A stretch of DNA of 64,000 nucleotides. Origin: a virus. Of this stretch, positions 1-64,000 are shown in pieces. Every line of letters begins with the position of its first letter. Positions within the stretch are counted from its first letter, which is position 1. Under the pieces are notes generated by a model that was not told the origin of the DNA, did not search any database, and saw only the letters and a list, made by a program, of their open reading frames with translations. The stretch spans positions 1 through 64,000 of IMG/VR virus record IMGVR_UViG_3300032286_000510. One strand, 5' to 3'. Both the position numbers and the translations under genes were made by a program.

Positions 1-2
1 AA

Positions 3-173
3 GCATCTCTTCGGAATGCTCTTGCGTTTGCGGCACGAACTGAAAAACCAATGGTGACTTCTGGAATTGCTGATGTGATTAGTCGCATTAACACTTTGAT
101 TGGAACTCATCAAATGTTGGATAGTTTTGAGAGTATGATGGATGGCAAATCAGGATTCGGTAAATTCTTTTAA
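3..173 (+). CDS. C-terminal end of an unidentified protein (partial)
   Basis: An open frame runs in from the left edge and ends at TAA 171-173, giving the last 56 residues of a protein whose start lies outside the window. The tail is hydrophilic and ends in a Gly/Lys/Phe-rich segment (GFGKFF). I do not recognise the family. The next gene begins 13 bases after the stop, so the two are probably cotranscribed. Confidence 0.6.
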   Translation, partial: ASLRNALAFAARTEKPMVTSGIADVISRINTLIGTHQMLDSFESMMDGKSGFGKFF

Positions 174-186
174 TAGGAGAAAACTT

Positions 187-618
187 ATGACTGACAAATA
201 TCTAAGTCACGAAGAAATGTTGGAGATTGCGGAACAACGAGAAAAAGAAAACGAAGAAGCAACCAAACCTAAAAGTCTTGGAACATCATTAGAACAGTGG
301 TGGGATTCTGAAGCACACAAACAACTACAAGAAACATCAGAAGCAACAGTTCAAAGAGCATTAGAAAAGTATTCTATGCTTTCCGAAGATGATAAGTATG
401 ACATGGTTCAAGCAATCTGTCATATTATGTGTGAGGCAGAAAAGAAAGGTGTCAGTCATCGTGGTCTAATGGATGAACTGGGTGTCTATCCTGCTGGTTT
501 CTGGATTTTAGAACTGATGGATGTTCATAATTCATTATGGTCCGAATTCAGAAAACGTAAGAATGATGCCGAGTTAGACCGAGAGATTAAGGTGCTTCAA
601 GACTTTGGGGAAACCTGA
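187..618 (+). CDS. Conserved hypothetical protein, 143 aa
   Basis: I chose the ATG at 187 rather than the in-frame ATG at 142, because AGGAG at 175-179 is well spaced before 187 and the upstream part overlaps the preceding gene. The protein is acidic and probably alpha-helical, with no signal peptide or membrane segment. Its middle (about residues 75-120) carries a Cys/His-containing helix pattern (ICHIMCEAEKKGVSH). Function unknown. Confidence 0.7.
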   Translation: MTDKYLSHEEMLEIAEQREKENEEATKPKSLGTSLEQWWDSEAHKQLQETSEATVQRALEKYSMLSEDDKYDMVQAICHIMCEAEKKGVSHRGLMDELGVYPAGFWILELMDVHNSLWSEFRKRKNDAELDREIKVLQDFGET

Positions 619-634
619 AGATATTCTTAAGGAA

Positions 635-664
635 TTGTCATATTCCTAGATAGTGTGTTAGAAT
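635..664 (+). promoter_or_regulatory. Sigma70-like promoter
   Basis: TTGTCA at 635-640 and TAGAAT at 659-664 are separated by 18 bases, 27 bases upstream of the small gene at 691. Confidence 0.5.
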
Positions 665-690
665 GCTGACATACACATATGGAGAACTTT

Positions 691-849
691 ATGGAACTAA
701 CAACTGAAGAATGGAACGAACTCGTAGCACTCAAAAACGCAATTAACTACAATCCAGCATCAGTTCATCCCAAAAAAATGGAACTATTTACAGAACTTCT
801 TGTAAGGTCTTGGGAAGGAAAGGGGGATGATAGAACCTTTGATAAATAA
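691..849 (+). CDS. Small hypothetical protein, 52 aa
   Basis: The start is supported by GGAG at 681-684 and by the promoter just upstream. The product is a 52-residue soluble acidic/basic mix beginning MELTTEEWNEL. The 3' end, including the stop codon, overlaps the late promoter GATAAATA of the next operon. Function unknown. Confidence 0.55.
   Translation: MELTTEEWNELVALKNAINYNPASVHPKKMELFTELLVRSWEGKGDDRTFDK
841..848 (+). promoter_or_regulatory. T4-type late promoter
   Basis: GATAAATA lies 31 bases before the ATG at 872. The 30 bases that follow resemble the leader at 20755-20775, which also ends in an ATG. This supports 872 as a real late-gene start and makes this the likely promoter for the coupled genes 872-3027. 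Confidence 0.6.
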
Positions 850-871
850 TCAAAGGTATTTTTGTATCTAA

Positions 872-1576
872 ATGATTTCGGAAGCAAGTAGAAGAGAGAA
901 GATTGCTAATGCTGTCCTTGGTGCAACATTTGCATTAAGTGCAGCACAATCCCCCAAAGACTTTGTAAGAACAGGAAATATTGAAAGTCCTGGAACTGCT
1001 CTAATGCAAACTTGGGGAAGAAGAAGAGGAGAAGCAGAAAGAAATCTAAATAGTGCTAGAGTTTCGGACCCAGCAAGAAATAAAAAAATGAAAACATTTA
1101 GAGAGTTTTTAGAAGAAACATATCTTTCTGAAATGAGAAAGGAAGATAAAGTTGCAGGAAAGCAGAAAACTCCACTTTATAATGTTAAAACAAATAAAAA
1201 ATTAGAAAAAACACCAGAAGGTAAGTGGGAAACGAAGACCACCACTTACAAGAGACCAAGTGCAGAAGCAACTTTTGGAAGGTCAATGCCTCTTCACGCA
1301 CACGGAAAGCGTAATGGAGTATCAGGAATCAATCGTGGTGTGAAGCAAGCAGATCAAAAGAAACCATATGTGCCAACACCTGACGCAAAGCAAAGAGCAC
1401 ATCATAAAACTTTCTTTAGATATCATCACGGTGAAGTAGCAGATACTAAAAGAAAAGAAGCACAAAAAACTGGATTTACACAAGCATCAAAAGAATGGAG
1501 TTCGTCCAAACCAAAGACTAAACCAAGTGCGGCAGAACGTATGTCGGCAGCAGCAGATAAACTTGGACTGAAATGA
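872..1576 (+). CDS. Probable head-packaged protein with an internal capsid-targeting peptide, 234 aa
   Basis: The late-promoter spacing supports the ATG at 872. The first 72 residues are unlike the other tagged proteins, but from residue 73 (nt 1088) a typical capsid-targeting peptide begins (MKTFREFLEETYLSEM), followed by a Lys/Arg-rich body ending in KLGLK. T4 internal proteins carry such a peptide at the N-terminus and the gp21 protease removes it after a Glu. Either this gene has two starts (872 and 1088) or a 72-residue protein was fused in frame to a tagged cargo. Function of the body unknown. It ends in ATGA, overlapping the next start. Confidence 0.65.
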   Translation: MISEASRREKIANAVLGATFALSAAQSPKDFVRTGNIESPGTALMQTWGRRRGEAERNLNSARVSDPARNKKMKTFREFLEETYLSEMRKEDKVAGKQKTPLYNVKTNKKLEKTPEGKWETKTTTYKRPSAEATFGRSMPLHAHGKRNGVSGINRGVKQADQKKPYVPTPDAKQRAHHKTFFRYHHGEVADTKRKEAQKTGFTQASKEWSSSKPKTKPSAAERMSAAADKLGLK

Positions 1577-2172
1577 AAACATTTAAAGAGTTTTTAGAAG
1601 AATCATATTTAATTGAAGCAAGACAACCAACATTTTCAAGTAGAGCGGAACTTGAAAAGCACCATAAAGGAATTCCATCAGGAATGGTTGCTAATAATGC
1701 TGGAAGTTCTGAAAATCCAAAATGGAGACTTGTGTCGGCAGCAAATAGAAAGGGACAAACACAAAGAAGAAAAGAACGTCTTGGGGCAGTTACTGGTGAA
1801 TTATCAAATAAACAAAAACGACAAACAGGAACAAAAAGCAGACTTGCATCAAAAAGAAAAAAAGAACTTCATCACATTACCCCAACAGAAGAATCTGATA
1901 AAATAAGACGTTCTATGTCACCTAGTGAGTGGGAGCAAAGAAAAAAAGATGATGCCAAAAAAGGCATATACCACGGGAATCATCCAAGAAATTTAGCACT
2001 TGCAAATCCATCTCACGAACCAACAAATAGTCCAGGACTTCATCATTCTGATTATCACGCATTTGAGAGAAGAAATAGAAGAAAACTTGATAGTGTATCA
2101 AACGCAATAAGCACAAAGGATGCTTATCGTATTCTAAATAATAAAAGGAAAAGAGAACAGAAGAGTAGATGA
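1573..2172 (+). CDS. Capsid-targeted HNH-like nuclease candidate, 199 aa
   Basis: The N-terminus MKTFKEFLEESYLIEA matches the T4 capsid-targeting pattern with a gp21-type cleavage context (L-E-E). A basic linker follows. From about residue 97 there is a segment with the order of an HNH/His-Me nuclease: ELHHITP, then GNHPRNLALANPSH, then HHSDYH, so HH...N...H residues are present. The start overlaps the stop of the previous gene (ATGA), indicating translational coupling. I infer a nuclease packaged into the head and possibly injected with DNA. Cysteine zinc ligands typical of some HNH proteins are absent, so the nuclease call is tentative. Confidence 0.55.
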   Translation: MKTFKEFLEESYLIEARQPTFSSRAELEKHHKGIPSGMVANNAGSSENPKWRLVSAANRKGQTQRRKERLGAVTGELSNKQKRQTGTKSRLASKRKKELHHITPTEESDKIRRSMSPSEWEQRKKDDAKKGIYHGNHPRNLALANPSHEPTNSPGLHHSDYHAFERRNRRKLDSVSNAISTKDAYRILNNKRKREQKSR

Positions 2173-2558
2173 AAACCTTTCAGCAATTCATCGCAGAAGC
2201 AAAAGAGAAATCTCACGATGAAGTAATGAAAAAAATGAGCACAAATTGGAACCGGAATAATCCTGGTTCCAATTTTAATGTTGAATATAGACCATCAGAA
2301 GACTCAAATAAAAATCACATATATCTTGGATTGATTGACGTAAAGCACGGAAAAAGAAGAGCAGGCAAAGGAACTAGATTTGTTCGTGGAATTACAAGAT
2401 ACGCAGATAAACATAAGTTGCCAGTTAGTGTAAAACCAGTCCCAGAAAAAGGATATGAAGATAAATTAAAATCTTTTTATTCCAAACACGGATTTGAGGA
2501 CAATAAAACCAAAGAGATTGCCCCACATCCAATGATTCGTAATCCCAAAAATAAATAA
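2169..2558 (+). CDS. Capsid-targeted GNAT-like acetyltransferase candidate, 129 aa
   Basis: It begins with a capsid-targeting peptide (MKTFQQFIAEAKEK; expected gp21 cut after E10). The rest follows the GNAT plan: a beta strand with HIYLGLIDV, an acetyl-CoA-loop-like KRRAGKGTRFVRGI near residues 68-80, and the C-terminal SFYSKHGFE that resembles GNAT motif B. The start overlaps the previous stop (ATGA). If the fold is right, this is an acyltransferase carried in the head, a possible counterpart of T4 enzymes injected with DNA such as Alt. Substrate unknown. Confidence 0.6.
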   Translation: MKTFQQFIAEAKEKSHDEVMKKMSTNWNRNNPGSNFNVEYRPSEDSNKNHIYLGLIDVKHGKRRAGKGTRFVRGITRYADKHKLPVSVKPVPEKGYEDKLKSFYSKHGFEDNKTKEIAPHPMIRNPKNK

Positions 2559-2568
2559 AAGTAAAACG

Positions 2569-3027
2569 ATGAAAACTTATCAAGAGTTCGTAGCAGAAGC
2601 AAAGAAGTGCTGGCCTGGGTATAAGAAAAAAGGCACCAAAAAACTATTTGGAAAGACTTATAATAATTGTGTAAAAGCAGAAGGATATGTTCCTCTTCGC
2701 ACATCAGATGAACATTATGATGATGAAGGTTTCCCAACAACAACTAGAAGTTGGTCTAAAAAAATGACAAATGCTAGACTTTCTGTTGGAAAACAAAAAA
2801 TGAGGTCAAGATATGATATTGGTGACCCAATTGGAAATTTAAGCAAAGGAGTTTCTGCTAAAAAAAGACTTGATGCTATGAAAAAAGTTGATGATGAACC
2901 AGAAAGTAAAAGAGCAAAGAGAAGTCAAGCAAAAGCAGCAGCAAATAAACAACTTGGAACAAATAGAAGAAGTCTTCAAACATCTTTGGATAGAGAACAT
3001 CTTACCAGAAGTTTGAAATCTAGTTGA
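2569..3027 (+). CDS. Capsid-targeted internal head protein, 152 aa
   Basis: The N-terminus MKTYQEFVAEAK differs at one position in the first ten residues from the T4 internal-protein targeting peptide as I remember it, with a gp21-like cut after E10. The body is strongly basic (Lys/Arg-rich), has two cysteines in the CWPGYKKKGTKK...NNC segment, and looks DNA-binding. It lies 10 bases after the GNAT-like gene and ends before a strong terminator, so it closes the operon that starts at 872. Confidence 0.65.
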   Translation: MKTYQEFVAEAKKCWPGYKKKGTKKLFGKTYNNCVKAEGYVPLRTSDEHYDDEGFPTTTRSWSKKMTNARLSVGKQKMRSRYDIGDPIGNLSKGVSAKKRLDAMKKVDDEPESKRAKRSQAKAAANKQLGTNRRSLQTSLDREHLTRSLKSS

Positions 3028-3050
3028 GGGACACCTAATAGACTGGCATA

Positions 3051-3074
3051 AGACCCCACCCAGGGGTCTTTTTT
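3051..3074 (+). terminator. Rho-independent terminator
   Basis: AGACCCC (3051-3057) pairs with GGGGTCT (3063-3069) and is followed by a T run that merges into the late promoter TATAAATA. The terminator ends the operon from 872 and the promoter restarts transcription at once. Confidence 0.85.
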
Positions 3075-3081
3075 ATAAATA
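3074..3081 (+). promoter_or_regulatory. T4-type late promoter
   Basis: TATAAATA is 29 bases before the ATG at 3103. The leader contains a short hairpin, AAATAC (3078-3083) with GTATTT (3092-3097). Confidence 0.75.
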
Positions 3082-3102
3082 CATAAAAAAGTATTTGTAA
3101 AG

Positions 3103-3507
3103 ATGAAGACTTATCAGCAGTTTATGATTGAGGCACAAGAAAGTATCTGTGAGGGTAAAGTGCCTTGGAATGACCCAAAGAACCCACTTCAATCTGGATA
3201 TACTCCAAAAGAAAAATCTGAAGCAAAAAGAAGACAACTTGGTGTAGATGACCCAAACACATCTTCTTTTGAAAAAGGTGGTCCAGGTGAAAAAGAATAT
3301 GCAAGACATGGAAATCTTGCTGCAACACAAGAAAAAATGAAGAAAAGGTCTAATCAACCAAAAGGAAAACCTCATCAATTTCGTAAAAATCCTTTTTGGA
3401 AAATGGACTTGGGGCAAGTAAAAAGAAAGATATTTGGAACGGAGGTTCCAAAAAATAAAAGAAGTTCATATGAAGGAAAAAATATGCCTTCTTTTACTAA
3501 AGATTAA
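3103..3507 (+). CDS. Capsid-targeted internal head protein, 134 aa
   Basis: It starts MKTYQQFMIEAQES, a capsid-targeting peptide with a predicted cut after E10. The remainder is basic and low in hydrophobics, has no recognisable enzyme motif, and ends in a Lys/Ser-rich tail. It is a single-gene unit with its own late promoter and terminator. Probably packaged into the prohead core; function after injection unknown. Confidence 0.65.
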   Translation: MKTYQQFMIEAQESICEGKVPWNDPKNPLQSGYTPKEKSEAKRRQLGVDDPNTSSFEKGGPGEKEYARHGNLAATQEKMKKRSNQPKGKPHQFRKNPFWKMDLGQVKRKIFGTEVPKNKRSSYEGKNMPSFTKD

Positions 3508-3529
3508 AGCCACTTCCCAAACCGGCACA

Positions 3530-3553
3530 AGACCCCACCCAGGGGTCTTTTTT
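3530..3553 (+). terminator. Rho-independent terminator
   Basis: This is a close copy of the terminator at 3051: AGACCCC (3530-3536) with GGGGTCT (3542-3548) and a T run that again flows into TATAAATA. Confidence 0.85.
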
Positions 3554-3560
3554 ATAAATA
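3553..3560 (+). promoter_or_regulatory. T4-type late promoter
   Basis: TATAAATA is 27 bases upstream of ATG 3580. Its leader hairpin (AACTA with TAGTT) differs in sequence from the one at 3078 but keeps the pairing. Confidence 0.75.
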
Positions 3561-3579
3561 ACTAAAAAGTAGTTGTAAG

Positions 3580-4173
3580 ATGAACTCACAAGACCTTCAC
3601 AATCTTCAAGAAGCATATTTGGATGTTTATGAACTTGATGAAGCAAAGACACCTCTTCCTGTTGGAAAGATGGACGCAAAAGCAAAAGAATTGAAATCAA
3701 AATTTTTAAAATCAAAACCTGGAAGTCCCGAAGCAGGAAAACTTATTTCAAGAATAAGTCAAATAACAGCAACAAGAGATAGTAAAGTGGTTTCTGATAG
3801 TTATGACCTTTACGACATCATTCTTTCTCATCTTCTTGATGAAGGTTATGCTGACACTCAAGAACAAGCAGAAGTCATTATGGTGAATATGAGTGAAGAG
3901 TGGAGAGAAAGTATTTGTGAAGCAATGGTTGATTCTGGTCTAAAAGGTCAAGAAAAGAAAAAAATTAGAAATGAAAGAAACTTTGGAACAAATACATTAT
4001 CCAAATCCAAATCCACCAAAGAAAGACATAAAAAGCATAGAGAAATACGAGGTATGAAAAAAATAAAAGGTGATAAAACTGGAGAAAAAGAATCTTCAAT
4101 TTTATCGCAAAGTTCTAGGGTTCATAAGTCATATAATAATGGATATAATAGAGATGGTAGTTATATGGGTTGA
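3580..4173 (+). CDS. Head-associated protein with LHNLQEAY leader and DLYDIILSHLLDEGY domain, 197 aa
   Basis: The leader MNSQDLHNLQEAYLDVYELDEAK offers gp21-like sites (L-Q-E/A and L-D-E/A). Residues about 69-110 form a helical module, YDLYDIILSHLLDEGYADT then EVIMVNMSEEWRESI, that recurs in the genes at 5045 and 20776. This module is familiar from many cyanophage hypothetical proteins. The C-terminal third is basic. It has its own late promoter, which fits a head or core protein. No enzyme motif is visible. Confidence 0.65.
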   Translation: MNSQDLHNLQEAYLDVYELDEAKTPLPVGKMDAKAKELKSKFLKSKPGSPEAGKLISRISQITATRDSKVVSDSYDLYDIILSHLLDEGYADTQEQAEVIMVNMSEEWRESICEAMVDSGLKGQEKKKIRNERNFGTNTLSKSKSTKERHKKHREIRGMKKIKGDKTGEKESSILSQSSRVHKSYNNGYNRDGSYMG

Positions 4174-4188
4174 AGACCACTTCCCAAA

Positions 4189-4243
4189 CCGGCACAAGAC
4201 CCTTGCCGGACCCCAGACCCCGTGCTATGATTACTAGGTAATC
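4189..4243 (+). promoter_or_regulatory. Hairpin-promoter cassette with start-site dyad
   Basis: The CCGGCA/TGCCGG stem spans 4189-4209, the -10 TATGAT is at 4226-4231, and a dyad GATTAC-N3-GTAATC (4229-4243) overlaps the -10 and start. It drives the gene at 4260. Confidence 0.7.
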
Positions 4244-4259
4244 AAATGAATGGGGCACG

Positions 4260-4490
4260 ATGGAAGTTCTTGAGATTAGCACCTCTGGTGCGATTGCTAA
4301 ACTTTCTTTCAATACTGAAACCAGTGAAGTTGGTGTGGCATATACTTACAAACCTGATAAGTTCTATCTTTTCAAGTGTGATAGTATTGATGGTTTCAAA
4401 GACAAACTTTACACTGCTTTTGATAATGGAGAAAGTGTTGGTAAGATGATTTCTCAAATGAAGAAAGATGGTGTCCTCGTGACTGTCTAG
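4260..4490 (+). CDS. KTSC-like small protein, 76 aa
   Basis: The beta-rich sequence with VGVAYTYKPDKFYLFKCDS followed by ESVGKMISQ resembles the small KTSC domain common in phages and bacteria; the family's role is unknown. It is the only gene behind the early cassette promoter and is followed by tRNA genes. ATG 4260 was chosen because it is closest to the usual N-terminus; a second ATG lies 14 bases upstream in another frame. Confidence 0.6.
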   Translation: MEVLEISTSGAIAKLSFNTETSEVGVAYTYKPDKFYLFKCDSIDGFKDKLYTAFDNGESVGKMISQMKKDGVLVTV

Positions 4491-4505
4491 TTTTTTATTT
4501 TTTCT

Positions 4506-4578
4506 GCTCCTTTAGCTCTCTGGCGAAAGCACCGAACTCATAATTCGGCTAAGGTCGGTTCGATCCCGACAAGGAGCA
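4506..4578 (+). tRNA. tRNA-Met (CAT)
   Basis: Acceptor GCTCCTT/AAGGAGC, anticodon loop CTCATAA on the stem CCGAA/TTCGG, T arm GTCGG/CCGAC, discriminator A. Could instead be tRNA-Ile2 if the C34 is lysidine-modified. CCA is not encoded. Confidence 0.9.
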
Positions 4579-4579
4579 C

Positions 4580-4608
4580 TTGGCAATCATAACTTTCTGT
4601 GGTATGAT
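4580..4608 (+). promoter_or_regulatory. Sigma70-like promoter for tRNA
   Basis: TTGGCA (4580-4585), 17-base spacer, TATGAT (4603-4608), 9 bases before the tRNA-Leu gene. Confidence 0.55.
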
Positions 4609-4617
4609 TGTCTCATC

Positions 4618-4691
4618 GGGAGGGTAGTCCAACGGCAGGAGACACCAAACTTAAAATTTGTCCAGTGCGGGTTCGAATCCCGCTCCTCCTA
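4618..4691 (+). tRNA. tRNA-Leu (TAA), short variable arm
   Basis: Acceptor GGGAGGG/TCCTCCT (two G-U pairs), anticodon loop CTTAAAA, T arm GCGGG/CCCGC. The variable region is only about 5 nt, although bacterial tRNA-Leu normally has a long variable arm. Confidence 0.8.
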
Positions 4692-4695
4692 TCAA

Positions 4696-4703
4696 AATAA
4701 ATA
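4696..4703 (+). promoter_or_regulatory. Late promoter variant
   Basis: AATAAATA is 28 bases before ATG 4724, the same spacing as the other late genes. Confidence 0.5.
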
Positions 4704-4723
4704 TAAGATATTGAAACACAACA

Positions 4724-5008
4724 ATGTCTTATAAGTTTAAAATCACTCACGCATACTGTTGGTACGATCAATGCAGTATGATTGTGAAAATGTACTTTAT
4801 TCAGGACATTCCATTTACCTTTGATGAACTTCCTGAAGAAGCAATATATGATAAAGAACTGATTGAAATTGCGAATAAGTATTACCACTATGAACCAGAA
4901 GATTTGTATAAAAATTCATTCTATCTTATAGATGAGGAGGCACATCCTTGTCTTTTTGATTTGGAATTGGAAAACCCAGAAGATATGCCTTTATTTAATG
5001 AATACTGA
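4724..5008 (+). CDS. Hypothetical acidic protein, 94 aa
   Basis: A soluble protein with several aromatic residues (YCWYDQC, ANKYYHYEPEDLY) and an acidic C-terminal half. It has no targeting peptide and no motif that I recognise. It lies between a tRNA and a head-protein gene and appears to be late-transcribed. Confidence 0.65.
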   Translation: MSYKFKITHAYCWYDQCSMIVKMYFIQDIPFTFDELPEEAIYDKELIEIANKYYHYEPEDLYKNSFYLIDEEAHPCLFDLELENPEDMPLFNEY

Positions 5009-5011
5009 AAT

Positions 5012-5019
5012 TATAAATA
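5012..5019 (+). promoter_or_regulatory. T4-type late promoter
   Basis: TATAAATA is 33 bases upstream of ATG 5045. Confidence 0.7.
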
Positions 5020-5044
5020 AATATATTAAAACCATAATAAAGTT

Positions 5045-5659
5045 ATGAATTACAAGGATCTACAGAATATTGCGCTTCTTTCTCAAGAAATTCTTACCGA
5101 ATCAGCAACTCAAAAGCACGATGCTTTGGATCGTTGGCCTTATACTTCTCCTTATCTTCAAGAATCAACTGAAGTTTCTGAAGAAAGAGCACCTGGAGTA
5201 AAGCCTTATCAACCCAGGGAACGTAATCCTCTTCCTAAAGAGAAACCACTCTCGGGTGAAAAAGGAGATGCAAGTGGTTATGGTGCTGATAAGAAGTTCA
5301 CTCAAGATACTGATAGAAAGTCATTCAAGCCTGGTGTAGATGTTCCAGCAGTAAAGAAATTTGGTAGAATTTCAAGATCTATTCCTCATGGTATTGGTGA
5401 CCACGCAAACAAAACTCAATCAAGAGTTTCTACAATCGTTAGAAAAGATCCTGGAGCACCAACTTCACAAAAACTTCCCCCAGAAGATAAGAAGAAACTA
5501 AGTCGTGAAATCATCAGAAAACCAAAGAATGAAGAGTATGATCTCTATGATGTAATTCTTTCTCACCTTCTTGATGAAGGTTATGCTGAAACTGTTGAAA
5601 ATGCAGAAGCAATTATGGTGAATATGAGTGAAGAGTGGAGAGATTCCATTCTCGGTTGA
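5045..5659 (+). CDS. Head-associated protein with YDLYDVILSHLLDEGY domain, 204 aa
   Basis: The leader MNYKDLQNIALLSQEILTES has a gp21-type site (I-L-T-E/S). A proline- and lysine-rich middle follows. The C-terminal 45 residues repeat the module of 3580 and 20776 (DLYDVILSHLLDEGYAET then MVNMSEEWRDSI). The late promoter and the family membership suggest a prohead-core or internal protein. Confidence 0.65.
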   Translation: MNYKDLQNIALLSQEILTESATQKHDALDRWPYTSPYLQESTEVSEERAPGVKPYQPRERNPLPKEKPLSGEKGDASGYGADKKFTQDTDRKSFKPGVDVPAVKKFGRISRSIPHGIGDHANKTQSRVSTIVRKDPGAPTSQKLPPEDKKKLSREIIRKPKNEEYDLYDVILSHLLDEGYAETVENAEAIMVNMSEEWRDSILG

Positions 5660-5663
5660 TTAC

Positions 5664-5692
5664 TTGACGAAACTCTAAAAAACTGTTATATA
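5664..5692 (+). promoter_or_regulatory. Sigma70-like promoter
   Basis: TTGACG (5664-5669), 17-base spacer, TATATA (5687-5692); TATAAT at 5691-5696 is an alternative -10. It serves the small ORF at 5715. Confidence 0.6.
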
Positions 5693-5714
5693 TAATATAC
5701 ACAACATTCAAACA

Positions 5715-5813
5715 ATGACTAACCTCCATTCACAACCTAAGAGTGATTATCCGATGAACCGCTGGTTTATTGGAGAAACCCTCTTGGTTGCGAATATGAT
5801 AAGTCAAAGTTAA
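5715..5813 (+). CDS. Small protein, 32 aa
   Basis: A complete ATG-to-TAA frame lies between a good promoter and a strong terminator, so this short transcript is a unit by itself. The peptide ends SDYPMNRWFIGETLLVANMI and is partly hydrophobic. No family recognised; the transcript could also act as an RNA. Confidence 0.45.
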   Translation: MTNLHSQPKSDYPMNRWFIGETLLVANMISQS

Positions 5814-5837
5814 AAGACAAATCATAAAAAGCAATTA

Positions 5838-5872
5838 AGAGGGAGAATCCAAAAGATTCCCCCTCTTTTTTT
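5838..5872 (+). terminator. Strong Rho-independent terminator
   Basis: Stem GAGGGAGAATC (5839-5849) with GATTCCCCCTC (5855-5865), loop CAAAA, then seven or more T. Best terminator in the window. Confidence 0.9.
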
Positions 5873-5882
5873 ATGCCTTGTG

Positions 5883-5937
5883 CCAGTTGAGCAACTGGTC
5901 GTATGATTTGCCACTAGGGTCCAAACTCTGGTATATT
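5883..5937 (+). promoter_or_regulatory. Hairpin-promoter cassette
   Basis: CCAGTTG/CAACTGG stem at 5883-5898, TTGCCA (5908-5913), 18-base spacer, TATATT (5932-5937). Downstream is the first copy of a 24-bp direct repeat. Confidence 0.55.
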
Positions 5938-5943
5938 GATTGG

Positions 5944-5967
5944 GTGGTGAGGGAAGCAGTCCTCAAA
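5944..5967 (+). repeat. Direct repeat, copy 1 of 2
   Basis: An exact 24-bp repeat of 6040-6063 that contains the small hairpin TGAGG/CCTCA. Both copies sit about 7 bases after a -10 box, so they form the 5' end of two transcripts. No protein gene follows either copy before the tRNA-Lys. Confidence 0.75.
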
Positions 5968-5975
5968 CCTCCTGT

Positions 5976-6033
5976 GTGCCACTCACGAGACTGGCACAAC
6001 CCACTTGACCCAGACCGGGTTTGGTGGTATTCT
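5976..6033 (+). promoter_or_regulatory. Hairpin-promoter cassette
   Basis: GTGCCA/TGGCAC stem at 5976-5997, TTGACC (6005-6010), 17-base spacer, TATTCT (6028-6033). Likely promoter of the tRNA cluster. Confidence 0.75.
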
Positions 6034-6039
6034 AAGGGA

Positions 6040-6063
6040 GTGGTGAGGGAAGCAGTCCTCAAA
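6040..6063 (+). repeat. Direct repeat, copy 2 of 2
   Basis: Second copy of the 24-bp start-site repeat, with the same internal TGAGG/CCTCA hairpin. Confidence 0.75.
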
Positions 6064-6097
6064 GAAACTTGAAAACTGAATATTCACCATATTATAT

Positions 6098-6178
6098 GGG
6101 TCAGTTCCCCTAGCGGCGACGGGACCGGGCTTTTAACCCGTGATACAAACACCGTGGGTTCGAGTCCCACCTGACCCA
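6098..6178 (+). tRNA. tRNA-Lys (TTT)
   Basis: Acceptor GGGTCAG/CTGACCC, anticodon loop CTTTTAA on CGGG/CCCG, T arm GTGGG/CCCAC. The D arm or variable loop carries a few extra bases (81 nt in total). Confidence 0.85.
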
Positions 6179-6202
6179 TTGACCGAGAATGTCATTAAAC
6201 TA

Positions 6203-6253
6203 TAGATGATTCAGCAAAAAAACTTTTTTTTGGTAAAAAAACAACATCATCTA
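6203..6253 (+). ncRNA. CAGCAA stem-loop element, copy A
   Basis: TAGATGAT (6203-6210) pairs with ATCATCTA (6246-6253). TCAGCAA follows the 5' arm directly, and an inner T-run/A-run hairpin fills the loop. It sits just before tRNA-Tyr. Same architecture as the elements at 17183-19036. Confidence 0.6.
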
Positions 6254-6258
6254 GTCTT

Positions 6259-6349
6259 GGGAGAGTGCCTACTGTCGGCAATATGTGTAGGAGCAGTCTG
6301 TAAAACTGTCACTTAGGAACCATCGGGGGTTCGATTCCCTTCTCTCCCA
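6259..6349 (+). tRNA. tRNA-Tyr (GTA)
   Basis: Acceptor GGGAGAG/CTCTCCC, anticodon loop CTGTAAA on CAGT/ACTG, long variable arm as expected for Tyr, T arm with GTTCGATTC. Confidence 0.9.
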
Positions 6350-6350
6350 T

Positions 6351-6431
6351 TTGCCGTGGTTCAAAACTTTAGATAAGTCCAGTGGGGCACTTATCAAAGA
6401 GTTTTGGTTTAGATTCACGACCACACGGCAT
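6351..6431 (+). ncRNA. Structured spacer RNA between tRNAs
   Basis: Three nested helices are visible: TGCCGTG with CACGGCA, CAAAACT with AGTTTTG, and GATAAGT with ACTTATC. The outer helix is 7 bp like an acceptor stem, but no anticodon arm or normal T arm is present. It may be a processing element or a small RNA. Confidence 0.5.
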
Positions 6432-6435
6432 ATTT

Positions 6436-6508
6436 GGCTCTATAGTGAAGTGGTTTATCACGCCTACCTGTCTAGTAGGAATCACGAGTTCGAATCTCGT
6501 TAGGGTCG
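6436..6508 (+). tRNA. tRNA-Asp (GTC)
   Basis: Acceptor GGCTCTA/TAGGGTC, anticodon loop CTGTCTA on CCTAC/GTAGG, T arm CGAG/CTCG, discriminator G. Confidence 0.9.
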
Positions 6509-6556
6509 TTGCTGATTTGCGCTGGAGCTGATAATCCAGAATGCCGTCAGCATCAA

Positions 6557-6628
6557 GTTCCTGTCGTCTAATGGTTAGGACGATGCCCTTTCAAGGCATA
6601 AACGAGGGTTCAAATCCCTTCAGGAATA
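6557..6628 (+). tRNA. tRNA-Glu (TTC)
   Basis: Acceptor GTTCCTG/CAGGAAT, anticodon loop CTTTCAA on ATGCC/GGCAT, T arm GAGGG/CCCTT. Confidence 0.88.
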
Positions 6629-6632
6629 CCAA

Positions 6633-6706
6633 CGGAATGTAGCTCAGTTTGGTAGAGCATTCGCTTTGGGAGCGAGAGGTCGCAGGTTCGAATCCTGTCA
6701 TTCCGA
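6633..6706 (+). tRNA. tRNA-Pro (TGG)
   Basis: Acceptor CGGAATG/CATTCCG, anticodon loop TTTGGGA on TTCGC/GCGAG, T arm GCAGG/CCTGT. Confidence 0.9.
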
Positions 6707-6730
6707 TCGGAGATTTATCTCCAAACTTAT

Positions 6731-6804
6731 GGGAACATAGCTCCAATTGGTAGAGCACTTGTTTGAAGAACAAGGTGTTATCGGTTCAAATCCGATTGTT
6801 CCCA
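6731..6804 (+). tRNA. tRNA-Phe (GAA)
   Basis: Acceptor GGGAACA/TGTTCCC, anticodon loop TTGAAGA on CTTGT/ACAAG, T arm ATCGG/CCGAT. Confidence 0.9.
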
Positions 6805-6866
6805 CTTTGCTTACCTATTTTATAATAGGTTTTTATGGTAAGCATAAGCAAACCTATTTGAAAAAA

Positions 6867-6918
6867 TGAAAAGTATGGAGTCCGTAGATTTCAAATCTAC
6901 ATTTACACCTGCTTTTCA
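6867..6918 (+). pseudogene. 52-nt tRNA-like remnant or mini-tRNA (loop TCA)
   Basis: TGAAAAG pairs with CTTTTCA as a 7-bp acceptor-like stem, and GTAGA/TCTAC carries the 7-nt loop TTTCAAA (nominal anticodon TCA). D and T regions are reduced to about 10 nt each without stems. It lies exactly between two normal tRNAs. Most likely a decayed tRNA; an armless functional tRNA is less likely. Confidence 0.5.
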
Positions 6919-6923
6919 TATAA

Positions 6924-6996
6924 TGGAATGTAGCTCAGTTGGTAGAGCACACGGCTGATAACCGTGCGGTCACGAGTTCAAGTCTCGTCGTTCCAA
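6924..6996 (+). tRNA. tRNA-Ile (GAT)
   Basis: Acceptor TGGAATG/CGTTCCA, anticodon loop CTGATAA on CACGG/CCGTG, T arm ACGAG/CTCGT. Confidence 0.9.
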
Positions 6997-7048
6997 TTGT
7001 TGTCTTCGGGCAACATAAAACCCTTATGGGTTGCTTCAAGACAACATT

Positions 7049-7139
7049 GGAAGTGTGGCAGAGTCCGGTTTATTGCAGAATCCTGCTAAGATTCCGTGTC
7101 AAGTAATTGGCACCACTGGTTCAAATCCAGTCACTTCCG
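7049..7139 (+). tRNA. tRNA-Ser (GCT)
   Basis: Acceptor GGAAGTG/CACTTCC, anticodon loop CTGCTAA on GAATC/GATTC, long variable arm, T arm ACTGG/CCAGT. Confidence 0.9.
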
Positions 7140-7141
7140 TT

Positions 7142-7231
7142 GAGAGAGCACCTTGGTCGGTGAGCACGACGGTGTTAGAGGCGGTTCGATTCCGTCCTTT
7201 GGCAATGGTGGTTCGATTCCACCTTCTCTCA
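7142..7231 (+). tRNA. Aberrant tRNA-like gene with two T-arm-like hairpins
   Basis: The acceptor GAGAGAG/TTCTCTC and the final T arm (GGTGG, TTCGATT, CCACC) are normal. The centre holds a second T-arm-like hairpin (GGCGG, TTCGATT, CCGTC) where an anticodon or variable arm should be. GACGG/CCGTC can close an anticodon-like stem, but its loop would be 19 nt. No anticodon can be assigned safely. It may be a recombinant of two tRNAs. Confidence 0.5.
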
Positions 7232-7236
7232 AATCT

Positions 7237-7321
7237 GGAGAATTGTCCGAGAGGATTATGGTGCAAACTTGGAAAGTTTGTGTGGATAAAACCACCAGAG
7301 GTTCGAATCCTCTATTCTCCG
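7237..7321 (+). tRNA. tRNA-Ser (GGA)
   Basis: Acceptor GGAGAAT/ATTCTCC, anticodon loop TTGGAAA on CAAAC/GTTTG, variable arm GTGG/CCAC, T arm AGAGG/CCTCT. Confidence 0.9.
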
Positions 7322-7324
7322 CCA

Positions 7325-7396
7325 GGCAGTATAGTTCAGTGATAGAACAGAAGATTCATACCCTTCTCGTCGGTGGTTTGATTCCACCTACTGTCT
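7325..7396 (+). tRNA. tRNA-Met or tRNA-Ile2 (CAT)
   Basis: Acceptor GGCAGTA/TACTGTC, loop TTCATAC with an A-C mismatch at the top of the GAAGA/CCTTC stem, T arm GGTGG/CCACC. Second of three CAT tRNAs in the window. Confidence 0.85.
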
Positions 7397-7397
7397 T

Positions 7398-7471
7398 GTG
7401 TAGGTAGCATAAATGAAGAATGCACCAACTTGTGACGTTGGATTATGCCAGATTATACCTGGTCCTACACC
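7398..7471 (+). tRNA. tRNA-His (GTG)
   Basis: Acceptor GTGTAGG/CCTACAC, anticodon loop TTGTGAC on CCAAC/GTTGG. The T arm is weak: CCAG/CTGG with loop ATTATAC instead of a TTC loop, an unusual feature. Confidence 0.8.
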
Positions 7472-7475
7472 CCAA

Positions 7476-8216
7476 TTACAAATTCTTATAATCAATTTCC
7501 AATTTTTTACATCGTTTTCTTACGGCGTTATCACTAACACCTAAGATTTCTCCAACTTTAGTCATTGGATATTGTTTTATGAGAATTATGAGTTCTTCTT
7601 TTGATATCTCAAATTTTCTAGATTTGACTCCATTTCTTTCGGAAGAACATTTTCTACATCTATCGTTTTGTTTTTTGATTCTACAGTTACAATCTAGACA
7701 TTTGTTTATTAGTGGTAAATTTCTTCCTGAAAAAGTATGAGTTTGTGAATGGCAATTTGGGCATAGTAATCTTAGATTTTTTATCCGATTATCATTCCTA
7801 ATCCCATTTATATGGTCTAATTGTAATGAAATTGGTTTATTGTTCCAAACATCATATATGGAACATTCTGAACACTTATTTTCTAAAATATTTTCAGAAA
7901 CTAATCGTTTCTTTAAATGCCCTCTAGAATAACTTGAATTTTCTGTTAATATTGATGATAGATCTTTTTTATTATCTTTTGAAAATTTTCCTATACATAT
8001 AGATTTTCTATATTCATTGGAGTTTTTTTCAAATTTGGATAAATCATATCCTTCTTCTTTTATTCTAGACATAAATGTATTTCTCATTCCAGAATACGGA
8101 TTTAAGTTAAACTTTTCTAGAATTTCAGTATATGAATTCAATGAGTCTAATGCATTCTGAATTTCTTCTTTGGTTAGTTTCCAAATTTTACTTCTTTTTT
8201 CTCTTGCGGTTTTCAT
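7476..8216 (-). CDS. HNH homing endonuclease, 246 aa
   Basis: Minus-strand gene inserted between tRNA-His and tRNA-Thr. A helical N-terminal part is followed at about residues 110-165 by an HNH core with zinc-type cysteines: NKCSEC, then LQLDHINGIRNDNRIKNLRLLCPNCHSQTHT. A second Cys cluster (CLDCNC, CRKC) and a C-terminal helix-turn-helix (YPMTKVGEILGVSDNAVRKRCKK) follow. The C-terminal part is shared with the HNH gene at 9621. Freestanding HNH endonucleases in phages cut DNA lacking the gene and spread by repair. tRNA clusters are frequent insertion sites. Confidence 0.85.
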   Translation of the reverse strand: MKTAREKRSKIWKLTKEEIQNALDSLNSYTEILEKFNLNPYSGMRNTFMSRIKEEGYDLSKFEKNSNEYRKSICIGKFSKDNKKDLSSILTENSSYSRGHLKKRLVSENILENKCSECSIYDVWNNKPISLQLDHINGIRNDNRIKNLRLLCPNCHSQTHTFSGRNLPLINKCLDCNCRIKKQNDRCRKCSSERNGVKSRKFEISKEELIILIKQYPMTKVGEILGVSDNAVRKRCKKLEIDYKNL

Positions 8217-8252
8217 TATTGAACCCCTAAACTTGTTTATCCATTACATATC

Positions 8253-8260
8253 TATTTATC
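8253..8260 (-). promoter_or_regulatory. Late promoter (minus strand)
   Basis: GATAAATA on the minus strand, about 37 bases upstream of the HNH start at 8216. Confidence 0.6.
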
Positions 8261-8279
8261 AAATAAAAAATACACCTTT

Positions 8280-8351
8280 GCCCTTATAGTTCAGTGATAG
8301 AACGCATTCTTGGTAAGAATGAGGTCGTGAGTTTGATTCTCACTGAGGGCT
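8280..8351 (+). tRNA. tRNA-Thr (GGT)
   Basis: Acceptor GCCCTTA/TGAGGGC, anticodon loop TTGGTAA on CATTC/GAATG, T arm GTGAG/CTCAC. Confidence 0.9.
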
Positions 8352-8424
8352 TTGTCGGAAGTAATTACTCCGACAACGTGAAGCAGTTGGTCGCTCCAAC
8401 ACTATGTTGAATAGGTTTCACGTT
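8352..8424 (+). ncRNA. Two consecutive hairpins in tRNA spacer
   Basis: TTGTCGGA/TCCGACAA forms one hairpin (8352-8376). AACGTGAA (8377-8384) pairs with TTCACGTT (8417-8424), enclosing GTTGG/CCAAC. No tRNA or ORF is in this 76-nt spacer. It probably guides processing of the tRNA precursor. Confidence 0.5.
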
Positions 8425-8427
8425 AAT

Positions 8428-8498
8428 GTGTCTGTCGCCAAGTGGTAAGGCAAGAGTCTGCAAAACTTTTATCGTCAGTTCGATTCTGACCAGACACT
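8428..8498 (+). tRNA. tRNA-Cys (GCA)
   Basis: Acceptor GTGTCTG/CAGACAC, anticodon loop CTGCAAA on AGAGT/ACTTT, T arm GTCAG/CTGAC. Confidence 0.9.
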
Positions 8499-8532
8499 TT
8501 TAATCCCGTTGATTTCCACGGGATTAACTTAA

Positions 8533-8606
8533 TCCCAAGTAGACAAATTGGTAAAGTCACCTCGCTTTGAACGAGTTGTTTGGAGGTTCGAGCCCTTCCT
8601 TGGGAG
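8533..8606 (+). tRNA. tRNA-Gln (TTG)
   Basis: Acceptor TCCCAAG/CTTGGGA, anticodon loop CTTTGAA on CTCG/CGAG, T arm GGAGG/CCTTC. Confidence 0.88.
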
Positions 8607-8610
8607 CCTT

Positions 8611-8684
8611 GTTCGTGTAGCCCAATTGGAAGAGGCAATAGACTAAGGATCTATTCGTTGGAGGTTCGAGTCCTCTCACGAACA
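8611..8684 (+). tRNA. tRNA-Leu (AAG), short variable arm
   Basis: Acceptor GTTCGTG/CACGAAC, loop CTAAGGA on ATAGA/TCTAT (anticodon AAG by position), T arm GGAGG/CCTCT. A class I body with a Leu anticodon is unusual. If the anticodon register were shifted by one, it would read AGG (Pro). Confidence 0.7.
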
Positions 8685-8707
8685 TTGGATTTTATATCCA
8701 AACATAT

Positions 8708-8778
8708 GCAGGATTGGTCTAATGGTAAGACAAGAGATTCCAAACCTTTTAATGTGGGTTCGATTCCTACATCCTGTG
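8708..8778 (+). tRNA. tRNA-Trp (CCA)
   Basis: Acceptor GCAGGAT/ATCCTGT, loop TTCCAAA with an A-C mismatch at the top of the stem (as in 7325), T arm GTGGG/CCTAC. Confidence 0.88.
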
Positions 8779-8782
8779 CCAT

Positions 8783-8856
8783 ACCTTCTTAGCTCAACTG
8801 GATAGAGCAAATTCCTACGAAGAATGAGGTTGCAAGTTCAAATCTTGCAGAAGGTG
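8783..8856 (+). tRNA. tRNA-Arg (ACG)
   Basis: Acceptor ACCTTCT/AGAAGGT, anticodon loop CTACGAA on ATTC/GAAT, T arm GCAAG/CTTGC. A34 implies inosine editing by the host TadA. Confidence 0.9.
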
Positions 8857-8893
8857 TTGACTATCTCTTATAGATAGTCTATACTTGATGAAT

Positions 8894-8975
8894 GGAAGAG
8901 ATCCGAATGGTGAGGGCGCTGATTTGAAATCAGTTGGGTGTAAAAGCTTTGCAGGTTCGACCCCTGTCTCTTCCG
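8894..8975 (+). tRNA. tRNA-Ser (TGA)
   Basis: Acceptor GGAAGAG/CTCTTCC, loop TTTGAAA on GCTGA/TCAGT, long variable arm, T arm GCAGG/CCTGT. Confidence 0.9.
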
Positions 8976-8977
8976 TT

Positions 8978-9035
8978 GTGCCACTCATAAGACTGGCACA
9001 CAACACTTGACATAATACTCATTATGTCTTATACT
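8978..9035 (+). promoter_or_regulatory. Hairpin-promoter cassette inside the tRNA cluster
   Basis: GTGCCA/TGGCAC stem (8978-8999), TTGACA (9007-9012), 17-base spacer, TATACT (9030-9035). It restarts transcription for the downstream tRNAs. Confidence 0.8.
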
Positions 9036-9058
9036 TCTTTGGTGTGAAGGAAGTGTGC

Positions 9059-9130
9059 TGAGAGTGATGCCAAAAGTAAGGCACCCCGACAAGGGATACA
9101 GTAGAAGGATGCGAAACCTTCCACTCTCAC
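9059..9130 (+). ncRNA. Cloverleaf tRNA-like RNA without clear anticodon
   Basis: TGAGAGT (9059-9065) pairs with ACTCTCA (9123-9129) as an acceptor-like stem. Inside are TGCC/GGCA (D-arm-like), CCC/GGG and GAAGG/CCTTC (T-arm-like, loop ATGCGAAA). The middle stem is only 3 bp with loop CGACAA, so an anticodon cannot be named. It is either a degenerate tRNA or another small RNA at the head of this transcript. Confidence 0.5.
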
Positions 9131-9135
9131 AAAAT

Positions 9136-9207
9136 GCGAAATTAATTCAGCGGTAGAATGTCTGCCTTCCAAGCAGAACGTCAGGAGTTCGAATCTCCTA
9201 TTTCGCT
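9136..9207 (+). tRNA. tRNA-Gly (TCC)
   Basis: Acceptor GCGAAAT/ATTTCGC, anticodon loop CTTCCAA on TCTGC/GCAGA, T arm AGGAG/CTCCT. Confidence 0.92.
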
Positions 9208-9210
9208 CCA

Positions 9211-9283
9211 GGGAGATTAACTCAGCGGTTAGAGTGTCTGATTTACATTCAGAAAGTCCACAGTTCGAATCTGTGATTTCCCA
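9211..9283 (+). tRNA. tRNA-Val (TAC)
   Basis: Acceptor GGGAGAT/ATTTCCC, loop TTTACAT on TCTGA/TCAGA, T arm CACAG/CTGTG. Confidence 0.9.
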
Positions 9284-9302
9284 TTAGTAATCATATGATT
9301 AC

Positions 9303-9310
9303 TATAAATA
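9303..9310 (+). promoter_or_regulatory. T4-type late promoter
   Basis: TATAAATA just after tRNA-Val, upstream of the small ORF at 9364 and tRNA-Asn. Confidence 0.5.
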
Positions 9311-9363
9311 TCTTCAATACTTACATTGTTTTTATGCAAATTAATCTTTGGTATAATAAAACA

Positions 9364-9492
9364 ATGGAAGAATGGAGATGGACCTTAGTTGATTCTAAAT
9401 TGAATATGGAATCTGGTGGTCAATCAGATTTGAGACTTGCTATGAATGATGTAGCAAACACAGTCAAATACTTAATTAGTAAAGAAGACTGA
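9364..9492 (+). CDS. Small hypothetical protein, 42 aa
   Basis: The frame begins MEEWRWTLVDSKLN. In-frame ATGs also occur at 9295 and 9334, but 9295 lies before the late promoter. It sits between tRNA-Val and tRNA-Asn. Soluble, no motif; existence uncertain. Confidence 0.4.
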   Translation: MEEWRWTLVDSKLNMESGGQSDLRLAMNDVANTVKYLISKED

Positions 9493-9500
9493 TTTTATAA

Positions 9501-9574
9501 TCCCCAGTAGCTCAATTGGTAGATGCGTTCGACTGTTAATCGAAATGTTGTAGGTTCAAGCCCTACCTGGGGAG
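9501..9574 (+). tRNA. tRNA-Asn (GTT)
   Basis: Acceptor TCCCCAG/CTGGGGA, anticodon loop CTGTTAA on TTCGA/TCGAA, T arm GTAGG/CCTAC. Confidence 0.9.
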
Positions 9575-9576
9575 TT

Positions 9577-9619
9577 CTAACCTTTAAACTATTATAAATA
9601 ATAATGTGTTGGAGGTTAG
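9577..9619 (+). promoter_or_regulatory. Late promoter enclosed in an RBS-sequestering hairpin
   Basis: CTAACCT (9577-9583) pairs with AGGTTAG (9613-9619), which contains most of the Shine-Dalgarno GGAGG (9611-9615). TATAAATA (9593-9600) is in the loop. Read-through RNA would hide the ribosome site, whereas RNA starting at the late promoter would not. Confidence 0.65.
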
Positions 9620-9620
9620 T

Positions 9621-10157
9621 ATGTCTGGTAAAAGAGTTGTCGAGTTTCGTCAACGAAGAAAAAAATGGGCAGTAGAAGCATTTGGTGGTAAATGTGGAAT
9701 TTGCGGATATAATAAATGTGTTGAGGGTTTAGACTTTCATCATATTGACCCATCACAAAAAGACTTTTCACCATCAGCATCTACAGCAGGCAGACAAGTA
9801 TTTGTCGAAGAACTTAAAAAGTGTGTCTGTATTTGTTCTAATTGTCATAGAGAAGTTCACGCAGGAATTGCAAATATTCCTAATGAAATTCTTAAATTTG
9901 ATGAAAGTTTTGCTACTAAACCTTTTCCAGAAAAACCAAAACATCCTTGTAAAGAATGTGGAAAACTGACTAACATCAATCAGAAATTTTGTTCTGTAAA
10001 ATGTTCTACTAAAAGCAGAGAGGTTGCTGATTGGCCTAGTAATGAAGAATTAAAAATTCTTGTTGCTAAAAATGGATATTCTGCTACTGGAAGAATGTTT
10101 GGTGTTAGTGATAATGCAGTAAGAAAAAGATTGAACAAATCTTGCCGGGGGAGTTGA
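9621..10157 (+). CDS. HNH homing endonuclease, 178 aa
   Basis: The ATG at 9621 is set by GGAGG at 9611-9615; a GTG at 9606 is in frame but precedes the Shine-Dalgarno. The HNH core is CGICGYNKCVEGLDFHHIDP, then KCVCICSNCHREVHAG. A second zinc ribbon (CKECGKLTNINQKFCSVKC) follows, then a C-terminal helix-turn-helix (NGYSATGRMFGVSDNAVRKRL) shared with the HNH gene at 7476. Inserted between tRNA-Asn and tRNA-Met; late-expressed. Confidence 0.88.
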   Translation: MSGKRVVEFRQRRKKWAVEAFGGKCGICGYNKCVEGLDFHHIDPSQKDFSPSASTAGRQVFVEELKKCVCICSNCHREVHAGIANIPNEILKFDESFATKPFPEKPKHPCKECGKLTNINQKFCSVKCSTKSREVADWPSNEELKILVAKNGYSATGRMFGVSDNAVRKRLNKSCRGS

Positions 10158-10177
10158 AGTCTTAAGACTTCAAATAA

Positions 10178-10248
10178 CGCAGACGAGTGTAAAGGTTGCA
10201 CGATAGGTTCATACCCTATAGGACGGAGTTCAATTCTTCGGTCTGCCA
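10178..10248 (+). tRNA. tRNA-Met (CAT), possible initiator
   Basis: Loop TTCATAC on ATAGG/CCTAT, T arm CGGAG/CTTCG, acceptor GCAGAC/GTCTGC with a C-C mismatch at position 1:72, a mismatch position typical of initiator tRNAs. CCA appears encoded at 10249-10251. The three G-C pairs of classical initiators are absent from the anticodon stem. Confidence 0.8.
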
Positions 10249-10256
10249 CCAAATAA

Positions 10257-10327
10257 GGGGGATTAGTTAAACGGTATAACGGGTGCTTTGCAAGCACTTA
10301 TTAACAGTTCGATTCTGTTATTCTCCA
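10257..10327 (+). tRNA. tRNA-Ala (TGC)
   Basis: Acceptor GGGGGAT/ATTCTCC, loop TTTGCAA on GGTGC/GCACT, T arm AACAG/CTGTT. Directly followed by the tmRNA acceptor piece. Confidence 0.88.
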
Positions 10328-10332
10328 TTGTC

Positions 10333-10387
10333 CAAGAGGATGAGAAGTCTGATGTTTCGGACAGAGTTTCAATTACTCTCATCTCCA
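10333..10387 (+). ncRNA. ssrA: tmRNA acceptor piece (permuted gene)
   Basis: The segment contains the tmRNA-type TTCGGAC, a T arm AGAGT/ACTCT with loop TTCAATT, then the 3' acceptor strand CATCTCC and discriminator A. Its acceptor strand pairs with GGGGGTG at 10394-10400 (7 bp, two G-U), and GATGAGA can pair with TCTTATC of the coding piece. The acceptor half therefore lies upstream of the coding half, the circularly permuted two-piece form known from the marine Synechococcus/Prochlorococcus lineage. Exact ends are estimates. Confidence 0.8.
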
Positions 10388-10393
10388 TTACTT

Positions 10394-10630
10394 GGGGGTG
10401 CCAGGTTTCGACGGAGCATAAAGGTCTTATCTGTTGACGGGACAAGTCCATAAACGCAAACAACATTGTTGCTTTCTCTCGTCAAACCGCATTGGTTTGA
10501 ACTAAACGAGTGAGGGGGTTATAAGTTTCCTTCTTACCCAAAACTTACAAGAGGGTGTAATGCCCTCTATTTTTGTGTCTATTTGAACTCGTGCAAAAAA
10601 TGCACAGGTTCATCTTGTGACGGTCTTTGA
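10394..10630 (+). ncRNA. ssrA: tmRNA coding piece with 14-residue tag
   Basis: It begins with acceptor strand GGGGGTG and the tmRNA signature GGTTTCGACGG. The tag frame starts at GCA 10456 and reads ANNIVAFSRQTALV, then TGA (10498-10500). Cyanobacterial tags of this type end in -VAA, so the two final alanines are missing here. After the stop, pseudoknot-like pairings are visible: GGGT/ACCC, TAAGTTT/AAACTTA, AGAGGG/CCCTCT, and a GTGC/GCAC hairpin near 10595. It would rescue stalled ribosomes; whether tagged proteins are degraded is doubtful without the -AA end. The 3' end is an estimate. Confidence 0.82.
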
Positions 10631-10631
10631 A

Positions 10632-10686
10632 GTGGCACAGGGAACTACCAAAACCTCATAGAAGGTGCTATGATTACGGAGTAATC
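10632..10686 (+). promoter_or_regulatory. Hairpin-promoter cassette with start-site dyad
   Basis: -10 TATGAT (10669-10674) overlapped by GATTAC-N3-GTAATC (10672-10686); a single GTGGCAC element remains upstream. Promoter of the restriction-like pair. Confidence 0.65.
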
Positions 10687-10701
10687 AAAAAAACCAACTA
10701 A

Positions 10702-11232
10702 ATGTTCTATTCCATTTTTGAAGATGGATCTCTCCGAGATTATATCAATCAAAATGTACAAGATCCTTGGATTGGTACACCTTTTGAAGGTTATGTGTTT
10801 ATGTCACCAAAACAAAAAGGTACTTTTGGTGAACGTTTTGTTTCCAAGTATTTTTTGTTGAAAGGAAGTAAAGTAGAAAAACCAAAAAATACTGGACACG
10901 ATAGGATAATTGATAATAAATTGTTAGAGATCAAATTTTCTCTTGCTACCCGTGATAAAAAGGGTGGAATAAATGAGGATCAGTTTATTATAAATCATGT
11001 CTCAAAAGATAAAGATTGGGAACGTCTTGTTTTCTTTGGTATCAATCCATCTGAAGATGACTGTCGTTTCTTTTGGTTCTGCAAAGAAGATTTTATTCAA
11101 CACCTTGAGAGTGATGAATGTGTGTTTGCTTCTCAACAAGGTGGCAAATCAATTGGGAATGATGATTACATCTGTACAAAGATCGATAAATTAAAGAGTA
11201 TGCCGTTCGTAAAGTCTATAGATCAATGGTAA
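10702..11232 (+). CDS. PD-(D/E)XK restriction endonuclease-like protein, 176 aa
   Basis: Residues about 39-80 show the nuclease pattern KGTFGERFVSKYFLL, then GHDRIIDNKLLEIKFS, giving D67/D71, E76 and K78 as the likely catalytic D...ExK set. The gene overlaps the start of the methyltransferase gene by 7 bases (ATGGTAA), so production is coupled. I infer a type II restriction endonuclease of a phage-borne RM pair. The target site is unknown and the nuclease may instead serve host-DNA degradation. Confidence 0.6.
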   Translation: MFYSIFEDGSLRDYINQNVQDPWIGTPFEGYVFMSPKQKGTFGERFVSKYFLLKGSKVEKPKNTGHDRIIDNKLLEIKFSLATRDKKGGINEDQFIINHVSKDKDWERLVFFGINPSEDDCRFFWFCKEDFIQHLESDECVFASQQGGKSIGNDDYICTKIDKLKSMPFVKSIDQW

Positions 11233-11990
11233 ATCTACATTTGGGTGATTGTTTAGATATTCTACCAACACTTGCAGATAATTCTGTGGATGTGGTGTTG
11301 GTGGATTTGCCTTATGGAACTACTGCTTGCAAATGGGATAGTATTATTCCATTGAATAAACTATGGGAACAGTATAATCGTATCTGTAAAAAAGATGGTG
11401 CGATGGTATTTACTGCTGCACAACCATTTACGACTATACTCGCAGCATCTAATCTTGAGAACTTTCGTTATGAATGGATTTGGGAAAAACCTCAAGGAAC
11501 TAACCCTATGAATGCCAAAGTAATGCCTCTCAAGTCACACGAAAACATTCTGATCTTCTATAGAAAGAAACCAGTCTATAATCCACAGATGTGGTATTCA
11601 ACTCCTTACAGTGGGTTTTCATCAGATACCAGCAAGATTGGCGAGGTTTATGGTAGTGCAAAGAGCAAGCATCGTGATAATCCAGAGGGATCAAGATACC
11701 CGAAGACAGTATTACGATTCAAGCAAGAAAAGGGTCTGCATCCTACACAAAAACCTGTAGAAATGATGGAATATTTAATTCGGACATATTCTAATGAGGG
11801 TGAAGTTGTTTTAGATAATTGTATGGGATCTGGAACTACTGGTGTTGCCTGTGTGAATACAAATAGAAATTTTATTGGAATTGAAATGGAAGAAAATTAT
11901 TATAAAATTGCAGAGCAACGAATTTCAGGCACTGTGCCACCTGAACAACTGGCACAACAACCTTCCAATGCCCTAGCAGACCTGCTATGA
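11226..11990 (+). CDS. DNA methyltransferase, N4/N6 type (beta class), 254 aa
   Basis: It starts LHLGDCLDILPTL, has catalytic motif IV DLPYG at about residues 27-31, the TQKP segment (HPTQKPVEMMEYLIR), and the SAM-binding motif DNCMGSGTTG near residue 200. The order catalytic motif first, SAM motif last fits the N6_N4_Mtase family. Such enzymes methylate adenine N6 or cytosine N4 in a short target. The start lies within the end of the nuclease gene. The 3' end carries the hairpin of the next promoter cassette within the coding sequence. Confidence 0.85.
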   Translation: MVNLHLGDCLDILPTLADNSVDVVLVDLPYGTTACKWDSIIPLNKLWEQYNRICKKDGAMVFTAAQPFTTILAASNLENFRYEWIWEKPQGTNPMNAKVMPLKSHENILIFYRKKPVYNPQMWYSTPYSGFSSDTSKIGEVYGSAKSKHRDNPEGSRYPKTVLRFKQEKGLHPTQKPVEMMEYLIRTYSNEGEVVLDNCMGSGTTGVACVNTNRNFIGIEMEENYYKIAEQRISGTVPPEQLAQQPSNALADLL

Positions 11991-12003
11991 TTACTAGGTA
12001 ATC
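11934..12003 (+). promoter_or_regulatory. Hairpin-promoter cassette overlapping a gene end
   Basis: GTGCCA/TGGCAC stem (11934-11955), TATGAT (11986-11991), dyad GATTAC-N3-GTAATC (11989-12003). The cassette is translated as the last residues of the methyltransferase. Confidence 0.75.
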
Positions 12004-12018
12004 AATCAACATTAAAAG

Positions 12019-19246: not shown

Positions 19247-19642
19247 ATTTCTACTCGTTCTCGCATTGGTCTTCAACTTTCTGATGGTTCTGTTCTATCA
19301 GTATATCACCATTGGAATGGATATCCTGAATGGTTGGGACGTATTTTGAATACTCACTACAACGCAAAATCTCTTGCCGAAGAACTGATTGATGGTGGTG
19401 ATATGAGCATCTGTTGGACTGATGAACGATGGGATGATAGTGGTGTGGAAGGTGTTTATGGTCCCAATTATTATGCCCTCCGTGGTGATGATTGTCCTCC
19501 TCGTCTTGATGCTAATTTGATTGAGTATCTCGGTGATAATGAGGAATATGCTTACCTCTTTACTAATGGTGAATGGGTATGCTATGAACTTGGTGAAACC
19601 CCTGAAATTGTTGAAATTCCAAATGGAGCATTGATGGTATGA
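19247..19642 (+). CDS. STRSRIG-family phage protein with a probable ATT start, 131 aa
   Basis: A strong Shine-Dalgarno AAGGAGG (19232-19238) is 8 bases before ATT at 19247. The sequence from there reads (I)STRSRIGLQLSDG..., where related phage proteins, as I know them, begin M-STRSRIG. No ATG fits; a TTG at 19208 lies before the promoter's -10. I conclude initiation at AUU. The remainder has WNGYPEWLGRIL and YALRGDDCPPRLDANLIEY, typical of this uncharacterised family. Overlaps the next gene by 4 bases. Confidence 0.7.
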   Translation: MSTRSRIGLQLSDGSVLSVYHHWNGYPEWLGRILNTHYNAKSLAEELIDGGDMSICWTDERWDDSGVEGVYGPNYYALRGDDCPPRLDANLIEYLGDNEEYAYLFTNGEWVCYELGETPEIVEIPNGALMV

Positions 19643-19842
19643 TTAAAGAAAAACGTAAGATTATTTCAGTTGAACCCATTACTTCAATCGCACAAACTAG
19701 ATTTAAAGAAGAAATGGATTTACTGACTTCCTGTTATGTGGAAGATGAAAATGAAACACAAGTATTTCTTTGTTCTGTGAATAAGAAATACAAGTTCATT
19801 ATGAATAAAAACGAAGACAAGAACTGGAGAATCGTAAAGTGA
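19639..19842 (+). CDS. Hypothetical protein, 67 aa
   Basis: It starts within the stop of the previous gene (ATGA), so it is coupled. Small soluble protein with a basic C-terminal third (KKYKFIMNKNEDKNWRIVK). Function unknown. Confidence 0.6.
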   Translation: MIKEKRKIISVEPITSIAQTRFKEEMDLLTSCYVEDENETQVFLCSVNKKYKFIMNKNEDKNWRIVK

Positions 19843-19843
19843 T

Positions 19844-19900
19844 GTGCCAGTTGTAGAGGTGGCACACTAAACGAGCACAGACCCCAAAATGCCCTATAAT
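19844..19900 (+). promoter_or_regulatory. Hairpin-promoter cassette
   Basis: GTGCCA/TGGCAC stem (19844-19865), TATAAT (19895-19900), then the conserved leader AAGGAGACACAAGC. Confidence 0.8.
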
Positions 19901-19922
19901 AAGGAGACACAAGCAGAGGAAA

Positions 19923-20222
19923 ATGTCTAGCATTGATATTCACGCAACCATCACAAAACCAATTGATGAATTAGAGAATGACATTTTCTTCTCTTTGGAT
20001 AAAGAACAACTAAAAGATTTCATTTGTTCTTTGGAAGAGAAAGTTGGTTCTGTTGATTTCACACTACAACTTACCAAAAGACTTGTAGGTGGATTGATTG
20101 ATTTCTACAAATGTTATATCGCAGATACGGATTGTGATAAAGGACTTACTTATCATAATGAGTATGTATGGCAATATAAAAAATTAGATGCTATTCTAAA
20201 CATTCTTAATGACATCCGATGA
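19923..20222 (+). CDS. Hypothetical protein, 99 aa
   Basis: First gene of a three-gene early operon. Helical and acidic N-terminal half, CYIADTDCDKG in the middle. No family recognised. Ends in ATGA with the next gene. Confidence 0.6.
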   Translation: MSSIDIHATITKPIDELENDIFFSLDKEQLKDFICSLEEKVGSVDFTLQLTKRLVGGLIDFYKCYIADTDCDKGLTYHNEYVWQYKKLDAILNILNDIR

Positions 20223-20482
20223 CCACTTCAAATCTTTCTAAAATCAAGACAAAACTTCGCACCGAAGGTCGTGTATCTGGTAACTTTGGCAAAAACAAAG
20301 TAAAGGCAGGAAGTCCTATTACAGGAATTGGTGTTACAAACGCAAAGGTAGTCAATATCACAACTACTAATGATTATCTAACCAAAATGTATTATGTGTT
20401 AGATAATGCGACTGATTCTAAAATGAAACAGTTTGCTTATAATGAAATCAAAAAAATTCTTGTTCAACGAGGTGAATGGTAA
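20219..20482 (+). CDS. Hypothetical basic protein, 87 aa
   Basis: Coupled to the previous gene by a 4-base overlap. Basic N-terminal half (KIKTKLRTEGRVSGNFGKNKVK), helical C-terminus. Unknown function. Confidence 0.6.
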   Translation: MTTSNLSKIKTKLRTEGRVSGNFGKNKVKAGSPITGIGVTNAKVVNITTTNDYLTKMYYVLDNATDSKMKQFAYNEIKKILVQRGEW

Positions 20483-20748
20483 TGGAACTTTCTACACAAA
20501 AACTGGAACGGATTTACAAAGAGTTGAAGGAGATTGTGAAGTTTGAAAACTCACTTCATATGATGGATATGACCCTCAATCAAACTGATGTGAATACTCT
20601 TGAAGAAGTGATTTCTATGATTGAAGACATCGTGAATTATGACCCAACACCTTATTATCTTTATGATAATTCTGGTGGGGAACCTCTTATGACTGCGAAT
20701 GAAAGACTTTCTGCTGCTTGGCAAGAACACCTAAATCTTCATTCTTGA
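20482..20748 (+). CDS. Hypothetical acidic protein, 88 aa
   Basis: ATG 20482 is spaced correctly after GAGGTG at 20469-20474; an ATG at 20476 is in frame. Acidic helical protein with NYDPTPYYLYDNSGGE near the end. The late promoter of the next gene begins at its stop codon. Confidence 0.6.
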   Translation: MELSTQKLERIYKELKEIVKFENSLHMMDMTLNQTDVNTLEEVISMIEDIVNYDPTPYYLYDNSGGEPLMTANERLSAAWQEHLNLHS

Positions 20749-20754
20749 TAAATA
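20747..20754 (+). promoter_or_regulatory. T4-type late promoter
   Basis: GATAAATA, 29 bases upstream of ATG 20776; the leader is identical to that at 3082-3102, including its hairpin. Confidence 0.75.
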
Positions 20755-20775
20755 CATAAAAAAGTATTTGTAAAG

Positions 20776-21420
20776 ATGAACTCACAAGACCTTCACAATC
20801 TTCAAGAAGCTTATATGGATGTTTATGGGGAAGAAACAAATTCAATGCGTCTTCCTGGAGAAACACGCAGACAATATAAAAAACATCAAGAAAGAAATCA
20901 ACAATTACTAGATGATAAGGACAGTAGAAAAAAAGACAGAGCAAGAAATAAAAATCCATTATTTATTGGTAAAGATGGTAAAATAACTAAAACTCAAAGA
21001 GAAGAAACAGACCTTTACGACATCATTCTTTCACACTTACTTGATGAAGGTTATGCTGAAACACAAGAACAAGCAGAAGTCATTATGGTGAATATGAGTG
21101 AAGATTGGAGGGAAAGTATTGTGGATGTTTATGGACTTGATGAAGAAATAACTCCAGAAAAAAGAGAACGATTTAAAAAAATTCTTTCGGTTAGACAATC
21201 AAATCAAGAAACTTACTTTGGTAAAAAAAGACCAAGAAAAAGAGCAACCCCACCACAACCAGGAGCAGACTATTATAGACAAGGAATGACGCCAGATGAT
21301 CGTTATAATAGAAGAGATCTTGCGAGAGAAGAAAATCCAGAAATACCAGAAGGTGAAGGCACAATAACCAAAAATCCAAAGAAACTTCGTAAACAAAAAG
21401 CAATGGGTGAGCACGGATGA
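20776..21420 (+). CDS. Head-associated protein with LHNLQEAY leader, 214 aa
   Basis: Leader MNSQDLHNLQEAYMDVYGEE is nearly identical to 3580, with gp21-like sites (L-Q-E/A). Residues about 77-115 hold the DLYDIILSHLLDEGYAET module. The C-terminal half is basic and proline-rich. A late, head-type gene stranded in the early accessory region, far from its relatives at 1-5.7 kb; its leader and promoter were evidently copied along with it. Confidence 0.65.
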   Translation: MNSQDLHNLQEAYMDVYGEETNSMRLPGETRRQYKKHQERNQQLLDDKDSRKKDRARNKNPLFIGKDGKITKTQREETDLYDIILSHLLDEGYAETQEQAEVIMVNMSEDWRESIVDVYGLDEEITPEKRERFKKILSVRQSNQETYFGKKRPRKRATPPQPGADYYRQGMTPDDRYNRRDLAREENPEIPEGEGTITKNPKKLRKQKAMGEHG

Positions 21421-21435
21421 GACCACTTCCCAAAC

Positions 21436-21476
21436 TGGCACACTAAACCGGCACAGACCCCAAAACGTGGTATATT
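21436..21476 (+). promoter_or_regulatory. Cassette promoter
   Basis: CTGGCAC, then -10 TATATT (21471-21476). The transcript starts at the edge of an intrinsic-terminator-like hairpin. Confidence 0.6.
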
Positions 21477-21480
21477 AAGG

Positions 21481-21508
21481 GAGTGGTCAAAGCAGACCAC
21501 TCTTTTTT
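21481..21508 (+). terminator. Start-proximal terminator or attenuator
   Basis: GAGTGGTC (21481-21488) pairs with GACCACTC (21495-21502), then TTTTTT. It lies about 5 bases after the -10, so it would stop or protect the transcript within some 30 nt of its start. Confidence 0.65.
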
Positions 21509-21521
21509 ATTTCTAACTAAA

Positions 21522-21776
21522 ATGGAACAAACTTTTGGATTTCCTCCTGTTGATGGTTTTTACAACTCCCTGAGGAAACTTGATTATGTAAAACTTGGTG
21601 AAGATTTTATCTTCATTCTTGCTACAATTTGTGCGGTTGTGGTTGGTGTTGTATCTTATGCCTACACCGCATTTCAGTTGTATTGGAATGATAATGGTGA
21701 AAGTATTGTAAATAGTATTACGACAAACACTAATCGTGTTGTTGATTTTTTCTTTTACAATTCAACCGACCAGTGA
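21522..21776 (+). CDS. Membrane protein, 84 aa
   Basis: ATG 21522 follows the attenuator-like hairpin. Residues about 26-52 are one long membrane segment (FIFILATICAVVVGVVSYAYTAF). The C-terminus is polar. Unknown; a small inner-membrane phage protein. Confidence 0.6.
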   Translation: MEQTFGFPPVDGFYNSLRKLDYVKLGEDFIFILATICAVVVGVVSYAYTAFQLYWNDNGESIVNSITTNTNRVVDFFFYNSTDQ

Positions 21777-21812
21777 TTGCCTTGGGACAGTTCAGCAACC
21801 GTCCCTTCACAC

Positions 21813-21841
21813 TTGATTCCGCACTCAAAAGGTGCTATACT
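21813..21841 (+). promoter_or_regulatory. Sigma70-like promoter
   Basis: TTGATT (21813-21818), 17-base spacer, TATACT (21836-21841), before the gene at 21864. Confidence 0.65.
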
Positions 21842-21863
21842 AACAGAGTTCACAAACAAGCAA

Positions 21864-21989
21864 ATGCCTCAAACACTAGATTTCACCGGAAACTGGATTA
21901 CATTCCTAGGTTTTATCGGTATAGCATCAACTGCTCTCATCGTCTTCACTTCTTTTCGTCGTTTTCATAATTCTCCTCTACGCAAATGA
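21864..21989 (+). CDS. Single-pass membrane peptide, 41 aa
   Basis: Starts 23 bases after the -10. Sequence MPQTLDFTGNWITFLGFIG... has one membrane segment and a basic end (RRFHNSPLRK), so the C-terminus should be cytoplasmic. Overlaps the next gene (ATGA). Confidence 0.55.
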   Translation: MPQTLDFTGNWITFLGFIGIASTALIVFTSFRRFHNSPLRK

Positions 21990-22204
21990 TTTACGACAAA
22001 AGTCTTTCTGAATACGAAAAAGACCTGAAAGAATCAAAAAAGAAGTATGAAAAACTTCTCAAACAAATGAAGAAAGCAAGGTCGGAGCATCAGTATTACA
22101 ATCTTTATGATGAAGCAGAACTTCTTTATGAAGATATTGCCGACCTTCAACTACGAATTGCTGACCTCCGTAAGCAAAAGAAACTACAATCCAACTTGTT
22201 CTAA
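21986..22204 (+). CDS. Coiled-coil protein, 72 aa
   Basis: Almost entirely a charged coiled coil (Glu/Lys/Leu heptads from residue 8 to 68). Coupled to the membrane peptide upstream. Function unknown. Its 3' end overlaps the 3' end of the minus-strand endonuclease gene by about 20 bases. Confidence 0.6.
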   Translation: MIYDKSLSEYEKDLKESKKKYEKLLKQMKKARSEHQYYNLYDEAELLYEDIADLQLRIADLRKQKKLQSNLF

Positions 22205-22891
22205 TAAAACAAATCCTTTATGTTGTTTTCTTTTTCCATTTAGGGTATTCATAATGTTAGAACGATAAAGCATCTTATCTTTACAGAAAGCATTTAAATT
22301 ATTAGTTTCGTAAATTTTAGATTCTTCAATTGAATATATTTTGTAATTGTATTTCAATTGTGAATCACTTTTTTTTCTTCTAGTTTCTTCTGATGGATTT
22401 TTATTTCTCTCACTTATTTTCTTTCTAGTTTCATCACTTATATTTTTCTTCGCTTCACTCATTTTTCTTTTGGTTTCTTCTGAAAGAGTTTTGCCTTTAT
22501 TTGCTTCACTTATTTTTTTTCTGGTTTCTTTTGATGGATTTTTATTTGATTCACTAATTTTTTTTCTCGTTTCTTCTGAACGAGTTCTTTCTCTCTGCTT
22601 TCTTTTCCATTCATCACTCATTATAGCACCAGAAGAACCTTCACCACCATTAGTTCTATTAAGAAGAATACCTGTTCCTAAATCTTTTCTACCAAACACA
22701 GCAATCATATAGACCTCGTGCCTAAATGCTTCTTCTTCGGTTAAGTTCTGTTTTAGAATAAGTATTCTAGATTTATCTTTTGGTGGTTTGATGCCTTTAT
22801 ATCTTCTTCTATATGCCCTATTACCTTTTCCTTTGCCTATGTAATAGGGTGTCTTATCTTCACGCAAGAATGCGTAAGTGTAGTATTCCAT
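22184..22891 (-). CDS. GIY-YIG homing endonuclease, 235 aa
   Basis: [29 protein letters not shown] contains the GIY-YIG core (YTYAFL, YYIGKG) with R and E ([14 protein letters not shown]) in expected places. A chain of NUMOD3-type repeats (SEETRKKISESNKNPS) follows from about residue 95, then a C-terminal domain. Close paralogue of 25564. Minus strand, with a hairpin-enclosed late promoter. Confidence 0.88.
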   Translation of the reverse strand: MEYYTYAFLREDKTPYYIGKGKGNRAYRRRYKGIKPPKDKSRILILKQNLTEEEAFRHEVYMIAVFGRKDLGTGILLNRTNGGEGSSGAIMSDEWKRKQRERTRSEETRKKISESNKNPSKETRKKISEANKGKTLSEETKRKMSEAKKNISDETRKKISERNKNPSEETRRKKSDSQLKYNYKIYSIEESKIYETNNLNAFCKDKMLYRSNIMNTLNGKRKQHKGFVLLEQVGL

Positions 22892-22977
22892 CTGCTTTAC
22901 TTGTGGTTATATCTATTTATACAAGAAAGAGGTCAAAAATGACCCCTCTCTCTGCTTAAATAACCACAAGTAAGCAG
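22892..22977 (-). promoter_or_regulatory. Late promoter within a long hairpin leader (minus strand)
   Basis: On the minus strand CTGCTTACTTGTGGTTAT (22977-22960) pairs with ATAACCACAAGTAAAGCAG (22910-22892), 18 bp with one bulged A, ending right at the start codon. TATAAATA (22921-22914) and a terminator-like hairpin lie inside. Confidence 0.8.
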
Positions 22978-22994
22978 TATTATTTATTCCTATT

Positions 22995-23249
22995 ATGACT
23001 GACCTTTACCAAGAAATTTTGGAGTTTGATAAAATGAACCTTGATCTTGACCAACTGATTGAAGATTATGCTACTGACATCGTAGAAGGAATGGACCTTG
23101 ATACTTTGGTTCAATTTGCCTATGATGTGATTGTAGAGGGTCTAGAAGATATGAGTGTTAATGAGATTCTGGAACAAGTTGAAGAAAATGCTCCGCATCT
23201 TCTGGAAGAATTGGACGTGATTGTTCCAGATGTTGAACCGGCACAGTAA
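22995..23249 (+). CDS. Acidic helical protein, 84 aa
   Basis: Very acidic, with DLDQLIEDYATDIVEGMDLDTLVQFAYD resembling the first half of the protein at 32400, so the two are probably paralogues. Function unknown. The 3' end holds part of the next cassette. Confidence 0.6.
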   Translation: MTDLYQEILEFDKMNLDLDQLIEDYATDIVEGMDLDTLVQFAYDVIVEGLEDMSVNEILEQVEENAPHLLEELDVIVPDVEPAQ

Positions 23250-23290
23250 AACAGCACAGACCCTCAAACCTGCTATAATTACTTCATAAT
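23237..23290 (+). promoter_or_regulatory. Cassette promoter
   Basis: CCGGCAC element, TATAAT (23274-23279), partial dyad ATTACttcATAAT. Confidence 0.6.
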
Positions 23291-23306
23291 CAATCAAAAA
23301 CCTACG

Positions 23307-23477
23307 ATGATTCGTGATTCTTCTGATCTTTATCAAACTTCTTATGAACGTTTGAGAGACACTTGCCATGGTCTAATGAAACACTACAACCTTATGTTGT
23401 GTTGGCCTTCTAATAATGAAGTTGATAACTTATTTTTTCAAGAGAAGTTTAATCAACACAAGTTCTACGAAGTTTGA
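23307..23477 (+). CDS. Small hypothetical protein, 56 aa
   Basis: Begins MIRDSSDLYQTSYERLRD about 28 bases after the -10. Soluble, two cysteines, no family recognised. Confidence 0.5.
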   Translation: MIRDSSDLYQTSYERLRDTCHGLMKHYNLMLCWPSNNEVDNLFFQEKFNQHKFYEV

Positions 23478-23486
23478 TTAGTCCTT

Positions 23487-23546
23487 GTGCCACTTCTTCT
23501 GGTGGCACACTGACCCTTGCCAAGATCCCCCCAAACGTGTTATGAT
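23487..23546 (+). promoter_or_regulatory. Hairpin-promoter cassette
   Basis: GTGCCAC/GTGGCAC stem (23487-23508), TATGAT (23541-23546). Confidence 0.7.
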
Positions 23547-23574
23547 GACTACATCAACAGTTAGAGGTGACACG

Positions 23575-23712
23575 ATGATTGAAACTTCTCTTATTCTTCA
23601 CGATGATCTTGAGACTTTTGCTCAATATCTTGGTGTAGATTATGAAGACTACTACGAACTTTATCTTGGCATCGTTCAAGATGAAGAAGATGAAAGTCTA
23701 ATTACTGTTTGA
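23575..23712 (+). CDS. Small acidic protein, 45 aa
   Basis: ATG 23575 has AGAGGTGA at 23562-23569. Sequence is Asp/Glu/Tyr-rich (VDYEDYYELYLG, QDEEDES). Unknown. Confidence 0.55.
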   Translation: MIETSLILHDDLETFAQYLGVDYEDYYELYLGIVQDEEDESLITV

Positions 23713-23773
23713 TGATTATAGTCCTGGGATGACTTAAAAAGCACCAAAACCCTTCACTTTACTTTCTTACATA

Positions 23774-24007
23774 ATGACTGCTCCTGCTTCTTTGATTGCT
23801 CTTGCTGCCGAACTCGTGAATACGAATCCTGCTGCTTCTCAACTGATTGTGAATCTTGGTAATGCTGAAACTGGTGATGAAGTGCTTGAAGCACTGAACA
23901 CCTATGATGAATCCATTCTTGATTCTCTGGAACCTGTTGATGAAGATGAAGATGAAGATGAGACTGATGAAGTTGAAGTTGATGAAACTGAACTCGTTGC
24001 TGTCTGA
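23774..24007 (+). CDS. Acidic-tailed protein, 77 aa
   Basis: An alanine-rich helical first half is followed by an extreme acidic tail (VDEDEDEDETDEVEVDETE). Such tails mimic DNA or bind basic partners, but no specific role can be given. Confidence 0.6.
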   Translation: MTAPASLIALAAELVNTNPAASQLIVNLGNAETGDEVLEALNTYDESILDSLEPVDEDEDEDETDEVEVDETELVAV

Positions 24008-24019
24008 TAAGTAATATCA

Positions 24020-24045
24020 GGGAGAGAGAAATCTCTTCCTTTCTT
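24020..24045 (+). terminator. Probable terminator
   Basis: GGAGAGA/TCTCTTCC hairpin with one bulge, then TTTCTT, just before tRNA-Arg. Confidence 0.45.
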
Positions 24046-24119
24046 GTCTCAGTAGCTCAGATGGATAGAGCATCTCACTTCTAATGAGTAGGTCGGGGGT
24101 TCAAGTCCCTCCTGAGACG
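24046..24119 (+). tRNA. tRNA-Arg (TCT)
   Basis: Acceptor GTCTCAG/CTGAGAC, anticodon loop CTTCTAA on CTCA/TGAG, T arm GGGGG/CCCTC. Outside the main cluster. Confidence 0.9.
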
Positions 24120-24142
24120 TTATACAAACACCCTTCAAGACA

Positions 24143-24913
24143 ATGAAACTCAAACTATTAAGTGACCTTCACCTTGAGCACTATTGTGCTGGACAATACT
24201 TTGACCCAGGAGAAGGTGATGTTTTAGTTCTTGCTGGTGATATTCTTTGTGCCAAGCACTTGAAGAAGAATGGTTATCTTGCCGAAGTGTATGAAAAGTT
24301 CCTGACTGATTGTAGCAAGAACTATCAAAAGGTTCTCTATGTGAAAGGAAATCACGAGGCATATGGATATAATTACGAAGGAACACACAAAACCATTCAG
24401 GAGCATCTTCCTGATAACTTTCAGTTGATGGAGAATGATACAGTTACGATTGATAACTGGAACTTTATTGGTTTCACATTCTGGACTGATTTTCGTAATG
24501 AGAATCCATTAGAAATGATGTATGCTCAACAGTATATGAATGATTACAAAGTCATTCGCATTACTTCCAATTTCCGTAAGTTGAATACAAATGATACTCT
24601 TGGTTTTCATAAGAAGAGCAAGGAGTATCTTCTCAATCAACTTCAAGAATTGAATGAGAATGTATTCGTCATTAGTCATATGGCACCGAGTTATCAATCG
24701 GTTGCTCCTCAATTCAAGAACACGGAAAATGGTGCCTTTGTAAGTGATTTGGATGATTTGATTTTAAGTTATCCTCAAATCAAATACTGGTGTCATGGTC
24801 ATGTCCATTCGTATTTTAACTATAATATTGGGGGATGTAAAATTCTATGTAATCCTGGTGGTTATCCTGGTCAGGACACAGGATTTAATCCAAATTTGAT
24901 TTTGGGCATCTAG
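24143..24913 (+). CDS. Calcineurin-like metallophosphoesterase, 256 aa
   Basis: All family motifs are present in order: SDLHLEH (D8, H10), LAGDIL (GD near 33), KGNHE (near 69), ISHMAPS (near 178), CHGHVHS (near 220). Two metals should bind at the Asp/His/Asn set. These enzymes cleave phosphoesters in nucleotides, proteins or RNA; the substrate is unknown here. Begins 24 bases after tRNA-Arg. Confidence 0.88.
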   Translation: MKLKLLSDLHLEHYCAGQYFDPGEGDVLVLAGDILCAKHLKKNGYLAEVYEKFLTDCSKNYQKVLYVKGNHEAYGYNYEGTHKTIQEHLPDNFQLMENDTVTIDNWNFIGFTFWTDFRNENPLEMMYAQQYMNDYKVIRITSNFRKLNTNDTLGFHKKSKEYLLNQLQELNENVFVISHMAPSYQSVAPQFKNTENGAFVSDLDDLILSYPQIKYWCHGHVHSYFNYNIGGCKILCNPGGYPGQDTGFNPNLILGI

Positions 24914-24962
24914 ATATAATGGGAATACTTATTCTCAATTACAAACATTACTAAAAAGGTCG

Positions 24963-25439
24963 ATGGATTACTTAAAGATTGAACCAAATCAAACAATACT
25001 TGTTCTTAATGCTTCTTATGAACCTCTAAATTTCATAAATTGGAGGAGAGCAGTTGTGTTGCTTATTAAGAACAAGGCACAGGCACTCGGCAAAAGAGTT
25101 ATCCGTTTGGTTAATTACATTAAGATACCATACAAAAAACTAATGCAAAATAAACCATCACGAACAATGATTTATAAACGTGATGGTCACAAATGCCAGT
25201 ATTGTGGTTCTACAAGAAATCTCACAATAGATCACATCTTTCCAACTTCTAAAGGTGGTGGTAATACTTGGGAAAACCTAGTAGTTGCTTGTATGCCTTG
25301 TAATACAAGGAAAGGTGATAAACTATTGGAAGAAACCAATTTAATTCTTGATACTATTCCAAAGAAACCATTTAACAAAATGTTGTTTTCTTTGGATAGA
25401 ACAGATGTTGATGAATGGAAAAAGTATTCTTATAACTGA
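24963..25439 (+). CDS. HNH endonuclease, cyanobacterial type, 158 aa
   Basis: The N-terminus ILVLNASYEPLNFINWRRAVVLL and the core CQYCGSTRNLTIDHIFPTSKGGGNTWENLVVACMPCN are those of a compact HNH family very common in cyanobacteria and their phages. Two CxxC pairs bind zinc and DH...N...H form the active site. No late-promoter hairpin is seen, unlike the homing endonucleases, so it may be a resident gene rather than a mobile one. Confidence 0.88.
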   Translation: MDYLKIEPNQTILVLNASYEPLNFINWRRAVVLLIKNKAQALGKRVIRLVNYIKIPYKKLMQNKPSRTMIYKRDGHKCQYCGSTRNLTIDHIFPTSKGGGNTWENLVVACMPCNTRKGDKLLEETNLILDTIPKKPFNKMLFSLDRTDVDEWKKYSYN

Positions 25440-25477
25440 TAATTGAGAATTGTAATGACTAAATACTAATGCCTTAG

Positions 25478-25563
25478 TTGGGTCGTATCTTCTCAGGTGA
25501 AAAGGGGCATTTCTGCCCCTTTTCTTGTATAAATACTAATACGACCCAATATAAAGAGCAGAA
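25478..25563 (+). promoter_or_regulatory. Late promoter within a long hairpin leader
   Basis: TTGGGTCGTAT (25478-25488) pairs with ATACGACCCAA (25539-25549); CTT and GC upstream can extend the helix with AAG and GC downstream. Inside are the terminator GGGGCA/TGCCCC with TTTT (25504-25523) and TATAAATA (25528-25535). Confidence 0.8.
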
Positions 25564-26238
25564 ATGAATTATTACACTTACGCATATTTGCGTGAAGATA
25601 GAACACCTTATTACATAGGAAAAGGTAATGGTAATAGGGCATATAGAAGAAGACATAAAGGCATCAAACCACCAAAAGATAAATCAAGAATAATATTCCT
25701 AAAACAGAACTTAACAGAAGAAGAGGCATTTAGACACGAAATCTATATGATTGCTGTGTTTGGTAGAAAGGATTTAGGAACTGGTATTCTTCACAACAGA
25801 ACCGATGGTGGAGAGGGTGTTTCTGGTCTTATTCATAATGAAGAAAGCAAAAGAAAAATGAGTAAAGCAAAGAAAGGTAAATCTCGGTCGGAAAAAACTA
25901 AAAGAAAAATAAGGGAAGCAGGTAAAGGCAGAACTCATTCAGACGAAAGTAAAAGAATAATAAGTGAAACAATGAAGGGCAGAAATCATTCAGAAGAAAC
26001 TAAAAGAAAAATGAGTGAATCTAAACTAGGAAAACCTCGTAGCGAAGAAACTAAAAGAAAACTGAGTGAAGCAAATGTTGGTAAATCTCTTTCGGAAGAA
26101 ACAAGAAAAAAATTAAGTGACCTTAATCGGGGTGAGAATAACGCACAATATGGTAAAAAATGGTGGAATAATAGAAAAGAGACTAAATTGTGTGTTAAGT
26201 GCCCTGGTGATGGTTGGGTTCTTGGAAGAATAAAATAA
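25564..26238 (+). CDS. GIY-YIG homing endonuclease, 224 aa
   Basis: [29 protein letters not shown] is the GIY-YIG core, nearly identical to 22184. Seven or so NUMOD3 repeats ([18 protein letters not shown]) form the DNA-binding region, and the C-terminal [20 protein letters not shown] ends the protein. Likely arose by duplication or repeated invasion. Confidence 0.9.
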
Positions 26239-26252
26239 TAAAGTATAGTGAT

Positions 26253-26309
26253 GTGCCAGTTGTAGCACTGGCACACTCAATCAGCACTGGTCCTAAAACC
26301 TGCTATAAT
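26253..26309 (+). promoter_or_regulatory. Hairpin-promoter cassette
   Basis: GTGCCAG/CTGGCAC stem (26253-26274), TATAAT (26304-26309), leader AGAGGACACAAGCAAAGG. Confidence 0.85.
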
Positions 26310-26330
26310 AAGAGGACACAAGCAAAGGAA

Positions 26331-26456
26331 ATGTCTACTCCAAATTGGCAACACAATTCAGGAAAACAAAAGAATACCAAAGGCACTTGTAAGGGCAAAC
26401 TCAAATCCCGCAAACAATCACTTCAAGCACTCAAATCCAAACTGAATTTCAAATGA
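26331..26456 (+). CDS. Small basic protein, 41 aa
   Basis: ATG 26331 follows AAAGGA. The protein is rich in Lys, Gln and Ser (GKQKNTKGTCKGKLKSRKQS), likely nucleic-acid-binding. Overlaps the next gene (ATGA). Confidence 0.6.
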   Translation: MSTPNWQHNSGKQKNTKGTCKGKLKSRKQSLQALKSKLNFK

Positions 26457-26848
26457 CTGAATCCACCAACGAAGTTCTTCATTACACTCAAGTTCTTTGC
26501 GAAGTTCTTCGTGAGAACTATAGGCAATATGGTATTGATTCTCACCGTCACTATATCACAAAAGGTGAGAATGTAGAGTATCACCAAAAACAAATTGATA
26601 GACTTTGTGAAGGTGAAGACCTTGCCGAATATATCATTGATAAAGGTCGCAAATACTATAAGATTGTGATGAAGAATCACGGACAAAAACACGCACACTT
26701 GTTTGTTGATATGAATACTGGGGATTGTTACAAGCCAGCATCTTGGAAAGCACCTGCCAAAGGTATTCGTTATAATCTTCTTGATGTTACATCCCGTGAG
26801 GAAATGTATAGGAGAGCAGACTGGGCAGGGTCGTACACTTACAAATAA
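26453..26848 (+). CDS. Conserved phage protein, 131 aa
   Basis: The C-terminal part HLFVDMNTGDCYKPASWKAPAKGIRYNLLD is a well-conserved segment of phage proteins of unknown function. The N-terminal half is helical with HYITKGENVEYHQKQIDRL. Coupled to the small basic protein upstream. Confidence 0.7.
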   Translation: MTESTNEVLHYTQVLCEVLRENYRQYGIDSHRHYITKGENVEYHQKQIDRLCEGEDLAEYIIDKGRKYYKIVMKNHGQKHAHLFVDMNTGDCYKPASWKAPAKGIRYNLLDVTSREEMYRRADWAGSYTYK

Positions 26849-26861
26849 TCAAGACCCAATC

Positions 26862-26919
26862 ATTCTGGTATAAATAGAAATAGTTAGTATCCAATCAACT
26901 ATGAAACTTATACCAGAAT
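26862..26919 (+). promoter_or_regulatory. Late promoter in a hairpin covering the start codon
   Basis: ATTCTGGTATAA (26862-26873) pairs with TTATACCAGAAT (26908-26919), the latter inside the coding sequence. An inner ATAGTT/AACTAT pairing reaches the AUG. TATAAATA is 26869-26876, within the 5' arm. Confidence 0.65.
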
Positions 26920-27401
26920 ATGAGGCATATAGTGTCACCGAAGACGGTGTAATTTATTCACACAAAAAACCAGGAGGAAAAGGAAAAGGCAAAATTGTTG
27001 ATTATTCTTATAAAAGGCAACTAAAACCGCAAACCAACCACAAAGGATACTTAAATGTTATTTTGGAACAAGGTAGTTCTAATGCTAGAACTATGTCTAT
27101 TCACAGAGCAGTAGCATTAGCATACATTCCAAATCCAAATAATTATGACACCATAAATCATATTGACGAAAACAAAACAAACAATCACGTATCAAATCTT
27201 GAATGGATGAGTAATGCTGACAACGTAGCATATTCACAAGCAAAAACAAGACTAATACAAACACCAGAGGGTGATAAAATAGAAATTACTAATTTATCAA
27301 AATGGTGTCGTGAAGTTTTAGGACTAAAATCATCAGGGAATATGTTAAGGAGTTTGAGAAATCCTAATATGCCCTGTATGGGATATAAATTACTTAAATA
27401 A
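26901..27401 (+). CDS. NUMOD4-HNH homing endonuclease, 166 aa
   Basis: NUMOD4-like start (MKLIPEYEAYSVTEDGVIYSHKK), then the HNH core SIHRAVALAYIPNPNNYDTINHIDENKTNNHVSNLEW with HR...H...N residues, and a C-terminal DNA-binding segment ending MPCMGYKLLK. Zinc cysteines are not used in this subfamily. Late promoter upstream. Confidence 0.9.
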   Translation: MKLIPEYEAYSVTEDGVIYSHKKPGGKGKGKIVDYSYKRQLKPQTNHKGYLNVILEQGSSNARTMSIHRAVALAYIPNPNNYDTINHIDENKTNNHVSNLEWMSNADNVAYSQAKTRLIQTPEGDKIEITNLSKWCREVLGLKSSGNMLRSLRNPNMPCMGYKLLK

Positions 27402-27417
27402 CCTTCTCATATAACTG

Positions 27418-27609
27418 ATGTCAAACATTTCTTTCACCAAAGGTCTTGAAGTTTATTATGATGGAATGTATGGCATAGTTGATTTCATCTGCGAACAATA
27501 CATCACAGTTTGTGTAAGAGTGATGGACCACAAATCTAGAAATGTTTGTATATTAGTTTATCCAGACAGATTTAATTTAGTAAAACTAGCAAAAGAATCT
27601 GAAAAATGA
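27418..27609 (+). CDS. Hypothetical protein, 63 aa
   Basis: Beta-rich small protein (GLEVYYDGMYGIVDFICEQYITVCVRV), possibly an SH3-like barrel. Function unknown. Overlaps the next small gene by 4 bases. Confidence 0.6.
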   Translation: MSNISFTKGLEVYYDGMYGIVDFICEQYITVCVRVMDHKSRNVCILVYPDRFNLVKLAKESEK

Positions 27610-27692
27610 ATCCTCATACAATCTCACTCATAATGAGTCAATTATGGGTTCTTTTAATTCTTGTTATTGCTGTTTCTAATTTTCTAAATTGA
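27606..27692 (+). CDS. Single-pass membrane peptide, 28 aa
   Basis: Sequence MNPHTISLIMSQLWVLLILV... is one membrane segment. Overlaps both neighbours by 1-4 bases, which makes it likely to be translated. Confidence 0.55.
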   Translation: MNPHTISLIMSQLWVLLILVIAVSNFLN

Positions 27693-28030
27693 TGAAAAAA
27701 CTTCTATTACTTCTGTTGCTCATTCCTGCTCCTGTATTCGCAGCACCATTCAAGTATCAAACTCCTTGTATTTTAGAATCACAGAATGTTCTAACAGAAG
27801 ATATTTGTACGGTAGTTGAAGTTCGTGAGAAAGGTGGAGCACTTAAATCACGCAACATCTATTCAAACAAGTTCTCATTGACAATCAAATCTTATTTCAG
27901 CAAGGAAAAAGGATTTATGACTTGGGATTCATTTAACAAAATAGAATATCCTTGGCAATATAAGATTGACCCACTCAAAGGAAGTCTGGTGATGCCTGGA
28001 GTGTATCTCAAAGAAGTTTCTTGGGATTAA
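27692..28030 (+). CDS. Exported protein with signal peptide, 112 aa
   Basis: ATG 27692 begins MKKLLLLLLLIPAPVFA-AP, a clear signal peptide with a probable cut after VFA. The mature protein has two or three cysteines (TPCILES, EDICTVVEV), so a disulfide in the periplasm is plausible. Function unknown. Confidence 0.7.
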   Translation: MKKLLLLLLLIPAPVFAAPFKYQTPCILESQNVLTEDICTVVEVREKGGALKSRNIYSNKFSLTIKSYFSKEKGFMTWDSFNKIEYPWQYKIDPLKGSLVMPGVYLKEVSWD

Positions 28031-28031
28031 A

Positions 28032-28658
28032 TTAAGAATAAAATAAAAAATACTTAACGTATTTTTCAGCAAACTCTTTATCAAAATAAGATTTCAAAAT
28101 ACCAAAAGCAGGATCATTTGTGGACATATAATCATCAAATTTTTGATGGTGTTCTACGAATGATTCTTTTTTTGTGGCAGAATTCATTAAACACTTTTTG
28201 TATTGATGTAAGTAGCACTTTACCATAATTTGATATTCATTATAAAAACATTCACTGCTCTTTTTTATCCACAACTTTTTTGAGAAATACTTATTAAAAT
28301 CATAAAACTTAGATGCGTTTGTTTTTGTGTTTGGAAACATTTCAAGATAAGACAAATAATCTTTATTATCACTAATTGGATGAAAATCTATTGCCCCAAA
28401 GTATTTTTTACTTCCAATCTGTAAATACTCTGTTCCAAATATAGGAGTTTCATAATGATGATTTGGATATATGACTAAGGACTCTGCTTGAAACTTTTGT
28501 TCAACATTTAATTCACACACTCTTATACGTTTACAATAATCAGACTTAAAAAGATATGATTTTAACTTAACTGAATTATTATTAGATGTCCTTTCTACCC
28601 AAATTGGAACTTCGGTTGAAGATAAATCTAAAAACTCTTTGAGTATATCTTTTAACAT
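28032..28658 (-). CDS. Ferredoxin-dependent bilin reductase (PebS/PcyA/HY2 family), 208 aa
   Basis: Core motifs of the family are visible: LVIYPNHHYETPIFGTEYL, the AIDFHP strand with the likely catalytic Asp, LWIKKSSE, and the C-terminal YLHQYKKCL and KSYFDKEFAEKYVKYFLF. Family members reduce biliverdin to phycobilins with electrons from ferredoxin. Phages carry PebS or PcyX versions as auxiliary metabolic genes, so the host should make phycobilins. The subfamily cannot be settled by eye. It is the only metabolic gene here and stands alone on the minus strand. Confidence 0.8.
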   Translation of the reverse strand: MLKDILKEFLDLSSTEVPIWVERTSNNNSVKLKSYLFKSDYCKRIRVCELNVEQKFQAESLVIYPNHHYETPIFGTEYLQIGSKKYFGAIDFHPISDNKDYLSYLEMFPNTKTNASKFYDFNKYFSKKLWIKKSSECFYNEYQIMVKCYLHQYKKCLMNSATKKESFVEHHQKFDDYMSTNDPAFGILKSYFDKEFAEKYVKYFLFYS

Positions 28659-28707
28659 TCAATCTATCAATATTTTTAACTTAACCTATTTAATACTAAT
28701 ACTGCTT

Positions 28708-28764
28708 GTGCCAGTTGTAGCACTGGCACACTAAACGGGCACAGACCCCAATCTGTGGTATTCT
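28708..28764 (+). promoter_or_regulatory. Hairpin-promoter cassette
   Basis: GTGCCAG/CTGGCAC stem (28708-28729), TATTCT (28759-28764), followed by a start-site hairpin GGGTGGT/ACCACCC (28769-28788). Confidence 0.8.
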
Positions 28765-28805
28765 AAGAGGGTGGTTGAGAGACCACCCTTTCGTTCAACA
28801 AACAA

Positions 28806-29039
28806 ATGATTCTTGACGTTTTTCATTATACTACTTCCCGTTGGGATTGGCAGTCTGGTGATGTAAACCAAATGTGGATTCAAGAGATTGAAGAAGCACC
28901 TGATGTTTATAGGTACGTTGCTGTTGCTTACAATCCTCGCAAGGATTCAAGTATGGTGATGTCTAATCCTCGTGGGTATTTTGATACTCTACAATGGGTT
29001 CAAAAGTTCTGTGGTTCCTTCTCCCTTCTTCCTAACTGA
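28806..29039 (+). CDS. Hypothetical protein, 77 aa
   Basis: Compact beta-containing protein with many aromatics (VFHYTTSRWDWQSGD, MWIQEIEE). No family recognised. First of three small genes behind one cassette. Confidence 0.6.
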   Translation: MILDVFHYTTSRWDWQSGDVNQMWIQEIEEAPDVYRYVAVAYNPRKDSSMVMSNPRGYFDTLQWVQKFCGSFSLLPN

Positions 29040-29041
29040 TT

Positions 29042-29203
29042 ATGATTTACGACATTACTATTGAGTTTAGGGATGGAACTGTTGATAAGTTTCAACGCAA
29101 AAGTAATATCAAACCTATCAATAGTATAAAACTCAACGATAAAATTGCTAATGAAATCTTTCCACGAGAGTGGAAAGAAATCTCTTCCAAACCTGTTTAT
29201 TGA
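29042..29203 (+). CDS. Hypothetical protein, 53 aa
   Basis: Two bases after the preceding stop. Sequence MIYDITIEFRDGTVDKFQRK suggests a small beta-hairpin fold; unknown. Confidence 0.55.
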   Translation: MIYDITIEFRDGTVDKFQRKSNIKPINSIKLNDKIANEIFPREWKEISSKPVY

Positions 29204-29205
29204 TT

Positions 29206-29265
29206 ATGACTTTCACTTTTCCTCGTGTCTCTGCTGGTCTCTACGAAGTTCAAAAGAATTCATAA
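29206..29265 (+). pseudogene. Truncated relative of the gene at 30253 (19 codons left)
   Basis: The frame MTFTFPRVSAGLYEVQKNS ends early. It matches the start of 30253 in pattern (F-x-x-R-x-x-AG-x-Y-x-x-x-KN). The sequence breaks 10-15 bases before the hairpin leader of the homing endonuclease at 29362, so insertion of that cassette probably removed the rest. Confidence 0.5.
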
Positions 29266-29274
29266 ATAATGATG

Positions 29275-29361
29275 CTTATGTGTGGTTACTAAGCAAAAGA
29301 TTAGAGGCAGAAATGCCTCTTTTCTTGTATAAATAGATATAACCACACATAAAGTAGAACT
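29275..29361 (+). promoter_or_regulatory. Late promoter within a long hairpin leader
   Basis: CTTATGTGTGGTTA (29275-29288) pairs with TAACCACACATAAAG (29340-29354; one bulged A). Inside are terminator AGAGGCA/TGCCTCT with TTTT (29303-29324) and TATAAATA (29328-29335). Confidence 0.8.
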
Positions 29362-30150
29362 ATGGAAACTCCAAAGGAGTATTACTATACCTATTATTCT
29401 TATGAAGAATGGGGTAGAGGATATATTGGCAGTAGAGGTTGCTATTGCTTACCAGAAGAAGACATAAGATATTTTGGTTCATTCAGGGATAAAACATTCA
29501 AACCAACTCAAAAAATAATACTCAAAGATGATTATGCTACAAGAGAAGACGCATATGTTGATGAGATTATTTTACACGACTTTTATGATGTAGGTAATAA
29601 TCCTCATTTTGCCAATAGAGCAAAGGCAACTTCTGCAAAGTTTTGTTTATCCAAAGAACAATCAAAAGAAATTGGATTGAAAAGTAAAGAACTTGGTATT
29701 GGTTTATTTTCACTAACAAAAGAACAAAGAATAGAAAATGGCAGAAAAGGTGGTCCAATAGGTGGAAAGATTGTGGGGGCAGAAAATAAAAGACTTGGAC
29801 GTGGGATATTTGGACTATCTCCACAACAAAAAAGTGAAATTGCCAAAAAAGCAAATAAACTGTCAAGTAAAAATACAAAAAAAGGAAGGAAACCAAAACC
29901 ACCTCTTCTTGAACCAGAAGAACTAAAAAATTGTAAAATTAAAAACGGAAAAAAATCTGGTATGAAACACAAAGAAAACAAAACAGGTGTTTGTGGAATA
30001 TCACCGGAAGAACATTCAAAAAGAGCATCTATCACAAATAGTCAAAAGTGGAGATGTCTTGAAACCGGACACATTAGTAATGCCGGAGGATTGTCTAAAT
30101 ATCAAAAATCAAAAGGGATAGATACTTCATTGAGAGAAAGATTGGAATAA
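29362..30150 (+). CDS. GIY-YIG homing endonuclease, 262 aa
   Basis: N-terminal YYYTYYSYEEWGRGYIGSRG is the GIY-YIG core, with EDAYVDEIILHDFYDV supplying the conserved Glu helix. The middle is Lys-rich with SLTKEQ and SPQQKSEI repeats, and the C-terminus ETGHISNAGGLSKYQKSKGIDTS matches 13868. The inserted cassette includes its own terminator and late promoter. Confidence 0.85.
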   Translation: METPKEYYYTYYSYEEWGRGYIGSRGCYCLPEEDIRYFGSFRDKTFKPTQKIILKDDYATREDAYVDEIILHDFYDVGNNPHFANRAKATSAKFCLSKEQSKEIGLKSKELGIGLFSLTKEQRIENGRKGGPIGGKIVGAENKRLGRGIFGLSPQQKSEIAKKANKLSSKNTKKGRKPKPPLLEPEELKNCKIKNGKKSGMKHKENKTGVCGISPEEHSKRASITNSQKWRCLETGHISNAGGLSKYQKSKGIDTSLRERLE

Positions 30151-30170
30151 ACTTGAATAAATGATGCCCT

Positions 30171-30240
30171 GTGCCAATTTTTGAACCGTCCCCAACACCC
30201 CCAAACCCACACCATTCCGTGCTATGATTACGGAGTAATC
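30171..30240 (+). promoter_or_regulatory. Cassette promoter with start-site dyad
   Basis: GTGCCA without a matching arm, TATGAT (30223-30228), GATTAC-N3-GTAATC (30226-30240). Confidence 0.65.
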
Positions 30241-30252
30241 GGCACAAGATTT

Positions 30253-30591
30253 ATGACTTCCTTTGAGTTTGTTAGACAAAAAGCAGGAGAATACAAAATC
30301 ACCAAAAACGGACAATTTGTTGGAAGTATAAAAAAAGCAAATGCTTCCAAATGGATTGTAACTGATGTTGTTGATACTCCTCAACAAGTTACAAAGACTC
30401 TCAAAGATGCCAAAGATGCCTGTATCAATCTCATCATCTTTGATGTAGTTGACAACACCTCTGAACCTGTGTATAATGACTCTGTTAGGGTTGATAGTCA
30501 TATTAACTCTATTGAACTTCAAAGGCAAATGCTGGAGAATATGTGTAATCTTCAAGTCAAAGTTCCTACACTTGAACCCATTGCTTTTTGA
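30253..30591 (+). CDS. Hypothetical protein, 112 aa
   Basis: ATG 30253 begins MTSFEFVRQKAGEYKITKNGQFVGSIKK, two beta hairpins, followed by a helix and acidic end. A truncated relative is at 29206. Function unknown. Confidence 0.6.
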   Translation: MTSFEFVRQKAGEYKITKNGQFVGSIKKANASKWIVTDVVDTPQQVTKTLKDAKDACINLIIFDVVDNTSEPVYNDSVRVDSHINSIELQRQMLENMCNLQVKVPTLEPIAF

Positions 30592-30593
30592 TG

Positions 30594-30601
30594 TATAAAT
30601 A
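30594..30601 (+). promoter_or_regulatory. T4-type late promoter for tRNA
   Basis: TATAAATA is 14 bases before tRNA-Thr, so this tRNA is probably also made late. Confidence 0.6.
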
Positions 30602-30614
30602 AAATACATTTCTT

Positions 30615-30685
30615 GCCCTATAAGCATTGTGGTGATGCAGCAGTTTTGTAAACTGCAGAGAACAGTTCAATTCTGTTATGGGGCT
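30615..30685 (+). tRNA. tRNA-Thr (TGT)
   Basis: Acceptor GCCCTAT/ATGGGGC, loop TTTGTAA on GCAGT/ACTGC, T arm AACAG/CTGTT. Intact counterpart of the interrupted gene at 19043. Confidence 0.9.
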
Positions 30686-30702
30686 CTTAATCTTATAGTG
30701 AT

Positions 30703-30760
30703 GTGCCAGTTGTAGGACTGGATGATAACACCCTGAATAGCACCTAAAACGTGCTATAAT
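30703..30760 (+). promoter_or_regulatory. Cassette promoter (degenerate hairpin)
   Basis: GTGCCAG with a decayed right arm, TATAAT (30755-30760). Confidence 0.6.
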
Positions 30761-30769
30761 AACTTTGTA

Positions 30770-32014
30770 ATGATTCAACCTATGAAACTCTATCCCTACC
30801 AGCAAACTGCCTTAAATGCCATTCAGCAGCACAATAAAGGTGTCGTTGTGATTCCTACTGGTGGTGGCAAAACAGTAGTGATGATGGAAGATGTAAAAGG
30901 CAAACTGCTTGCATCTACCTTACCGCTCACAGTTGTGATTGTGTGCCCTCGTATTATGCTTGCAACACAACTTTGTAGTGAGTTTGAAGAGTATCTCAAA
31001 GAGTTTTCAATTTCTATCTCTCACGTTCATAGTGGTGAAACTCATTATCATTCTACGACTTCACCCGGAAATCTAAAAGCACAAAGTGCGATTGTAAAAG
31101 CACTCAATCATCATCACTTTATCTTTACGACTTACAACTCACTACAACGTGTGAATGAGTCAGGAATCACTTTGGACGTGGTGTATTTTGATGAAGCACA
31201 TCATTGTGTGAAACAATCTAACTTCGTTGGTGTTGCACAAACATCTGCAAGTTCTAATGCTGCGTATTTCTTCACTGCAACTCCACGAGTGAATAATACA
31301 CCACAATCTATGAATAATACTGATGTGTATGGTCAAAAGATTGTATCTATTCCTGCACAAGAACTGATTGATGTTGGTAGTATTATTCCCCCACAAGTTG
31401 AAGTGTTTGAGCATAGTCATACACGTACAAAGTTCAATGCTGCGTATGTTGATTCAGAGAACGTGATTGATATTCTTTCTTCGTTTGATGAGACTGGAAC
31501 ACATAAAGTTCTTGTTGCTGCACCATCTACCAAAGTAATCTGGGAAATGGTATCACAATCTGATGCTCTTCATCGTTTGAATGAAATGGGTTATGAAGTT
31601 CTGCATATCACCAGCAAGCACGGTGCTTATATCGGCAAGAAGAAAGTATCCCGTGAAGTATTCTTTGATACACTCACTGATTATGGCAACGACCCAGACA
31701 AAAAGTTTGTGTTGATGCACTATTCAATTCTTTCAGAAGGAATGAATGTATCAGGTCTCACTCATTGTATTGTTCTTCGTAATCTTCCAATGATTGAGAT
31801 GTGCCAAACTATTGGTCGTGTAGTTCGTATGCACCGTGATGACCGAAAAGCAATCATAGATGGTAAGATTGCAGCAGGACAGTTTCAATTCTATAAGAAA
31901 CCATATGGTAAGATGATTGTGCCAGTCAATCAGGGTTTGGGTAAGAACATTCTACGTCAACTTCAAAATGTTGTTGATGCTGTGTTTGTAAAAGGAGAGT
32001 TCACTGCTACATAA
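30770..32014 (+). CDS. SF2 (DEAD/DEAH-type) helicase, 414 aa
   Basis: Helicase motifs in order: Q-like LYPYQQTALNAI, Walker A PTGGGKT (near residue 30), DEAH in VYFDEAHH (near 140), motif III FFTATPR, motif V region HYSILSEGMNVSGL, and motif VI QTIGRVVRMHR. The architecture matches the compact SF2 helicases of T4-like phages, of which UvsW is one (recombination and replication restart). No extra nuclease domain. The start is 10 bases after the -10, so the leader is very short; ATG 30782 is an alternative. Confidence 0.85.
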   Translation: MIQPMKLYPYQQTALNAIQQHNKGVVVIPTGGGKTVVMMEDVKGKLLASTLPLTVVIVCPRIMLATQLCSEFEEYLKEFSISISHVHSGETHYHSTTSPGNLKAQSAIVKALNHHHFIFTTYNSLQRVNESGITLDVVYFDEAHHCVKQSNFVGVAQTSASSNAAYFFTATPRVNNTPQSMNNTDVYGQKIVSIPAQELIDVGSIIPPQVEVFEHSHTRTKFNAAYVDSENVIDILSSFDETGTHKVLVAAPSTKVIWEMVSQSDALHRLNEMGYEVLHITSKHGAYIGKKKVSREVFFDTLTDYGNDPDKKFVLMHYSILSEGMNVSGLTHCIVLRNLPMIEMCQTIGRVVRMHRDDRKAIIDGKIAAGQFQFYKKPYGKMIVPVNQGLGKNILRQLQNVVDAVFVKGEFTAT

Positions 32015-32036
32015 TATATGTCCCGCACATAAACTA

Positions 32037-32201
32037 ATGGTATTTCAAAAAAAGTTCAGTAATTCAGGGGAAACCAAACATATGAGAGTTCCTGTTGTTT
32101 ATGCTGATTTGATTGATGAACTTATGGTTATATTTGATAAGAAGTTTGAGATAAACAAAGGCAGACACATTCTACGAATCTTTATAGATCGTTTCTTGTG
32201 A
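32037..32201 (+). CDS. Small protein, 54 aa
   Basis: Frame from ATG 32037, with a second ATG at 32082 that follows AGGGGAAACC. Contains VYADLIDELMVIFDKKFEINKGRHILRIF, helical and possibly ribbon-helix-helix-like. It sits alone in the gap after the helicase; translation uncertain. The rest of the gap (32202-32314) shows nothing more than a 9-codon frame. Confidence 0.4.
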   Translation: MVFQKKFSNSGETKHMRVPVVYADLIDELMVIFDKKFEINKGRHILRIFIDRFL

Positions 32202-32314
32202 GTCTAGCATAGTCATTGTGCCTATGAATGAATTTCTTGCAGTAGTTCCGTGATGGGGAGACCTGTTGCAAAAAATTCATCCAACATCAGTCTTACTGAG
32301 TCCAATGATACTCT

Positions 32315-32372
32315 GTGCCGGTTGTAGGGGTGGCACATAACACTCCCAAACGACCCTAGGACCTGCTATAAT
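32315..32372 (+). promoter_or_regulatory. Hairpin-promoter cassette
   Basis: GTGCCG/TGGCAC stem (32315-32336), TATAAT (32367-32372). Confidence 0.75.
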
Positions 32373-32399
32373 AAGAGGACACAAGCACAGAAAACTCAA

Positions 32400-32612
32400 A
32401 TGAACTTCAAAGACCGTGATTCCGTCATTGATTCTTATGCTCAATACATTCTGGATAGTCTAGATATGGACGCAGTATTGAACATTGCTTATGATACTCT
32501 TGTGGGAAATCTCACCGACTATACTAATGAACAACTGGCAACAGAAATTGTTGAAAGTTATGGTGAAGAATGGTTTGAAGACCATAATGTAGAAATGGAT
32601 GAGGCAGTATAG
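32400..32612 (+). CDS. Acidic helical protein, 70 aa
   Basis: RDSVIDSYAQYILDSLDMDAVLNIAYDTL resembles 22995 and indicates a small paralogous pair of early genes. Unknown function. Confidence 0.6.
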   Translation: MNFKDRDSVIDSYAQYILDSLDMDAVLNIAYDTLVGNLTDYTNEQLATEIVESYGEEWFEDHNVEMDEAV

Positions 32613-32616
32613 TGCT

Positions 32617-32674
32617 GTGCCACTTGTAGCACTGGCACACTACACTCCCAAACGACCCTAGGACCTGCTATAAT
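32617..32674 (+). promoter_or_regulatory. Hairpin-promoter cassette
   Basis: GTGCCA/TGGCAC stem (32617-32638), TATAAT (32669-32674). The sequence between stem and -10 is almost identical to that at 32337. Confidence 0.8.
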
Positions 32675-32698
32675 AAGAAGACAAACAAACAAAGACCA

Positions 32699-32902
32699 AT
32701 GACTTCTACAATCACCAAAACTCTAACCTTCATTGAGGAAACTGATTTGCTTGCGATGGCATATAGTTCTGTTGCTTATATGAAACTCTATGCTGAACAA
32801 TCTACCGATAACAAAGATTATTGGATGATGCGAGCAGAACAGTTTGAACGAGTTGCGAATAAATTGAATACTGAAATGCGTCAAAATATGGAGGCAAACT
32901 GA
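32699..32902 (+). CDS. Hypothetical helical protein, 67 aa
   Basis: All-helical, with YMKLYAEQSTDNKDYWMMRAEQFERVANKL. First of six overlapping small genes up to 33878. Function unknown. Confidence 0.6.
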   Translation: MTSTITKTLTFIEETDLLAMAYSSVAYMKLYAEQSTDNKDYWMMRAEQFERVANKLNTEMRQNMEAN

Positions 32903-33069
32903 TGATTGTTGCTGATGGTTTTGATTACCCCAAAGAACCCATCGGCGGTGGTAATCCTTATTACTGTTGCTCTTATTGTAAGAGAAGTGACCCACAAATC
33001 AATGGATATATTGGAAACCACCACGAGTGGTGTGAGTATCGTATTCAAAAAGAATCGGAGGCAAACTGA
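32902..33069 (+). CDS. Small zinc-finger-like protein, 55 aa
   Basis: The start overlaps the preceding stop. PYYCCSYCKRS ... NHHEWCEYR supplies a CxxC plus H/C set suited to one zinc ion. Probably a small zinc ribbon; partner unknown. Confidence 0.6.
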   Translation: MIVADGFDYPKEPIGGGNPYYCCSYCKRSDPQINGYIGNHHEWCEYRIQKESEAN

Positions 33070-33254
33070 TGATTTCTAACGGACTTCGTAATCAACTTCA
33101 AGAACTTACTCAATCTGCTAATCTCACACCTGATGTTGTGAGTGTTGTTCGCAATCTTATGGAGAGTTCTTATAGTGAAGGGTATAGTGATGGTCTTGAA
33201 GAAGGAAGATATCAAGAAAGTTATGCGAATTCTATGAGTTATCTTGGAGATTAA
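33069..33254 (+). CDS. Hypothetical protein, 61 aa
   Basis: Starts in the stop of the previous gene. Helical, ending in SEGYSDGLEEGRYQESYA, a Gly/Glu/Tyr pattern frequent in small phage proteins. Unknown. Confidence 0.6.
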   Translation: MISNGLRNQLQELTQSANLTPDVVSVVRNLMESSYSEGYSDGLEEGRYQESYANSMSYLGD

Positions 33255-33256
33255 AA

Positions 33257-33439
33257 ATGACTGATTTGGAAAAAGTTTTATTGCTGGAAGAAATCTTGAC
33301 CGAAAAGCAAATGTCTTCCTTGCGGGATATGTTGTCCCATTACAAAGAGTTTCAGGAAGAACTTTACAACTATCCTGAACCTGATACTTTATTTACGAAA
33401 ACTCAACGAGAACTCTTCACCATTTTTGACATCGTATGA
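33257..33439 (+). CDS. Hypothetical acidic protein, 60 aa
   Basis: Two bases after the previous stop and overlapping the next start (ATGA). Helical, leucine- and glutamate-rich. Unknown. Confidence 0.6.
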   Translation: MTDLEKVLLLEEILTEKQMSSLRDMLSHYKEFQEELYNYPEPDTLFTKTQRELFTIFDIV

Positions 33440-33684
33440 ACCGAACACTACAACAACTGAAAGAATCAGTAGAAAAACTGATTGAACAACAAGGAGCAAA
33501 CGCATCTTGTGCTGCTTTCATCTTCACAAAGGATGATGTATATGTGGAGAATGATGATTGTGAGCAGGTCTATTGTAGTGAGGAAATCACTAACAAAGTC
33601 CTCAATGATTTGGATGAAACTGATTATATTTTAGGAAAAGCATTCGATTGTATTGATGATTACATCCAGGAGCACACAAAATGA
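33436..33684 (+). CDS. Hypothetical protein, 82 aa
   Basis: Coupled by a 4-base overlap on both sides. Alternating helix and acidic strand (FTKDDVYVENDDCEQVYCSEE). Unknown. Confidence 0.6.
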   Translation: MNRTLQQLKESVEKLIEQQGANASCAAFIFTKDDVYVENDDCEQVYCSEEITNKVLNDLDETDYILGKAFDCIDDYIQEHTK

Positions 33685-33878
33685 CTCAAATCTCTTTCAC
33701 ATCTGGTGAGTTGTATGACATTATCTCTGCTCTTCAACTTGTAGAAGAATATGATGATGGATACCACCAAGGTGCTGCTTATTATCAAAATATGATTCAA
33801 CAATTTGAACTCATTCATTCTAAATTGCTAGAACGACCGGGGGAAGATAGAGTATCGTACCTGATATTAGCAGATTGA
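33681..33878 (+). CDS. Hypothetical protein, 65 aa
   Basis: Last of the six coupled genes. Contains SGELYDIISALQLVEEYDDGYHQG. No family recognised. Confidence 0.6.
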   Translation: MTQISFTSGELYDIISALQLVEEYDDGYHQGAAYYQNMIQQFELIHSKLLERPGEDRVSYLILAD

Positions 33879-33884
33879 CCCTGT

Positions 33885-33941
33885 GTGCCACTTGTAGCAC
33901 TGGCACACTAAACGAGCACAGACCCCAAAATCTGCTATAAT
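33885..33941 (+). promoter_or_regulatory. Hairpin-promoter cassette
   Basis: GTGCCA/TGGCAC stem (33885-33906), TATAAT (33936-33941). Confidence 0.85.
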
Positions 33942-33966
33942 AAGAGGACACAAGCAAAGGAAACTG

Positions 33967-34179
33967 ATGGATAATCAATTCAAACCACAGATTACTTTGT
34001 GGACCCGCAAAGAACCAAATCTTAAATGTTTGCTTCTTCGTATTCTTACTCCGATTGCTGGACTGATTGATTCTCTCATTTCTATTTTTACTCTCACTCT
34101 TGTTGTGAGTAATTTTGAAATGGAAGTAGTCACTCTTCACGCATACGAATACTTTCAGTCCAAAATCAAACAAAAATAA
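33967..34179 (+). CDS. Membrane protein, 70 aa
   Basis: One hydrophobic segment (about residues 22-50, ILTPIAGLIDSLISIFTLTLVV), basic before it. Small inner-membrane protein of unknown role; first gene of the run 33967-35108. Confidence 0.6.
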   Translation: MDNQFKPQITLWTRKEPNLKCLLLRILTPIAGLIDSLISIFTLTLVVSNFEMEVVTLHAYEYFQSKIKQK

Positions 34180-34353
34180 ATGAACTACCTTTGCTTGGTT
34201 GATGGTCTTGTTGTGTTTGCTAGCACCAGTTCAAGTTCTTTTGCTCACTATCAACTGATGTATGCCACAGAACACCAAGATGCTGATGTTCAGTATCTCA
34301 CACTGACTGATGAAGAGTATGATGCTATGTTTCCTGTGGAGAATGAAGAATGA
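34180..34353 (+). CDS. Hypothetical protein, 57 aa
   Basis: Starts one base after the previous stop. MNYLCLVDGLVVFASTSSSSFAHYQLMYATEHQDADV, acidic C-terminus. Unknown. Confidence 0.55.
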   Translation: MNYLCLVDGLVVFASTSSSSFAHYQLMYATEHQDADVQYLTLTDEEYDAMFPVENEE

Positions 34354-34490
34354 AAGTGAAAGATAAATTACTGATTGTCTGTATTGCTATTGCTATGTTT
34401 CCAGGTTTTGTATCTGGTATTCATTATCTCAAAAGAGACATCACTTTTCTTTATTGTTCTATGATTGTTTGTATGGAGGAAAAAGAATGA
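34350..34490 (+). CDS. Single-pass membrane peptide, 46 aa
   Basis: Overlaps both neighbours (ATGA). Basic start and membrane segment LLIVCIAIAMFPGFVSGI, then a short tail with two Cys. Confidence 0.55.
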   Translation: MKVKDKLLIVCIAIAMFPGFVSGIHYLKRDITFLYCSMIVCMEEKE

Positions 34491-34666
34491 CTGTTGCTGA
34501 ATGGATTGAGAAACTCAAAGAGTTTCCACAAGACAAAGAAGTAAAAATCACTGATGGGTTTAAGTCTCACTTTTACGAAGGTGATTTTGACTTCCAACTC
34601 TTTGAGGATCTAGATGGTTTTACCTTTGTTGATATTGGTATTGGTGAATTTCAGGTAGAAGAATGA
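34487..34666 (+). CDS. Hypothetical acidic protein, 59 aa
   Basis: ATG 34487 has GGAGG at 34475-34479. Begins MTVAEWIEKLKEFPQDKEVKI, a short pattern common in phage proteins; then acidic strands. Unknown. Confidence 0.6.
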   Translation: MTVAEWIEKLKEFPQDKEVKITDGFKSHFYEGDFDFQLFEDLDGFTFVDIGIGEFQVEE

Positions 34667-34836
34667 AACTTACTAATTGTAATATGAATCAAGTAGAGTG
34701 GAATCAATTGTATTCCAAACTCTATGATGCTTATTCTTACTCTGCGAATCGTGATGAACAGATTCGCAAGAATCTTGGAGAGATGTTAGAATATATGATT
34801 GAATACAAACAACAATTTTACACACGTCCTTCTTAA
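34663..34836 (+). CDS. Hypothetical protein, 57 aa
   Basis: 4-base overlap with the previous gene. Tyr-rich helical protein (LYSKLYDAYSYSANRDEQIRKNLGEML). Unknown. Confidence 0.55.
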   Translation: MKLTNCNMNQVEWNQLYSKLYDAYSYSANRDEQIRKNLGEMLEYMIEYKQQFYTRPS

Positions 34837-34841
34837 TTCAA

Positions 34842-35108
34842 ATGGAACTCTCACAAATCCTCACACTATCCACGGCACACCTTCATCCTTTGGAAGGAGC
34901 AAAGATTGATAAGGTTGCTTATATCTCCAGTGATACACTTTCTTTGATAAATGCTTCACCAGAAATATATGATTATTATATCAAAGAAAGTGTGCCTTGT
35001 TTAGTAGAATTACTGAAATTGGTTAAGGAACAATATAATGATGTTGCTTATGTATTGTTTGACCCCGATGCTGGTGTAGTAGATTATATTAAATCATACG
35101 ATTGGTGA
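34842..35108 (+). CDS. Hypothetical protein, 88 aa
   Basis: Soluble alpha/beta protein, last of this run. Contains VAYVLFDPDAGVVDYI near the end. No family recognised. Confidence 0.6.
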   Translation: MELSQILTLSTAHLHPLEGAKIDKVAYISSDTLSLINASPEIYDYYIKESVPCLVELLKLVKEQYNDVAYVLFDPDAGVVDYIKSYDW

Positions 35109-35125
35109 TTAGTGATTGACCCTAT

Positions 35126-35182
35126 GTGCCAGTTGTAGCACTGGCACACTAAATGAGCACAGGTCGTAGGACCTGCTATAAT
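35126..35182 (+). promoter_or_regulatory. Hairpin-promoter cassette
   Basis: GTGCCAG/CTGGCAC stem (35126-35147), TATAAT (35177-35182). Confidence 0.85.
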
Positions 35183-35211
35183 AAGAGGACACAAGCAAAG
35201 GAACGGACTTG

Positions 35212-35385
35212 ATGACGACCGCACAAAAGTTGGAAAAAGCATTTCTTTTGAATGTTTTTGCTTTGGTGAATGAAGTTCAAGGTAAGCACAAACTTCCTTC
35301 GCAGTTTCATTCTAAGCAACGTTCTTCTTGGGTGAAGCAAAATCATAATCCCAAGCAAAAGAAAGATGCTCTTTCTCGTGTTTGA
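35212..35385 (+). CDS. Small basic protein, 57 aa
   Basis: Begins MTTAQKLEKAFLLNVFALV, C-terminal half very basic (KHKLPSQFHSKQRSSWVKQN). Perhaps nucleic-acid-binding; unknown. Confidence 0.55.
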   Translation: MTTAQKLEKAFLLNVFALVNEVQGKHKLPSQFHSKQRSSWVKQNHNPKQKKDALSRV

Positions 35386-35413
35386 ACTCAACTAACTCAT
35401 TTCTTCTTCTATT

Positions 35414-35617
35414 ATGTCTTCTTCTTCCTCTTCTTCCTCCGGTGGAATTGGTTTCACTGGTGCTCTGACTGTATTGTTTATTGGTCTAAAACTCACTCAC
35501 GTTATTTCTTGGCCTTGGTTGTGGGTATTGTCTCCCATTTGGATTGGTTTGCTAATTGGTTTGACTGTTATTGGTGTTCTTCTCATCATTCTTATTATTG
35601 CTGGTCTCTTCAAATGA
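35414..35617 (+). CDS. Serine-run membrane protein, 67 aa
   Basis: MSSSSSSSSGGIGF is followed by two membrane segments (ALTVLFIGLKLTHVISW and WIGLLIGLTVIGVLL). This type of small protein is frequent in cyanophages; function unknown. Overlaps the next gene by 4 bases. Confidence 0.65.
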   Translation: MSSSSSSSSGGIGFTGALTVLFIGLKLTHVISWPWLWVLSPIWIGLLIGLTVIGVLLIILIIAGLFK

Positions 35618-35880
35618 ACTTCTCTGATTTACAATTTCAACCCCATCCTATTGGTAATGGTGTTCAGGCAAAACACTTCTTTGATAATGGTTATGGTGTA
35701 AGTGTTGTAAAGTTTAATGGTTCTTATGGTTATAAACAAGGATTGTATGAGAGTGCCGTTCTCAAAGGAACAGAAGAAGATTTTCAAATCTGCTATGATA
35801 CTGTAATTGCTGATGATGTTCTAGGTTATCAATCCGAAGAAGAAGTTGAAGTTCTATTGTATGAAGTGGAGAATCTCTGA
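35614..35880 (+). CDS. Hypothetical protein, 88 aa
   Basis: ATG 35614 overlaps the previous stop; the longer frame starting at 35509 lies inside the membrane protein. Contains GVSVVKFNGSYGYKQGLYESAVLKG, beta-rich, then an acidic end. Unknown. Confidence 0.6.
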   Translation: MNFSDLQFQPHPIGNGVQAKHFFDNGYGVSVVKFNGSYGYKQGLYESAVLKGTEEDFQICYDTVIADDVLGYQSEEEVEVLLYEVENL

Positions 35881-36057
35881 ATGAATCCTTTTCTTGATGA
35901 AGTTCAAATTGAAGAAGACACACTCAATCAAATCTTTGAAGATTTGGAGTATGTTATTCATTGGGAATCAATTTATGAAACTAATGAAGAAGATTGGCAA
36001 GGTGTAGAATCTAGTGCCAGTCTTATGTGTCTCGCATGGTCAATGTGCCAGATGTAG
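35881..36057 (+). CDS. Small acidic protein, 58 aa
   Basis: Starts right after the previous stop. Very acidic; the last residues (MCQM) are encoded by the left arm of the next cassette hairpin, so the cassette has supplied the stop codon. Confidence 0.55.
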   Translation: MNPFLDEVQIEEDTLNQIFEDLEYVIHWESIYETNEEDWQGVESSASLMCLAWSMCQM

Positions 36058-36114
36058 CACTGGCACATAACACTCCCAAACCACCTCAATCCGTGCTATG
36101 ATTACGGAGTAATC
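36045..36114 (+). promoter_or_regulatory. Hairpin-promoter cassette with start-site dyad
   Basis: GTGCCA/TGGCAC stem (36045-36066), TATGAT (36097-36102), GATTAC-N3-GTAATC (36100-36114). Confidence 0.85.
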
Positions 36115-36125
36115 AAAACAAAGCA

Positions 36126-36545
36126 ATGTCTAACACTCTCACGATGAACTACAAAGAACTTTATTCTCAGGAAACTGTTGATAAAATTGAAGAACTGATT
36201 GCTGATTCTTATGCTCTGGATGATATTGTAGATTTCATTGCTGAAACTTCGGAAGAATCTTTCCGCAGTTATTATCAAACCTATGTTGAAACTGGTGAAG
36301 AGTATTCTTATGAAGCAGTAGATGCTTTCATTGAAGAGTTTGGTCTTCATTCTTTGGTTGGTGATAACTTTCAAGATGCTTATCTGGGTCAATATGATTC
36401 CAAAGCAGATTATGCCGAGCAATATGTAAGTGAATGTTATTCTGTGGAAGTTCCTAGTTTTGTGGAAGTTGATTGGGAAGCAACATTTGATAATATGGAT
36501 GTTGTAATGAGTGATACTGGTTATGTGTTTGACAATCAATTCTGA
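36126..36545 (+). CDS. ArdA-like antirestriction protein, 139 aa
   Basis: The middle and end follow the ArdA pattern: FIEEFGLHSLVGDNFQDAYLGQYDSKADYAEQYVSEC, then VEVDWEATFDNM. The protein is very acidic, as expected for a DNA mimic that blocks type I restriction enzymes. It would protect incoming phage DNA and fits an early promoter. The N-terminal 50 residues are less typical. Confidence 0.55.
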   Translation: MSNTLTMNYKELYSQETVDKIEELIADSYALDDIVDFIAETSEESFRSYYQTYVETGEEYSYEAVDAFIEEFGLHSLVGDNFQDAYLGQYDSKADYAEQYVSECYSVEVPSFVEVDWEATFDNMDVVMSDTGYVFDNQF

Positions 36546-36551
36546 ATCATT

Positions 36552-36815
36552 ATGAAACTTCAATCGCAAGACAATCCGTTGGTGGTTGATTTTTATCCCA
36601 CCAAAACCTTGACTGGTAATGTATCCAAAGAGTGGTTTCTCAAAACTATCACATTTCAAGGAAAGACATTATCTAAGATGATGCTCAACCGAATTGAAAT
36701 GAATCTTGAAGTTCAAACTTATTTGAACAATGATTCAATTCCTTTTGAAGTTGTAGATTTCAATACACTTCCTCAATTTGTGGAAGACCATTTTGCTGAA
36801 CCATTTTCTGCCTGA
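36552..36815 (+). CDS. Hypothetical protein, 87 aa
   Basis: Six bases after the ArdA-like gene. Mixed alpha/beta, no motif; operon partner of ArdA. Confidence 0.6.
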   Translation: MKLQSQDNPLVVDFYPTKTLTGNVSKEWFLKTITFQGKTLSKMMLNRIEMNLEVQTYLNNDSIPFEVVDFNTLPQFVEDHFAEPFSA

Positions 36816-36821
36816 ATTATT

Positions 36822-37004
36822 ATGGAAGTCTATGCTGTGATTGGTGGTTCTTATTTTGGTGGGGAAGATTTTGATACATTGGAACTCTTTGATTGTAAAT
36901 CAACTTCGGAAGCATATGCCCATAAACTGGTAGAAGAAGATGGGTGTGATTATTTTAGAATGGACATCAGAGAAGTTAATATGGAATCGGCAATCAAACT
37001 ATAG
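36822..37004 (+). CDS. Conserved small phage protein, 60 aa
   Basis: MEVYAVIGGSYFGGEDFDTLELFDCKSTSEAYAHKL follows a pattern seen in many phage small proteins (YAVIGG, LFDCKSTAEAY). Function unknown. Third gene of the ArdA operon. Confidence 0.65.
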   Translation: MEVYAVIGGSYFGGEDFDTLELFDCKSTSEAYAHKLVEEDGCDYFRMDIREVNMESAIKL

Positions 37005-37009
37005 TCGGT

Positions 37010-37079
37010 GTGCCACTTGTAGGGGTGGCACACTATATCCCCAAACCCCCTCAATCCGTGCTATGATTACGGAGTAATC
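37010..37079 (+). promoter_or_regulatory. Hairpin-promoter cassette with start-site dyad
   Basis: GTGCCA/TGGCAC stem (37010-37031), TATGAT (37062-37067), dyad 37065-37079. Confidence 0.85.
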
Positions 37080-37090
37080 AAGACAAAACG

Positions 37091-37294
37091 ATGAAGTTTC
37101 AAGTTACTCAAATTGAGTTTGATTTTGAGATGGAGGATGATGAGTATCCTTCAGTTGATTATCAACAAGCACTCAGATATGACACAATCGGTCAAATCTG
37201 GGATGCTGATGATGCTGATGATTTAGTGGAAGAAATTACTTGTGCCACTGGTTGGTGTATCAAGTCTATTGATTATCGCATCATTCTTTCCTAG
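37091..37294 (+). CDS. Conserved cyanophage protein, 67 aa
   Basis: Acidic, with QIWDADDADDLVEEITCATGWCIKSIDYR, a pattern I associate with small T4-like cyanophage proteins. Two Cys near the C-terminus. Function unknown. Confidence 0.65.
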   Translation: MKFQVTQIEFDFEMEDDEYPSVDYQQALRYDTIGQIWDADDADDLVEEITCATGWCIKSIDYRIILS

Positions 37295-37321
37295 TCTTAC
37301 ACACAACTAACAAACAAACAA

Positions 37322-37624
37322 ATGTCTTATTCTGAAAAGTACCAGCAACTGGAAAATCAAATTCAAGAACTTCAAGCAGAAGTTGAAAGATTGAAGCAAG
37401 AAGAAACAAATAACAAACTTCCTCGTAATTTTGCGATTGATGTTGTCAAAAAAATCCTTGATGATGGTGATACTAATTACCTTGATGATGCCTTTGATTG
37501 GGTTGATACGAAACAAGGATATACTTATTGGAATGACATCTTTGACATTGAACCACTTCGTAAGAAAGATATCATTCAACTTCAAAAATGGGTGATTATC
37601 TATCTGGAACAAAATCAAAAGTAA
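37322..37624 (+). CDS. Coiled-coil protein, family copy 1, 100 aa
   Basis: The N-terminal coiled coil YQQLENQIQELQAEVERLKQEE is followed by a domain with AFDWVDTKQGYTYWNDIF and DIIQLQKWVI. Paralogues at 38181 and 38501. Function unknown. Confidence 0.65.
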   Translation: MSYSEKYQQLENQIQELQAEVERLKQEETNNKLPRNFAIDVVKKILDDGDTNYLDDAFDWVDTKQGYTYWNDIFDIEPLRKKDIIQLQKWVIIYLEQNQK

Positions 37625-37667
37625 ATCATAATTCTTAATCATTCAAACACACATTACAAACAACTTT

Positions 37668-37868
37668 ATGAACTCTGACAAGCAACGCAATTCTCAAATT
37701 GAAGTTTCGGTTGATTATATGAACGATCAAGTTTTTCATCTTATCAATGACAATCAAGCAGAGAATGCGAAAGCAATTCTAATGGAATGGGAAGAATTGA
37801 TGACACACGAAGATGGTGATGATTCAGTTACGGTTATTTGGATGAAGAATCTAGCAGGGTCTTACTGA
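37668..37868 (+). CDS. Hypothetical acidic protein, 66 aa
   Basis: Helical, acidic, lies within the three-paralogue stretch but is not a member. Unknown. Confidence 0.55.
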   Translation: MNSDKQRNSQIEVSVDYMNDQVFHLINDNQAENAKAILMEWEELMTHEDGDDSVTVIWMKNLAGSY

Positions 37869-37883
37869 GTCCAATGATGCGAT

Positions 37884-37941
37884 GTGCCAGTAATCCTTCT
37901 GGCACATAACACTCCCAAACGACCCTAGGACCTGCTATGAT
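37884..37941 (+). promoter_or_regulatory. Hairpin-promoter cassette
   Basis: GTGCCAG/CTGGCAC stem (37884-37905), TATGAT (37936-37941). Confidence 0.85.
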
Positions 37942-37968
37942 AAGAGGACACAAGCAAAGGAAACCAAA

Positions 37969-38148
37969 GTGAAGTTCAGTAAGGCACAATCTGTGATTAT
38001 TGAAGAGATCGGAAATACAAATTGTGTTCTAAATCATTCACAACGGATGCGAGCAATTCAACCTATGCTTGATTCCAACATCATCAAACGCACAGTGATT
38101 TATGGTCCTGAGGGTTGGGGCATTGGTTATCACTGGGAATTAGTTTAG
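37969..38148 (+). CDS. Small protein with GTG start, 59 aa
   Basis: GTG 37969 follows AAAGGAAACCAAA behind a cassette promoter; no ATG fits before the conserved-looking KFSKAQSVIIEEIGNTNCVLNH. Ends GPEGWGIGYHWELV. Unknown. Confidence 0.5.
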   Translation: MKFSKAQSVIIEEIGNTNCVLNHSQRMRAIQPMLDSNIIKRTVIYGPEGWGIGYHWELV

Positions 38149-38180
38149 TTCATTTCTCAACCAACTCAACAACCAACAAA

Positions 38181-38504
38181 ATGAAAAAGTACGAACAACT
38201 CGAATCTCAGATTCAAGAACTTCAAGCAAAAGTTGAAAGACTGAAACAAGAAGAAGCAAGCAATAAACTTCCTGATTACTTTGATGTTTGTCTTGTCAAA
38301 AAAGTAATTGCTGGTGATAATAGTAGCCTTCATGGTGCCTTTGATTGGGATGTTACTCCACAAGGTTATGATTATTGGGGGCGCATCTATTATAAGTATC
38401 AACCACTAACTGACAAGGACATCATTCAACTTCAAAAATGGGTGATTATCTGTCTGGAACTAATTAAAAGTACAACTTACTACACTCAACAACCAACAAA
38501 ATGA
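38181..38504 (+). CDS. Coiled-coil protein, family copy 2, 107 aa
   Basis: Starts MKKYEQLESQIQELQAKVERLKQEE, then AFDWDVTPQGYDYWGRIYY. Tandem paralogue of 37322 and 38501. The last bases overlap the next start. Confidence 0.65.
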   Translation: MKKYEQLESQIQELQAKVERLKQEEASNKLPDYFDVCLVKKVIAGDNSSLHGAFDWDVTPQGYDYWGRIYYKYQPLTDKDIIQLQKWVIICLELIKSTTYYTQQPTK

Positions 38505-38968
38505 AAAAGTACCAGCAACTCGAATCTCAAATTGAAGAACTTCAGAAAGAAGTTGAACGTCTCAAACAAGAAGAAACAGAACAAATTGATCTTTCAACTT
38601 GTATTGCCGGACAATTAGTTCAACTTCGCAATGGTCAGTTTGAGTATTACGAATATAAAGATGAGGCAGGTTTTTATATTGTTGGTGGTGAGCCTTTTAA
38701 TCAGGATGGAAGTTATTTTGTTAAATATACTGAACCCCAGTATGATGTAGTGAAAGTCTTTCCTGCCGAGATTCCAGTTCCTGATTCATTTAATGTTTCT
38801 CGTGCCAAGAAAGTTCTAAAAGGAGATGTTTATTGTCTTGGAGGTTCATTTGGTTTTGATGATACTCCGCAAGGAGATAAGTATTGGAGAGATATTTTCA
38901 CTGGTAAAACTCATCTTTCTCTTGGTGATATGATCTTCATTCAGAAGTGGATTATTCAATCACCCTGA
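38501..38968 (+). CDS. Coiled-coil protein, family copy 3, 155 aa
   Basis: Same N-terminal coiled coil, but with about 50 extra residues (CIAGQLVQLRNGQFEYYEYKD...) inserted before the shared C-terminal domain (FGFDDTPQGDKYWRDIF). Shows how the family grows by insertion of a beta domain. Confidence 0.65.
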   Translation: MKKYQQLESQIEELQKEVERLKQEETEQIDLSTCIAGQLVQLRNGQFEYYEYKDEAGFYIVGGEPFNQDGSYFVKYTEPQYDVVKVFPAEIPVPDSFNVSRAKKVLKGDVYCLGGSFGFDDTPQGDKYWRDIFTGKTHLSLGDMIFIQKWIIQSP

Positions 38969-39018
38969 ACGGTTAGCATACATAAGGGATGCTGATGTCT
39001 CTAACAACCGTAGACCCC

Positions 39019-39047
39019 TTGACAACCACCTCAAAAGGTGCTATGAT
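39019..39047 (+). promoter_or_regulatory. Sigma70-like promoter flanked by inverted repeat
   Basis: TTGACA (39019-39024), 17-base spacer, TATGAT (39042-39047). CCCCTT and AAGGGG flank it and ACCT/AGGT lies between the boxes. Confidence 0.8.
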
Positions 39048-39071
39048 AAGGGGACAGACAAACAAAAGAAA

Positions 39072-39245
39072 ATGAGTGAGTTTCAAAAAATCATTCAAGA
39101 AGCAAACTTTCAATCAAAGTCAAAGAACCAATTTATTCAAGAACTTTTGAAAGATAAAGTGTTCTGTTCATTGATGATTGAATCTTGTTTGATTGGATTT
39201 GTAGAGGGTGTGGTAGAAGCTATATTTCCTGATAAAAATAACTAA
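39072..39245 (+). CDS. Hypothetical protein, 57 aa
   Basis: Begins MSEFQKIIQEANFQSKSKNQ; helical with a hydrophobic end (SLMIESCLIGFVEGVVEAIF). Unknown. Confidence 0.55.
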   Translation: MSEFQKIIQEANFQSKSKNQFIQELLKDKVFCSLMIESCLIGFVEGVVEAIFPDKNN

Positions 39246-39277
39246 TCTCTCACTCTCACCCATTCATTCAAAACACA

Positions 39278-39406
39278 ATGACAACTCGTTTCACCTACGA
39301 CATCAAAACTCAACAACTTGTTTATGCTCTTGTTGATAAAGATGGTGTTTGTAAGTATCTGACTACTTCCATCACTGATGCTATCAAACTCACTCAAAAG
39401 AACTGA
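39278..39406 (+). CDS. Small protein, 42 aa
   Basis: MTTRFTYDIKTQQLVYALVDKDG, a small beta-hairpin-type sequence. Two bases before the next start. Unknown. Confidence 0.5.
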   Translation: MTTRFTYDIKTQQLVYALVDKDGVCKYLTTSITDAIKLTQKN

Positions 39407-39407
39407 A

Positions 39408-39623
39408 ATGAAAAACTTTGATCTCTTTCAATTTCTTGTAGTTGTTGGAGTTGTTGTTATTTTTCTAGCAGCTCCTATTGTTGGTGCGGGTAGGGTAATC
39501 GTAACACAACAAGCAATCAATCAAGAATGTAAGACTAATTATTCTTTCATTCAAGTTGCTCTTGCTGGAAATAATCTTTCACGCATTTGCCAAATCAAAA
39601 ATCAAACCATCACCATCAAATAA
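39408..39623 (+). CDS. Membrane-anchored protein, 71 aa
   Basis: ATG 39408 gives a membrane segment FLVVVGVVVIFLAAPIVGAG and an outside domain with two Cys (QECKT, SRICQ). Could also be a signal peptide. Unknown. Confidence 0.6.
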   Translation: MKNFDLFQFLVVVGVVVIFLAAPIVGAGRVIVTQQAINQECKTNYSFIQVALAGNNLSRICQIKNQTITIK

Positions 39624-39628
39624 CTAAA

Positions 39629-39838
39629 ATGATTTTACTTCACAAAGAAGATCAAGGTGCTATTTACACTCTTGATGAGTTCAATGAGTTATTAGTTGCT
39701 CCTATTTACACTGATGGTTCAATCAATCTGAATGAGTTTGATGTTGTAGATATTGACCAATGTGATGATGAATATGAACTGCTAGATATTCAAAATGAAC
39801 TAATTTCTATGTCCTCTGTATCTCTTGTTACAAAATGA
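39629..39838 (+). CDS. Hypothetical acidic protein, 69 aa
   Basis: ATG 39629 chosen because it follows the previous stop; beta-rich and acidic. Coupled to the next gene by ATGA. Confidence 0.55.
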   Translation: MILLHKEDQGAIYTLDEFNELLVAPIYTDGSINLNEFDVVDIDQCDDEYELLDIQNELISMSSVSLVTK

Positions 39839-40023
39839 TTGATATGCGGGTCACTTCTAACTATGGTTACATTCATACCAAGTTATTTTATCTTGGATGG
39901 AGTCATTGTCAATCAAAAGATGAAGAACAATTTGGTTTTTCTATTGGTAATTTGTATGTTGGAGTATATAATCATCAATGGTTTGGTGGATTTCTTGATG
40001 AAAATGGTGTATTGAAAGAATGA
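39835..40023 (+). CDS. Hypothetical protein, 62 aa
   Basis: Beta-rich, with YLGWSHCQSKDEEQFGFSIGNLYVGVYNHQWFGG. Last gene before the gene-free region. Unknown. Confidence 0.6.
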   Translation: MIDMRVTSNYGYIHTKLFYLGWSHCQSKDEEQFGFSIGNLYVGVYNHQWFGGFLDENGVLKE

Positions 40024-40080
40024 AATAAATGTATTAAAAAACATTATGTGTTGATTTGTTAATGATTTGTTAATTGTATC

Positions 40081-40184
40081 TTTATGTGTTAATGAGTTCT
40101 TCTATCTGTTAATGCTTGATTGAACCTTCTACTTTATGTGTTAATGAGTTCTTTTATCTGTTAATGCTTGATTGAACCTTCTAC
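40081..40184 (+). repeat. Tandem direct repeat, 2 x 52 bp
   Basis: Two adjacent copies (40081-40132 and 40133-40184) differing at one base. Each contains GTTAATG twice; further GTTAAT motifs lie just upstream (40058-40076), giving an iteron-like look. Confidence 0.85.
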
Positions 40185-40295
40185 TTTTTATGGGTCTAAG
40201 CCCGCTAATTATAACACAAACCACCTCAAATGTCAAGTATTTCCAGACACTTGCACAACTGGCACAAGGCATCAACATAATATTCTGTCTTGTGC

Positions 40296-40301
40296 TATAC
40301 T
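40296..40301 (+). promoter_or_regulatory. -10 element before the DnaA-box cluster
   Basis: TATACT preceded by a CTGGCAC cassette remnant (40259-40265). It points into the box cluster, with no gene behind it. Confidence 0.45.
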
Positions 40302-40337
40302 ATAAGGGAACGATTCTCTATAGGGGGAACTGATAGG

Positions 40338-40500
40338 TTTTCCACAGGTTATACACAATAGTTTTCCACAGGCAATTAACAAATCCCAGTGATTGCAGTG
40401 GTTTATGATTTTTACCCTGTGGAAAACTTTTATACTTTTTCCACAGGTTATCATAAAGTTGTGGAAAACTATTATACTTTTTTCACAACCCTGTGGAAAA
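40338..40500 (+). other. Cluster of DnaA-box-like sites (TTTTCCACA)
   Basis: Six exact sites: 40338-40346, 40362-40370 and 40437-40445 on +, and 40418-40426, 40460-40468 and 40492-40500 on -. Near-matches are TTATACACA (40349) and TTTTTCACA (40479). TTTTCCACA is the DnaA-box form of cyanobacteria as I know it. Such a density in 163 bp suggests host DnaA binding, for replication start or regulation. Confidence 0.65.
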
Positions 40501-40588
40501 CTATCATAAGAACATCTAATTCGTGCTATCAGATACTTCGTGTAATCCTATACTATCAGTTATTCTTATAGATCTTCGTCTTTTGCAT

Positions 40589-40634
40589 ACCTAGGGATAT
40601 GTTTCGTGTATTAGAATCAAGCAGTACTAAATGG
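40589..40634 (+). repeat. TTTCGTGTATTAGAAT repeat, copy 1
   Basis: First of three direct repeats (others 40815-40872, 40891-40948). Core ACCTRGGGRTATGTTTCGTG then TATTAGAAT, ending CTAAATGG. Confidence 0.8.
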
Positions 40635-40814
40635 TTCTTAATAAGCACCACTGTTTGATACTTAACACACTGACAAAATATACTAGATTGCATTTCGTTT
40701 ATTCTATTATACTTTGCAACTTCGTCAATATTTTATAGTATTAGGCAGTGCTTCGTGTTATAGTATAGCTTACTCATTCGTTTATGCAGGGAGGATAATG
40801 TTCTTAAATATAAT

Positions 40815-40872
40815 ATACCTGGGGGTATGTTTCGTGTATTAGAATCAAATTGCACTAAATGGACAGTTATAT
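40815..40872 (+). repeat. TTTCGTGTATTAGAAT repeat, copy 2
   Basis: Nearly identical to copy 3 over 58 bp, including the GGACAGTTATAT end. Confidence 0.8.
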
Positions 40873-40890
40873 CGTCGCCTTCGTTATAGC

Positions 40891-40948
40891 GTACCTGGGG
40901 GTATGTTTCGTGTATTAGAATAAAAATGTCCTAAATGGACAGTTATAT
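40891..40948 (+). repeat. TTTCGTGTATTAGAAT repeat, copy 3
   Basis: As copy 2; in this copy TGTCC/GGACA forms a small hairpin. Confidence 0.8.
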
Positions 40949-41019
40949 TTTGGGGGTTTGTGTTAATTATACGCCCCGTTGCCCGCCCTTAAGGCGTAAA
41001 AGGCGTCCTAACCCCAAAA
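40948..41019 (+). other. GC-rich hairpin
   Basis: TTTTGGGG (40948-40955) pairs with CCCCAAAA (41012-41019), enclosing ACGCC/GGCGT. This is the only GC-rich patch in an AT-rich region. It could be a structured RNA, terminator-like element or protein site. Confidence 0.5.
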
Positions 41020-41208
41020 GCTAATTTAAAGGGTCCCTGTAACCTACAAAACTTTGAAAACGCTCGAACATATACACGTTAATTAAAAAAAATTTCCAGG
41101 ATTCAAAATTCCCACACAGGTTTACACAAGGAACAAAAAATTTTCCCAGAAAAAAACACTCACAAAAGGACAAAAAATACTATATAAAAAGAAACACACA
41201 TTTCAAAT

Positions 41209-41361
41209 ATGAAACTGGAATTTGACGATTACGAAAAAGATCTATTACTGGAAACAATTCAGCATAGATTATACACAGATAAAATATTAGTGATTAATAA
41301 TACTCTTAGAGAAGAAATTGAAGATCTTCTCAGAAAAGTAGAAGAAGATGAATACTTATAA
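41209..41361 (+). CDS. Small hypothetical protein, 50 aa
   Basis: Acidic coiled helix MKLEFDDYEKDLLLETIQHR, late-promoter-like TATAAAAA 26 bases upstream. Overlaps the next gene by 14 bases. Confidence 0.55.
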   Translation: MKLEFDDYEKDLLLETIQHRLYTDKILVINNTLREEIEDLLRKVEEDEYL

Positions 41362-41518
41362 TATTTCAGTCAAAGGCACGAATATTATAAGTCAATTACC
41401 TCAGAGTGATTTGCAGGAAAATCTGAAACTTATCAGGGGACTTGTATGGACTTCTGGGGGCAATGATGATGATATCAAGATCACACTAAATAAAGCAGAA
41501 CCACCTTGCAATAAATGA
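41348..41518 (+). CDS. Conserved cyanophage protein, 56 aa
   Basis: MNTYNISVKGTNIISQLPQSDLQENLKLIRGLVWTSGG is a small protein type that I recall from T4-like cyanophages. Unknown function; precedes the glycosyltransferase gene. Confidence 0.6.
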   Translation: MNTYNISVKGTNIISQLPQSDLQENLKLIRGLVWTSGGNDDDIKITLNKAEPPCNK

Positions 41519-41566
41519 GTTGTGGTGGTAGAATAATAAAGGTACTATTTTTAAAATTTTATACTT

Positions 41567-42322
41567 ATGGCAAAAGGTTTTACGGTAAAGGCAGCAGCAC
41601 CCAAATCTTCAAATAACAATGAAGATGATTTTGATTTAGCATCAGCAAAACAAGCAATACAAGGAAAATCAATTGTATTTTGTCTTCCTGGACGAGGAGT
41701 ATCATATACTTTTCTAAAAAACTTCGTTCAATTGTGTTTTGATCTAGTTCAATCTGGAGCAAGTATTCAGATTTCACAAGATTACAGTTCAATGGTGAAT
41801 TTTGCTCGTTGTAAAGTTCTTGGGGCAAATGTTCTCAGAGGACCAAAGCAAGTTCCTTGGGATGGTCGTTTAAAGTATGATTATCAGTTATGGATTGATA
41901 GTGATATTGTATTTGATACTGAAAAGTTTTATCGTCTTGTTTCAATGAATAAGGACATTGCAGCGGGATGGTATTGTACTGAGGACGGAATGACCACCTC
42001 AGTTGCTCATTGGTTAGACGAAGATGATTTCAGAGGCAATGGTGGAGTGATGAATCACGAAACCTTAGAAACGATGGGCAAACGTCGCAAGATGTTTACA
42101 GTTGATTACACAGGTTTTGGATGGGTACTCATCAAGAATGGAGTCTTTGAGAATCTTGAATATCCCTGGTTTGCACCGAAGATGCAAGTCTTCGAATCTG
42201 GTGAGGTTCAGGACATGTGTGGTGAGGATGTCTCATTCTGTCTAGATGCAAAAGAAGCAGGATTTGAGATTTGGTGTGATCCAAAGATTCGTGTTGGACA
42301 TGAAAAGACTAGAATCATTTGA
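41567..42322 (+). CDS. GT-A type glycosyltransferase, 251 aa
   Basis: After a low-complexity N-terminus, SIVFCLPGRGVSYTFLKNFVQLC starts the Rossmann-like nucleotide-sugar fold. LWIDSDIVF near residue 108 is the DxD metal motif. Later GEDVSFCLDAKEAGFEIWCDPKIRVGH matches the acceptor-side end of these enzymes. It would transfer a sugar from a nucleotide donor, to phage protein, DNA or host surface. Such genes are usual near tail genes in cyanophages. Confidence 0.8.
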   Translation: MAKGFTVKAAAPKSSNNNEDDFDLASAKQAIQGKSIVFCLPGRGVSYTFLKNFVQLCFDLVQSGASIQISQDYSSMVNFARCKVLGANVLRGPKQVPWDGRLKYDYQLWIDSDIVFDTEKFYRLVSMNKDIAAGWYCTEDGMTTSVAHWLDEDDFRGNGGVMNHETLETMGKRRKMFTVDYTGFGWVLIKNGVFENLEYPWFAPKMQVFESGEVQDMCGEDVSFCLDAKEAGFEIWCDPKIRVGHEKTRII

Positions 42323-42343
42323 GGTACTTCTCTCAGGCGCTTC

Positions 42344-42371
42344 TTGACTTTTTCAACTGAATAATGATAAA
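42344..42371 (+). promoter_or_regulatory. Sigma70-like promoter
   Basis: TTGACT (42344-42349), 16-base spacer, GATAAA (42366-42371). Transcribes toward 42499. Confidence 0.5.
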
Positions 42372-42498
42372 ATGCCTTTGTGGGAGGTTTTAAGTCTTAC
42401 AAAGGCATTTTCAATGTTCTCAGAAGGTATTAAAGATTATAAGTCTTCTGAAAAAACCGTACAAAAACCGTTTTATAAACAAATTGGGAGAAAATTAA

Positions 42499-42633
42499 AT
42501 GGCTGTTTCAAAAAAAGAGATGAAGATTGGGAGTAATCCAAAGAATACTCGTCAAGGTGAAGGGAAAAATACCAAATACGCAAAATCAAGTCGTAATGGT
42601 GCTCGAAAAAAGTATAGAGGTCAAGGTCGTTGA
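42499..42633 (+). CDS. Small basic protein conserved in cyanophages, 44 aa
   Basis: MAVSKKEMKIGSNPKNTRQG ... SSRNGARKKYRGQGR is nearly all Lys/Arg/Ser/Gly and probably binds nucleic acid. AATTGGGAG lies before the ATG. A recurrent small cyanophage protein as far as I can recall; function unknown. Confidence 0.65.
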   Translation: MAVSKKEMKIGSNPKNTRQGEGKNTKYAKSSRNGARKKYRGQGR

Positions 42634-42851
42634 TTCAATTGAATCCACAAATCCCGGTTATTACCCCAAAAGGTAATGGCTGGGCTTTCTTTTTGATAGA
42701 TCGTTCTCAAGAACATGACCTTGAATGGATAGTTTTTCTAGATGATGGTGGTTTTTGTTGGACTTTTCGAAATTCAGATATTCGAATTCAGAAAAATTTA
42801 ACATTTAATAGAGATTCTATTCTACAATTTAACGAAAAGATTGAAAAATAA
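42630..42851 (+). CDS. Conserved cyanophage protein with TTG start, 73 aa
   Basis: TTG 42630 overlaps the previous stop (TTGA). The sequence from there, (M)IQLNPQIPVITPKGNGWAFFLIDRSQEHDLEW, looks like the natural N-terminus, and AAGG precedes it at 42623-42626. Compact beta protein. Function unknown. Confidence 0.6.
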   Translation: MIQLNPQIPVITPKGNGWAFFLIDRSQEHDLEWIVFLDDGGFCWTFRNSDIRIQKNLTFNRDSILQFNEKIEK

Positions 42852-42917
42852 AATAATATAGATAAAATATGGGATAGAAACCCCAAAAAAAGTTCTGATT
42901 TTCAATCAGGAGCCAAA

Positions 42918-43157
42918 ATGTCAAACCAAAAAGTCGATAGAGACCAAGAATACATGAGAAAAATGTGGGGGACCACAAAATTGATTACAGATTATCAAAT
43001 AGATCCAACAAAAAGGGTCATTCAAGAATTTATGTATGACGTTGCGCCAAAGCACGACCTAAAAAAACAGACTGATCTTCACGAAAAAATTCGTAATGAC
43101 GAAGATTATGATGATTGGTCTTATGGAACTGAACCTGCTTACGGAAAAAGTTGGTAA
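42918..43157 (+). CDS. Conserved cyanophage protein, 79 aa
   Basis: Hydrophilic, MSNQKVDRDQEYMRKMWGTTKLITDYQIDPTKRVIQEF, ends DWSYGTEPAYGKSW. A CTGATT/AATCAG hairpin (42894-42908) lies just before AGGAG and may affect translation. Unknown function; adjoins the baseplate genes. Confidence 0.6.
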   Translation: MSNQKVDRDQEYMRKMWGTTKLITDYQIDPTKRVIQEFMYDVAPKHDLKKQTDLHEKIRNDEDYDDWSYGTEPAYGKSW

Positions 43158-43172
43158 AAAGTATTATAGATA

Positions 43173-43180
43173 TATAAAAG
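43173..43180 (+). promoter_or_regulatory. Late promoter variant
   Basis: TATAAAAG, 21 bases before gp25; one base off the NATAAATA form. Confidence 0.4.
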
Positions 43181-43193
43181 TGCAAAAATTTGA

Positions 43194-43595
43194 ATGGCAG
43201 TAACAATTTCTCGCAGTTTTAAAGATATTAGTTTGTCTTTTGCGAGACATCCAGTTACAAATGATGTAACCATTCTCAAAAATGAGGATGCAATCAAAAG
43301 ATCTGTCATAAATTTGGTCAGAACTCGCATTAATGAAAGATTTTTTAATAGTTTGTTGGGTTCTTCTGTGGATAATTCATTATTTGAACTCCAATCTTCT
43401 GGTGTATCTTCATTTTTACAAGAAGAAATCACATCACTTCTCGAAAACTTTGAACCTAGAATTAGATTAAGAAGTGTTGTGATTGATACTCCAGAAGATT
43501 CTAATGATTTAAATATTCGTATTTCTTATGATATTGTTGGTTTACCATTTCCAACTCAAAATATAGAATTCATCTTACAACCAACTAGAGTATAA
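43194..43595 (+). CDS. 25: Baseplate wedge protein gp25
   Basis: The 133-residue length and fold pattern fit the gp25 (GPW/gp25) family: SFKDISLSFARHPVTNDVTILKNEDAIKRSVINLVRT, then ERFF...GS, and LLENFEPRIRLRSVVID. In T4 it forms part of the wedge core with gp6 and gp53 next to the tail-sheath initiation site. The stop overlaps the gp6 start (ATAATGG). Confidence 0.9.
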   Translation: MAVTISRSFKDISLSFARHPVTNDVTILKNEDAIKRSVINLVRTRINERFFNSLLGSSVDNSLFELQSSGVSSFLQEEITSLLENFEPRIRLRSVVIDTPEDSNDLNIRISYDIVGLPFPTQNIEFILQPTRV

Positions 43596-45481
43596 TGGCA
43601 TTCAATCAGTTTACCAACTTAGATTTTGGCGATCTACGAACTCAGATTAAAGATTATCTGAGAACAAATTCTAATTTTACTGATTTTGATTTTGAAGGAT
43701 CCAACTTTTCGGTCCTGATTGATATTCTTGCTTATAATAGTTACATTACATCATACAATACCAATATGGCTATCAATGAGTCATTCATTGATAGCTCCAC
43801 ATTAAGAGAAAATGTAGTTTCTTTAGCAAGAAATATTGGTTATGTGCCAAGATCTGTTAAATCCGCAAAAGCAAAGATTAGTTTTAGTGTAGATGTTAGT
43901 AATATTAATACAAGATTAGTAAAATTGAATGCTGGCGTAGTTGCTTTGGGGTCAGTTCAAGGCGGAAATTATATTTTTTCAATTCCTGAAGATATTTCAG
44001 TAACACCAAATCAAAATGGAATCGCAATATTTGATAATGTCGAGATTTATGAAGGAACATTTTTAAATAAGACCTTTAATGTAGATAATTCGCAAACAAA
44101 TGCAAAATATATCTTACCAAATGCAAATATTGACACCTCAACAATTAGAGTTTCTGTTACTGGCACCACAACAGAGAAATATGAACTCTATACAAATATT
44201 TTTGCAGTAGAACCAAACTCAAAAATCTTTTTAATTCAAGAAATTGATGATGAAAAGTATCAAATTTTGTTTGGTGATAATATTTTTGGAAAAAATCCAG
44301 ACAATGGCAGTAAAATTACTGTATCATACATTATAACAAATGGAATTGATGGTAATGGTGGTGCAAATTTCACATTTTCTGGCAATTTATCTTATATTGA
44401 GAATGGAATTACTAAACCAGTCACTTCCGGCATATCTCTCCTAACAACTCTACAATCGTCTGAAAACGGTGATAGCATAGAATCTATAGATACTATCAAA
44501 TATCTTGCCCCAAGGGTCTACGCATCGCAATATAGGGCAGTTACGTCTAATGATTATACAAGTTTAATTCCATTTTTATATTCAAATGTTGACTCGGTAA
44601 GCGCATATGGTGGAGAAGAACTTGATCCTCCACAATATGGCAAAGTTTACATTACAATTAAACCAAAAAATGGTGAAACTCTTTCCGATATTACGAAAAA
44701 TTCAATCAAAAATGATTTAAAGAAGTATACAGTAGCAGGTATTAAACAAGAATTTATTGATTTGAAGTATTTGTATGTCGAATATGATTCCACGGTATCA
44801 TATGATCCAAGTTTTATATCAAATAAAGAAAATCTCCATACAAGAATTCAATCAGCAATCAATTCGTATTCAAAATCTTCTGATATTAATTCCTTCGGTG
44901 GAAGGATTAAATATAGTAAGATGATTTCATTGATTGATAATGTGGATAAGGGAATAACTTCAAATATTACTCTCTTAAAAATGAGAAGAAACCTTTCTCC
45001 TGCATATAATGCACTTGCTAACTATGAATTATGTTTTGTAAATAAATTTCACGCAGATGTTTATGGATTTAATATCCGTTCGACACCATTCAAAATAAGT
45101 GGAGTGGATAACGATATATATTTGACCGATCTTCCGGATGATTCAACAGGAAAAACAGGAAAAATTAAATTTTTTACTTTAATAAACGGATCTCCAAATT
45201 TTATCAATAATAATGCTGGAACAGTAAACTACGAAAAAGGAGAAATTATACTATATCCCGTAACTATTACATCTACAACATCTTCTGTTGGAATTGAGAT
45301 TGAAGTTGTTCCGGATTCTAATGACATTATTGCAAAAGAAAATCTTTACATTATCCTAGATACTACAAGTAATAGTTTACTAAATCTTATAGAAGATCCC
45401 ATATCTTCCGGATCTAATAAATCTGGAAATTCTTACGTTCCACCTTCTAGTTTTACAAGCAATAAAAAGTATACGAGATAA
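43595..45481 (+). CDS. 6: Baseplate wedge protein gp6 (baseplate J-like)
   Basis: 628 residues, close to T4 gp6. The start FTNLDFGDLRTQIKDYLRTNSNFTDFDFEGSNFSVLIDIL and LRENVVSLARNIGYVPRSVKSAK are characteristic, and VTSNDYTSLIPFLYSNVDSVSAYGGEE marks the baseplate-J-type domain. gp6 dimers tie the wedges into the ring that rearranges on contraction. Adjacent to gp25 as in T4-like cyanophages. Confidence 0.9.
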   Translation: MAFNQFTNLDFGDLRTQIKDYLRTNSNFTDFDFEGSNFSVLIDILAYNSYITSYNTNMAINESFIDSSTLRENVVSLARNIGYVPRSVKSAKAKISFSVDVSNINTRLVKLNAGVVALGSVQGGNYIFSIPEDISVTPNQNGIAIFDNVEIYEGTFLNKTFNVDNSQTNAKYILPNANIDTSTIRVSVTGTTTEKYELYTNIFAVEPNSKIFLIQEIDDEKYQILFGDNIFGKNPDNGSKITVSYIITNGIDGNGGANFTFSGNLSYIENGITKPVTSGISLLTTLQSSENGDSIESIDTIKYLAPRVYASQYRAVTSNDYTSLIPFLYSNVDSVSAYGGEELDPPQYGKVYITIKPKNGETLSDITKNSIKNDLKKYTVAGIKQEFIDLKYLYVEYDSTVSYDPSFISNKENLHTRIQSAINSYSKSSDINSFGGRIKYSKMISLIDNVDKGITSNITLLKMRRNLSPAYNALANYELCFVNKFHADVYGFNIRSTPFKISGVDNDIYLTDLPDDSTGKTGKIKFFTLINGSPNFINNNAGTVNYEKGEIILYPVTITSTTSSVGIEIEVVPDSNDIIAKENLYIILDTTSNSLLNLIEDPISSGSNKSGNSYVPPSSFTSNKKYTR

Positions 45482-45483
45482 AG

Positions 45484-48400
45484 ATGTCAGAAAACAAAGT
45501 TAAAATTTCAAATATTGTTGAGAATCAAATTCCAGAGTTCCTCAATGAAGAAAATCCTTTATTTAAAGAATTTTTAAATCAGTATTATATTTCTCAAGAA
45601 TTTGATTATTCTATTGTAAATTTAGCAGAAAATATTTTTTCATATAAACATATTGATACTTATAGAAATGTTGGACTATCTACAATTTCTATAAAGTTAA
45701 CATCTAATGTATTGGCATTTGAGGATACAATTGATGTGACCACAACTATTGGATTTCCTCCAAAATATGGTCTATTGAAGGTTAATGATGAAATTATAAC
45801 TTATACTGGAATTACAACAAATTCCTTTACTGGTTGTATTCGTGGATTTAGTGGGATTAGTCAAATCGAAACTGAAGGTAATCCAGAATTTTTAACTTTT
45901 AGTTCAACCGAAGCACAAGAGCACTCATCTGGATCTTTAGTTAGTAATTTAAGTTTCATATTTGTTCAAGAATTTTTCAAAAAATACAAATATCAATTTT
46001 TACCTGGATTCGAAAATAGAACTTTTATTTCTGGAGTATCTATTGAAAATATTTTAACTAGAGCAAAAGATTTTTATAGATCAAAAGGAACTGATAGTGC
46101 TATTAAAATTTTATTTAAAATTTTGTTTGGAAAAAATGTCCAAATCATAAAACCATTTGACAATACAATATCTACATCGGAAGCAGAGTGGATAAGTGTT
46201 GATGAAATGATAGTAGAATCTTTGGATGGAAATCCATCAAACCTCAAAGAAACTACCATATATCAAAATTCTTTTAATTTTCCTACTGCCAGTGGAACAA
46301 TATCAAATGTAGAAGATATTTATTTGGCAAATAAAAAATATTATAAAATTAGTTTTCCAAAATTTACTATTAATGGAAATTTTTTAATTAGCAATAAAAC
46401 CAAAGTAATTGGAAATACACCATCTTCTGATGTTGTTACTGTAGATTCCACTATTGGATTTAAAGATTCTGGTAATTTTTATTATTTGGATAAAGAAAGT
46501 AATGTTTACAACCAAATTGAATATACCTCAAAATCCCATAATCAATTTTTTGGTTGTATTGGACTTACAACTTCATTAACTGAAAATACACCTATTATAG
46601 ATAATAATTTTGTTTATGGTTATGAAAATAATGACATAAACTTAATATGCAAAATGAGAGTTGTTGGTACAATTTCAAATCTTTCTACTGGAGTTGAGAA
46701 TACAAAATATTTTCTTCCTGGTGATAAAATTAAATTAAAATATATTGGCGAGAAAACTTCATTAGATGATAAAAAGTTTTCTACTTGGTTTTATAATAAT
46801 ATTTCATACGTAGAAACTCAATCTGTAGATGCAGCAACAAAAACAATAATAACAAAATCTCCACATTTTTTGCACAAAGGAGATAATGTAGATATTATAA
46901 ACAAATTAACAAATTCAACAACAGTAAGTTCTTCTGAAGTTTCTAGTGTATTAAATTCTACTCAATTTCAAATTACAACAGGATCTTTAGATAATAATAC
47001 AGAATATTATGTTAAGAAAAATTTAAATTTTGTTTCCAGTAATTTAAATTTAAATAGTCTTCTTGCAGATATTCAAAATTCATTTATTGATAAAGACGAA
47101 AATACTTATATTGCATTTTCTGGTTACCCATCATATAGTGCATTAGAAACAACTAACAGATCAAAAACATTTACATCAAACTCTGCGTCTTCAGGTGTAA
47201 TTAATATTAGTTCTCACGGATTCATTACTGGAGATAAAATTTACCTAGAAGCATCTTCAGATATAACTGGTGTATCATCTGGTTATTATTATGCAAATAA
47301 ACTAAATGAAAATTCTATCCAATTGTCTTTAAGTAGATTAAACATATATTCAAATGATTTTTTGATTTTCAACGGATCTGGAGATACCACAAATACAATC
47401 ACACCAGCAGATCTTTATGGAAGTAATTTAATAAATCAAGATAACTTCAAAAGAATTTTAAAAATTCCACAAAAAAATACAAATAATTTGTCATTGAATG
47501 GTCCAATTGGAGTTTTTTTGAATGGTGTAGAATTATATTCTCCAATTTCAAATGATTCTGTATTTTATGGTCAACTACAAAAAATTAATATTTTGGATAG
47601 TGGATTAAATTATGATGTTATAAATCCCGCAACTATTTCAATTGTAGATTCATCTGGAACTGGAGCAGAAGCATATCCGCATTTATCTGGAAATATAGAA
47701 GAAATAATTTTAGAAAATCCTGGATTTAATTATATTGATTTGCCTACAGTAAAAATATCAGGAGGCAATGGATCTGGTTGTGTTGCTGAGGCAAAAATGA
47801 CCTCACATCAGCACTTTGTGTCTTTCTCTGATTTAAAAGTTAATTTAATTTCAAATTCAATTAATTTAGATGATGATCACAAATTTTTTGATGGAGAAGA
47901 AGTAATTTATACTTCTTCTGGTCTTCCAATTGGAATTGGAAGTACGAATGTTGGATTTTCAACATCTTGTTTGACAAATAATGCATTTTATTATATTTCA
48001 AAAATTGATGGGACATCATTTTCTATTGCAGTATCAAAAGAAAATGCATTAGCAAAAACAAATCTTATAGATTTTACATCTTTTGGAAATCAAACACATA
48101 CTTTTAAGTCTTCAAAATTTAAAAATATTATTGATAGAATTTCAATTCAAAATCCAGGAAGTACATATTCAAATAAAAAAGTAGTAGTTGATTCTATTGC
48201 ATATCCACCATTAGAAAAAAAAGATATAATTAAAACTTTTGTTGGCATAAACACCTATGATAATTATATTTTTGCAATAAATCATAATTATAAAAATGGT
48301 GACATACTAACATATTCTGTTGATGGTACTACAATATCTGGATTGTCAACTTCAAATTATTATAAAGTTACAATAATAGATGAAAATAAATTCAAATTAA

Positions 48401-51400
48401 GTTATGCTGGAACTGCTTCAAGTATAAGCACTATAGATTATGATAATAAAATTTATGCAAATTTAACTAATATTGGAGTAGGTACACATACATTTAATTA
48501 TCCACCAATAACTGTAAGTATTTTTGGAAATACTGGTATTTCATCAACAACAATTCCATCATATTATACTGCAACTGCACATGCAGTTGTAAGTGGTAAA
48601 GTTGAAAATGTATTTTTAAAAAAAGGTGGTGTTGGTTATGGTGTTACGAATATTATAAACTTAATAAGAAGACCAGAAGTAATTCTTCAAACTGGAAAAA
48701 ATGCTTCAATTAGAGCAATTGTAAATGATAGTGGAGAAATTTCGGATGTTTATATTATAGACAAAGGGTCTGAATATACAACTCCACCAATTTTAGAGGT
48801 AATTGGTTCAGGAAAGTATGCAAAATTGAACGCAAATATTTTCAATGGTCAAATAACATCAATTAATATTATAAGTAGCGGAAAGGGGTATTCTAAAAAT
48901 AATACTACTATAAAAGTATCTCCTCGTGGATCTGGTGCATTTTTTAATGCCGAAATTCAAAAATGGTCAATAAATGCAGTAGAAAAATATAAAAATATTT
49001 TAGAAACAGAACAATATAAAGGAACTTTACAAATTCCATCTGAAGCAAAATTCAAAGAAAATAAAATAGGTTCATATTATGCAACAAAGGAAATTCGTAA
49101 AATTTTAAATGATAATTTAGACCAAAATACTTTTGAAGAATTAGATGAACTCAATTCACATTCTCCAATTATAGGTTGGGCATATGATGGCAATCCAATT
49201 TATGGTCCATATGGAAATGCAAAAGCTATTGCAGACTCTTCTGGAACTGGTGGATTAAAAAGAATAACATCTAGTTATAATAAATTATCCTCAATTATAG
49301 ATACAAATTTAAGACCACCATATCCAAGTGGATATTTTATTGAAGATTACAATTTTGACAATAGTGGAGATCTTGATGAATATAATGGAAGATTTATTGT
49401 CAATTCAGATTTTCCAAATGGAACTTATGCATATTTTTCAACTTTAGATATAGATAAAAAACCATCATTCCCATATACAACTTTTAAACATCATAATGCA
49501 ACTGATTTATTCAATTATGATGTATTAAAAACTCAATCAGATTTATATTTAAATACTGGAGAGTATAAAAGGAATATTACACCACAAGGAATATCGGAGA
49601 AATATAAAAAATATCCTTTCTTTAATGATAATTTTAATTCTAATGTAAATTTAGAAGTAATTCTCACAAAAAAATCTAAAATTTCAGAAATTATCGTTAA
49701 AGATGGTGGTTCTTCTTATAAAGTCGGAGATGATGTGATATTTTTAAATGATCCAAATATTAATTCAAGTGTAAAGGAAGTTTTGGGGAAAAATATTGTA
49801 TCAATTGCATCTTCGGAAATTATAAATGAAAATCTTGTTTTTTCATTTTTAGATAAAAAAGTTACTGCATTAAGTACAGCTCCTCATAATTTTGTAGATG
49901 GGGACATTGTTGAAATTTCTGGAATTTCAACATCATTATATAAATCTATAGAAGGTCTAAAAACTATTGAGGTTTCATCAATAGTTGCATCACTGTCTGT
50001 TTCTATTGGAAACACAAGCACCACTGGAATTACTACATTTATTTCAATTTCAGATCCAACTTCAAATGGCAATTTTACACCAAACAATATTATACAGATC
50101 GAATCCGAACAATTATTAATTTTGAATCTTGATAATTATAACAATAGGTATAGAGTTCAAAGAGCATATAATAATACAGTTGGATCAGCACATACGGCAA
50201 CAAGTATAGTTCGTTTATTGCCAAAATCATTTACATTTGATAATAATCTACCAATACCAACAAATAACGAAACAAATTATTCATATTATTTTAATCCAAA
50301 CAATTCTATCGGAATTGGCAGTAGTTATACCAATATTATTGTAGAGACTTCTGGAAGTAATAATATTGTAAAATCTGTCCCACCAAAAGCAATATATCTT
50401 CCAAATCATAAATTTAATACTGGAGATTTATTGTCATATACTTCCATAGGTTCAACAATAGTTGCATCAAAAGATAGTTCGCTAACACCAACATTTAAAC
50501 TAAATGATTTTCAAAATTTATATTGTGTTAAAATTAGCGATGAATATATTGGGATTTCCACAGAAAAAGTTGGTTTTACAACTTCTTCTGTTTATTTTGT
50601 TTCATATACAGGAACAAATCATAATTTTGAATCCATCAAAAATCAAATAACAGGGAATTCCAAAAAAGTAAATGTCACAGTAACTGTTGATGAATCAATT
50701 GATTTGAAGGTAGATGATAATATAAATTTAAATATATTACCAAAATTAAATCAATCTTTTAATTTTAAATTCAATAGCGTTATAAAAAAATTAGTTGTCA
50801 ATCCAGTTTCATTTGCATCGACAGCAGTTGGTGTTGGAACTGCAAATTCCACAATAACAATTAATAACCATAACTATAAAACTGGAGATGTGGTAGTATA
50901 CACTGCAGCAAATCCAATTACACCTCTTGTAAATAATGAAATTTATTATGTCATAAAGACATCAAATTCTTCCATTAAGCTAGCATCAAATTCATATAAT
51001 GCTTCTAAATTAGATTATGAATATATTGGAATTTCTTCGTATGGATCGGGAACTCACGATTTATCGCTAATCAACCCAAAGTTAACTTTTTATAAAGGAA
51101 ATAATGTTTCTATAGCAGTATCAGATACTAGTTTGTCTGGATATGATATTAAATTTTATTATGACAATCAGTTTAAATCAGAATACAATTCAACTTTAAT
51201 AAGAAAATATGGAACAATTGGAGATTCAAACCCTTCATCAAGAATAAATGTTTATATTGGTGATTCGATTGAAAATCAATTTTTTTATAGAATTGAAGGA
51301 AAAGATATAAATTTTACCGATACTTATCCATCATCAACAAATACTGATGTTAAAAATTATTCATTAATAGAAATAAAACAATCGATATATAATGGATCTC

Positions 51401-54400
51401 ATATTATTTCTGGAGTTGGAACAACTTCATTTGATTTTACTTTAGTTGGAACAGCAGAGACAACATCATATGTCTCATCTGGTTTTTCAACTGCGTATTA
51501 CTCTACAGATTCTAAAAATACAAAAGGAAAAATATTTTCAATAAAAACAATTAATTTTGGATCAAATTTACAAAAAATACCTCAAATATCTTCTATACAA
51601 TCAGATGAAGGAACTAATGGAGTTCTTTCAATTGAATCTAATGATATTGGAACCGTAAAAGATATTAGAGTTATAAATCAAGGTCTTGAATTTTCAAACA
51701 ATAAAACATTAACTCCAAAAGCAGATACATATACTATTTTAAAATTAAAAAATGTATATAAATTAAAAACAATTGGAATTACCACTGGTGGCAAAAATTA
51801 TACTACTGCGCCAAATGTAATTGCCGTTGGAAACTCATCAATTTTAACAAGAACTTCAATACAAGGAAGTTCTGTAGAAAAAATAGAAATTATTTCAAAT
51901 GACAGTGGATTGACAAATGACATTAGAATTTTACCAACCAACAATTCAAATGGAGTTGGTATTATTAATGCATCATCAAGTTTTAAACTTAATACTTTGT
52001 ATCTGAAAGCACCTCTTTTGGGATTTACAGAATTTCCATTTAATATTGGCGATAAAATTTTTGTGGAAAACATATCAATAACTGATTCGTCCGATGGTTA
52101 TAATTCAAGCGATTATGATTACAAATATTTTACAGTCACTGGAATTAATACAATTTCTGGTTCGGAATATGTTAGATATTCAATTTCTGGTCTTGGCAAT
52201 ACTGGTGGATTATTTGATTCAACAAAAACTTTTGGTAGAGTTATAAAAGTAAATGATTTGGCTTCATTTGACGTAGAATTTGAAAAAATTAATTTTTTAG
52301 AAGGAGAAAAGATAACTCAATTGAGCGACAATACAACTGCATATGTCTCCGAAAATGGTTGGGACCCAGAAGCACAAACTTTGAAGGTTATCAATATTGA
52401 TGGAAAATTCAACGAAGACAGTCAAATAAAAGGATCTGTAGGAAATTACAAATCAAGTATTGATTCTATATATTCATTTGATTTTGATTTAAATGTCAAT
52501 TCAACTACTAAAAAAAATAAAAATTGGAACACAGACAAAGGAAAATTAAATTTTGATAGTCAAAGAATTCAAGATAGTGATTATTATCAAAGATTTTCAT
52601 ATTCTATAAAAGGAGAAGTTGAATATGATGCTTGGAAAGAATCAGTCAACAGTTTAACTCATACATCTGGTTTTAAAAACTTTTCTAATTTAGAAATACT
52701 AAACGGTGTTGGAAAAACATCTTCTATAAAATCAACTGATTCACAAATTGATTTGAATGTTGAAATATTAAGTTCGGCTTCAGTAAATGATAGATTGTAC
52801 TATGATTTTGCTTCCGAAGATACTAATAACCAATCACTATCAAAAATAATTAAATTTGATTCTAAAATTATTACAGACTATAACGAATCAAGAACTAATA
52901 AAGTTTTAGAAATTGATGATATTAGTTCACAATTTACAGGAATAACAACTACTCTTGGTGGTCAAATTGTTGGTCTGACTTCATTTAGATTGTATAATAA
53001 TACAAATACACTATTATACAAAAATTTTAATTCTTCTGCAATAACAACATCTTTATCACTAATAACAATTACCGATCACGAATTTAATACTGGAGAGATA
53101 TTGCAATATTCTCCAAATGGAGGAACACCAATTGGAATTATAACAACAACAGTAGTTGGTGTTGGAACGACAACCATATTACCATCTAATGTGTATGCTA
53201 TTAAAATATCTAAAGATACGATTAAACTGGCAATAGGATCGTCTGAAGCATCTTCTGGAGTAGCAATAACATTTACTTCTTCTGGCATTGGAACACAACA
53301 TAGTCTTTCTGTTGAATCAGAATTGGCTACAAGTAGATGTTTTATTACTGTTGATAACATAATTCAAAGTCCACTATCAAGAAAAGACATATTAGTAGGA
53401 TTATCCACTCAAGTTGGATTGACCACAACAACAATTTATTTAAATGATATTTCAAAAATTCAAGGAAAATCATTAATAAAAATAGAAAATGAAATTGTTA
53501 AAGTTAATTTGGTTGGTGTTGGATCAACTAATTCTCTCAATGTCATTAGAAGTTATATGGGATCTGTTGCATCCGCACATACTGTTGGTGCAGCAGTTAC
53601 CGTATTATCTGGTGATTATAGAATAAAAAAAGGTACAATTTATTTTTCAGATGCTCCTTATGGTCCAACGGGAATTGGTTCATTAACATCAAAATCAACT
53701 TTTGCCGGAAGAGTATTTTATCGTTTAAATTATGATACAAATCACATTATTGATGATATTTCAGAATCATTTAACAGTATTCAAAATAAATTTGATTTAA
53801 AAACAAATGGAACAACTTTGTCTGGAATACAAACCAGTTTTGGAGTTGTTTTAGTTAATAATATTTTTCAAAGACCATTTTACGGTGACGTTGGATCTAT
53901 CTTGGAATCGGATTATCAAATTGTGGGTACTGGACAAACAATTAGTTTTACTGGATCAAATTATAAAAATTTACCAAGAGGTGGTGTAATTAATGAGTTT
54001 GACGTAATAAATGGAAGTGGATATCAAACACCATACAGAGCGTCTGCATATGTTACTGTTTCTGTTGGTGGAACAATTCAATCAATAGGATTATCAACTG
54101 GAGGATCTGGTTATATTGCCGCACCTAGAGTTTCTATTGCAGATACACTTGGAATTGGAGTATCAATTGTTTCGTCAATAACAAATGGAATTGTAACTTC
54201 ATTTACGATAGTAAATCCAGGAAGTGGATATACAACTTCCAGTCCACCTATAGTTACTATAGATGAACCATATCCATACAAAAATCTATTATTGACTGGT
54301 GGCAATGGAACTGGAGCAAAAATGAATGTAGTAGTTGGCACTGGGGGAAGTATAATTTCATTTGACTTACAGGATCGTGGATATGGATACAATATCGGTG

Positions 54401-55722
54401 ATGTGTTGACTCTTTCTGGAATACCATTCAGAACTGGAATTGGAACTACTGCATTTAAAATTACAGTAAAGAATAGATATCAAAGCAAATTCTCTGGTTG
54501 GACTTTTGGTCAATTATTAGAACTTGACGATTTTAGTAATTTATTTAATGGATCCAGAAAGTCATTTTTATTAACAAGAACTATAGTCACTAAAGAATAC
54601 TATAGCATAAATGCACAAAAAGATTCTGGAATTATTTTGAAAAATAATTTACTTATTTTCTTAAATGATGTATTACAAAAACCAGAAATAGATTATACTT
54701 TCAATGGTGGAACTAGAATTACATTCCAAGAAGCACCAAAATATGGAAGTAAATTAAAAATTTATTTTTATGTTGGATCTTCGGAAGATTATGTGATTAT
54801 TGATGTGGATCAATCAGTAAAACCAGGAGATAGATTGAGATTGCAAGAACAAAATAACGTCCCATCTCAAGATGAAAGAATCATTTATGAATTAATTGCT
54901 TCGGATAGCGTCGAAACACAAACTTATGGTGGTATTGGAATAGTAACAGATTCCACATTCTTGAGACCAATAGTTTGGACAAAACAATCTTCAGATCTTA
55001 TTATTGATGGAATCAAAATATCAAAACAAAGAGATTATCTCGAACCGCAAATATATCCAAGTACAAATATCATTGCTTCAGTTGCATCAACTGATTCAAA
55101 AATTTATGTCAAAAATACATATCCATTGTTTAATAACTTGGATGACCTATCGCAAACTTTAAATGATATTATAATTGTTGGTTTGGGAACTACTGCAGTG
55201 ACCGAAAAAATAAAAAAAGTCACATATTCTGGAGATTATGGGATTGTTGTTGGAATTGCGACAAGTGCTACTGGAATAAGCACATCATCACCTATGATTA
55301 TTTTTGACATAAATCCAAATCCAAATATTTCCGGAAATGTAATTAGACCAGGAATTTCAACAGGTGATTATTTTGTTATTGAAAATACAATAATTGGTTC
55401 CGGTGTAACTTCCATAAAGAATAATTTATCTTCGGTTGTTTCTGTTGGAAATAGTTTTATTGATAATGTTTATTATGCAAGTAATATTGTTTCGGTTGGA
55501 TCAAGCACTCTTCGTGTATATTCAAATGTAACATCTATTTCTGGAGTAAACACATCTACATTACCTAATCTTAATTTTTACGGAACTTATACTTGGGGAT
55601 CAATCAATATATCTAGAAATCCAAATTCTAAATCATTTCAATTTTATAATCAAAATGGTATTGCTGGAATCGAAACGTCAGCACACGTTTCTAGATTATT
55701 GCAATTGAGATTAACTTATTAA
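45484..55722 (+). CDS. Giant baseplate/tail protein, gp7-like with YHYH-type motif, 3412 aa
   Basis: The N-terminus (VENQIPEFLNEENPLFKEFLNQYY, then GFENRTFISGVSIENILTRAKDFYRSKGTDSAIKILFKILFG) is that of the cyanophage gp7-position wedge protein. Residues about 1225-1245 hold SPIIGWAYDGNPIYGPYG, a YHYH-type motif. Many glycine-rich repeats of the form GxGYxxxPxVxIxGGxGxGAxA occur around residues 690-770, 1080-1160 and 2840-2970, suggesting beta-solenoid or prism arms. It is about three times the length of T4 gp7 (1032 aa), so several arms were added. Two bases after gp6. Confidence 0.75.
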   Translation: MSENKVKISNIVENQIPEFLNEENPLFKEFLNQYYISQEFDYSIVNLAENIFSYKHIDTYRNVGLSTISIKLTSNVLAFEDTIDVTTTIGFPPKYGLLKVNDEIITYTGITTNSFTGCIRGFSGISQIETEGNPEFLTFSSTEAQEHSSGSLVSNLSFIFVQEFFKKYKYQFLPGFENRTFISGVSIENILTRAKDFYRSKGTDSAIKILFKILFGKNVQIIKPFDNTISTSEAEWISVDEMIVESLDGNPSNLKETTIYQNSFNFPTASGTISNVEDIYLANKKYYKISFPKFTINGNFLISNKTKVIGNTPSSDVVTVDSTIGFKDSGNFYYLDKESNVYNQIEYTSKSHNQFFGCIGLTTSLTENTPIIDNNFVYGYENNDINLICKMRVVGTISNLSTGVENTKYFLPGDKIKLKYIGEKTSLDDKKFSTWFYNNISYVETQSVDAATKTIITKSPHFLHKGDNVDIINKLTNSTTVSSSEVSSVLNSTQFQITTGSLDNNTEYYVKKNLNFVSSNLNLNSLLADIQNSFIDKDENTYIAFSGYPSYSALETTNRSKTFTSNSASSGVINISSHGFITGDKIYLEASSDITGVSSGYYYANKLNENSIQLSLSRLNIYSNDFLIFNGSGDTTNTITPADLYGSNLINQDNFKRILKIPQKNTNNLSLNGPIGVFLNGVELYSPISNDSVFYGQLQKINILDSGLNYDVINPATISIVDSSGTGAEAYPHLSGNIEEIILENPGFNYIDLPTVKISGGNGSGCVAEAKMTSHQHFVSFSDLKVNLISNSINLDDDHKFFDGEEVIYTSSGLPIGIGSTNVGFSTSCLTNNAFYYISKIDGTSFSIAVSKENALAKTNLIDFTSFGNQTHTFKSSKFKNIIDRISIQNPGSTYSNKKVVVDSIAYPPLEKKDIIKTFVGINTYDNYIFAINHNYKNGDILTYSVDGTTISGLSTSNYYKVTIIDENKFKLSYAGTASSISTIDYDNKIYANLTNIGVGTHTFNYPPITVSIFGNTGISSTTIPSYYTATAHAVVSGKVENVFLKKGGVGYGVTNIINLIRRPEVILQTGKNASIRAIVNDSGEISDVYIIDKGSEYTTPPILEVIGSGKYAKLNANIFNGQITSINIISSGKGYSKNNTTIKVSPRGSGAFFNAEIQKWSINAVEKYKNILETEQYKGTLQIPSEAKFKENKIGSYYATKEIRKILNDNLDQNTFEELDELNSHSPIIGWAYDGNPIYGPYGNAKAIADSSGTGGLKRITSSYNKLSSIIDTNLRPPYPSGYFIEDYNFDNSGDLDEYNGRFIVNSDFPNGTYAYFSTLDIDKKPSFPYTTFKHHNATDLFNYDVLKTQSDLYLNTGEYKRNITPQGISEKYKKYPFFNDNFNSNVNLEVILTKKSKISEIIVKDGGSSYKVGDDVIFLNDPNINSSVKEVLGKNIVSIASSEIINENLVFSFLDKKVTALSTAPHNFVDGDIVEISGISTSLYKSIEGLKTIEVSSIVASLSVSIGNTSTTGITTFISISDPTSNGNFTPNNIIQIESEQLLILNLDNYNNRYRVQRAYNNTVGSAHTATSIVRLLPKSFTFDNNLPIPTNNETNYSYYFNPNNSIGIGSSYTNIIVETSGSNNIVKSVPPKAIYLPNHKFNTGDLLSYTSIGSTIVASKDSSLTPTFKLNDFQNLYCVKISDEYIGISTEKVGFTTSSVYFVSYTGTNHNFESIKNQITGNSKKVNVTVTVDESIDLKVDDNINLNILPKLNQSFNFKFNSVIKKLVVNPVSFASTAVGVGTANSTITINNHNYKTGDVVVYTAANPITPLVNNEIYYVIKTSNSSIKLASNSYNASKLDYEYIGISSYGSGTHDLSLINPKLTFYKGNNVSIAVSDTSLSGYDIKFYYDNQFKSEYNSTLIRKYGTIGDSNPSSRINVYIGDSIENQFFYRIEGKDINFTDTYPSSTNTDVKNYSLIEIKQSIYNGSHIISGVGTTSFDFTLVGTAETTSYVSSGFSTAYYSTDSKNTKGKIFSIKTINFGSNLQKIPQISSIQSDEGTNGVLSIESNDIGTVKDIRVINQGLEFSNNKTLTPKADTYTILKLKNVYKLKTIGITTGGKNYTTAPNVIAVGNSSILTRTSIQGSSVEKIEIISNDSGLTNDIRILPTNNSNGVGIINASSSFKLNTLYLKAPLLGFTEFPFNIGDKIFVENISITDSSDGYNSSDYDYKYFTVTGINTISGSEYVRYSISGLGNTGGLFDSTKTFGRVIKVNDLASFDVEFEKINFLEGEKITQLSDNTTAYVSENGWDPEAQTLKVINIDGKFNEDSQIKGSVGNYKSSIDSIYSFDFDLNVNSTTKKNKNWNTDKGKLNFDSQRIQDSDYYQRFSYSIKGEVEYDAWKESVNSLTHTSGFKNFSNLEILNGVGKTSSIKSTDSQIDLNVEILSSASVNDRLYYDFASEDTNNQSLSKIIKFDSKIITDYNESRTNKVLEIDDISSQFTGITTTLGGQIVGLTSFRLYNNTNTLLYKNFNSSAITTSLSLITITDHEFNTGEILQYSPNGGTPIGIITTTVVGVGTTTILPSNVYAIKISKDTIKLAIGSSEASSGVAITFTSSGIGTQHSLSVESELATSRCFITVDNIIQSPLSRKDILVGLSTQVGLTTTTIYLNDISKIQGKSLIKIENEIVKVNLVGVGSTNSLNVIRSYMGSVASAHTVGAAVTVLSGDYRIKKGTIYFSDAPYGPTGIGSLTSKSTFAGRVFYRLNYDTNHIIDDISESFNSIQNKFDLKTNGTTLSGIQTSFGVVLVNNIFQRPFYGDVGSILESDYQIVGTGQTISFTGSNYKNLPRGGVINEFDVINGSGYQTPYRASAYVTVSVGGTIQSIGLSTGGSGYIAAPRVSIADTLGIGVSIVSSITNGIVTSFTIVNPGSGYTTSSPPIVTIDEPYPYKNLLLTGGNGTGAKMNVVVGTGGSIISFDLQDRGYGYNIGDVLTLSGIPFRTGIGTTAFKITVKNRYQSKFSGWTFGQLLELDDFSNLFNGSRKSFLLTRTIVTKEYYSINAQKDSGIILKNNLLIFLNDVLQKPEIDYTFNGGTRITFQEAPKYGSKLKIYFYVGSSEDYVIIDVDQSVKPGDRLRLQEQNNVPSQDERIIYELIASDSVETQTYGGIGIVTDSTFLRPIVWTKQSSDLIIDGIKISKQRDYLEPQIYPSTNIIASVASTDSKIYVKNTYPLFNNLDDLSQTLNDIIIVGLGTTAVTEKIKKVTYSGDYGIVVGIATSATGISTSSPMIIFDINPNPNISGNVIRPGISTGDYFVIENTIIGSGVTSIKNNLSSVVSVGNSFIDNVYYASNIVSVGSSTLRVYSNVTSISGVNTSTLPNLNFYGTYTWGSINISRNPNSKSFQFYNQNGIAGIETSAHVSRLLQLRLTY

Positions 55723-55728
55723 TTAAAG

Positions 55729-55736
55729 TATAAATA
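55729..55736 (+). promoter_or_regulatory. T4-type late promoter
   Basis: TATAAATA 23 bases before the gp8 start. Confidence 0.7.
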
Positions 55737-55751
55737 GTCAAAAAGAACAAA

Positions 55752-57314
55752 ATGCCCGCTATAATTACTGATCAATTTAGAATATTAAATACAGAAACTT
55801 TTGTTAAAAGTTTTACTGGAATTGGTACTACGACAAATTACTATTATAGTTTTTTGGCTCATCCAAATCCCACAAACACAACTATTGAAAATTATGGTAC
55901 TTCTAATTGGCAAGCACAGCCACCAGAACCAAAAGATTCATTTAGGGATGGGAATTCATACTTTGATAGTATGTTATTTTTGAAAAGGATAACATCCAAT
56001 GATGTTGCTAGAATTATTCCTAGATTGAATTGGGAATCTGGTGTAAGTTATGATATGTATAGAAATAATTATAGTATTGACAATCCTGCTCCACAAACTG
56101 ACGCAAAAACTTTATACGAATCTAGGTTTTATGTAATAAATTCCGAGTATAAAGTATATATTTGTTTAAATAATGGATCAAATCCAGAATATCCAAAAGG
56201 ACAAAAATCATTATATGAACCAAATTTCGTAGATACAAATCCGCAAATAGCAGGGGATGATGGATACTTATGGAAATATCTTTACACAATTTCTCCATCA
56301 GACATCTTGAAATTTACAACTGAAACTTATATTCCTGTTCCAAAAACTTGGGGTGATCCGACAACAGAATCTATCAAAAATTCTGCAGTTAATGGAAAAA
56401 TACAGACTGTAATTATAAAAAATAGAGGATTGGGGTATACACTTTCCGGTGGTGGTGGTTCAACTGGAACTATTACTGACATTCCAATATTAGGAGATGG
56501 AACTGGAGGAACAGTATCAATAACAATCAATGGTGGAGAAATTGATACAATACAAGTTACAAATGGTGGTTCTAATTACACTAAAGGATTCATAAACTTT
56601 GGTAGTGGTTTTGGGGGAATTCCAGAGATTACAGGAGGTTCTGGGGGTTCTTTGGAGGTGATTATTCCCCCAATTGGTGGTCATGGATTTGATATTTACA
56701 AAGAACTTGGATCATATAGAGTTATGATCTATTCAAAATATGATTCTGACCCAGATTATGTTATTGGAAATAATTTTTCAAGAATTGGAATAGTCAAAAA
56801 TCCAGTTGTTTATGGCAGTCAAGTAGATCCAATAAATACTTCCACAGCAACAAATCTTGGTGCATTGAAATTAAAACCAGTGGGATCTGGCAATACGTCG
56901 GATACAACATATCCAATAAATGCATTAATAACACAATCTGTTGGGGTTGGATCCACTGCGGTTGGATATGTTGCTTCTTGGAATGGAAATACTGGCATTT
57001 TAAAATACTATCAACCAGTTGGACTATCAACTTTGTCTACATATGGTTATAAGTTAAATTCATTTGTTGGTTCTGAAACAACAATAAATTGCTCCAATGT
57101 CACTGGGTCTCCGTTAATTGTGGATACATCATTCTTTGGTGACAATATTCAAGTTGGCGGAAAAATAATTCAACTTGGACAAACTTTTATTGGTGGAATT
57201 TCAAATCCAGATATAAAAAAATATTATGGTGAAATCATTTATATTGACAACAGAGCTCCAATAACGAGATCTGCTTCACAAAAAGAAGAATTAAAAATTG
57301 TAGTAGAATTCTAA
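55752..57314 (+). CDS. 8: Baseplate wedge protein gp8
   Basis: The first 190 residues (AIITDQFRILNTETFVKSF, YYSFLAHPNP, SNDVARIIPRLNWESGVSYDMY, DGYLWKYLYTISPSDILKF) are typical of gp8 in T4-like cyanophages. A glycine-rich insert of about 90 residues (GLGYTLSGGGGSTG..., like the repeats in the giant protein) sits near 215-305. Then GHGFDIYKELGSYRVMIYSKY resumes the gp8 core. 520 residues against 334 in T4. Confidence 0.85.
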   Translation: MPAIITDQFRILNTETFVKSFTGIGTTTNYYYSFLAHPNPTNTTIENYGTSNWQAQPPEPKDSFRDGNSYFDSMLFLKRITSNDVARIIPRLNWESGVSYDMYRNNYSIDNPAPQTDAKTLYESRFYVINSEYKVYICLNNGSNPEYPKGQKSLYEPNFVDTNPQIAGDDGYLWKYLYTISPSDILKFTTETYIPVPKTWGDPTTESIKNSAVNGKIQTVIIKNRGLGYTLSGGGGSTGTITDIPILGDGTGGTVSITINGGEIDTIQVTNGGSNYTKGFINFGSGFGGIPEITGGSGGSLEVIIPPIGGHGFDIYKELGSYRVMIYSKYDSDPDYVIGNNFSRIGIVKNPVVYGSQVDPINTSTATNLGALKLKPVGSGNTSDTTYPINALITQSVGVGSTAVGYVASWNGNTGILKYYQPVGLSTLSTYGYKLNSFVGSETTINCSNVTGSPLIVDTSFFGDNIQVGGKIIQLGQTFIGGISNPDIKKYYGEIIYIDNRAPITRSASQKEELKIVVEF

Positions 57315-57318
57315 AGAA

Positions 57319-60300
57319 ATGGCACAAAACACTAATTTAAATGTCTCTCCATATTTTGATGATTTTGATGAGAATAAAAACTACAAGAAAGTTTTATTCA
57401 AACCTGGATTTCCAATTCAATCTAGAGAATTAAACACTCTACAATCAATTCTTCAAAATCAAACTGAAAAATTTGGTAAATATTTTTTCAAGGAGGGATC
57501 AGTTGTTATTCCAGGAGCAACTTTTTATGATGATAGATATTTTGCCGTTAGAATAGATCCATATTTTTTGAATATACCTGTAAAGGAATATACAAATATA
57601 CTAGCATCCGAAGAGATTGAAATAAAAGGAGAAACTTCTGGTGTAACTGCAACTGTTATTAATAAAATTACAGATACGGAATCTACAGATGGATTCGATA
57701 CTCTTTATGTAAAATACAAATCTGCTGGAATAGATCCAAATATAAAAACTTTTATTGATGGCGAAAATTTAATCACACTTTCAGATATTGATTATTCTTT
57801 AACTAAAATTTCAGCAAATAGTTCATTTGCAAAATGTATAATTTCAAATTCAACTAAAATTGGATCTTGTGCTTCAATTAATGAAGGCGTTTATTTTATA
57901 AGAGGATATTTTGTAAAAGTACAAAAAGAAACAATAATTTTAGATCAATATAGTAATTCTCCCAGTTATAGAATTGGGTTATTAATCAATGAAGAAATTA
58001 TTTCAGCATCAAGTGAAAATCCAGATCTTTTTGACAATGCTCAAGGATTTCCAAACGAATCAGCACCAGGAGCTGATAGATTTAAAATTAGTGTAAGTTT
58101 ACATAAAAAAGAATTAACTGATTTAAATGATCAAAATTTTATAGAATTGATTCGTGTAGATCAAGGAATATTACAAAAATTTGTCAATAAAACAGAATTA
58201 AATATTTTTAAAGAAGAATTAGCAAGGAGAACATTTGAAGAGTCTGGGGATTATTATATTTCCCCATTTGCTATTGATGTAAGAGAATCTTTGAATGATA
58301 GAATTTCAAATAGAGGTGTATATTATGAAAATCAATTAACGCAGAATGGAAATACTCCATCTGATGATATTTTTGTTTTACAAGTTTCTCCAGGAAAAGC
58401 ATACATTAGAGGATACGATATTGATAAATTATCTACATCATCTATAGATTCAGTAAAACCAAGAACTACAAAATCAAAACAGAATGTAAGTCTGCCAATA
58501 AAAATTGGTAACTTGGTGAGAACAAATAATGTTTATGGTTCTCCAAAAATTGGATTTTCTACAACATATACAGTAAGTTTATTGAATCAGCGATTGAATG
58601 GAAATCGCACAATCGGATCTGCAACAACCATTGGTATTGCTAGAGTTTATGACTTCAACCAAAGATCTGTTTCTGGAGTTTCAACTACTCAATACGATTT
58701 AAGACTTTTTGATATTCAAACATATACTTCAGTCACAATAGGATTTGGAATCACTGCATCGGCAGACTCACACATTAAAGGTCAATATAGTGGTGCAACA
58801 GGATTTCTAAAAAATTCAATTTCAAATGGAACATCTCTAACCATATATGACACCAAAGGAAATTTCACAATTAATGAACCAATTATAGTTAATGGGATTA
58901 ACGCAGGTAGAAATTTAACATCAGTAATAGATTATAACTTTACCGATGTCAAATCAGTGTATGGAATAGTTGGAGTATCAACTTTTGCTTCTGATTTTGT
59001 TTTGGATCAAAAAGCAAAAGTTTTTACAGAGACAAGTCAATTTACAATTACTTCAGGAACAACAGGAGTCAGTACAGTAACAAGCCCAAGTGTTTCTGAT
59101 TTTAGATCAATAGTAAAAGTTGGAGATATTGTACAATATTCTAGACCAGGATTCAGTACAATTACATACAATAGAGTATCAAATGTTTCCGCAACCAATC
59201 TAACAGTTGTTGGTTTGTCTACAGTTATTGGAGTTTGTGAAGGTGGTCTTGTTGGGTCCGATTTAACTGTTGTTGATTTTGATGTTGTGATTCCATCATT
59301 GGAGAATGCATCAAATCCTGGATATACAATTGATGTGCAAAATAGATATGTTTCTTCAATTAATTTATTAGATTCTACATATATTGCAAGAAAGCAAATT
59401 TCAAAAAACATTACAGGATCTACATATACTTTCTATCTGAGTGATCTTGGAGATAATAATATCTATTTTGAACCATTTAAAGAAGATAATTATATCTTAA
59501 CTTGGGAGACAGGACAAAAAGAAGTTTTAACTAACGCACAAGTATCTTTTAGTGGAAATTTAAGAGAATTAACTATTTCTGGTCTTTCTAGAACTGGAAA
59601 TGCAACTTTATCTTGTACAGTGAAAAGAACATCACTTTCTTCTAAAGAAAAAACATTAGTTAGATGTAATGAATTAATAGTCAATAGATCAAAATATAGT
59701 GGATCTGGAATTGGTTCAACTACTTTTAATGATGGACTTACATATAGTTCAGTATATGGAACTAGAGTACAAGATAGTGAAATTTCATTAAATTATCCAG
59801 ACATCTATAGAATTTTAGGTGTTTTTGAATCTAATGATAGCAACAATCCAACTTTACCATCATTAACAGTTTCGTCACAATCTGATAGTTTTGCAAATAA
59901 TGTAAAAACTGGAGAACAACTTATTGGAAATTCTTCTGGAGCACTTGCTCGGGTTGTATATGTTGATGGATCAAATCAAATAAGATTTGTATATGAAAAT
60001 GAAAAAACTTTTGAAATTGGAGAAACAATAACATTTAAAACTTCTTCAATTATTGCAACTATTAGTATTTTGATAGTTGGAGATAGAAATATTGTCAGAA
60101 ATTATGAATTTGATGATGGGTATAGATTAGAATATGCAGATTATGGAAGAATTATAAGAGCATCTGGAAATTCAGAACCAACTAAAAAATTAAGTATTAT
60201 TTTTGATTATTATCAGAATAATGAATCATCAGGAACAGTTGAGTCTGTAAATAGTTACAATTCATTAAATTATTCTAAAGAAATACCCTCAGTATTGGGT

Positions 60301-63300
60301 GTGCGAGCATCTGACTACATTGATTTAAGACCAAAAGTTTCACCATACTCTACATCCAGTACATTATCACCATTTTCGTTCTCAAGTAGAAATTTTTCAG
60401 GATCTTCTTCCGAAAGTATTGTTTCCAATGAAACAATTGTAGTTGATTATTCATATTATCTTGGAAGATTGGATAGATTGTATCTAACTAAAGATGGATT
60501 GTTTGAAATAAAAAAAGGAGAACCATCCGAAAATCCAAAACTTCCTGTTCCAAATAATGAAGGATTTGAAGTTGCAACAATTTCAATGAATCCTTATGTA
60601 ATCAATGCTACTAATGATTGTTCAATAAAAACTATACCTCATAAGAGGTATACTATGAATGATATTGGAAATCTTGAAACCAGAATTAAAACATTAGAAG
60701 ATTATACAACTCTTTCTTTACTTGAAACTGATACAAAAAATCTTTCAATTAAAGATCCAAATACTGGACTTGATAAATTTAAATCAGGATTTTTTGTAGA
60801 TACTTTCAGAAATCACGAATCTCACAATTTGACTGGTGATTCTAAATTTGATATTGATGTGGAAAATGGAGAATGCAGACCAAGATCAACAGAAAGGAAT
60901 GTTTCTTTAATTTTTGAAACAAAATCATCTTTGGCAAATCCAACAAATTCAGACTATCGTTGGATTGAAGATTTTGAATCTGACAATATTACAAGAAATG
61001 GTGTAGGATTAACTTTAAAATACACTGAAGTTCCATTTATTGTCCAAAGTCTTGCAAGTAGAACAGAAAATATAAATCCTTTCCACATAGCATTATATGC
61101 TGGAGCAATTGAACTCACTCCAATATCCGATTTCTGGATTGAAGAAGTTATGCTAGAAACTCCAGATGTAATAAAAATTGATTCTACTTTTGGCGCTGTT
61201 GCGGAATTACTTGGAGTAGAAAATAGAGAAAATGGTGGAATGTCGGCAAGTTATTGGAATTCCCACGAAACAACTTGGACTGGAAGAGAATTAATTAGAG
61301 AAGAATTGGTCGCTAGTGATTTAGTTTCATCAAAATCATCTGCTGATGAGCAATACAGAAACCAAATACCAAGAAGAAGAAGTGTAACTACTACTACTAA
61401 TGTGTTTTCTAATGATTATCTACAAACAATCAAACAAACAGGAATAGACAAAACTTTTGGTCTACAATTGACTGCTGGTGAAAAAAATATAAGTCTCGGA
61501 AATAGAGTTGTTGGGGTTGATGTTTTATATAATTGCCGCTCTAGAAACATCGAAGTAGTTGGAAACAAATTAAAACCAAATACAAGATATTATGTTTTCT
61601 TTGAAAATACAGATGTGACAGAATATTGCACCCCAAAACTTTTGCCAATCACAATGACAAGAGGATCATTTAAAACTTCTGATATTGTAAGAACTTCGGC
61701 GGCAACACAATCAGTTGGAAATCCTAAAATTAAATTTAGAGTTGCACAACTCAATCACAAATTTGGTGATTTTAAAACACCAACTGTAACTTATAGTACA
61801 GATCCATATACATTATCTCCTTTGGGATCATCATATTCAAGCACCAGTACGCTTATAAACCTTGATACTGGTGATTTAGCACTTCTAGTTGATCCATCAC
61901 GTTTTGGGTGGGTTAGAAAAGGTTCTGTGATAGCAAATGAATCTGGAACTGCTGAAGCTGTTGTTAATGAATTGAGTTTAAAGAGTGACGAAAAAGGAAC
62001 TCTTATTTTCTCGTTATTTATTCCGGATCCAAAAATTGCAAGTAATCCTAAATTTACAACTGGAAAAAATACAATTAGAATTACAACAAGTCCAACAAAT
62101 GCAAATAATTTAGATCTAGGAGAAAGTTCTGCACAAACAACTTATTTTGCTACTGGTTATGCACAAAATACCCAAGAGCAAACACTTTCAATCAAAACTC
62201 CAGAAATTGAAAGAAAACAAATTGGTTCTGATCAACCAATCACACAAATAACACAAAATCTTGATGAAAATAGAATTGAAACCAGAACAAATGTTTCTGA
62301 TACTGGTTGGTATGATCCTCTTGCTCAATCTTTCTTAATTGAAAGAGACAAATATCAAGATGGAGTATTTGTTACTGGTGGAGAAGTTTACTTTAAAACA
62401 AAAGATGAAGTTTCTCCGGTGACAATCCAAATTAGAACCATGAAAGATGGTTCTCCAACTGGAGTAATCGTCCCCTTTGCAGAAACACAAGTTGACCCAA
62501 AAGACATTCCACTCTCCACAGATGGAAGTGCTGCAACTACATTTAAGTTTTCAACGCCAGTATATTTACAATCTGGATATGAATACGCACTTGTTTTGGT
62601 ATCTCCCACTAGTAAATACTTAACATTCACGTCTAGGGTTGGTGAAGAGGATTATATTCTCGGATCAATAAGCAATAAGCAACCATATATGGGTTCATTG
62701 TTTAAATCGCAAAATGGATCAACTTGGGATCCAAGTCAATTTGAAGATTTGAAGTTTAAACTTTTCAAGGCAAAGTTTGTAACAAATACTCCATCTAGTT
62801 TTATATTTTATAATTCGGACCTTCCAAAAGGTAAGATTTTAAAAGAAAATCCAGCAACTTCATATTCGAAGAGACAATATGTTTCTATTGCAAACACAAC
62901 TATTGCATTTGTCCAAGGAAATAGTTTAACTCAAACAACATCTTATGGTAATATTTTTGATTATGGTGGTCCAGTTGGATTAGGAACAACTTCTCTTTTT
63001 GTATCTTCTACTGGAATTGGATTGACTGATGGTACTTTTGCTGGAATTGGATTTAGTGCAATAACTGGTTATGGAAGTTCTTGCGTTGCAACAGTTACTG
63101 TTTCTAGTGGTTCTGTAACTAATTTAAATGTAACAAGTGGAGGAAACGGATATAAAGTTGGTGATTTGATTTTGGCAAATCAATTAGGAAATACCGGAAC
63201 TGGAGTGAGAGCGACAGTTGGAATTGTCACCAATACAAATTTGTTAATTGTTGATGATGTGAATGGATCATTTAATACATCAAATTCTTTGACATATTAT

Positions 63301-64000: not shown

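What the first reader, a model, noticed from the sequence alone, without database searches (positions are those of the whole stretch)
10333..10630. Phage-encoded, circularly permuted two-piece tmRNA
The acceptor piece (T arm and CATCTCC-A) lies upstream of the coding piece (GGGGGTG...tag). Both acceptor strands and a P2-like helix are complementary across the split. This is the gene form of the picocyanobacterial lineage, now in a phage and within a tRNA cluster, indicating capture from a host.
Basis: partly seen in the sequence, partly recalled or inferred. Interest (0 to 1): 0.85.

Follow-up and report, generated by a model that had tools for sequence, protein, structure and literature searches.

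The report
Cyanophage split tmRNA with altered tag
This virus of cyanobacteria carries its own two-piece RNA for freeing stuck ribosomes, a kind already known in phages, but its tag has lost the two final alanines that every sampled host tag keeps as a destruction signal and ends in valine instead, as in many related viruses.

Summary
Confirmed: a circularly permuted, two-piece tmRNA gene of the picocyanobacterial type lies at about 10338-10573 (Rfam cyano_tmRNA 115.9 bits, cut-off 70) in a 78.9-kb T4-like cyanophage record. Acceptor, T and P2 helices span the split and covary across 30 phage relatives; G3-U70 is invariant. The gene form in phages is not new: it was published in 2022, and five cyanophage isolates carry it, not labelled as tmRNA. 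What appears new is the tag. All sampled host tags end in -AA (47 distinct coding sequences, plus 70 of 70 loci found by covariance model). Of 41 distinct cyano-type phage coding sequences, 30 end in -V, with all four Val codons and all three stops; 6 end in -AA. Other permuted phage tags keep -AA (34 of 36). Best reading: a working trans-translation RNA that borrows host SmpB, with a weakened or retuned degron. The RNA is well supported by sequence; the degron effect is inferred and untested. 'Captured from a host' is only partly supported: phage sequences sit beside the sampled hosts on the tree, not inside them.

The parts
10338..10359 (+). 5' strand of the P2 helix, upstream (acceptor) piece
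   Evidence: Pairs with 10412-10432 in RF01851 and in the consensus fold of 30 phage sequences, with compensated changes
10363..10379 (+). T arm AGAGT-TTCAATT-ACTCT of the acceptor piece
   Evidence: 5 pairs; covaries in 22 distinct phage domains
10380..10387 (+). Acceptor 3' strand CATCTCC and discriminator A73; CCA is not encoded
   Evidence: 7 of 7 pairs with 10394-10400, including G3-U70
10388..10393 (+). Intervening segment TTACTT, expected to be removed when the two pieces mature
   Evidence: Sequence; 5-6 nt in 47 of 49 phage relatives. Removal is inferred
10394..10400 (+). Acceptor 5' strand GGGGGTG, expected start of the coding piece
10406..10432 (+). Conserved TTTCGAC and 3' strand of the P2 helix
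10456..10500 (+). Tag reading frame ANNIVAFSRQTALV-stop (GCA resume codon, TGA stop); ends in Val, without the host's Ala-Ala
10550..10573 (+). Terminal stem-loop AGAGGGTGTAATGCCCTCT and T run, probable 3' end and terminator
   Evidence: Last hairpin of RF01851 and terminator-like site
10257..10327 (+). tRNA-Ala (TGC) directly upstream, last of the tRNA cluster; possibly the same transcript
   Evidence: ARAGORN

Best explanation
The locus encodes a working, circularly permuted (two-piece) tmRNA of the picocyanobacterial type. The precursor, probably transcribed with the tRNA cluster, would be cut by host tRNA-processing enzymes on either side of the 6-nt TTACTT segment, CCA would be added, and the two RNAs would be held together by acceptor and P2 pairing. 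Host alanyl-tRNA synthetase (G3-U70) and host SmpB would charge and deliver it to ribosomes that stall during infection, and the tag would be added to the unfinished protein. Because the tag lacks the host's terminal Ala-Ala and ends in Val, tagged proteins would leave the ribosome but be degraded more slowly, or by another protease, than host-tagged ones. Shown by sequence: gene form, conserved and covarying structure, intact tag frame, consistent loss of -AA in relatives. Inferred: transcription, processing, charging, tagging, and any change in proteolysis.
For: Rfam and ARAGORN calls; covariation across the split, 15 of 26 pairs with compensated changes, and invariant G3-U70; intact tag in every relative read; tag ends V in 30 of 41 distinct cyano-type phage coding sequences against 0 of 47 host ones, with four Val codons and three stops; 70 of 70 host loci found by covariance model, without use of the tag, end AA; other permuted phage tags keep AA in 34 of 36; V-enders not one clade, AU p 0.0002; in Synechocystis, tags ending AAV and ASV are weaker degrons than LVA (PMC3446811); AAV is slower in E. 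coli (PMC9382460). No SmpB in this record or 48 relatives, so host SmpB is needed.
Against: No expression, processing or tagging data. Ends ALV, SLV and QTV have not been measured as degrons as far as I found, and LVA, which also differs from LAA, is a strong degron. No cultured phage found here has a Val-ended tag: S-CAM1 and S-CAM3 end VAA, Sf-FS3 and AG-345-P14 end ATA, S-SSM7 ends VTA, S-CRM01 ends AAL. The count of separate origins rests on 138 columns, and recombination between tag and acceptor parts is possible. No window of the infection cycle is known in which the RNA acts.
Confidence: 0.6

Rival explanations
1. An ordinary phage tmRNA that only tops up host trans-translation. The altered tag end has no functional meaning: it drifted because breakdown of tagged protein hardly matters in a short lytic infection.
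For: The rest of the molecule is conserved while tag length and sequence vary.
Against: Under drift the last residue should scatter; in 41 distinct coding sequences it is V, A or (once) L, and V is kept through four codons and three stops. Other permuted phage tags keep AA.
Confidence: 0.25
2. The tag is retuned to the protease or adaptor of a particular host, and is degraded as fast as the host's own tag or faster. The change is adaptation to a host, not escape from proteolysis.
For: All phage ends are small or nonpolar, as protease-recognised C-termini are; LVA is a strong degron in Synechocystis (PMC3446811).
Against: Every sampled picocyanobacterial tag ends AA, including freshwater Synechococcus, Cyanobium and Vulcanococcus.
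Confidence: 0.12
3. A decoy: the phage RNA competes with host tmRNA for SmpB and blocks trans-translation, as proposed for the tRNA-like-domain-only form of mycobacteriophage DS6A.
For: A tRNA-like-domain RNA resembling DS6A's strongly inhibits tmRNA (PMC4131195; PMC11915505).
Against: Here the messenger part, resume codon and stop are kept in all relatives, which a decoy would not need.
Confidence: 0.03

Closest known systems
Permuted tmRNA of picocyanobacteria (Rfam RF01851; Prochlorococcus, Synechococcus, Cyanobium)
   Same: Same gene order, acceptor and T arm, G3-U70, P2 across the split, no encoded CCA, tag core ANNIV/ANKIV
   Different: Phage tag ends ALV instead of PVAA; sequence falls outside the sampled hosts on the tree
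Permuted tmRNAs of cyanophages S-CAM1, S-CAM3, S-CRM01, S-SSM7, Sf-FS3 and AG-345-P14
   Same: Same type of gene in T4-like cyanophages; in S-CAM1, S-CAM3, S-CRM01 and Sf-FS3 beside tRNA genes
   Different: Their tags end VAA, VTA, ATA or VAAL, not V
Two-piece tmRNA of OM43 phage Melnitz and pelagiphages (PMC9004378)
   Same: Permuted tmRNA in a lytic marine phage
   Different: Alphaproteobacterial type; in Melnitz tied to a glutamine riboswitch; no riboswitch match here
tRNA-like-domain-only RNA of mycobacteriophage DS6A
   Same: Phage-encoded tmRNA relative
   Different: DS6A has little more than the tRNA-like domain (PMC4131195); here the messenger part is complete

Membership tests
Permuted tmRNA, cyanobacterial type (RF01851) | Covariance-model match over the curated cut-off | tested here: met
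   115.9 bits against 70; RF04321 72.6 against 47
Permuted tmRNA, cyanobacterial type (RF01851) | Acceptor 3' half upstream of the 5' half and tag, none downstream | tested here: met
   Upstream half scores 15, best downstream 12 without TTC loop
Permuted tmRNA, cyanobacterial type (RF01851) | G3-U70 alanine identity pair | tested here: met
   Present; 22 of 22 distinct phage domains
Permuted tmRNA, cyanobacterial type (RF01851) | Helices across the split kept by selection | tested here: met
   15 of 26 pairs with compensated changes in 30 sequences
Permuted tmRNA, cyanobacterial type (RF01851) | Two mature RNA pieces | not testable with these tools
   Needs RNA from infected cells
Proteolysis-inducing tmRNA tag | C-terminal Ala-Ala degron as in the host lineage | tested here: not met
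   Tag ends ALV; hosts 47 of 47 and 70 of 70 end AA. Whether ALV still works as a degron is not tested
Functional trans-translation system | SmpB partner | tested here: inconclusive
   No SmpB in this record or 48 relatives, most of them fragments; host SmpB assumed

The most novel reading that the evidence does not exclude
Cyanophages have more than once replaced the host's terminal Ala-Ala degron of the tmRNA tag by a terminal Val, so that phage-driven trans-translation frees ribosomes while sparing or redirecting the tagged proteins: phage control over the degradation step of trans-translation.
Probability: 0.35. Interest if true: 0.7.

Novelty: new variant of a known kind. Interest (0 to 1): 0.5.

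Why it matters
Phage-borne tmRNAs are known, but what they add to infection is not. A sharp difference between phage and host tags at the residues that proteases read turns that question into simple reporter experiments, and suggests that some phages want ribosome rescue without, or with different, proteolysis. It also shows that tmRNA genes sit unlabelled in well-known cyanophage genomes.

Tried and rejected
(1) A better acceptor half downstream of the tag: none. (2) A shorter intervening segment as a phage hallmark: phages have 5-6 nt in 47 of 49 and pattern-found hosts 7 or more, but my host pattern itself required at least 7; hosts found by covariance model include many at 5-6, so this was dropped as an artefact. 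(3) A phage-carried SmpB or ClpP to explain the altered tag: none in 49 records. (4) Val forced by RNA pairing: in some relatives (such as SRQTALV) GTT-TGA lies in a hairpin, but codon, stop and local fold differ in others that still end in V. (5) Cultured phages with Val-ended tags: none found; 11 of 17 cyanophage records tested have no permuted tmRNA. (6) Papers on altered phage tag ends: none found in the held library.

Full report
What is there. The window lies in a 78,931-base virus record. ARAGORN and Rfam both call a permuted tmRNA in the stated region. Reading the sequence: P2 5' strand within 10338-10359, T arm 10363-10379 (AGAGT-TTCAATT-ACTCT), acceptor 3' strand CATCTCC 10380-10386, A73 10387, six bases TTACTT, acceptor 5' strand GGGGGTG 10394-10400, TTTCGAC 10406-10412, tag 10456-10500 (ANNIVAFSRQTALV-stop), terminal stem-loop and T run 10550-10573.

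More than chance. Relatives were collected by DNA pattern from viral contigs. In 22 distinct phage tRNA-like domains the acceptor pair 5-68, which joins the two pieces, occurs as GC, GU, AU, UA and CG; the third pair is G-U in all 22. A consensus fold of 30 aligned phage sequences has 26 pairs, 15 of them with compensated changes, in the T arm, the acceptor and the P2 helix that spans the split. This is a conserved RNA, not a chance match or a remnant.

The carrier. The baseplate wedge protein at 43595-45481 is 58% identical to that of Synechococcus phage S-SSM7, and the best hits are Synechococcus phages; other genes match phage baseplate, helicase and methyltransferase families. It is a T4-like cyanophage. 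The tmRNA follows a tRNA-Ala at the end of a long tRNA cluster.

Is it new that a phage carries this? No. PMC9004378 reported 53 unique two-piece tmRNAs in phage genomes, 50 of them from marine or aquatic samples, with the cyanobacterial lineage shared by phages, and named AG-345-P14. PMC11915505 counts 79 phage tmRNA sequences of all forms. I found the cyano-type gene in isolates S-CAM1, S-CAM3, S-CRM01, S-SSM7 and Sf-FS3; none is labelled tmRNA in the stretches read. Eleven further cyanophage records have none; the records were not a random sample.

Origin. On a tree of the part upstream of the tag (147 rows, 138 columns, few well-supported forks) hosts and phages fall on opposite sides of one branch, support 89/99. 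A host origin is likely from the family the gene belongs to, but it is not a recent copy of any sampled host, and the tree is weak.

The tag. Host tags from the pattern-found set end VAA in 47 of 47 distinct coding sequences. Because that pattern could bias the sample, 70 host loci were then taken from a covariance-model search of 201 genomes, which does not use the tag's end: 70 of 70 end in AA (69 VAA, 1 GAA). Of 41 distinct cyano-type phage coding sequences, 30 end in V, 10 in A (6 VAA, 4 ATA) and 1 in L. None of the viral search patterns specified the tag's end. The V codon is GTT 21, GTA 7, GTG 1, GTC 1, before TGA, TAG or TAA; the residue before it is L, A, T or S. V-enders are not one clade on the tag-free tree (AU p 0.0002; at least 6 changes), with the caveats of a short alignment and possible recombination. 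Permuted phage tags of other types keep AA in 34 of 36. The change is therefore a feature of the cyano-type phage genes, and not of all of them.

Mechanism. Trans-translation with host SmpB is the likely function: no SmpB or ClpP gene was found in this record or 48 relatives, most of them fragments. Terminal LAA-type residues are what ClpXP reads (PMC9382460). In Synechocystis, tags ending AAV and ASV were weaker than LVA (PMC3446811), and AAV is slower than LAA in E. coli. The phage ends VAV and VSV resemble these weak variants; ALV, SLV and QTV have not been measured as far as I found. The most likely effect is a weakened or redirected degron. This step is inference.

Rejected lead. The intervening segment looked shorter in phages, but that came partly from my own host pattern, which required 7 bases or more; host loci found by covariance model include many with 5-6.

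Verdict. The valine-ended tag is the part that deserves a test.

Noticed in passing
window 19043-19155; L008 10101-10218, 10274-10387, 10535-10648, 10651-10768; L374 982-1528 (-); L375 1550-2219: tRNA genes of 113-120 nt with an insert of roughly 24-45 nt in the anticodon arm, several in a row in related phage contigs. In the window, removing 39 nt (TAAAATATATCTTG...TTCACAGCAATTAAACC) would give a perfect 5-bp anticodon stem ACGGC/GCCGT with anticodon TGT; ARAGORN instead places a 41-nt intron with anticodon GTA. Too short for a group I intron; how or whether it is removed is unknown.
   Followed up: partly
window about 18990-19037; L008 about 10221-10269: Just upstream of the insert-bearing tRNAs lies a hairpin TAGATGATTCAGCAATT...AATCATCTA whose loop shares the letters CAGCAATT with the tRNA insert.
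   Followed up: no
L283 (Synechococcus phage S-CRM01): The tmRNA tag reads ANNVVKFRRTAVTSLVAAL: the usual VAA end followed by an extra Leu, another departure from the host end.
   Followed up: no
L062 768-1010 (-): A cyanophage contig (nrdA 84% identical to Synechococcus phages) whose tRNA-like arms equal the host type although its tag ends AVAV; possible recombination or a separate capture.
   Followed up: partly
G048 (genome with L202, Synechococcus WH7803), C1 862774-862885 (-): A second, weak tmRNA_permuted match (51.2 bits, cut-off 47) beside the main gene; may be a false match or a remnant.
   Followed up: no
window 9606-10157 and 7476-8216: Frames inside the tRNA cluster: 9606-10157 matches HNH endonuclease families and 7476-8216 on the other strand looks similar by eye; possible homing endonucleases that spread tRNA or tmRNA genes.
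   Followed up: no

What the first reader, a model, noticed from the sequence alone, without database searches (positions are those of the whole stretch)
40338..40500. Dense cluster of cyanobacterial-type DnaA boxes
Six exact TTTTCCACA sites in 163 bp, three on each strand, in a gene-free region with iteron-like repeats. T4-like phages normally start replication by R-loops and recombination. Use or titration of host DnaA would be a new feature.
Basis: partly seen in the sequence, partly recalled or inferred. Interest (0 to 1): 0.78.

Follow-up and report, generated by a model that had tools for sequence, protein, structure and literature searches.

The report
Host-type DnaA-box array in cyanophage origin-like region
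A virus that infects photosynthetic bacteria carries, in a gene-free stretch, a tight, conserved set of the docking sites that its hosts use to start copying their own chromosome, which suggests that these T4-like viruses borrow (or soak up) the host's replication starter protein.

Summary
In detail: six exact TTTTCCACA sites (three per strand) plus TTATACACA and TTTTTCACA lie in 40338-40500, in a gene-free region of a 78.9-kb IMG/VR T4-like cyanophage fragment. No other 9-mer clusters as tightly in the record. It is not a one-off. Sixty-one other viral contigs carry the convergent core TTTTCCACAGG-N-CCTGTGGAAAA, 53 of them with exactly 43 bp of spacer. Nearly all with recognisable neighbours lie just upstream of the glycosyltransferase-gp25-gp6 genes. 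Eleven of 27 cyanophage isolates (e.g. Syn9, S-PM2, P-SSM7) have tight box groups at the same place and nowhere else. Box spacing (11-12, 20-22, 31-33 bp) and flanks match cyanobacterial oriC boxes next to dnaN. Beside the array sit a strand-specific TTCGT repeat array and a non-coding element widespread in cyanophages. The locus is syntenic with T4 oriF (helicase ... 25). One close relative changed all five boxes in concert to TTCTCCACA, so the sites evolve as binding sites for one protein. Best reading: a DnaA-box component of a composite replication origin. Titration, transcriptional control or a phage-encoded binder are not excluded. GC skew gives no support; no depth data were available. 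I found no report of it in the papers searched.

The parts
40338..40500 (.). DnaA-box array: TTTTCCACA at 40338+, 40362+, 40418-, 40437+, 40460-, 40492-; TTATACACA 40349+; TTTTTCACA 40479+
40362..40426 (.). Conserved convergent core: GTTTTCCACAGG - 43-bp spacer (AGTGATTGCAGTGGTTTATGA) - CCTGTGGAAAAC
   Evidence: 61 other viral contigs with the pattern, spacer exactly 43 bp in 53; alignment
40418..40487 (.). Two successive TGTGGAAAAC-WTTATACTT-TTTYCACA inverted pairs (28 bp, 42 bp apart)
   Evidence: repeat families D6/I2
40520..40911 (+). Strand-specific array of 11 TTCGT motifs (40520, 40537, 40575, 40603, 40694, 40721, 40752, 40777, 40831, 40880, 40907); partly inside three ~64-bp direct repeats at 40581, 40809, 40885
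   Evidence: single dense array in the genome, also in G003 and G001
41015..41110 (+). Window copy (divergent) of a conserved non-coding element: TTTAAAGGGTCCCTGTAACCTACAAAACTTTGAAAACGC...AATTAAAAAAAATTTCC
40080..40183 (+). 52-bp tandem direct repeat, two copies, upstream of the array
   Evidence: repeat family D2
30770..32014 (+). DNA helicase (phrog_16), upstream border of the interval; UvsW-like by place
41567..42322 (+). Glycosyltransferase-like gene (phrog_1574), downstream neighbour
43194..43595 (+). gp25 baseplate wedge gene
   Evidence: phrog_261
43595..45481 (+). gp6 baseplate wedge gene
   Evidence: phrog_219; 58% identity to S-SSM7 gp6

Best explanation
The array is a nucleoprotein-assembly site for the host initiator DnaA within a composite replication origin of T4-like cyanophages. 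Proposed order of events: host DnaA binds the helically phased boxes and the fixed convergent core cooperatively; it bends or remodels the neighbouring TTCGT-repeat and AT-rich region; this helps the phage helicase-primase start the first rounds of phage DNA synthesis, before recombination-dependent replication takes over. Shown here by computation: the array, its conservation, fixed architecture, host-like spacing and flanks, fixed genomic place, and concerted site evolution. Inferred: DnaA binding, origin activity and the order of steps.
For: Exact published cyanobacterial box; purified DnaA domain IV binds groups of such boxes cooperatively (PMC4674748). Same-strand spacings in phages peak at 11-12, 20-22, 31-33, 43-44 and 54-55 bp, like cyanobacterial loci beside dnaN (11-12, 20-22, 30-33, 51-56); divergent 19 bp occurs in both. 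Flanking consensus is GTTTTCCACAGGnTTt in both. 53 of 61 viral contigs share an exact 43-bp core spacer, with three spacer classes, almost always upstream of GT-gp25-gp6. Tight box groups in 11 of 27 isolates, all at this locus, none in two non-cyanobacterial relatives. The boxes lie mostly 250-1000 bp upstream of a conserved non-coding element and beside a strand-specific TTCGT array. The interval helicase...25 has the same order as around T4 oriF (own knowledge). All five boxes changed in concert in L175.
Against: No GC-skew turn at the array in seven sequences (weak test). 34 of 86 conserved-element loci have no exact box within 2.5 kb, and 16 of 27 isolates lack a tight group, so the array is not universal; labels change at least 7-11 times on a tree. 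The concerted variant TTCTCCACA of L175 was not found as an oriC-like cluster in 386 cyanobacterial-phylum genomes. The convergent 56-bp pair is not seen in the host loci sampled. Average AT content shows no strong unwinding element inside the array itself. T4-type replication does not need DnaA (own knowledge).
Confidence: 0.5

Rival explanations
1. DnaA decoy: the phage array titrates host DnaA as phage genomes multiply, stopping new rounds of host chromosome replication and freeing nucleotides, in the manner of E. coli datA. Position is then incidental.
For: Up to 12 exact boxes per array; high copy number of phage DNA late in infection (own knowledge); gain and loss among relatives fits an accessory function.
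Against: Titration needs neither an exact 43-bp spacer nor one fixed place beside a conserved element in many genera. Boxes outside the cluster are rare.
Confidence: 0.2
2. Transcriptional control: DnaA (or another protein at these sites) regulates the promoter-like conserved element 0.25-1 kb downstream, which precedes the genes leading to gp25.
For: The conserved element has a TATAAAAA tract at fixed distance from an invariant ACTACCCTAACCTACAA, no RNA structure, and in several phages is followed closely by a ribosome site and start codon.
Against: Distance of the boxes varies from about +50 to -1600 bp, often 500-1000 bp, long for direct regulation.
Confidence: 0.15
3. The sites are bound by a phage-encoded initiator or regulator whose site resembles a DnaA box; host DnaA is not involved.
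For: Concerted change to TTCTCCACA in a phage with 98% identical GT without a matching oriC-like cluster in 386 sampled cyanobacterial-phylum genomes; convergent 56-bp geometry not seen in sampled host origins.
Against: Exact host consensus, host flanks and host spacing; no DnaA-like gene seen among the window proteins scanned (not all ORFs scanned, genome incomplete).
Confidence: 0.13
4. Chance or base-composition artefact.
For: AT-rich genome.
Against: Far above shuffles and permuted 9-mers; conserved in dozens of contigs.
Confidence: 0.02

Closest known systems
Cyanobacterial chromosomal oriC (TTTTCCACA boxes next to dnaN)
   Same: Same 9-mer, same flanks, same 11/21/31-bp phasing, multiple boxes on both strands (PMC4674748)
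   Different: No dnaN; convergent 56-bp pair with a conserved 43-bp spacer; spacer not found in host genomes searched; adds a TTCGT array and a cyanophage-specific element
T4 oriF / ori(uvsY) R-loop origin
   Same: Syntenic place between a helicase gene and gene 25; a promoter-like element is nearby (own knowledge for T4)
   Different: T4 origins use a middle promoter and an unwinding element, with no DnaA boxes (own knowledge)
Iteron plasmid/prophage origins that also need DnaA (P1 oriR, pSC101; own knowledge)
   Same: DnaA boxes beside a directional short-repeat array
   Different: No Rep gene identified next to it; lytic T4-like phage; repeats irregularly spaced
E. coli datA DnaA-titration locus (own knowledge)
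   Same: Clustered DnaA boxes outside the chromosomal origin
   Different: Conserved place and architecture in a phage genome

Membership tests
DnaA-dependent (oriC-like) replication origin | Cluster of host-consensus DnaA boxes | tested here: met
DnaA-dependent (oriC-like) replication origin | Helically phased box spacing as in host oriC | tested here: met
DnaA-dependent (oriC-like) replication origin | AT-rich unwinding element next to boxes | tested here: inconclusive
   AT content rises only mildly 450-800 bp downstream; AT-rich tract in the conserved element
DnaA-dependent (oriC-like) replication origin | Strand-composition switch at the origin | tested here: inconclusive
   no turn, but amplitude is near random walk
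DnaA-dependent (oriC-like) replication origin | Binding by DnaA and initiation of replication there | not testable with these tools
   needs footprinting, ChIP or marker-frequency data
T4 oriF-type origin | Place between uvsW/uvsY and gene 25 | tested here: inconclusive
   helicase (phrog_16; 'T4-GC 36 helicase' in isolates) upstream and gp25/gp6 downstream are present; identity of the helicase with UvsW not proven, and uvsY was not looked for
T4 oriF-type origin | Promoter making an R-loop transcript | not tested
   promoter-like conserved element found; no transcript data
Iteron origin | Directional short repeats beside DnaA boxes | tested here: met
   TTCGT only on one strand, 20/kb against 0.2-0.5/kb upstream
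Iteron origin | Cognate Rep initiator gene | tested here: inconclusive
   none named among window proteins scanned; most small ORFs not scanned, genome incomplete
datA-like titration site | Effect on host initiation by sequestering DnaA | not testable with these tools
   needs experiment

The most novel reading that the evidence does not exclude
T4-like cyanophages carry a previously undescribed hybrid origin at the T4 oriF place: a host-type DnaA-box array of fixed geometry, a one-strand TTCGT repeat array, and a cyanophage-specific element with an invariant ACTACCCTAACCTACAA. Its boxes track the site preference of whichever initiator the phage uses, as the concerted TTTTCCACA to TTCTCCACA switch suggests.
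Probability: 0.4. Interest if true: 0.85.

Novelty: new variant of a known kind. Interest (0 to 1): 0.74.

Why it matters
Where and how the abundant T4-like cyanophages start DNA replication is not settled: a single theta origin was predicted for Syn9 only, and whether others share it was stated as unknown (PMC2984593). This work gives a concrete, conserved candidate locus in cultured phages (Syn9, S-PM2, P-SSM7, Syn33, S-RIM2), testable with infection time-series. If host DnaA is used, it would link phage replication to the host initiation control of the ocean's main photosynthetic bacteria, and break the view that T4-like phages start without it.

Tried and rejected
GC- and AT-skew search for an origin: uninformative. 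BLASTN of the window locus against phage records: no match; the pattern approach was needed. Rfam scan: no RNA family at the locus. RNAalifold of the conserved element on 92 non-redundant sequences: zero folding energy, so no support for a structured RNA. Host-origin capture: the core pattern in genome contigs gave only 7 unrelated hits. Hosts with TTCTCCACA clusters: 6 of 386 genomes with a close pair, none examined as oriC. Single-strand folding of the array failed on a length limit and was not repeated. A first conserved-element pattern was mis-specified and replaced. Literature: no paper pairing cyanophage with DnaA boxes on this subject (open-licence papers only).

Full report
WHAT IS THERE. 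The window is bases 1-64000 of a 78,931-bp IMG/VR virus record. It is a T4-like cyanophage: gp25 at 43194-43595 and gp6 at 43595-45481, with gp6 best matching S-SSM7 at 58% identity. Six exact TTTTCCACA sites, three per strand, lie in 40338-40500, with two looser boxes between them. The region between 40024 and 41208 holds no convincing gene. The clustering is far from chance: 9 sites in the window against 1.9 expected. Among 1260 nine-mers with the same letters none other exceeds three copies in any 163 bp, and over all 9-mers of the record this one is the most clustered.

IT IS CONSERVED. Loci related by gp6 or by the neighbouring glycosyltransferase often hold a box cluster at the same place. 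Alignment shows a convergent core, GTTTTCCACAGG - spacer with AGTGTTTGCAA..GGTTTATAAGA - CCTGTGGAAAAC. A pattern scan allowing 38-48 bp of spacer found 61 viral contigs. The spacer is exactly 43 bp in 53 of them, 44 in seven and 47 in one. One group (L261, L272, L289, L304) keeps 43 bp with an unrelated spacer sequence, so length itself seems to be under constraint. Nearly all contigs with recognisable neighbours carry the core upstream of GT-gp25-gp6, with gp6 identities down to 49%; arrays hold up to 12 exact boxes. In the larger records exact boxes are mostly inside the cluster; the 284-kb record has two clusters, but it looks chimeric.

CULTURED PHAGES. Scans of whole records of 27 cyanophage isolates and two Kyanoviridae of other hosts show tight groups (neighbouring boxes at most 40 bp apart) in 11 isolates: Syn9, Syn33, S-RIM2, S-PM2, P-SSM7, S-CAM22, S-ShM2, S-RIM44, P-TIM68, DSL-LC02 and DSL-LC03. 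Every such group lies 2.5-8 kb upstream of gp6 (DSL-LC03: 6 kb upstream of the glycosyltransferase); I saw none elsewhere in these genomes. In five of them the pair is the same 23-bp convergent one, so these are probably homologous and not independent. In some annotations small predicted ORFs overlap the boxes. The two non-cyanobacterial phages have no tight group. The interval runs from a helicase gene to gp25 in P-SSM7, S-CAM22, S-ShM2 and Syn9 and in the window (helicase 30770-32014). From my own knowledge this is the place of T4 oriF (uvsW-uvsY-25); that the helicase is UvsW was not proven.

ARE THEY DnaA BOXES? TTTTCCACA is the cyanobacterial box, and DnaA domain IV binds pairs of boxes cooperatively (PMC4674748). 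I collected dnaN-adjacent loci from genomes of the cyanobacterial phylum. Several hold clusters of TTTTCCACA, others of TTATCCACA or TTGTCCACA. Same-strand spacings are 11-12, 20-22, 30-33 and 51-56 bp in hosts and 11-12, 20-22, 31-33, 43-44 and 54-55 bp in phages; divergent pairs at 19 bp occur in both. The flanking consensus agrees too. The convergent 56-bp pair is a phage feature. The phage core was not found in host genomes, so this is not a captured oriC.

TWO NEIGHBOURING COMPONENTS. (a) In 41 distinct loci TTCGT (often TTCGTNATA) occurs at 20 per kb in the 250 bp after the core, on the gp25-directed strand only, against 0.2-0.5 per kb upstream and 0.4 per kb for its complement. It is the one dense array in the own record, G003 and G001, and is absent as an array from Syn9, Syn33, S-PM2, S-RIM44 and DSL-LC03. 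Its core is on gp6's strand, 2.8-7 kb upstream of gp6, in 15 of 27 cyanophage isolates, once per record except for one record with a second weaker match, and is absent from the two others. It has no conserved RNA fold. The window copy (41015-41110) is divergent. Boxes peak 250-1000 bp upstream of it, but 34 of 86 copies with enough flank have no exact box within 2.5 kb.

CONCERTED EVOLUTION. On a glycosyltransferase tree the box label changes at least 7-11 times, so arrays are gained or lost often. The nearest relative of the window (L175, glycosyltransferase 98% identical) seemed to lack boxes. In fact it has the same core with all five boxes turned into TTCTCCACA, while the TTCGT array and the conserved element are kept. 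No other viral contig has this variant core, and close pairs of this 9-mer are rare in 386 cyanobacterial-phylum genomes. Position 3 is the one that differs among the host box types seen here. A joint change of all sites means that, most likely, one protein reads them. It could be an unsampled host's DnaA or a phage protein.

MECHANISM. I favour a DnaA-assisted origin (0.5). Shown: sites, architecture, place, conservation, concerted change. Inferred: DnaA binding, opening of DNA, start of synthesis. Titration (0.2), control of the promoter-like element (0.15) and a phage-encoded binder (0.13) remain. Cumulative GC skew gave nothing either way. Arrays of TTATCCACA with conserved spacing also occur in unrelated viral contigs, so DnaA-box arrays in phages are a wider phenomenon; this makes the cyanophage case a variant and not a new category.

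KNOWN OR NOT. A review states that a single theta origin was predicted for Syn9 and that it was unknown whether others share it (PMC2984593). Passages found in the 16-genome comparison of cyanomyoviruses mention neither a replication origin nor DnaA (PMC3037559). I found no paper on cyanophage DnaA-box arrays in the open-licence library. Subscription papers were not searched.

Noticed in passing
window 10298-10591: Cyanobacterial-type (permuted) tmRNA, Rfam cyano_tmRNA 115.9 bits, predicted tag ANNIVAFSRQTALV, inside a cluster of about 24 tRNA genes of the phage.
   Followed up: partly
window 41015-41110; L255:5413, L256:5085, L257:5607, Syn9 53507, Syn33 47290: Conserved non-coding element tAAAA-N5-aACTACCCTAACCTACAA of T4-like cyanophages, without RNA structure, function unknown; perhaps a promoter or origin transcript start.
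   Followed up: partly
L175 4300-5000: After the variant boxes L175 has an inserted stretch that appears to encode a GIY-YIG-type homing endonuclease-like protein (by eye, not tested).
   Followed up: no
G001 (L331-L345), 284,050 bp: The IMG/VR record looks chimeric: two diverged copies of related phage stretches, each with its own box cluster (29.3 kb and 239.1 kb).
   Followed up: partly
L588-L666: Unrelated viral contigs with conserved convergent TTATCCACA pairs, most with a 45-bp spacer and about 55% GC; no T4-like gp6/gp25 detected.
   Followed up: partly
window 36126-36545: Protein with a sub-threshold match to antirestriction protein ArdA (Pfam E 5e-5), kept in many relatives.
   Followed up: no
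window 17300-18781: DUF7788/DUF2828 protein, PHROG 'RNA-binding protein', in a cyanophage.
   Followed up: no
window 40080-40183: 52-bp tandem repeat with TGTTAATG units just upstream of the array.
   Followed up: no
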